DNA of 20,059 bases from the NCBI GenBank assembly GCA_003697105.1, contig RFFQ01000053.1, positions 1 to 20,059 on the forward strand, in the 5' to 3' direction. The translations under genes were made by a program, and so were the position numbers. Source of the DNA: Gemmatimonadota bacterium (lineage in GTDB: Bacteria > 4572-55 > J002). Numbering within the stretch: position 1 is the first letter of the stretch; the number at the start of each line of letters is the position of its first letter. Shown one piece after another: positions 1-20,059 of this stretch. The notes beneath the pieces were generated by a model that did not search any database, was not told where the DNA came from, and saw nothing but the letters and a program-made list of their open reading frames with translations.

Positions 1-77
1 CGCACACACCGGTGCGCCCCTACGTATTTGTCCGGATGGGGACGCCAATTGGGACGCACACACCGGTGCGCCCCTAC
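1..77. repeat. Two copies of a 23-bp palindrome-bearing (REP-like) repeat
   Basis: Bases 1-23 and 55-77 are identical, with a 54-bp period (18 codons, so the frame is kept). Each copy contains the perfect palindrome CACCGGTG (7-14 and 61-68), and CGCAC/GTGCG arms can fold around it. The linker between copies (24-54) is unique in the window. The first copy touches the window edge, so more copies may exist upstream. The link to REP elements is inferred from the palindrome and the surrounding RAYT gene. Confidence 0.75.
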
Positions 78-295
78 CGAAAATTGTTCAATGGTTCAAA
101 ACGATGACCACGAACGAATATATCCGCCATGTGAAAAATGATGGTTGGGCACCATTCCACAAACGATTATGGCAACGCAATTATTACGAACACATCATCC
201 GCGATGATGGCTCTTTGTACCGCATCCGTAAATACATTGCCACAAACCCGTTACGCTGGAACCGGGATCAGGAAAATCAAAACCGAAAAAGATAG
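2..295 (+). CDS. REP-associated tyrosine transposase (Y1/RAYT, IS200-like), C-terminal part; 5' end outside window
   Basis: The frame is open from base 2 to the TAG at 293-295, so the gene or its remnant starts before the window. From base 83 the translation (IVQWFKTMTTNEYI, then RLWQRNYYEHIIRDDG and IRKYIATNPLRW) is the typical C-terminal third of REP-associated Y1 transposases. These single-strand HUH nucleases act on palindromic REP elements. The tyrosine in KYIATNP lies in the helix that carries the catalytic residue in this family; the HUH motif would lie upstream and cannot be seen. Bases 2-82 encode two copies of the peptide AHTGAPL, because two palindromic DNA repeats lie in frame inside the gene. 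An internal ATG at 104 is not a likely start, since homology begins before it. Family assignment is fairly sure; intactness is unknown. Confidence 0.7.
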   Translation, partial: AHTGAPLRICPDGDANWDAHTGAPLPKIVQWFKTMTTNEYIRHVKNDGWAPFHKRLWQRNYYEHIIRDDGSLYRIRKYIATNPLRWNRDQENQNRKR

Positions 296-321
296 GCTGG
301 TTGGTATAAGGAACGTTTGAT

Positions 322-618
322 ATGACCCATAATTTCATCACCAACGCCCCACAACGCCGTCTGAAAAGCCGCATCCAGACACTCCTCCAGAACAGCCAGG
401 AACTCAAGTTCTTGGTCGGCTTCTTTTATTTTTCTGGCTGGCAGGAGCTTTACCAGGCACTCAAGGAACGGGATGACCTAGCCCTCAAAATTCTGGTGGG
501 GCTGGACACCGACTTACGTTGACGAACATTAGGAGACCATTATCTGGAACGCATTGAACAACGGGTGAAGGATTTCCACAGCGAAATTATTATTGCTGTG
601 GAAAATTTGACCGGTTAA
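322..618 (+). pseudogene. N-terminal fragment of a phospholipase D-like (HKD) domain protein of the helicase-associated type, with premature stops
   Basis: The ATG at 322 has a Shine-Dalgarno-like AAGGAA at 308-313. The first 66 codons encode a start typical of PLD-like domains at the N-terminus of SNF2-type helicases: a basic SLK-like segment, then LKFLVGFFYFSGWQELYQAL and LKILVGLDTD. A TGA at 520-522 interrupts the frame. Readable codons continue in the same frame (GDHYLERIEQRVKDF, then SEIIIAVENLTG) to a second stop at 616-618. Nothing recognisable follows before the next gene, and no helicase motif is present. Such proteins normally run to several hundred residues, so this is a decayed 5' remnant. 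The exact parent family is less certain than the PLD-type start. Confidence 0.55.
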
Positions 619-694
619 CGTCTTTTCCGACCGGATCCGGGGGTTCGCCAGCGTTGAATGCGATGTTGCGGGTCAATTCTTACATTTATTTCCG

Positions 695-727
695 AGAGGC
701 GAGGGCGACTTATCCTCGTCTTTTTAT
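695..727 (+). terminator. Possible rho-independent terminator after the PLD remnant
   Basis: Bases 695-704 can pair with 714-723 (ten pairs, two of them G-T wobbles; core GCGAGG/CCTCGT) around a nine-base loop, and the 3' arm runs into TTTTTATTAT. It lies between the decayed remnant and the first operon, 27 bases before the chosen start at 754. It could equally be leader structure of the following gene. Confidence 0.4.
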
Positions 728-753
728 TATCCTGATGAAAAATGAGGGTGAGT

Positions 754-2118
754 ATGAGTCATTTTGCGATTATTGTGCACGGGGGTGCGGGGGATATCCC
801 CGATGACATGACGGCGGCATATCAAGAGGCATGCCGGTGGGCGGTGGAAACAGGTTATGAATGGCTCCGTGAGGGGCGATCGGCACTGGATGCGGTGGAA
901 GCGGCGGTACGTATTTTGGAAGACCACCCAGCCACCCATGCCGGCACCGGTGCCGCTCTGAATCGAGATGGAGACATTCAACTGGATGCCGGTATCATGG
1001 ATGGCTCGAATTTGAAGATTGGCGCTGTAGCCGCCGTTCAGCGTATTGCCAACCCGGTTTATCTGGCACGGCAGGTCATGGAACGCACCCCGCATATTCT
1101 GCTCGCGGGTGACGGTGCGCTTCAATTTGCCCGCCAGATTCACTTCCCCGAGTGCGAACCGGCACACTTAACGACCGAACGGCGTTACCATGAGTGGAAA
1201 CAGATGCACGAGACCGGCAATCTCAGTGCAGAACTCCGGCGGTATCTGGGTGATACGGTCGGTGCTGTTGCCCGGGATACTGCGGGAAATATCGCTGTGG
1301 CGAACTCCACGTGCGGGATTTCGTACAAGTTACCCGGTCGTGTGGGGGATACCCCCCTGCCCGGTAGCGGGTTTTACGCTGATAATCGGGTGGGGGGCGT
1401 GGCATGTACCGGCTGGGGAGAAGCCATTATCCGTACGGCGCTGGCAAAAACCACGCTTGACCTGTTACGAGATTACCAACCGGCTGAAGCCACCCAACGA
1501 GCTATTTATACCTTGCAAACGCAAGTGGGTGGCTTGGGCGGGCTAATTTTGATCGATGCCGCCGGTCACATCTGCTACGATTTTAATACCCCGCGTATGG
1601 CATTTGCCTACCAGTCCGCCAGTATGACCGCCCCGGTAATTGGGATTGACCCCGCGGACAAAATCGATTACCAACCGCGTTACCGGCGGGGTGTCGGGGC
1701 GATCTTGCTCAATGATGCGGGGCAAGTGTTAATCTGCCAGCGTCGCCATAACTCCGGCGAGTGGCAGTTTCCGCAAGGGGGCATGGAACTGGGGGAAACG
1801 CCGCTGGATACCTTCCGGCGGGAAGTATGGGAAGAAACCGGTACGGCGAAAGTTCAACCGCTGTTTCAATTGCCACTGGAGACCCGGTACCTTTGGCCAC
1901 CTGAAAAACGAGCGCAGGAATTCCATGATGGGCAAGTTCACACCTGGATTGTGGGCCGGTTTGAGGGTACGGATGCCGATTTTCATCCGACCGAAGAATT
2001 TACGGCGTTCCGGTGGGTCGATCTGGATCAAATTACCACCCACACCGCTGTGTACCGCCGGGACGTTTACCGGCAATTGATCGACCATCTACGCATGGTT
2101 CGGGAGGGATTCTGCTGA
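754..2118 (+). CDS. Isoaspartyl peptidase/L-asparaginase (Ntn-hydrolase) fused to a C-terminal RppH-like Nudix hydrolase
   Basis: Residues 1 to about 290 are a plant-type asparaginase/isoaspartyl aminopeptidase, which cleaves isoaspartyl dipeptides from damaged proteins and self-processes before a threonine. The predicted nucleophile is T168 in GDTVGAV. R196 and D199 (GRVGD) and T219-G220 (ACTGWG) stand at +28, +31 and +51/+52 from it, the same spacing as T179, R207, D210 and T230-G231 of E. coli EcAIII. Residues 310-450 are a Nudix domain: WQFPQGGMELGETP leads into a full Nudix box at 342-364 (G, E348, RE 356-357, EE 360-361, G363), closest in style to RppH/Ap4A hydrolases. I chose ATG 754 over ATG 742 because GAGG at 744-747 sits 6 bases upstream of it. 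The stop overlaps the next start by one base. The fusion is a single uninterrupted frame and both domains look intact. Confidence 0.85.
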   Translation: MSHFAIIVHGGAGDIPDDMTAAYQEACRWAVETGYEWLREGRSALDAVEAAVRILEDHPATHAGTGAALNRDGDIQLDAGIMDGSNLKIGAVAAVQRIANPVYLARQVMERTPHILLAGDGALQFARQIHFPECEPAHLTTERRYHEWKQMHETGNLSAELRRYLGDTVGAVARDTAGNIAVANSTCGISYKLPGRVGDTPLPGSGFYADNRVGGVACTGWGEAIIRTALAKTTLDLLRDYQPAEATQRAIYTLQTQVGGLGGLILIDAAGHICYDFNTPRMAFAYQSASMTAPVIGIDPADKIDYQPRYRRGVGAILLNDAGQVLICQRRHNSGEWQFPQGGMELGETPLDTFRREVWEETGTAKVQPLFQLPLETRYLWPPEKRAQEFHDGQVHTWIVGRFEGTDADFHPTEEFTAFRWVDLDQITTHTAVYRRDVYRQLIDHLRMVREGFC

Positions 2119-2891
2119 TGCGTGACCGACCGTGGACGATTCAACTGGGGGATACGCCGCTGGTGGCAGTGGCACTTCATGCGGGGCACGAGATTCACCC
2201 GGCGGTAGCCCGGCATCTCGCCATCTCGGAGGCGGAACGCTGGCAAGAAGAAGACCCGGCAACCGCACGATGGGTCGATCTGGCTTCTACTTACGTGTGT
2301 GTCCATCGTTCCCGCTTTGAAGTTGACCTCAATCGCGCTCGCGAGCGTGCCATTTATCGTGTTCCAGCGGATGCGTGGGGACTTACGGTGTGGCGGACGG
2401 TGCCACCGGAAGCAGTCATCCGGCAATCTTTACAGCTTTATGACCAATTTTATGCGGCGCTCGATGATCTATTTACTCAATTTCAAGCCCGTTATGACCG
2501 CTTTGTGATATTTGATCTACATACATATAATTATCGTCCTGAAATGGCGGATTGGCGTATCCAACCGGATATTGAAATCGGTACGAAAAAGATGCCAGAC
2601 CGGTCGCGTTGGACGCCGCTAGTAGATCGATTGATCGATGACCTGCGTTCGTACGATTTTGGCGGGCGGCGATTGGATGTGCAAGAAAATGTTTATTATG
2701 GGGGCGGGTATTTCCCGGAATGGGTATATCGCACCTTTCCGGATTCCGCTTGTGTGATCACGCTGGAAATTCAGAAGTTTTTTCAGAATGCCGCTACCGG
2801 ACAGATTGACCCCGATTTGGCGCTGGCGGTGTTTAATCTCTTGAAATTTGTTGCCGCTGGTGTTATAGAAGAATTGAAGGCAGTCCCTTGA
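2118..2891 (+). CDS. N-formylglutamate amidohydrolase family protein
   Basis: The protein has 257 residues. HAGHEI (21-26), RFEVDLNRARERAIY (66-80) and FDLHTYNYRP (132-141) match the conserved blocks of the FGase family (HutG-like zinc amidohydrolases), with H21, H24 and H135 as likely metal or active-site residues. The classical member removes formate from N-formylglutamate in histidine degradation, but no hut gene is visible here and the real substrate may be another N-acyl amino acid. The start at 2118 (shared base with the preceding TGA, GGGAGG about 10 bases upstream) is preferred over the longer frame from 2013, which would overlap the Nudix domain. Translation is probably coupled to the peptidase-Nudix gene. 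No signal peptide is seen; likely cytoplasmic. Confidence 0.78.
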   Translation: MRDRPWTIQLGDTPLVAVALHAGHEIHPAVARHLAISEAERWQEEDPATARWVDLASTYVCVHRSRFEVDLNRARERAIYRVPADAWGLTVWRTVPPEAVIRQSLQLYDQFYAALDDLFTQFQARYDRFVIFDLHTYNYRPEMADWRIQPDIEIGTKKMPDRSRWTPLVDRLIDDLRSYDFGGRRLDVQENVYYGGGYFPEWVYRTFPDSACVITLEIQKFFQNAATGQIDPDLALAVFNLLKFVAAGVIEELKAVP

Positions 2892-2925
2892 AGTGTATTC
2901 TCAAAATATAGTATGGAGGTTGCTC

Positions 2926-4272
2926 ATGTCATCTTTACTTGCCGAAAAATTAACAGAGTTACACAACGCCGGAGTTGCACAGCCGATTTTAGACCGGTTG
3001 AAAACGCATATTGAGACCACGGAACCCTCCGGTTTAATCAATATTTCCCCTTACCGCATGGCAGATGAGTGGAATTTACCGCGGCGGGAGGTTTTGGATG
3101 CGTTTTTGTACGGAACCCGGTTCGGTCTGTTTGATCTGGAATGGCACGTTAAATGTCCTTCCTGCAAAGGTGCAACCGAAAAGAGTAAAGAATTGATGCT
3201 GTTAAAACCGAAATCGCACTGTGAATATTGCCGGATCGATATTCAGGCGGCATTTGATGAAGCGGTGGAGGTGGTCTTTCAGGTCAATCCGAATGTTCGA
3301 GAGTTGGAAACACCGATTCTGTGGGATGACTTTATTGCGTATTGGAAGTTATTTGAGGAAGTGGCGCGTTTTCGGGTCGATCCACATGCGTCGGGTGCGA
3401 TAAACATTACCTTTGAACCGGCGACGTATTACCTGATGGAAGGGACGCATCGCTCCGTGGAAGCATTGACTTTTGAGCCTGATCTGAAAACGGAGACTCG
3501 GGAAATTACGGTGCATTGTGGTCCAGAGGGCATGGAGTATGTTTTCCCCAAATTTTATGAAGCTGGTACGTACACTTTGAAGATTCAAAATGATATGGAT
3601 GAGCCTGCATTGTTTTTGTTGCAACAACAACAGGTTTATCCCTGGATTTCTGGAGCGCAGATAGCTTCCAATCAAAGTTTTCGGGATTTGTTTAGCTCGG
3701 AACTGATTTCCGCCGATGAGAGCTTTTCGGTGAAAAATTTGGTGTTTGTCTTCACGGATATTAAGGGATCAACCGCATTATACGAACGAATCGGGGATTC
3801 ACAGGCGTATCTGATTGTCAAACGTCATTTCCAAATTCTGACAGACACGGTGCGCCAGCATAACGGGGCGGTTGTCAAAACCATTGGTGATGCCATCATG
3901 GCGACCTTCCCCATTTCTACGGATGCCTTCCAAGCGGTGTTGGAGATGCAGCGTGCGTTTGATCAATTCAATTCCACGGGTGAAATTGATCCCCATGAAA
4001 TTATCATCAAAGTCGGTCTTCATCGGGGTCCCTGCATTGCCGTGACATCCAATGATCGGCTGGATTATTTTGGACGCACGGTCAATATTGCGGCGCGGAT
4101 TCAAGGTTTATCCACGGGACACGATGTGATGATGTCTAAGTTATTCTATGATGAACCGGCTATTACCCAACTGGTAGAAGCATCTGGCTGGCATGTTAGC
4201 TTTTCCCAAGCAGAACTTAAAGGGATTGATCGCTTGTACGATGTTGTTCATCTGACGGAACCGGGCAAATGA
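2926..4272 (+). CDS. Class III adenylate/guanylate cyclase with N-terminal DUF5939-like, zinc-ribbon region
   Basis: The protein has 448 residues. Residues 1-75 look like a small helical region (SPYRMADEWNLPRREVLDAF). It is followed by paired cysteines C77/C80 and C99/C102, a likely zinc knuckle, and a beta-rich segment to about 255; this arrangement resembles DUF5939 found before bacterial cyclase domains. The catalytic domain (270-440) has both metal aspartates (D278 in VFTDIKGST, D322 in KTIGDAIMATF), the K318 and D380 positions often linked with ATP specificity, and N387/R391 in the TVNIAARI block. It is therefore predicted active, making cAMP or less likely cGMP. There is no membrane segment. 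GGAGGT at 2915-2920 sets the start at 2926; an in-frame GTG at 2893 has no such site. Its last four bases overlap the next start. Confidence 0.85.
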   Translation: MSSLLAEKLTELHNAGVAQPILDRLKTHIETTEPSGLINISPYRMADEWNLPRREVLDAFLYGTRFGLFDLEWHVKCPSCKGATEKSKELMLLKPKSHCEYCRIDIQAAFDEAVEVVFQVNPNVRELETPILWDDFIAYWKLFEEVARFRVDPHASGAINITFEPATYYLMEGTHRSVEALTFEPDLKTETREITVHCGPEGMEYVFPKFYEAGTYTLKIQNDMDEPALFLLQQQQVYPWISGAQIASNQSFRDLFSSELISADESFSVKNLVFVFTDIKGSTALYERIGDSQAYLIVKRHFQILTDTVRQHNGAVVKTIGDAIMATFPISTDAFQAVLEMQRAFDQFNSTGEIDPHEIIIKVGLHRGPCIAVTSNDRLDYFGRTVNIAARIQGLSTGHDVMMSKLFYDEPAITQLVEASGWHVSFSQAELKGIDRLYDVVHLTEPGK

Positions 4273-4808
4273 TACATATTTTGGTGGGCTCTACCAATCC
4301 GGTGAAGATTGAGGCGACGAAACAGGCGTTTTTTGCCTACTTTAACCCCATCAAGGTCACCGGTGTCGCGGTGGAATCGGGAGTGCCCGATCAGCCTATC
4401 GGGGAAGAGACCTTTCAAGGTGCACAGCACCGGGTGCAACGTTTGATGGCACAGGCGCCGGCAGATTTTTACGTGGGTATTGAAGGGGGTATTTGCACCC
4501 AGTACGGGCGGTGGTTTTCGTTTGGGGCAGTTTGTATTGCCAATGGGCAGGGGCGTATGGGTTTTGGGAGCTCGCCTCAGTTTGAATTGCCGCCCCCGAT
4601 GATCGATTTACTGGTGACTCAGCGGCAGGAACTGGGTCTGGTGATGGATCGCCTGAAAGGAGAATCCCACACCAAGCAAAAAGAAGGGGCCATTGGTTAT
4701 TTTAGCCGCGGGGTTGTCACTCGCACTGACCTGATGAAACCGGCGGTCTTGATGGCACTGGTGCCCTTTTTAAATACGGAATTTTATTTGGATAATGATC
4801 CCCTATGA
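4269..4808 (+). CDS. yjjX: Inosine/xanthosine triphosphatase (YjjX family)
   Basis: The 179-residue protein matches YjjX/DUF84 along its whole length: VGSTNPVKIEATKQAF at the N-terminus, AVESGVPDQPIGEET (33-47), DFYVGIEGGI (66-75), then LPPPMIDLL and KEGAIGYFSRGVVTR. The family hydrolyses non-canonical ITP and XTP (and their deoxy forms) to keep oxidised or deaminated purines out of nucleic acids. Length is normal for the family. It starts inside the cyclase stop (ATGA overlap), so the two are probably translationally coupled. Cytoplasmic. Confidence 0.85.
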   Translation: MIHILVGSTNPVKIEATKQAFFAYFNPIKVTGVAVESGVPDQPIGEETFQGAQHRVQRLMAQAPADFYVGIEGGICTQYGRWFSFGAVCIANGQGRMGFGSSPQFELPPPMIDLLVTQRQELGLVMDRLKGESHTKQKEGAIGYFSRGVVTRTDLMKPAVLMALVPFLNTEFYLDNDPL

Positions 4809-4836
4809 CCCCGTAGCGTGGTTAAGGAAGGAAATC

Positions 4837-5403
4837 ATGCAGAATACGATTCTTTGGGGAGTGGTGGCGCTGTTTCCGGTATCAGAGATAGCGCTTGCCC
4901 TATTTAAACGGACTCGGCGCCGGCAGGCGACGCTAAGCGACCGGGGTTCGATGAGGCTCCTCTGGCTGGTGATTACCATCAGTGTTGGTGCGGCGATAGG
5001 TATGGCAGGATTACCCGTTGCCCAGATTCAGATGGCACACGATGTTCGGCAGGTATTCGCGTTGGCTGTGTTGCTTCTCGGTTTGGCAATCCGGTGGATT
5101 TCGATTTTTACGCTAGGGCGTTTTTTCACCGTTGATGTGTCTGTTCAGCAGGATCACCATCTAATTGAGACCGGTCTGTACCGGTATGTGCGCCATCCCT
5201 CGTATGCAGGTCTTCTTCTGGCGTTCTTCGGGTTGGGTCTCTTTTTTGGTAATTGGTTCAGTGTGGGTGTTCTCGTACTTCCCATAACGGGGGCGATTCT
5301 CTGGCGGATTCAAATTGAAGAGCGTGCTCTTCGGGACGCTCTCGGTGAGTCTTACCGGCAATATTGTCTTCGGACAAAAAAACTCATTCCGGGTGTGTTT
5401 TAA
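4837..5403 (+). CDS. Isoprenylcysteine carboxyl methyltransferase-like (ICMT/PEMT family) integral membrane methyltransferase
   Basis: The 188-residue protein has about five hydrophobic segments (roughly 5-23, 40-60, 72-94, 123-141 and 143-158). Its C-terminal half carries the family signature: ETGLYRYVRHPSYAG (111-125), EERALRDALGESYRQY (161-176) and a final KKLIPGV. This block binds S-adenosylmethionine in ICMT/PEMT enzymes. The substrate in bacteria is usually unknown and may be a lipid or other hydrophobic thiol or amine. I chose ATG 4837 because AAGGAAGGA lies just upstream (4824-4832); ATG 4795 in the same frame would overlap yjjX by 14 bases and has no site. It is the last gene of the operon. 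A small stem (5409-5423, TACCGG/CCGGTA) follows, without a T-run. Confidence 0.78.
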   Translation: MQNTILWGVVALFPVSEIALALFKRTRRRQATLSDRGSMRLLWLVITISVGAAIGMAGLPVAQIQMAHDVRQVFALAVLLLGLAIRWISIFTLGRFFTVDVSVQQDHHLIETGLYRYVRHPSYAGLLLAFFGLGLFFGNWFSVGVLVLPITGAILWRIQIEERALRDALGESYRQYCLRTKKLIPGVF

Positions 5404-5491
5404 GATGTTACCGGACACCGGTATGGGCAGGCAAACCCGCGATACGCCTTCAGCTATCCCGTGATTTTCTCTCCTTGTGCGAAATAAAGTG

Positions 5492-5520
5492 TGGACAAAA
5501 GCGGTTTAATGCCGTAATAA
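5492..5520 (+). promoter_or_regulatory. Candidate sigma70-type promoter for the PurQ-like gene
   Basis: TGGACA (5492-5497) and TAATAA (5515-5520) are 17 bases apart, about 30 bases before the predicted GTG start. The -10 match is weak. The 145-base gap with the preceding operon makes a promoter plausible here. Confidence 0.3.
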
Positions 5521-5548
5521 ATATCCCCTAACATAGGAGATGGTGCCG

Positions 5549-6229
5549 GTGTTCCGTATTGCTATTCTGAGTTCCCCCGGGAGCCGGGGGGAAAGCGAAA
5601 TGACCCGTGCCCTTCAGATGGTGGGGATACATGGGGTGAGTTTTCATGTGCAAAAAGCCGCCTCGATTTTAGCCGAATTTGACGGTTTTATGGTACCGGA
5701 TCAGGCATTGGGAATGGTACCATTGCCCCGCCATGTGTGTGATGTGCTTCGTGTTGCCGCACATCACGGTAAACCGGTTATCAGCATTTGCCGGGGAGTG
5801 GCTGGTTTGCAACAAGCCGGATTGCTACATGGTTTACACTGGCACCCACCGGTGGAAGCGGTGCTTATGTGGCACGACTTGATGCCGGTTAAGGGGCGAA
5901 ACTGCGCGGTGACTTCGGCACTGAAAGAGACGCCGTACCCCTTTCCACTGGTGATAGACTGGTGTGCCTCCATCACGATTTCGCCAGACTTAATGGCTAT
6001 TTTTCAAACGAAAGAAGGACACCTTGCTGGTGTCAGTAACATGGCGGGCAATGTTGTCGCTCTGTTTTTTCACCCAGAACAGGCACTCTGGTTGCGGCAC
6101 ATTCCGTATGATTACTCCGGTGAATGGGGTCTAGCCCGTCGATTAGCGGCACGTGACCCGGAACAGTTACAAATGCCGGCGCCGGGTATGTATGTGTTGG
6201 AGTCCATCAAATGGTTTTTAGAGCGGTGA
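5549..6229 (+). CDS. PurQ-like class I glutamine amidotransferase, divergent
   Basis: The 226-residue protein has the length and overall plan of PurQ, the glutaminase subunit of phosphoribosylformylglycinamidine synthase. Likely triad residues are C81 in ISICRG (PurQ: GICNG), H175 and E177 in FFHPEQALW, preceded by HLAGVSNMAGNVVAL, which closely follows the PurQ motif before its HPE. Two PurQ hallmarks are missing: the glycine-rich oxyanion strand (PGGFSYGD in PurQ) reads VPDQALGM here (49-56), and the HGEG motif is not found. It may be a specialised or inactive paralogue. GTG 5549 is preferred because AGGAG (5535-5539) is 9 bases upstream; ATG 5540 in the same frame abuts that site. No PurS or PurL lies next to it. 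The next gene follows after 7 bases. Confidence 0.6.
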   Translation: MFRIAILSSPGSRGESEMTRALQMVGIHGVSFHVQKAASILAEFDGFMVPDQALGMVPLPRHVCDVLRVAAHHGKPVISICRGVAGLQQAGLLHGLHWHPPVEAVLMWHDLMPVKGRNCAVTSALKETPYPFPLVIDWCASITISPDLMAIFQTKEGHLAGVSNMAGNVVALFFHPEQALWLRHIPYDYSGEWGLARRLAARDPEQLQMPAPGMYVLESIKWFLER

Positions 6230-6236
6230 TAATCTG

Positions 6237-7349
6237 ATGGCACTTTTTGGTAAGAAAAAAAACAGCACTTCACCACCGGAGACGGCACCCAAAAAGCCGT
6301 CACCGGCACGGGTGGTGCGCAAACAATTGGATGACCTGTTTGAGCATGGTACATCTTATACCATGTCCGAAATGGGGTTGGAACTCGAAGCCCTCTTTAA
6401 GGAATATCCGGCACAGGTGCTCAATCAACTGGTCAAACGACTCAACACCGAGGATAGCGATGAGGAACGCTGGGTGGCGTGGGCATTCATTCATCTGGGC
6501 AAAGCGTATGAGGGTCCCGTCAAAAAATTAACATCGGTATTGAAATCCAAAAAGAAACCGTTTAAATCGCGCATGCTGGCAATGACCCTTTTGCAACAAT
6601 TAGGGGCAGATGTGGATTTTTCCCACGTCCAATTGACCCAAGATACCGAGAGTGCCGCCCATGTGACGATGGAACTGCTGGATGATAAAATTGAGGAATG
6701 GTTGGTGCGGATAGCTCACGCTGAATTTGCCGACCAAGTGATCGATATTATTTTTGATCTGGATGATACCCTCGCGACGATGGGCGATACCGAAACGATC
6801 CCCACCGGCATCATCACGCGGTTAAGCGAACTGAGCGCACCCGAAGCGGTGAGTTTGTTGCAGGCGATTGCCTTTGTGAGCCGTAGTAACCGCTTAGCCA
6901 AAAAAGCAGAACGGGCGCTGGAGCGGCTACAAAGCAAGGTCTTGCGGGCGATCCCCCCATGCGTGACGGCACTGGATGGTCCTCAATTTTACCGGGCATA
7001 TGCCACCGACCCGATTGCTGGCGAGCCGGAAACGCTCATTTTCAGTTGGCGAACAGAAGGCAAAAATTTGATGGCATTCGTTTTTTTGCTGGATGTGTTA
7101 CCTTCCAATGATGTGACCGTGAGTGACTTTTTTGCCACCCGCTCCGTTTCCATCAAAGAGTTCAAGGTGGACTTTTTGAAAAAGGGTATGCAAAAAGGAG
7201 TGACGTTTCATGATATGCAATTTATCAGTGGCCAACGTTTGTTGAAAAAAGCGTTGCAGGGAAATAAAACATACCGTAAAGCTTTGCCAAAACTCTACCG
7301 GCGTTATGCCCACTTGATCGAACGCTGGATTTTAATGGGAAGCCATTGA
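6237..7349 (+). CDS. Uncharacterised helical (HEAT/armadillo-like) protein
   Basis: I do not recognise this 370-residue protein. It begins with a lysine-rich, proline-containing tail (1-30) without a signal peptide or membrane segment. Residues 30-235 are predicted by eye to be a run of amphipathic helices of HEAT-like spacing (for example WVAWAFIHLGKAYEGPVKKL at 79-98). Residues 248-370 form a second region with mixed strand and helix character (FYRAYATDPIAGEPETLIFS) ending in a very basic helical tail. It is probably a cytoplasmic scaffold or binding protein. It lies 7 bases after the PurQ-like gene and 52 before a TPR lipoprotein gene, so the three are probably co-transcribed. The frame is long, has no internal stop and shows codon use like its neighbours. 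Confidence 0.7.
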   Translation: MALFGKKKNSTSPPETAPKKPSPARVVRKQLDDLFEHGTSYTMSEMGLELEALFKEYPAQVLNQLVKRLNTEDSDEERWVAWAFIHLGKAYEGPVKKLTSVLKSKKKPFKSRMLAMTLLQQLGADVDFSHVQLTQDTESAAHVTMELLDDKIEEWLVRIAHAEFADQVIDIIFDLDDTLATMGDTETIPTGIITRLSELSAPEAVSLLQAIAFVSRSNRLAKKAERALERLQSKVLRAIPPCVTALDGPQFYRAYATDPIAGEPETLIFSWRTEGKNLMAFVFLLDVLPSNDVTVSDFFATRSVSIKEFKVDFLKKGMQKGVTFHDMQFISGQRLLKKALQGNKTYRKALPKLYRRYAHLIERWILMGSH

Positions 7350-7401
7350 TGGTAAGGCGATGTTTGCCATATTTTCTACGATAAATGCCGGGGAAAATCG
7401 A

Positions 7402-8325
7402 ATGCAAATACAACGATTCTCGATAATTTTTGTGATCCTGCTGGTTTTGATCGGGTGCCAACAATCCGAGAGTGAACGGGCAATTAAACGCGGAAAAAAC
7501 TATCTTTTAAAAGGACAATACACGGATGCGGTGGCGGAATTTCATCTGGCGCTCAAAACCGACCCGCAAAATGCCGAGACCCTCTATCTCATCGGTAGTT
7601 GCTACAGCAAATTAGGCGATCTGAATCGAACACATGAGTTTTTTACTCGGGCGATTCAGATTGATGCCAAATGGGCTCCATCGGTGATCCCCCATTATGC
7701 TGAACTGGTTGAACGTTTTCGGGCGCGGAATGATAAACCCCGCTTGATTCAAGTGCTAAGTTGGTTGTTGGAGATTGACCCGGGCTATGATCTGGAAGAT
7801 AATTATTACATTTTGGGCGACTACTACTACCAACAACGGGATTACGAGAATGCCTTGACCGTGTACCAACAGGCACTCTTTAAAATGCCGGAGGATGCCC
7901 GGGAGAAACTTGCCCGGCGCCGTATCATCGAATGTGAGGTCGAGTTGGGTGATTATGCGGCAGCGGTGGCCGCGTGTGACCGCTATTTTGAACGGTATTC
8001 CGACTTATCTTATAAGGAAATTGAGAAAGTCCAATGGATTCAAGGGCAAGCTGCCTATTATTTGGCGAAGGATTATTTGGATCAGAAATTATATGATGAG
8101 GCGATTGAAGCCGCACATCGTACTATCCGGTTAAATAAACCCCAAAATTTGATCGATGATGCCTATCTTTTGCTAGGTCAGGCGTATGAAGCCCAAAATG
8201 AAGTGGATAAGGCGCGTGAGGCATGCGAAAACGCCATTAAAGCGAACGGGGACCCGTCCAGCACGCTGGCGCATCAGGCTCGTAGGTGCTTGGAACTTTT
8301 GGATCAAAGCCGCCGTGACCAATGA
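7402..8325 (+). CDS. TPR-repeat lipoprotein
   Basis: The start at ATG 7402 gives a clean lipoprotein signal: basic QIQR, a hydrophobic core, and the lipobox LIGC with C19 as the predicted lipidated residue. The in-frame ATG 7360 would add 14 residues before it and spoil this layout. The 307-residue product then holds about six TPR units (around 25-57, 58-91, 134-166, 172-205, 214-246 and 252-285), seen as repeated patterns such as GQYTDAVAEFHLALKTDP and RDYENALTVYQQALF. TPR lipoproteins usually act as envelope assembly or docking factors; the partner is unknown. A strong terminator lies 165 bases downstream. Confidence 0.8.
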   Translation: MQIQRFSIIFVILLVLIGCQQSESERAIKRGKNYLLKGQYTDAVAEFHLALKTDPQNAETLYLIGSCYSKLGDLNRTHEFFTRAIQIDAKWAPSVIPHYAELVERFRARNDKPRLIQVLSWLLEIDPGYDLEDNYYILGDYYYQQRDYENALTVYQQALFKMPEDAREKLARRRIIECEVELGDYAAAVAACDRYFERYSDLSYKEIEKVQWIQGQAAYYLAKDYLDQKLYDEAIEAAHRTIRLNKPQNLIDDAYLLLGQAYEAQNEVDKAREACENAIKANGDPSSTLAHQARRCLELLDQSRRDQ

Positions 8326-8489
8326 GTTGGATCGATGGATATTCCAAACTTCCAATGGGATGGTGAAAAAATTTGCGCGGTCTGAATCCTCTTTGTTAAT
8401 ATTAACGGCTTCGTAACGGAACTCATCCTTCACGGCTGGGAACACCATCAATCGCTTGAACCCTGCCGGAGAACCGGCAACCGGTATAA
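8326..8489. other. Intergenic stretch between convergent genes
   Basis: I see no gene here. The only structure is a small perfect hairpin at 8464-8479 (TGCCGG, loop AGAA, CCGGCA) directly before the terminator. Short open frames on both strands are continuations of shadow frames and have no ribosome site or family match. Confidence 0.5.
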
Positions 8490-8523
8490 AAAACCCGCGA
8501 CTCTGAATAGAATCGCGGGTTTT
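8490..8523. terminator. Bidirectional rho-independent terminator
   Basis: AAAACCCGCGA (8490-8500) pairs perfectly over 11 bases with TCGCGGGTTTT (8513-8523). The inner TCT/AGA pair leaves a GAAT loop. The A-run on one side and T-run on the other let it work in both directions, which fits its place between the convergent TPR lipoprotein gene and the minus-strand TPR gene. Confidence 0.9.
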
Positions 8524-8558
8524 ATTATGGGAAAAGCGGCGATGCTGCTACTGTGAAT

Positions 8559-9239
8559 TTACTCCCCGGAAGTTCGCTCAATTTCTGCCAAATAGCGATT
8601 GACATCGGTGGTATAAATTGAGGTGGGATATTCTTCCACGAGGTGTTCAAAAGTTTTTTTCGCATTGTCAGTATCCCCTTGATCGCGGTATGCCAGTGCC
8701 ATTTTGTACAGGGCATGGGGGGCGATCCACATTTCGGGGTATTTTTTGGCGACTTTTTCATACATTTCAATGGCTTCAGCGTGATGTCCCAAGCTCAACT
8801 GGCAATCGGCGACCCCCATCATCGCAGAGGGTGTTAAAATTTCATCCCGTCCTTTTTTCAGATATTTTTCGTAGGCTTCACGTGCTTCTTCGTACTTGCC
8901 TTCCATATAGAGCGCATTTGCTTTGTAATAAATACTTTTCTTTCCGGCATACGTACCACCGTGAGCCTTAATCACCTCATCAAATAGGGGGATAGCGGCG
9001 GCATAGTCTCCATTTTGGTAATGGGTCATTGCTTTGCCAAATCCTTCGAGGGCATTCTGACTATTGTGCTCTTGGAACCACATGGTACCCCAGATCACCA
9101 AAGCCAGTATCACGATACCGGCGATCGTTCCCACGACTTCTTTCAAGTGTTCTTTCGCGTAGTTCCATGCTTGGAACGAGGAAGTGACCAGCAGGTCTTC
9201 TTTTTTGGAATGATGATGTCGTTTCGCTGTTGAAGCCAT
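8559..9239 (-). CDS. Membrane-anchored TPR protein (YfgM/CpoB-like layout)
   Basis: The 226-residue protein has a basic cytoplasmic N-terminus (1-33), one membrane helix (about 35-56) and then TPR units to the end (for example HYQNGDYAAAIPLFDEVIKA, GKYEEAREAYEKYL and GHHAEAIEMYEKVAKKYP). The layout resembles YfgM, an inner-membrane protein with an outward-facing TPR domain involved in envelope protein handling, but sequence identity cannot be judged here. AGGAGG (9258-9253 on this strand) is 13 bases before the ATG, slightly far. It lies 67 bases after exbD and is the last gene before the terminator, so it probably belongs to the asd-exbD transcript and may help an ExbD-linked envelope process. 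Confidence 0.75.
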   Translation of the reverse strand: MASTAKRHHHSKKEDLLVTSSFQAWNYAKEHLKEVVGTIAGIVILALVIWGTMWFQEHNSQNALEGFGKAMTHYQNGDYAAAIPLFDEVIKAHGGTYAGKKSIYYKANALYMEGKYEEAREAYEKYLKKGRDEILTPSAMMGVADCQLSLGHHAEAIEMYEKVAKKYPEMWIAPHALYKMALAYRDQGDTDNAKKTFEHLVEEYPTSIYTTDVNRYLAEIERTSGE

Positions 9240-9306
9240 TGTCTATCAACGTCCTCCTAATTTAACGGTGGAAATAAAATGAGTGGTCTTCCATGAATTT
9301 TCTTGC

Positions 9307-9798
9307 TCAAAATGTGGCGTCATCTTGTAATACTATCAATGCTAAATCCGTGTATTGTGCCTCACCACAGGTGTAAATGATGCGTTTCAAAAGGGTATAA
9401 GGTGTCTTTTTATCAGCTTCAATCGTGATTTTGCCTTCAAAACCACCTTTTAGATGCGAGGCTAAAATTGTTTCGCGGTGTCGATCCAATTCTTGCAACA
9501 GGGGCTCGATTAAAAATGCCTCATGGAGTTGATCGAGTTTCACCACCGGTTGGTCATCTACCAGCACATCGGTTTTGGTCACGGAGACCCGCACGGTGGG
9601 GATGGGTGCGGTTGTGATACTCGCTACCGGTAATTGCAAATCGGGGGAGATATTGACTCCCACATCAGAATAGCTTTTCAACAAAAAGAGAAGCAGTATA
9701 GTAAAGACATCTATCATAGATGTCAAGTTTAATTGTGGAATTGCCTTGTATTTTCGGTGCGCTTTTCGTGCTTTTAGGGTACGTGGTTGGTGTGACAT
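9307..9798 (-). CDS. exbD: ExbD/TolR family biopolymer transport protein
   Basis: The 163-residue protein has a short basic cytoplasmic tail, one membrane helix with the family signature LNLTSMIDVFTILLLFLL (24-41), and a periplasmic domain. D30 sits in the helix at the position of the proton-path aspartate of ExbD and TolR, so the protein should be able to take part in proton-driven force transfer. ExbD normally works with an ExbB/TolQ/MotA-type partner, but none is encoded in this window. Its start is 18 bases after the asd stop; the ribosome site is weak (AAGAG), so coupling to asd translation is likely. Confidence 0.85.
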   Translation of the reverse strand: MSHQPRTLKARKAHRKYKAIPQLNLTSMIDVFTILLLFLLKSYSDVGVNISPDLQLPVASITTAPIPTVRVSVTKTDVLVDDQPVVKLDQLHEAFLIEPLLQELDRHRETILASHLKGGFEGKITIEADKKTPYTLLKRIIYTCGEAQYTDLALIVLQDDATF

Positions 9799-9816
9799 GG
9801 CATGTGCTCTTACCGG

Positions 9817-10875
9817 TTATCCGGGTATGGAAAGACCCACGGAATCTCTCCGTGTTTTGATTATCAATTCTGCATTTAAAATCGCACATCCCGCCGCTCC
9901 TCGAACGGTATTGTGTGAGAGGACTACAAACTTCCAGTCTAGCACAGGGCATTCTCGTAACCGTCCGATACTTACCGCCATGCCATCTTCTATTTGGCGA
10001 TGGAGTTTAGGCTGTGGATATTTATCTTCGTGGAAATAGTGAAGTGGTTGGCGGGGTGCAGAGGGCAGTTCCAGCTCTTGGGGTAGTCCCCGAAATGTTG
10101 TCCACGCCTCGATCAATTGTGCTTTTGTTGCCGCAGTTTTGAGTTGAATCGACACGCATTCCAGATGCCCATCCACTACCGCCACCCGGTTGCATGCGGC
10201 GCTGATCTGAATATGGGCGGGTTGAATCGACCCATTTTGGAGGTGTCCGAGCATTTTAAGGGGTTCGGTCTCAATTTTGTCTTCTTCACCGCCGATGTAG
10301 GGAATCACGTTATCCAAAATATCCAAGCTTGCCACGCCGGGGTAACCTGCTCCAGAGAGTGCTTGCAAAGTCACCACGTGTACCGCCTTCACACCAAATT
10401 GATCATGTAGCGGTTTGAGTGCCATTACCAAGCCCATGGTGGAGCAATTGGAATTGGTAACAATTTTTCCGGGGGTTTGCTGCTGATCAAGTACTGCCAG
10501 ATGGTCTGGATTGACTTCGGGCAACAGTAACGGTACATCCGCATCCAGACGATGGTTGCGAGAATTGGAAATCACCAGATACCCCGCTTGGGCAAACGCT
10601 GTTTCGATCTCCCCGGCGACGCGAGAATCCAGACCGGAAAACACGATTTTGCCTTCCAGATGGGGCTTGCAGGGGTGGATGACCATTTCCCCAATGGATG
10701 GGGGTAGGGGGGTTTGTTGAAACCAATTGACGGCATCTCGGTAACGTTTACCTGCGGATCGATCCGAAGCGGCAAGCGCGGTGATTTCAAACCAAGGGTG
10801 ATGAATCAACCGTTCAATAAATTTTTGTCCGACGCTGCCGGTTGCCCCTAAAATGGCAACGGGGATTTTAGGCAT
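9817..10875 (-). CDS. asd: Aspartate-semialdehyde dehydrogenase, archaeal/yeast-type
   Basis: The 352-residue enzyme reduces aspartyl phosphate to aspartate semialdehyde, the branch point to lysine/diaminopimelate, threonine and methionine. It has the NADP-binding GATGSVG (10-16), the catalytic cysteine C144 in TNSNCST, and H237 in the VVDGHLE block where the family has its active-site histidine. Overall it fits the archaeal/yeast subfamily better than the E. coli type. AAGGA (10888-10884) is 8 bases before the ATG. A strong promoter lies upstream, with a roughly 105-base leader containing a direct repeat and a hairpin. exbD follows after 18 bases. Confidence 0.9.
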   Translation of the reverse strand: MPKIPVAILGATGSVGQKFIERLIHHPWFEITALAASDRSAGKRYRDAVNWFQQTPLPPSIGEMVIHPCKPHLEGKIVFSGLDSRVAGEIETAFAQAGYLVISNSRNHRLDADVPLLLPEVNPDHLAVLDQQQTPGKIVTNSNCSTMGLVMALKPLHDQFGVKAVHVVTLQALSGAGYPGVASLDILDNVIPYIGGEEDKIETEPLKMLGHLQNGSIQPAHIQISAACNRVAVVDGHLECVSIQLKTAATKAQLIEAWTTFRGLPQELELPSAPRQPLHYFHEDKYPQPKLHRQIEDGMAVSIGRLRECPVLDWKFVVLSHNTVRGAAGCAILNAELIIKTRRDSVGLSIPG

Positions 10876-10900
10876 GTGTTACATCCTTCTGTGAGGGGGG

Positions 10901-10935
10901 GGTAATTGCAAGGGGCTTGGCCTTTTGCTATTACC
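10901..10935 (-). promoter_or_regulatory. Hairpin in the asd leader
   Basis: GGTAAT (10901-10906) pairs with ATTACC (10930-10935), and after one mismatch 10908-10915 pairs with 10921-10928 around a five-base loop. On the minus-strand transcript two inner positions are A-C mismatches; on the plus strand they would be G-U pairs. A run of eight C (G at 10895-10902 on the plus strand) follows, just before the ribosome site. A regulatory role is possible but unproven. The leader is too short for a lysine riboswitch. Confidence 0.4.
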
Positions 10936-10960
10936 GTGTAAAATCCGCTATTTTATATGG

Positions 10961-10976
10961 GTATTACATGTATTAC
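10961..10976. repeat. Direct repeat GTATTAC x2 at the asd transcription start
   Basis: GTATTAC occurs at 10961-10967 and 10970-10976, nine bases apart, with the palindrome TACATGTA between them. It lies just downstream of the predicted -10 box, around positions +5 to +20 of the transcript. The spacing is of the kind bound by small dimeric repressors. The same heptamer occurs in reverse (GTAATAC) at 17431-17437 upstream of the ParA gene. Confidence 0.45.
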
Positions 10977-10986
10977 GGAGTTCTGA

Positions 10987-11015
10987 ATGTTACAGCAAAT
11001 GGTGGTCGCTGTCAA
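10987..11015 (-). promoter_or_regulatory. Sigma70-type promoter of the asd-exbD-TPR operon
   Basis: On the minus strand, TTGACA (11015-11010) is followed after 17 bases by TAACAT (10992-10987). It sits between the fusA terminator and asd, which fits an operon start. The predicted transcription start is near 10980. Confidence 0.75.
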
Positions 11016-11026
11016 TTCTTTCCTAT

Positions 11027-11061
11027 AAAAAAGGCGAGCACATTTTGAGTACCCGCCTTTT
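11027..11061 (-). terminator. Rho-independent terminator of fusA
   Basis: On the minus strand, AAAAGGCG (11061-11054) pairs with CGCCTTTT (11036-11029). Five further inner pairs, two of them wobbles, extend the stem to 13 pairs with a seven-base loop, and a T-run (11032-11027) follows. It begins 25 bases after the fusA stop. Confidence 0.88.
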
Positions 11062-11085
11062 AATGATCGCTTTTTTCGTCCGGGA

Positions 11086-13194
11086 CTATTTTTTCTCTTC
11101 TTCTTTTTCTTTGCGGCGGCGTTCGACAATCTCTTCTGCCAGCGCATAGGGCACGGCGGCGTAGTGTTCAAAGTGCATGGTGGCGCTGCCCCGTCCAGAG
11201 GTGCTACTGCGAAGTTCGTTGGTATATCCGAACATTTCCGCCAACGGAACCATTGCCTTGACAATTTGCAGGTCACCTTTGGCGGTCATGCCTTGAATTT
11301 GTCCCCGCTTACTGCTCAAGCTCCCGACGACCGTTCCGATATACTCATCGGGGGTGGTTACTTCGACCGACATGATCGGTTCCAGCAGTTCCGGACCTGC
11401 CTTGTGGAAGGCTTCGCGGAAGCACATCGAACCGGCAATTTTGAATGCCATTTCGGACGAATCCACCTCGTGATAGGAGCCATCGATAAGCGTGGCTTTG
11501 ACGTTCACCACCGGATAGCCGGCATAGGGACCTTTTTGCATTGCCTCCAGGATTCCTTTTTCCACGGAGGGGATATACTCTTTCGGGATAGCACCTCCGA
11601 CGATCTGGTTTTCAAATTCAAAGCCTTTCCCCGGGGGCAAATCCTCAAACACGATCACCACATGAGCATATTGACCGCGTCCTCCAGACTGCTTGGCGTA
11701 TTTCAGCGAGTGCTCCACCGTGCGGGTGATGGTTTCTCGATATGCCACTTGCGGTGTTCCAACCTCGGCGACCACATTAAACTCGCGTTTAAGGCGATCA
11801 ATGATAATCTCCAAATGCAATTCACCCATTCCAGAGATGATGGTTTCTCCGGTTTCATCATCAAACCGGACGGTAAATGTGGGGTCTTCATCGGCAAGTT
11901 TGGCCAGAGCAATACCGAGTTTGTCCCGGTCGGCACGGCTTGCCGGCTTGACTGAAACCGAGACCACTGGTGCCGGAAAATCAATTTCTTCCAAAATGAT
12001 CGGATGATCGGGGTCACAGAGGGTATCTCCGGTTAATGTATCAGCCAGACCAATCCCAACCCCAATATCACCCGCAAAGAGTTCATCACGTTCTTCTTGC
12101 TTGTTGGCGTGCATTTGCACAATCCGTCCCATCCGTTGTTTTTTGTCACGCGTCGCATTATACACATAAGAACCCGCTTTGACCGAACCGGAATAGATAC
12201 GAAAATAGGTCATCTTCCCCATGTGTTTGTCGGTCATAATCTTGAATGCCAACGCGGCAAAGGGGGCATCATCACTGGGGTGACGGATGAGTTCTTTGTC
12301 TTCTTCAGGGGTAGAAGGTACCGTTCCGATAATCGGGGGTTTGTCAGAGGGTGACGGCAGAAAGTCCACGATAGCATCTAGCAAACGTTGCACACCTTTG
12401 TTTTTAAAGGCAGAACCGCAGAGCACCGGTACGATGTCGCGGCGAATGGTGGCTTCTCGCAAAGCACGTACGACTTCTTCCTTCGGTGGTACAATATCTT
12501 CCATAAAGAGTTCCATCAGATGATCATCCACTTCTGACGCCTTTTCGATCAAGACTTGTTCCCACTCATGCGCCAGTTCCTTCATATCCTCTGGAATCTC
12601 TTCTTCGTGGTATTTCAGCCCTTTTGTGGCATCATCGTAAATAAGGGCTTTCATGGTGATGAGATCAACCACGCCCCGAAAATTATCTTCTGCACCAATC
12701 GGGATGACCAAGGGCACCGGATTGGCGCCGAGCATGTTTTCAATCTCCTTGACGACGCTGAAAAAGTCTGCGCCGGTGCGGTCCATTTTGTTTATGAAAG
12801 CAATTGCTGGTACGGAATACTTTTCCGATTGCCGCCACACGGTTTCGGATTGCGGTTGCACGCCGGAAACCGCACAAAACAGCCCGATGGCGCCATCTAA
12901 GACGCGCAAACTTCGCTCGACCTCGGCGGTGAAATCCACGTGACCGGGGGTATCAATGATGTTAATCCGGTGATCGCGCCAAAAGGTGGTTGTCGCCGCG
13001 GATGTGATGGTGATTCCACGTTCTTGCTCTTGCTCCATCCAGTCCATTGTTGCTGCCCCATCGTGAACTTCACCGATTTTATGCGTTTTACCCGAATAGT
13101 ATAAAATACGTTCTGTAGTGGTTGTTTTTCCGGCATCAATATGAGCAATAATACCGACATTACGTACTTTGTCTAACGGTACTTGTCTTGGCAT
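11086..13194 (-). CDS. fusA: Translation elongation factor G
   Basis: The 702-residue protein is a full-length EF-G, the GTPase that drives translocation on the ribosome. GTPase motifs are intact: AHIDAGKT (17-24), RGITI (59-63), DTPGH with H85, and NKMDR (135-139), followed by VLCGSAF. Domains II to V follow with conserved blocks such as [14 protein letters not shown] and [12 protein letters not shown], and a charged EEEKK tail. The start at 13194 is fixed by AAGGAG 9 bases upstream and by homology ([12 protein letters not shown]). The longer frame from 13290 would begin inside the promoter. It has its own promoter and terminator, so it is expressed alone, not with rpsG or tuf as in the usual str operon. 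It may be the only EF-G or a second copy. Confidence 0.95.
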
Positions 13195-13261
13195 AACTTG
13201 TAACTCCTTTATTTTGAATGGCTTTTGCGTTATTTCGCCACATGCGAAAAAATGAGGGCAC

Positions 13262-13290
13262 AAAATAGGCTTTTGCCCAAAATTTGTCAA
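13262..13290 (-). promoter_or_regulatory. Sigma70-type promoter of fusA
   Basis: On the minus strand, TTGACA (13290-13285), a 17-base spacer and TATTTT (13267-13262) form a near-consensus promoter. Transcription would start near 13255, giving a leader of about 60 bases. That leader contains a small hairpin (13233-13249, TTTCGC/GCGAAA) before the ribosome site. Confidence 0.82.
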
Positions 13291-13327
13291 GTTAAAATCT
13301 CGTTAATCGATTGGAACGTCGATTCGC

Positions 13328-13356
13328 TTGACAGGATTCAAGGCTCGGATTATTCT
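13328..13356 (+). promoter_or_regulatory. Sigma70-type promoter of trpG, leaderless arrangement
   Basis: TTGACA (13328-13333), a 17-base spacer and TATTCT (13351-13356) precede the ATG at 13364 by only seven bases. The transcript should therefore begin at or within a base or two of the start codon, and no ribosome site lies between. Its -35 box is 37 bases from the divergent fusA -35 box. Confidence 0.72.
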
Positions 13357-13363
13357 ACCCCCC

Positions 13364-13948
13364 ATGAAACCGATTCTGATGATTGATAATTTTGATAGCT
13401 TTACCTACAATTTGGTGCAATATCTGGAGGAGTTGGGGGCGCGAGTGCACGTGGTTCACCATCATGCCATCACTTTAGAGGAGATTGCCGTCCGTTCTCC
13501 CTCAGGTATCTTGATTTCACCGGGACCGGGCACGCCGGATGATGCGGGGGTTTCACTGGATGTTGTTCGGGAATTTTTCGGGCGGATTCCGATTTTAGGG
13601 GTCTGTTTGGGGCATCAAGTGATCGGGCAGGCATTTGGTGGGCGAATTATCCCGGCGCCACAATTGATGCACGGCAAAACGTCCCTAATTTATCACAATA
13701 ATCAGGGCGTATTTGCCAATTTACCGAATCCGTTCCCTGCTACACGGTATCACTCCCTCGTTGTGGAAGAAGCCAGTTTGTTACCGGATTTGAGCGTCAC
13801 CGCCCGCACCCGTACCGGTATCATTATGGGCTTAAAACACAAACGTCACCCTGTGTTTGGGATCCAATTTCATCCCGAATCTATTTTAACGGAGGCGGGA
13901 CGTGATCTACTGCGTAATTTTCTGAATCTGTTACCGGCAGTTCTTTAG
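13364..13948 (+). CDS. trpG: Anthranilate/aminodeoxychorismate synthase component II (glutamine amidotransferase)
   Basis: The 194-residue protein supplies ammonia from glutamine to anthranilate synthase, or to aminodeoxychorismate synthase, in tryptophan or folate synthesis. All class I amidotransferase signatures are present: MIDNFDSFTYNLVQYL (6-21), SPGPGTPDDAG (52-62), the nucleophile C81 in GVCLGHQ, HGK (103-105) and H170/E172 in IQFHPES. No trpE or pabB lies beside it, so it may serve both pathways. The start at 13364 is set by homology (MKPILMIDN). The longer frame from 13328 begins in the promoter. It ends 26 bases from the convergent secreted-protein gene and no terminator is seen between them. 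Confidence 0.9.
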   Translation: MKPILMIDNFDSFTYNLVQYLEELGARVHVVHHHAITLEEIAVRSPSGILISPGPGTPDDAGVSLDVVREFFGRIPILGVCLGHQVIGQAFGGRIIPAPQLMHGKTSLIYHNNQGVFANLPNPFPATRYHSLVVEEASLLPDLSVTARTRTGIIMGLKHKRHPVFGIQFHPESILTEAGRDLLRNFLNLLPAVL

Positions 13949-13974
13949 TTGAACAAAACCGGTATAGAGATGCC

Positions 13975-16900
13975 TTAGCGCAGTAGTACCATCGTGCGCA
14001 CCAAGGTAACTTTTTCGGTTTGTAACTGGTACAGGTATAACCCGCTGTTCACGGGGTGACCTCGATCATCTGTTCCTGCCCAACGGATGGTGTAACTGCC
14101 CGCTTCTTGTGGATCGTCGATGAGGACGGCAACCGGTTGCCCCGAGAGATCGTACACCCTCAGTTTGACATGGCTGCGTACCGGGAGATCAAATGTGATC
14201 GTCGTTTGGGGATTAAACGGGTTGGGGTAATTCTTTAGGGCATAGGCGGTTGGCGTTTGGGTTTGGGGTTGTGCCGGCTCAACGGCAACCATTCCGATCT
14301 GAAATGAGCTTTCCTCGCTCCACATTGATCCGGCAAAAGCATGATCGACTGCCTGAACTGCCCAAAAATAATCACCTTGTGGCAGATTGGAGAGTGTCCA
14401 CGTGAGGTTTTGCCCGACATTCCCAATTGCCACGACCTGCCGATACCCATTTTGCACGTTGGTATGGGGTGCGACGATATTGAACGCCCCGGGCACCGTT
14501 CCCACTCGCAGATTGTAGCTAAGGGCAGCGGCGGGTGTTTCTGCATCGGTTGCCGGTTGCCACTGGAGGGTGACATCGGTATCACTCGATGCGGCGGTGA
14601 GGTCGGTGGGTGCGGAGGGGCGTTCATTCGGTTCAGCGCCGTCATTCCGGTAAATTTTGCTGGTGGGGGTTGTGCCTGCCAAGCCGGTGAGGAGGATATC
14701 CAAATCACCGTCACGGTCAAAATCTGCCCACGCCACGGCGCCGGTTTGGACATCCACAAAATTGGGGTCTATTTCGGTGAACGTGCCATTACCTTCATTG
14801 TGAAACAGCCGCGACGTCGGTAGTACCAACGTATTGCTACCCGTTAAGGCAATATCAAGCCATCCGTCGTTATCAAAATCCCCCCATTGGGCAGAACTGG
14901 CACTCACCGGAGTCAACTCCGCCCCTATATCGATAAATGCACCGTTGTCATTGCGGTAGATTTTCGCTTGCCCGATGGTAAACGCATTGCCGCCGGTGAG
15001 CAAAATATCAAGGTCTCCATCGTTATCAACATCACCCCAATCGACTGAACTTCCGTTGACTCCGATCAATCCCGCGTTTATCTCCGTGAACGTATCGTTG
15101 CTGTCATTGCGGTAGAGTTTGGTGACCGAATCGTAGGGCGGGAAGGCGTTATCCTTGATGTTGCCGGAAAGCAGAAGGTCGAGGTCGCCATCATTATCAT
15201 AATCTCCCCAAGCGACATCACTTTGATAGACGGGTTGCAGTTCAATATCACTTTCGTGAAAGGTATCGTTACCATCATTGCGGTACAGGGTGGTGGTGAA
15301 GATATAGGGGTCGAATATACCACCGGTTTCCACCAGTCCGCTCAGGAGGAGGTCGAGGTCGCCGTCGTTGTCGTAATCTCCCCAGGCGATTCCGCTTTGA
15401 TTCACGGGGATGAGTCCGGCTTCAATATCGATAAACGTTCCGTCATCGTTGCGGTAGATGGCACTGATCCGGCCATCTGCTCCCATACCGGTTAAGGCGA
15501 GGTCAAGGTCGCCATCGCGATCATAGTCGCCCCATGCCACGTCACCCGCACTGACCGCGGGGAATCCCGCATCTATATGGACAAAATCCCCGTGGTCATT
15601 CCGGTAAAGGAGGGTTACTGGATTGTTGGTAGCAGTGGTGCCGGTCAGGACAAAATCCAGATCGTCATCTTGATCATAATCGCCCCAAGCTACGGCGCTG
15701 TTGCTGACGCCAGTGATTTCCGCACCGGTATCCCGGAAAGGGTAGGCGTTGGAGATTGTGATGTAAAACGTATCAATGGGTGCGAAAGCAGAGCCCATCA
15801 GGCTTTGATCGAGGGTTTGGACGCTCCAAACATAGGAGCCGGTCGGTAGATTTTCCAGCGTGAAATGGCGTTCATGTCCCCGATTGCCGGGGCGAACGAC
15901 CTGTCTCCAGCCGGTGGCGGGGTCTGCCATGCCGGAAAGTAAAGGCTCGCCGTCACTCGTGTGGAGGTAGATGTTGTATGTCAGGGCAGGGAGGGGTGTT
16001 TCGGCATCCGAGCCTGCGCTCCATGAGAAGGTAACATTATCCTCCTCGATGTTGGCATTGATGGCGGAAGGGGGTTGGGGTAACTGATTTTCAGCGACAC
16101 CTTCATTGCGGTAAATACGGGTGATGCGGCTAAACAGATTGAGATAGCCACTCAGTAAGATGTCCAAATCGCCGTCATTGTCGTAATCACCCCATTCACA
16201 CGCGGAATTACGCAGGTTGGGCAGACCGGTATCCAGTTCGGTAAATTGATCATTACCTTCGTTTAGATAGAGTTTTGTTGTGCCGGTCACAAGCCCGTCA
16301 TTTCCGGTGATGAGGAGGTCTAAATCGCCGTCGTTGTCCACATCTCCCCATTTTCCGTCACCACCGGAAATACCGGTGAGATTTGCTTCAATATCGATTA
16401 AACTACCGTTATCGTTGCGGTAAATTTTGGAGATCATCGTGAGGGTTGTATCTAATCCGGCGAGGAAGAGATCGAGGTCACCATCGGCGTCGTAATCTCC
16501 CCAATCGAGGGCACCGAACTGTACCGGTTCTAAACTGACTGTGATATTGGGCACATAAACCCCTAACAGGTTGGTATAAAGGATGGAAACCGGGGTTTGA
16601 TCGAGCAAATTGAGTCCGGTGAGCACGATATCGAGGTCGCCATCGGCATCATAATCTCCCCAAGCGGCGGCGGAGTTCAGCACGGGCAGGAGTAACGCGT
16701 TGGTGTCGGTAAAGATATGGTCTCCTTCGTTGCGGTAAACTTTGGCATTAATAGCGAGAGAATCGCCAAAACCTGCCAGCAGGACATCAAAATCGCCATC
16801 GCCATCATAATCGCCCCATCGTGCCTCACCCAATTGGGAGGGTTCTAGGGTAATGCCGGTTTCGGTCAATCCGCTGTAAATGCGGGTGGTTGGGGTCAAT

Positions 16901-17235
16901 CCGGCGAGTCCGGTGAGGAGGATATCTAACTGCCCGTCATGATCAAAATCCACCCAATCGACGGAACCGGCGGCGGTATTTTCTAAATCTGCGTTGATAT
17001 TGACAAAGCTATCGTTGTCATCATGGCGATAAATGCGAGTGGTTGGGGTTAGGGGCAGGATTGTGGTTGTGCCATTGAGCAGAATGTCCAGATCGCCGTC
17101 ACTGTCATAATCACCCCAGCAGACATCGCTGTTTTGAACCCCGACAATGCCCGGGTCCACTTCGGTGAAGGTTTGGGCAAACAGGAACACCGGTAAGAAA
17201 AACAGAAAACTTCCAATACAAATGGATTTGAACAT
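13975..17235 (-). CDS. Secreted VCBS/FG-GAP repeat protein with two seven-repeat blocks, two Fn3-like domains and a type IX sorting domain
   Basis: The 1086-residue protein starts with a Sec signal peptide (hydrophobic 8-19, likely cut after A20). Seven repeats with the core WGDYDxDGDLDxLLTG lie at about 40-376, then an Fn3-like domain (386-495), seven more repeats (517-865), a second Fn3-like domain (872-980), a short PT/Q-rich linker and a C-terminal sorting domain (998-1086) beginning LKNYPNPFNPQTTITF and ending in VLLR. The DxDxDG cores are calcium-binding loops like those of integrin alpha-chain propellers. Seven repeats per block predict one seven-bladed propeller each. The C-terminus is the type recognised by the type IX secretion system, so the protein is probably exported to the surface. 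No catalytic domain is visible; a binding or adhesion role is inferred. GGAGGT is five bases before the ATG. Confidence 0.9.
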   Translation of the reverse strand: MFKSICIGSFLFFLPVFLFAQTFTEVDPGIVGVQNSDVCWGDYDSDGDLDILLNGTTTILPLTPTTRIYRHDDNDSFVNINADLENTAAGSVDWVDFDHDGQLDILLTGLAGLTPTTRIYSGLTETGITLEPSQLGEARWGDYDGDGDFDVLLAGFGDSLAINAKVYRNEGDHIFTDTNALLLPVLNSAAAWGDYDADGDLDIVLTGLNLLDQTPVSILYTNLLGVYVPNITVSLEPVQFGALDWGDYDADGDLDLFLAGLDTTLTMISKIYRNDNGSLIDIEANLTGISGGDGKWGDVDNDGDLDLLITGNDGLVTGTTKLYLNEGNDQFTELDTGLPNLRNSACEWGDYDNDGDLDILLSGYLNLFSRITRIYRNEGVAENQLPQPPSAINANIEEDNVTFSWSAGSDAETPLPALTYNIYLHTSDGEPLLSGMADPATGWRQVVRPGNRGHERHFTLENLPTGSYVWSVQTLDQSLMGSAFAPIDTFYITISNAYPFRDTGAEITGVSNSAVAWGDYDQDDDLDFVLTGTTATNNPVTLLYRNDHGDFVHIDAGFPAVSAGDVAWGDYDRDGDLDLALTGMGADGRISAIYRNDDGTFIDIEAGLIPVNQSGIAWGDYDNDGDLDLLLSGLVETGGIFDPYIFTTTLYRNDGNDTFHESDIELQPVYQSDVAWGDYDNDGDLDLLLSGNIKDNAFPPYDSVTKLYRNDSNDTFTEINAGLIGVNGSSVDWGDVDNDGDLDILLTGGNAFTIGQAKIYRNDNGAFIDIGAELTPVSASSAQWGDFDNDGWLDIALTGSNTLVLPTSRLFHNEGNGTFTEIDPNFVDVQTGAVAWADFDRDGDLDILLTGLAGTTPTSKIYRNDGAEPNERPSAPTDLTAASSDTDVTLQWQPATDAETPAAALSYNLRVGTVPGAFNIVAPHTNVQNGYRQVVAIGNVGQNLTWTLSNLPQGDYFWAVQAVDHAFAGSMWSEESSFQIGMVAVEPAQPQTQTPTAYALKNYPNPFNPQTTITFDLPVRSHVKLRVYDLSGQPVAVLIDDPQEAGSYTIRWAGTDDRGHPVNSGLYLYQLQTEKVTLVRTMVLLR

Positions 17236-17284
17236 GATTGACCTCCACGGTGGAATGAACTTGACATTTAAGGATATTGGGGGA

Positions 17285-17315
17285 ATAGTATTGGATGGAA
17301 TGGGCTGTATGTCAA
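17285..17315 (-). promoter_or_regulatory. Candidate promoter of the secreted-protein gene
   Basis: On the minus strand, TTGACA (17315-17310) is followed by TACTAT (17290-17285) with a 19-base spacer, slightly long. Transcription would start about 45 bases before the ATG at 17235. Confidence 0.42.
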
Positions 17316-17430
17316 TGGAAAACCCTGTACCGGTGCGAGATTTTCTCCACAGCTCTGAAGAATGAGTACATGTATAAAGTTACAGTGCAGCTTTGAGGCT
17401 AGCTAAAAAAATATTTTTTCGCAGACTGTT

Positions 17431-17447
17431 GTAATACTTTCTATTAC
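17431..17447. promoter_or_regulatory. Inverted repeat GTAATA-CTTTC-TATTAC, possible operator
   Basis: GTAATA (17431-17436) and TATTAC (17442-17447) form a perfect 6-5-6 dyad, and a third TATTAC follows at 17459-17464, 17 bases after the second. It lies about 60 bases upstream of the ParA operon promoter. The small RHH protein of that operon is a candidate ligand, by inference only. Confidence 0.4.
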
Positions 17448-17494
17448 GCACCGTAGATTATTACAGATATACATTCGTTAGGGCTGTTTTCTCC

Positions 17495-17517
17495 AAATCG
17501 ATCTTGACAATCGATTT
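17495..17517. promoter_or_regulatory. Perfect 8-7-8 inverted repeat over the -35 box (operator candidate)
   Basis: AAATCGAT (17495-17502) and ATCGATTT (17510-17517) are exact reverse complements. The seven bases between them include the whole TTGACA (17504-17509) of the ParA operon promoter. A protein bound here would block RNA polymerase, so autoregulation by ParA or the RHH protein is likely. A related palindrome, AATCGATT, lies at 13305-13312 between the fusA and trpG promoters. Confidence 0.6.
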
Positions 17518-17532
17518 AAGATGTGATAAGCT
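17504..17532 (+). promoter_or_regulatory. Promoter of the ParA operon
   Basis: TTGACA (17504-17509) is a perfect -35 box. The -10 element is less clear: TAAGCT (17527-17532) at 17-base spacing, or GATAAG at 15 bases, preceded by TG. The start codon is about 40 bases further on. Confidence 0.55.
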
Positions 17533-17573
17533 ACACACTTACTGCTAAATTTAGTTCTAAGGAGAAACCTGCA

Positions 17574-18398
17574 ATGGCATGTCGGATAATCGCATTTGTA
17601 AATCAAAAAGGGGGCTGTGGAAAGACGGCGACAACGGTCTCTGTCGGGTCTATTTTAGCGGAACGTGGCAAAAAAGTGCTATTGGTTGATGGTGATCCGC
17701 AACAACACACAACGTTGAGCGTTGGGGTCAACCCGTATCGCATTGAGCATTCCTTGTATGAGGCGATGCTAGACCCCCGCCAATTTGGCTACGAAAAAGT
17801 TCGGGTTAAGACAGCGTATGAGAATCTTGATTTGTTACCCGCCACGGATAATTTGTATGCCGTGGATTTGGATTTAGCCAGCGCCATGAACCGAGATGGG
17901 CGGATGGAGCGGTTGCTCAAACCTGCCATCCGGCACTATGATTATATTTTGATTGATTCCCCGCCGGCGCTTTCGCTCCTGACCATTAATATTTTGAATG
18001 CCGCCAAAGAGATTTTTATTGTGTTGCAAGCCCATCCGCATAGTTATTTGGGTTTGGAGATGCTCCTCCAAACGGTGGAGCAAGTCAAAGAAAATATCAA
18101 CCCCAAATTACGTATCACGGGCTTAGTATTGACGATTTTTGATACTGGGACGAATGTCTCTAAACGGATTCAAGAAAAGGTGCAATTGGATGATCGGGTT
18201 TCGGAATTTTTATTTCAAACGGTGATCCGGAAAAATATCACCCTTGCCAATTCCACAATGGCGCTAGAAGAAGAATATGAGGGAGTGCCGGTCTTTTTGG
18301 GTAAACCGATCAATCATTATGACCGGCATAGTAATTCTTCCAAAGATTATCATAAATTAGTTGACGAAATTATTCAGATGGAACTTGATGGTTCGTAG
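17574..18398 (+). CDS. ParA/Soj-family partition ATPase
   Basis: The 274-residue protein has the deviant Walker A box QKGGCGKTATT (11-21) with signature K12 and catalytic K17, the switch I region LLVDGDPQQHTT (36-47) and Walker B YILIDSPP with D128. Its end (GVPVFLGKPINHYDRHSNSS, then KDYHKLVDEI) also follows Soj-type ParA. Such ATPases dimerise on ATP, bind DNA non-specifically and move plasmids, chromosomes or other cargo. There is no N-terminal helix-turn-helix, so it resembles type Ib or chromosomal ParA rather than P1-type. AAGGAG is 9 bases before ATG 17574; the in-frame GTG 17523 lies in the promoter. No ParB with a helix-turn-helix is seen; instead an RHH protein and an unknown protein follow in the operon. 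Confidence 0.88.
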   Translation: MACRIIAFVNQKGGCGKTATTVSVGSILAERGKKVLLVDGDPQQHTTLSVGVNPYRIEHSLYEAMLDPRQFGYEKVRVKTAYENLDLLPATDNLYAVDLDLASAMNRDGRMERLLKPAIRHYDYILIDSPPALSLLTINILNAAKEIFIVLQAHPHSYLGLEMLLQTVEQVKENINPKLRITGLVLTIFDTGTNVSKRIQEKVQLDDRVSEFLFQTVIRKNITLANSTMALEEEYEGVPVFLGKPINHYDRHSNSSKDYHKLVDEIIQMELDGS

Positions 18399-18435
18399 CG
18401 TTTTCGGATTGATGAAATAAGAGAGGGTTTTGAGA

Positions 18436-18714
18436 ATGTCGCGTAAGTCTGGAAAATCCCAGTTTTTTGCTGGCGACCAGTATGATGAAGATGAATTTAT
18501 CCGGGTGAATTTCACCCTCCAAAATCGACAGATTGACTTTTTAAGCGATTTCTGCTATAATGTGCGAAAAGAGACTCGTTATAAATTGAATCGTTCGGAA
18601 ACGATTCGGGCTTGTATTGAGGTCATTCAAGAAAAAGTGGATGAGGGGTCACTCAAGTTTGAAGATGTTCGTAGTTTTGAAGACCTTAAAAATTTGCTTC
18701 ATGGTCATTTTTAA
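18436..18714 (+). CDS. Small ribbon-helix-helix (RHH) DNA-binding protein, possible ParG-like partner
   Basis: The 92-residue protein has a short basic then acidic N-terminal tail (1-21), a strand RVNFTL (23-28), a helix around 30-43 and a second helix beginning NRSETIRACIEVIQE (52-66). This pattern, with SETIR at the start of the second helix, is that of RHH (MetJ/Arc) domains. An unusual 16-residue charged stretch lies around the turn between the helices. In type Ib partition systems an RHH protein of similar size binds the centromere and represses the operon, so this is the probable DNA-binding partner of the ParA ATPase. GAGGG is 8 bases before ATG 18436; the TTG at 18430 is too close to it. 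The assignment is by pattern only. Confidence 0.62.
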   Translation: MSRKSGKSQFFAGDQYDEDEFIRVNFTLQNRQIDFLSDFCYNVRKETRYKLNRSETIRACIEVIQEKVDEGSLKFEDVRSFEDLKNLLHGHF

Positions 18715-18744
18715 CTCCATCAGGTGGTTTATAGGGGGCTTTGA

Positions 18745-20049
18745 ATGAGTCAAACATCGGAAATTTTATCAGAATGTTGGGAACACGTCCATAGTATTCG
18801 GGAATGTGTCAATGACCTGAGTGAAGAATCTTCGCTGGCGATTGCGGCCCAACGCCTTAAAATTATCTCCAAACGATTGCAGATGGAGATGAACACCATC
18901 GCCAAAAATCAGCAGAATTCCACGTATGAAGAACAATTTTCGTTGCTCGGGCAGGTCGTCCATAATTTGCAATTAATTGTGGATAATAAAAAGTTAGAAA
19001 CTATAAATAAGGCATTTTTTATCAGTGCTTTAGCGAATATGATGCAGGAATTTATGGACCCTGATTCTTTATCCGGCAAACTGTTTAATATGCAGAAGGC
19101 GGGCAATTATGAGATGGGCTATCTCAAATTGGAGACCTTCCGAAAATGGTCAACGGCGGCAGTTTCAGACCTTGGTAAAAATGGGGTCATGGTGATGCGA
19201 GACCTGACTACAAACGAGTGGAATGTTCATGCTTTTGGGGAGATTTCGCTCGGACAGACCATTGGTGCCTATGGTTTTGAACCGGTGGAGCAGGAAGAAT
19301 TCGTGGAAATATTTAAATCCATGATTTGTGAAGGATTAGCCGGTAACATCGTGCTCAATGAACCCGCCGGTGCCATGGCGGCGATTGATGATGCCCCGGC
19401 AGTGATTGCCGATCAGTTTGAGAAGATCGAAAAAGCACTTCGTGAAATTGAAAATTTGATGGAATCCTTCCCTGAGTTAGCGACTTCCGGTGTTCTCAAA
19501 CGGTTGAACCGGTTGCGCTACCGGTTGGAAATGGAGTTGTACTCCATTGCAGAGATTGAAGCCGGTGCCGGTGGAGAATTTGGTGGCGGGGTGAGTTTAG
19601 CCGACCAGATTATTGAAAATACAATTTTCATTCTGGATATTGGTAGTGCCACGAATGAAGATAAAGTCTCTTTGATTGCGGCGCTCTCTGGGATTATGTT
19701 GGAATTCACGGATTCGGCAACGTTTCCGGATAAACTCATCGGATTTAATGCCGTTGATGACAAAAAATTACAGGGATATGTCAAATTTGATTCTCTGGCG
19801 GAATGGTTTGCTTCCCGTAATGTGGAAACCAGCGATTATGGGGTGATGATGCTCTATTCCATCGATCATCAAGATTGGGATATTCATTATTTAAGCAAAA
19901 TGCAACTCCAAAACGCGATCAATTCGTATAATTTGGACAAGCTGCATCGGGATGAGATTCTGGGTAAATTTTCTAATTTCTTGACGGATGGGTTGAAGAT
20001 GAAACAGAGTACCATTAAAAAGCGTTTCCAACAATTGAACTTGATTTAA
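18745..20049 (+). CDS. Unknown protein built from two diverged copies of one domain, third gene of the ParA operon
   Basis: I do not recognise this 434-residue protein. It is an internal duplication: residues 125-198 and 344-417 align without a gap over 74 positions with 16 identities (GYxK, W, GVM, W, H, L, Y, EGL/DGL) and many conservative changes. The upstream helices also correspond (AAQRLKIISKRLQMEMNTIA at 34-53 and VLKRLNRLRYRLEMELYSIA at 250-269). Each half is a helical segment followed by a mixed strand and helix segment. A glycine/alanine-rich link (about 199-220) joins them, and a basic tail ends the protein. No signal peptide, membrane segment or known motif is seen; it looks acidic and cytoplasmic. 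AGGGGG is 6 bases before the ATG. It lies 30 bases after the RHH gene, so it is probably an effector, cargo or adaptor of the ParA system. Confidence 0.75.
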   Translation: MSQTSEILSECWEHVHSIRECVNDLSEESSLAIAAQRLKIISKRLQMEMNTIAKNQQNSTYEEQFSLLGQVVHNLQLIVDNKKLETINKAFFISALANMMQEFMDPDSLSGKLFNMQKAGNYEMGYLKLETFRKWSTAAVSDLGKNGVMVMRDLTTNEWNVHAFGEISLGQTIGAYGFEPVEQEEFVEIFKSMICEGLAGNIVLNEPAGAMAAIDDAPAVIADQFEKIEKALREIENLMESFPELATSGVLKRLNRLRYRLEMELYSIAEIEAGAGGEFGGGVSLADQIIENTIFILDIGSATNEDKVSLIAALSGIMLEFTDSATFPDKLIGFNAVDDKKLQGYVKFDSLAEWFASRNVETSDYGVMMLYSIDHQDWDIHYLSKMQLQNAINSYNLDKLHRDEILGKFSNFLTDGLKMKQSTIKKRFQQLNLI

Positions 20050-20059
20050 GGGTCATCCC

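Follow-up and report, generated by a model that had tools for sequence, protein, structure and literature searches.

The gene at positions 754-2118 on the forward strand of the window, that is, the whole analysed stretch of 20,059 nucleotides, encodes an isoaspartyl peptidase domain and an RppH-like Nudix hydrolase domain in one and the same frame. The join between the two looks real, and the explanation that we favor, with a probability of about 0.6, is that a lineage-specific gene fusion has brought two well-known enzymes together in one bifunctional housekeeping protein, rather than that a new type of system has arisen. The host, an uncultured member of a phylum that has hardly been sampled, has a draft genome of 199 contigs. 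The features that the argument needs are the following.

754..1647, +: isoaspartyl peptidase / class 2 (plant-type) L-asparaginase domain, residues 1-298 (Pfam PF01112, Foldseek, AF2)
within 754..1647, +: predicted chains, alpha comprising residues 1-167 and beta starting at T168
934..939, +: T61-H62, corresponding to Phe66-Asn67 of EcAIII (alignment)
1252..1257, +: predicted autocleavage site D167/T168, corresponding to G178/T179 of EcAIII (alignment)
1312..1314, +: C187, corresponding to Gly198 of EcAIII, by which the STGG motif becomes STCG (alignment)
1648..1680, +: linker of about 11 residues, approximately residues 299-309 (DPADKIDYQPR; pLDDT and the ends of relatives)
1681..2118, +: RppH/NudH-like Nudix hydrolase domain, residues 310-454, including the stop codon (PF00293, NCBIfam, AF2, Foldseek)
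1777..1848, +: Nudix box, GGMELGETPLDTFRREVWEETGTA (alignment with 23 RppH-type relatives)
2118..2891, +: N-formylglutamate amidohydrolase-family gene, downstream (PF05013, E = 6.6e-22)
2893-4272: adenylate/guanylate cyclase domain preceded by an N-terminal DUF5939, part of this gene run

Two complete domains in one frame

The open reading frame runs without stops from the ATG at 754 to the TGA at 2116-2118 and encodes 454 amino acids, so that the coordinates first assigned to the gene are correct. Another in-frame ATG occurs at 742, but the start at 754 is favored, because GAGGGTGAG is found immediately 5' of it. Pfam places Asparaginase_2 at residues 5-292 and NUDIX at residues 310-437 of the protein, and since both matches exceed their curated cut-offs, chance is excluded. 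The original prediction that both domains are complete is borne out by the E-values of 1.9e-93 (PF01112, 313 bits against a cut-off of 27, profile positions 2-303 of 309) and 8.1e-23 (PF00293, 81 bits) and by the presence of the Nudix box.

The best solved relatives of the asparaginase half are human ASRGL1 and EcAIII, and these are also what Foldseek retrieves with its AlphaFold model (TMt 0.92-0.94), in which the pLDDT is mostly above 90 across residues 1-300; plasmid-borne E. coli IaaA was left out of the alignment used for the modelling. When the protein is aligned with 65 relatives, the threonine triad T168/T186/T219 (T179/T197/T230 in EcAIII) and the substrate anchors R196/D199/G220/G222 (R207/D210/G231/G233) are all seen to be kept. 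The nucleophile position is occupied by Thr in 65 of the 65 relatives, and the residue before it, here D167, is Gly in 37 and Asp in 28. EcAIII/IaaA and human ASRGL1, both of PF01112, thus share with this protein the whole domain, its fold, the triad and the anchors, but they are without the Nudix domain that here follows at the C terminus.

In the Nudix half, the box is complete (GGMELGETPLDTFRREVWEETG) with all catalytic Glu and Arg residues kept, and all 20 invariant columns (20/20) of an alignment with 23 RppH-type relatives are matched. The half has His where RppH has a near-invariant Gln, and Arg in place of Lys near its C terminus. The best NCBIfam model is RNA pyrophosphohydrolase PRK00714.1-5, with 98.6 bits, below its equivalog cut-off of 116, and further RNA pyrophosphohydrolase models give 79 bits (cut-off 118) and 76.6 bits (cut-off 139); as these cut-offs are missed, we name the half RppH-like and not RppH. 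The separately modelled domain has a pLDDT of 94, and the top 13 Foldseek matches to it are all E. coli RppH (TM ~0.8). With the RppH/NudH RNA pyrophosphohydrolases, and with plant-type Ap4A hydrolase, it has in common the Nudix box, the flanking Arg, the WQFPQGGM, GQ and EF motifs and the fold; unlike it, RppH/NudH is not carried on another enzyme. Bacterial Nudix domains that are likewise part of multidomain proteins are known from the C-terminal domain of MutY and from NrtR, where the domain is an adaptor or a sensor, in contrast to the present one with its retained catalytic residues.

Changed neighbors of the peptidase active site

It had been claimed that the threonine nucleophile and its partners keep the spacing seen in EcAIII. 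This holds for the triad and the anchors, but three near-invariant neighbors differ from EcAIII: Phe66 is replaced by T61, Asn67 by H62 and Gly198 by C187. Among these relatives the position of Asn67 is occupied by Asn, Asp (27 of the 65), Ser or Thr and never by His, the position of Gly198 by Gly (57) or Ser (8), and the position of Phe66 varies in a few distant sequences; the motif THAG is found once among all compared sequences, in the fusion protein only. In EcAIII, residues Phe66-Ile70 form the sodium-binding loop, and the side chain of Asn67 makes up, together with a water, the oxyanion hole for autocleavage (PMC9248843). For the equivalent Asn62 of the human enzyme, the proposed role is either to lock Thr168 or to keep Gly167 close to the site (PMC10852353). 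Where class 2 Ntn-asparaginases have Asn67 and Phe66 in this loop, the present protein has T61-H62, a pair of positions that is typical of the class and not strictly defining, as D, S and T also occur at 67 in relatives.

By alignment, then, the Asn67 position is one that tolerates change. Because it is variable in the relatives, yet never His, self-cleavage of the fusion protein before T168 is probable rather than certain, and His62, Thr61 and Cys187 may impair or alter either maturation or activity.

If the effect of these residues is severe, the peptidase half would have lost its normal maturation and would act mainly as a dimerization scaffold, or would bind substrate, for an RppH-like Nudix domain that is active. 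The changes N67 to H62 and F66 to T61 fall in the sodium-binding loop, on which active site and autocleavage rely, that of G198 to C187 adjoins the catalytic T186, and none of the three is seen in the 65 relatives, except that a few distant ones vary at position 61. We nevertheless consider such an outcome unlikely, since a dead scaffold is expected to have lost some of T168, T186, T219, R196, D199, G220 and G222, all of which are kept, and since Asp in 27 relatives, and Ser or Thr in others, means that change at the Asn67 position is tolerated. Distinctly unlikely, in our judgment, is an undescribed architecture of an Ntn-asparaginase and an RppH-type Nudix enzyme, in which peptidase maturation and phosphohydrolase activity would be interdependent, owing to a changed site of maturation (His62, Cys187) and to a beta chain that bears the Nudix domain.

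Distribution, gene context and the join

The fusion of Asparaginase_2 with an RppH-type Nudix domain is, as the original prediction had it, not a standard architecture, and it is known from one genome. Whole-protein searches of about 1,000 distinct genomes from many phyla, part of which scored the best candidates per genome and one of which listed only matches with E <= 1e-60, gave no second protein spanning both domains, while single domains were frequent. In a search of 84,980 species genomes with exact peptide patterns, the 80 top-ranking loci match one half or the other but never both. Among 72,556 plasmid records there is no match covering 80% of the query and none spanning both parts, and a scan of viral contigs gave no match. 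A divergent fusion could be missed by such searches; nor was the combination found in the literature searched. At 76 asparaginase loci, three of which are the fusion gene itself and a few of which duplicate each other, no other Nudix box was found alongside. Long reading frames opened in asparaginase relatives (L088, L095 and L101) contain no Nudix fusion, and a long Nudix frame (L022) contains no asparaginase.

The phylum is represented by two genomes in the set searched. The second has no Asparaginase_2, and the Nudix proteins read from it are, by their sequences, of other types. In the host genome the fusion gene is the only Asparaginase_2 gene and, of six Nudix loci, the only one of RppH type; from their sequences, we take the remaining five to be NrtR/NudF-like, MutY, IDI, MTH1-like and a CoA pyrophosphatase.

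The ATG of the downstream amidohydrolase-family gene overlaps the stop codon of the fusion gene (TGATG), and the two are probably co-translated. Further neighbors are an inosine/xanthosine triphosphatase, i.e., a non-canonical NTPase, and an isoprenylcysteine methyltransferase-like gene. Together the neighbors suggest a loose house-cleaning theme; their order is not conserved, and those in the window had no match beside asparaginases in the other loci.

A gene run with an N-formylglutamate amidohydrolase-family gene and a non-canonical NTPase is in line with the idea that both activities serve one process or one compound, e.g., a conjugate of peptide and nucleotide that contains a beta-aspartyl bond as well as a phosphoanhydride, the fusion thus coupling two steps. 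We regard this as very unlikely, in that the neighborhood is not conserved, a second fusion was not found in the genomes searched, and we know of no substrate that needs both isoaspartyl peptidase and Nudix activities. That functionally associated enzymes are often linked by gene fusion (PMC4921024) is a general argument in its favor, but a fusion seen once, in a single genome, is weak evidence. The functional link that had been suggested for this protein, of isoaspartyl repair with cap hydrolysis, finds no support beyond the fusion itself.

Elsewhere in the window, the contig edge (1-295) encodes the C-terminal portion of a transposase of the IS200-like (Y1) type, whose Pfam match (E = 1.3e-4) falls slightly short of the cut-off; inside it, two exact 23-nt copies of the partly palindromic repeat CGCACACACCGGTGCGCCCCTAC lie in frame, 54 nt apart. 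A short frame at 322-620, MTHNFITNAPQRRLKSRIQ..., has an in-frame stop at about 520, apparent further reading beyond it and no Pfam match, and from its sequence looks like a decayed gene remnant. On the reverse strand, 13975-17235 encodes a protein of 1086 aa with FG-GAP repeats, which ends in a sorting tail of secretion type. At 17523-20049, a ParA-like ATPase is followed by two proteins without a Pfam match, one of 94 aa and one of 434 aa whose two halves look alike.

As regards the join, the asparaginase relatives end at the equivalent of residues ~298-305, and the join falls right after this normal C terminus. In the AlphaFold model, the strand at 295-300 belongs to the asparaginase domain and the pLDDT is low from residue 302, so the linker, earlier placed at 287-310, is shorter, and leads into Y310-R311 of the Nudix domain. 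Each domain was modelled on its own, because aligning the homologues of both together put the Nudix sequences out of place; when the full-length protein was modelled, its Nudix half had no homologues and low confidence, and we therefore make no claim about interdomain orientation. A separate Nudix gene with an internal start is rejected, as no in-frame start codon with a Shine-Dalgarno sequence exists near the join or before the Nudix part. An assembly or sequencing artefact, in which two neighboring genes have been merged through the loss of a stop or in a chimeric contig, has in its favor a single observation in a draft genome of many contigs, but is very unlikely in view of the uninterrupted frame, the natural domain end at the join, the lack of a usable start for a separate Nudix gene, GC and GC3 values that are similar in all four segments tested through the join, and relatives that, when searched for separate genes with a stop in between, turned out to encode the asparaginase alone, with no Nudix box found next to it at the loci searched.

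A probable bifunctional housekeeping enzyme

The bifunctional reading draws on the completeness of both domains, the matching folds, the join at a natural end and the even GC; what speaks against it are His62/Thr61/Cys187, the missed RppH cut-off, the exchange of Gln for His and the fact that a single fusion is known. Decay is unlikely because catalytic residues are retained on both halves, and retained function is favored because neither kind of enzyme has another representative in the genome.

On the bifunctional reading, the N-terminal Ntn-hydrolase would fold, dimerize and most likely cut itself before T168, whereupon the freed threonine would hydrolyze beta-aspartyl (isoaspartyl) dipeptides and, weakly, L-asparagine. 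As had been foreseen, cleavage at this site would leave the Nudix domain on the beta chain, the small subunit, and the predicted assembly is then (alpha,beta-Nudix)2. The Glu cluster of the Nudix box would, with Mg2+, remove phosphates from RNA ends with a 5'-tri- or diphosphate, or split dinucleotides of Ap4A type. The two sites would probably work on separate substrates, and the fusion would provide co-expression and dimerization, not channelling.

If the protein is real and active, it combines domains in a way not found in any genome or literature searched, and it carries on one chain the only Asparaginase_2 and the only RppH-type Nudix domain of its genome. It would then be a clear case in which to ask whether an uncommon fusion reflects a functional link, here between protein damage and the turnover of RNA 5' ends or dinucleotides, or chance co-expression, and His62 raises the question of how far the oxyanion hole for autocleavage of an Ntn-asparaginase can change.

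Follow-up and report, generated by a model that had tools for sequence, protein, structure and literature searches.

The analyzed DNA (the window) comprises one whole contig (C120; 20,059 bases) of a 4.18-Mb genome which is assembled in 199 contigs. At its right end, three genes are arranged head to tail on the + strand. The first, parA (17574..18398), starts with an ATG at 17574 after AAGGAG and encodes a ParA/Soj-type ATPase of 274 aa. It is followed, after 37 nt, by the gene of an RHH-like partner protein (18436..18714, ATG at 18436; 92 aa) and, after a further 30 nt, by gene 3 (18745..20049, ATG at 18745 after GGGGG), encoding a protein of 434 aa with two diverged copies of a domain of about 200 aa. 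Each of the three genes is preceded by a plausible ribosome site. According to the ORF calls, the gene order, motifs and ribosome sites are present as the first-pass annotation had described them.

The contig, and with it the window, stops 10 nt past gene 3. An overlap of 63 bases (1 mismatch) between this end and the beginning of contig C91 led to the inference that the two contigs are joined. Apart from this overlap, gene 3 occurs as a single copy in the genome. On C91, a hairpin (about -15.5 kcal/mol) with TTTTT is located directly 3' of gene 3, while no terminator-like hairpin was found between the genes of the cassette. The hairpin is followed by an acyl-CoA dehydrogenase gene and the nuo operon. 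Upstream, the window carries genes for an FG-GAP-type repeat protein (on the opposite strand), a class-I glutamine amidotransferase and EF-G, as well as asd and ExbD/TPR genes. Gene searches and reading of the translations, covering 17 kb on the upstream and 16 kb on the downstream side, revealed no recognizable genes for replication, transfer or integrases. Carboxysome, chemotaxis or flagellar genes were recognized neither in the window nor in the 16 kb that follow it. The asd, fusA and nuo neighbors, the lack of recognized mobile-element genes and the hairpin after gene 3 indicate a chromosomal three-gene operon, which appears to end with gene 3. The chromosome-like setting near fusA and asd that had been noted before is thereby established and extended by the nuo genes downstream. 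With G+C contents of 0.45 (parA), 0.39 (RHH-like gene) and 0.43 (gene 3), the cassette lies at the low end for its neighborhood, which mostly shows 46-57%.

Several other genes of the window deserve mention. The gene adjoining the operon (13975..17235, - strand) encodes a 1086-aa FG-GAP-like repeat protein, named by inspection, whose C-terminal sequence resembles that of T9SS-sorted proteins. The EF-G encoded at 11089..13290 (- strand) is up to 65-66% similar to that of several other genomes, whereas the best EF-G of the only class-mate reaches 59%. Since the class-mate is less similar and a further strong EF-G match exists in the genome, it is probably a paralogue. EF-G similarity turned out to be a poor guide to kinship; in two small phyla picked by it, no ParA of the window type was found at the cut-offs used. 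An ORF at 742..2118 fuses Asparaginase_2 and NUDIX hydrolase domains, and a protein with DUF5939 and an adenylate/guanylate cyclase catalytic domain is encoded at 2893..4272. At the left end of the contig (1..80), CGCACACACCGGTGCGCCCCTAC occurs twice in direct orientation; this may be a dispersed repeat at which the assembly broke off.

By its sequence, the product of parA is a ParA ATPase of the Soj/ParA superfamily. It shows the deviant Walker A motif NQKGGCGKT with the signature lysine, a Walker A' motif (LLVDGDPQ) and a Walker B motif (YILIDSPP), and it matches the Pfam family AAA_31 with E=5e-51. Among the PDB chains, those of Soj are matched with E about 1e-38, the ParF chain only with E=6e-6. 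The protein begins 11 residues before KGGCGKT and has no N-terminal HTH domain; lacking such an extension, it does not belong to Type Ia (P1/F). It is not the only ParA-type protein of the genome. A canonical mnmG-rsmG-parA-parB locus lies on contig C60, and the beginning of its rsmG holds a perfect parS (TGTTTCACGTGAAACA); a MinD-like protein is encoded on contig C59. The separate parAB-parS, for which the first-pass annotation had suggested a search, is thus present, and the ParA of the window is an additional one. Its locus contains no ParB (PF02195), no parS and no mnmG-rsmG context and is distinct from a canonical parABS. The comparison set includes one other genome of the phylum, which has a single ParA, its Soj.

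The closest relatives of the window ParA were found on plasmids. Among 72,556 plasmids, the best matches were three Bernardetia plasmids of 35-51 kb (44% identity, E about 1e-67), well separated from the remaining listed matches with E=9e-49 or weaker. In the phylogenetic tree, the window ParA and the Bernardetia ParAs form one clade with a support of 98/98. They have a C-terminal insertion in common which none of the other ParAs in the comparison, among them the Soj of the same genome, possesses. The Walker A motif differs: the Bernardetia proteins (L011, L012 and L016) read NQAGGVGKS, so that the signature lysine is replaced by alanine, which is unusual for ParA, whereas the window ParA keeps NQKGGCGKT.

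On these plasmids, parA is followed by a gene for a protein of 107-112 aa, which is homologous to the 92-aa protein of the window (BLASTP E=4e-8). In the genome G272 (L015:116-1697), the gene of a ParA with 44% identity is immediately preceded by that of a resembling partner, and this RHH-like protein is extended at its C-terminus by what looks like a coiled coil. ATPase and partner thus travel together in the window, Bernardetia and G272, which supports a functional pair. By inspection, the 92-aa protein is RHH-like, with a strand (IRVNFTLQ), a long helix A, an NRSE turn and a helix B. It had no significant match in Pfam (RHH models included), NCBIfam, PHROGs or PDB, and comparing the RHH set as a profile with the RHH partner of Geobacter gave no significant result. 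An RHH fold is therefore suggested, not proven, by this motif and by the homology to proteins which are themselves unannotated. The downstream position and the size of the gene fit a small type Ib centromere-binding partner. Taken together, the sequence comparisons support that the ParA-RHH part is of a known kind, a type Ib-like partition pair, here located on a chromosome. The first-pass annotation had described a type Ib-like cassette with an added third gene and a possibly new partition system. The homologous Bernardetia cassette bears out the ParA-RHH pair but has no third gene, and as far as ParA and RHH are concerned, the system is already known from these plasmids.

Upstream of the cassette, at the parA promoter, we identified a perfect inverted repeat, AAATCGAT-N7-ATCGATTT (17495..17517), with 8-nt arms around a TTGACA. 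It is a candidate for an RHH operator or a minimal centromere. When the 338-nt upstream region is shuffled, about 4.6% of the shuffles contain a comparable perfect inverted repeat, and for this reason the repeat alone is weak evidence. The copy at the promoter is the only perfect one in the genome. With 1-2 mismatches, 8 near matches were found elsewhere, compared to 1 for the reversed control. The three near-match loci inspected had no common context, and one site is located within a coding ORF; a centromere made up of several such sites is therefore not claimed. For type Ib systems, centromeres of direct and inverted repeats located in front of the operon have been described (PMC5016525). 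Upstream of the window parA, no direct-repeat array was found but only the one inverted repeat. At the same position, two of the three Bernardetia plasmids carry a perfect inverted repeat of different sequence and the third an imperfect one.

The two domain copies of gene 3 correspond to about residues 1-199 (18745..19341) and 219-422 (19399..20010). Aligned with each other, the halves score 183 over about 198 residues, while shuffled sequences gave 33.6 +/- 5.9 with a maximum of 66 in 1000 shuffles. The resulting z of about 25 confirms the tandem duplication proposed in the first-pass annotation. The identity between the halves is about 22%, with 46 identical positions. From its sequence, the protein is computed to be acidic (pI 4.8) and soluble. 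Two AlphaFold runs gave low-confidence models with a mean pLDDT of 38 and 50. Read independently in a low-confidence model, the secondary structures of the two halves agree with each other, with helices followed by a beta-beta-alpha-beta-beta-alpha order and, in one version, one more alpha. Fold searches with the pLDDT-50 model returned chance-level matches only (best Foldseek E 0.2; best Z 7.9, for a designed helical protein). In view of the low pLDDT and these matches, no fold is claimed.

Gene 3 had been described as belonging to no nameable family, and indeed Pfam, NCBIfam and PHROGs gave no significant match. The profile search proposed for its domain retrieved no relative from any collection searched. 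None was found in its own genome, in 116 and then 386 whole genomes, in the plasmids at E<=1, or in viral contigs, here by protein and by two-domain profile; PDB chains showed no sequence similarity by profile, and a counterpart is also missing from the other genome of the phylum in the comparison set. A pattern scan of GTDB r220 was also negative, but such scans reach close relatives only, so that the absence of distant ones is not demonstrated. The Bernardetia cassettes contain neither a third gene nor an unannotated ORF fit to be gene 3.

From these findings we tentatively favor, with a little less than even confidence, a plasmid-type, type Ib-like ParA-RHH module on the chromosome which has gained a third, accessory gene. 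The RHH protein would bind the inverted repeat at the parA promoter, which could repress the operon, form a single nucleoprotein site, or both. Its N-terminal tail might stimulate nucleoid-bound ParA-ATP, as ParG does with ParF. More speculatively, the product of gene 3, soluble, acidic and with two like domains, might act as an accessory factor, most likely as a two-site adaptor that links the RHH/ParA complex to a protein cargo or to a further site on the DNA. The operon-like gaps of 37 and 30 nt, the ribosome sites and the hairpin only after gene 3 argue for the module. So do the 98/98 clade, the common insertion and the homologous downstream partner, and likewise the genome's own parABS, the chromosomal neighbors, the lower G+C content of the cassette and the SegAB precedent. 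Against it count the lack of a direct-repeat centromere, the patternless near matches, the absence of gene 3 from the closest cassettes, the lack of a Pfam RHH match and the low pLDDT of the models. The only tie of gene 3 to ParA-RHH is the shared operon structure. The earlier proposal that the third gene belongs to the same system is therefore supported by the spacing and the hairpin but not by the Bernardetia cassettes. Since these lack gene 3 and no relative was found in the collections searched, a new three-component system and an adaptor role like that of McdB or ParP are inferred rather than observed. A new family of tandem-domain adaptors, with gene 3 as its first known member, would in a scarcely sampled phylum have made a chromosomal positioning machine of three parts out of the plasmid-type ParA-RHH partition pair; this reading seems unlikely.

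It is also conceivable, though somewhat unlikely, that the locus is the relic of an integrated plasmid, either a captured ParA-RHH cassette without a present cargo or an incompatibility factor. In the latter case it would resemble ParI, which is encoded on a genomic island as an orphan ParA (PMC9178275). As part of such a relic, gene 3 would be a passenger or of local origin. The plasmid location of the closest cassette, the lower G+C content and the missing repeat array fit for a centromere are consistent with such an origin, as is the other genome of the phylum with its single ParA and no gene 3 counterpart. A relic is harder to reconcile with three intact frames, conserved ATPase motifs and surroundings (17 kb upstream, 16 kb downstream) without recognized replication, transfer or integrase genes. 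Moreover, the domains of gene 3 are far diverged and yet retain 46 identical positions, which implies long selection.

A working ParA-RHH module which gene 3 merely follows, without a functional relation, is quite unlikely in our view. Its absence from the Bernardetia cassettes and the lack of any relative or co-occurrence in the collections searched are in keeping with this, but the 30-nt gap, the ribosome site of its own and the position of the terminator-like hairpin after, not before, gene 3 point the other way. Very doubtful is the positioning of a protein cargo, in which ParA moves the gene 3 protein or its bound partner and RHH serves as operon repressor only: it would agree with the separate parABS, the sole inverted repeat at the promoter, the soluble, modular gene 3 protein and the findings that ParAs with a cargo of their own are common, that more than one third of bacterial genomes contain several ParA/MinD ATPases and that in one organism each of five was shown to serve one cargo (PMC10241942), but the neighbors (nuo, FG-GAP protein) name no cargo, and an RHH-like partner accompanies this type of ParA on plasmids without gene 3, so that RHH looks like the ancestral partner.

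What is new here is the combination of the parts and the orphan gene 3: a plasmid-type ParA-RHH pair on a chromosome which bears its own parABS, and a new protein with an internal duplication that is encoded in one operon with the pair. Comparative support is limited to the ParA-RHH part. If gene 3 encodes an adaptor, the locus would illustrate the way in which a partition motor gains a cargo that is new to it.

Among the known systems, McdAB, PpfA and ParC-ParP share with the window locus a second ParA on the chromosome and a possible protein adaptor. In contrast to these, the locus has an RHH-like DNA-binding partner and no carboxysome or chemotaxis genes nearby; beside parA, no cargo or adaptor genes of a known kind were recognized in the window and the 16 kb that follow. 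The AspA-ParB-ParA operon of pNOB8 is also a three-protein partition operon, in which one member bridges the other two (PMC5120986), but AspA is a winged-HTH protein, ParB a Spo0J/CenpA-like chimaera, and the gene order is different. SegAB is a chromosomal pair of a ParA-type ATPase and an RHH protein, which binds palindromes upstream of its own operon (PMC5120986, PMC9178275), and the window locus also has a ParA-type ATPase with an RHH-like partner and an upstream palindrome. However, SegAB is a chromosome-segregation machine of archaea, whereas the window genome has a canonical parABS besides. ParF-ParG-parH of TP228 and delta-omega of pSM19035 likewise combine a ParA without N-terminal HTH with an RHH partner which has a short N-terminal tail. 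In the window, ParA is Soj-like and longer, and the locus is chromosomal, with a third protein gene and no repeat centromere seen. The parFGH locus was rejected as a three-gene precedent, since parH is described in its paper as the centromere site, not a gene. Closest is the Bernardetia cassette (NZ_CP147019, NZ_CP147021, NZ_CP147013), which shares the gene order, the 44%-identical ParA with its C-terminal insertion, the homologous partner of about 110 aa and an inverted repeat upstream of parA, although of another sequence; it consists of two genes on small plasmids, whereas the window locus has three genes on a chromosome.
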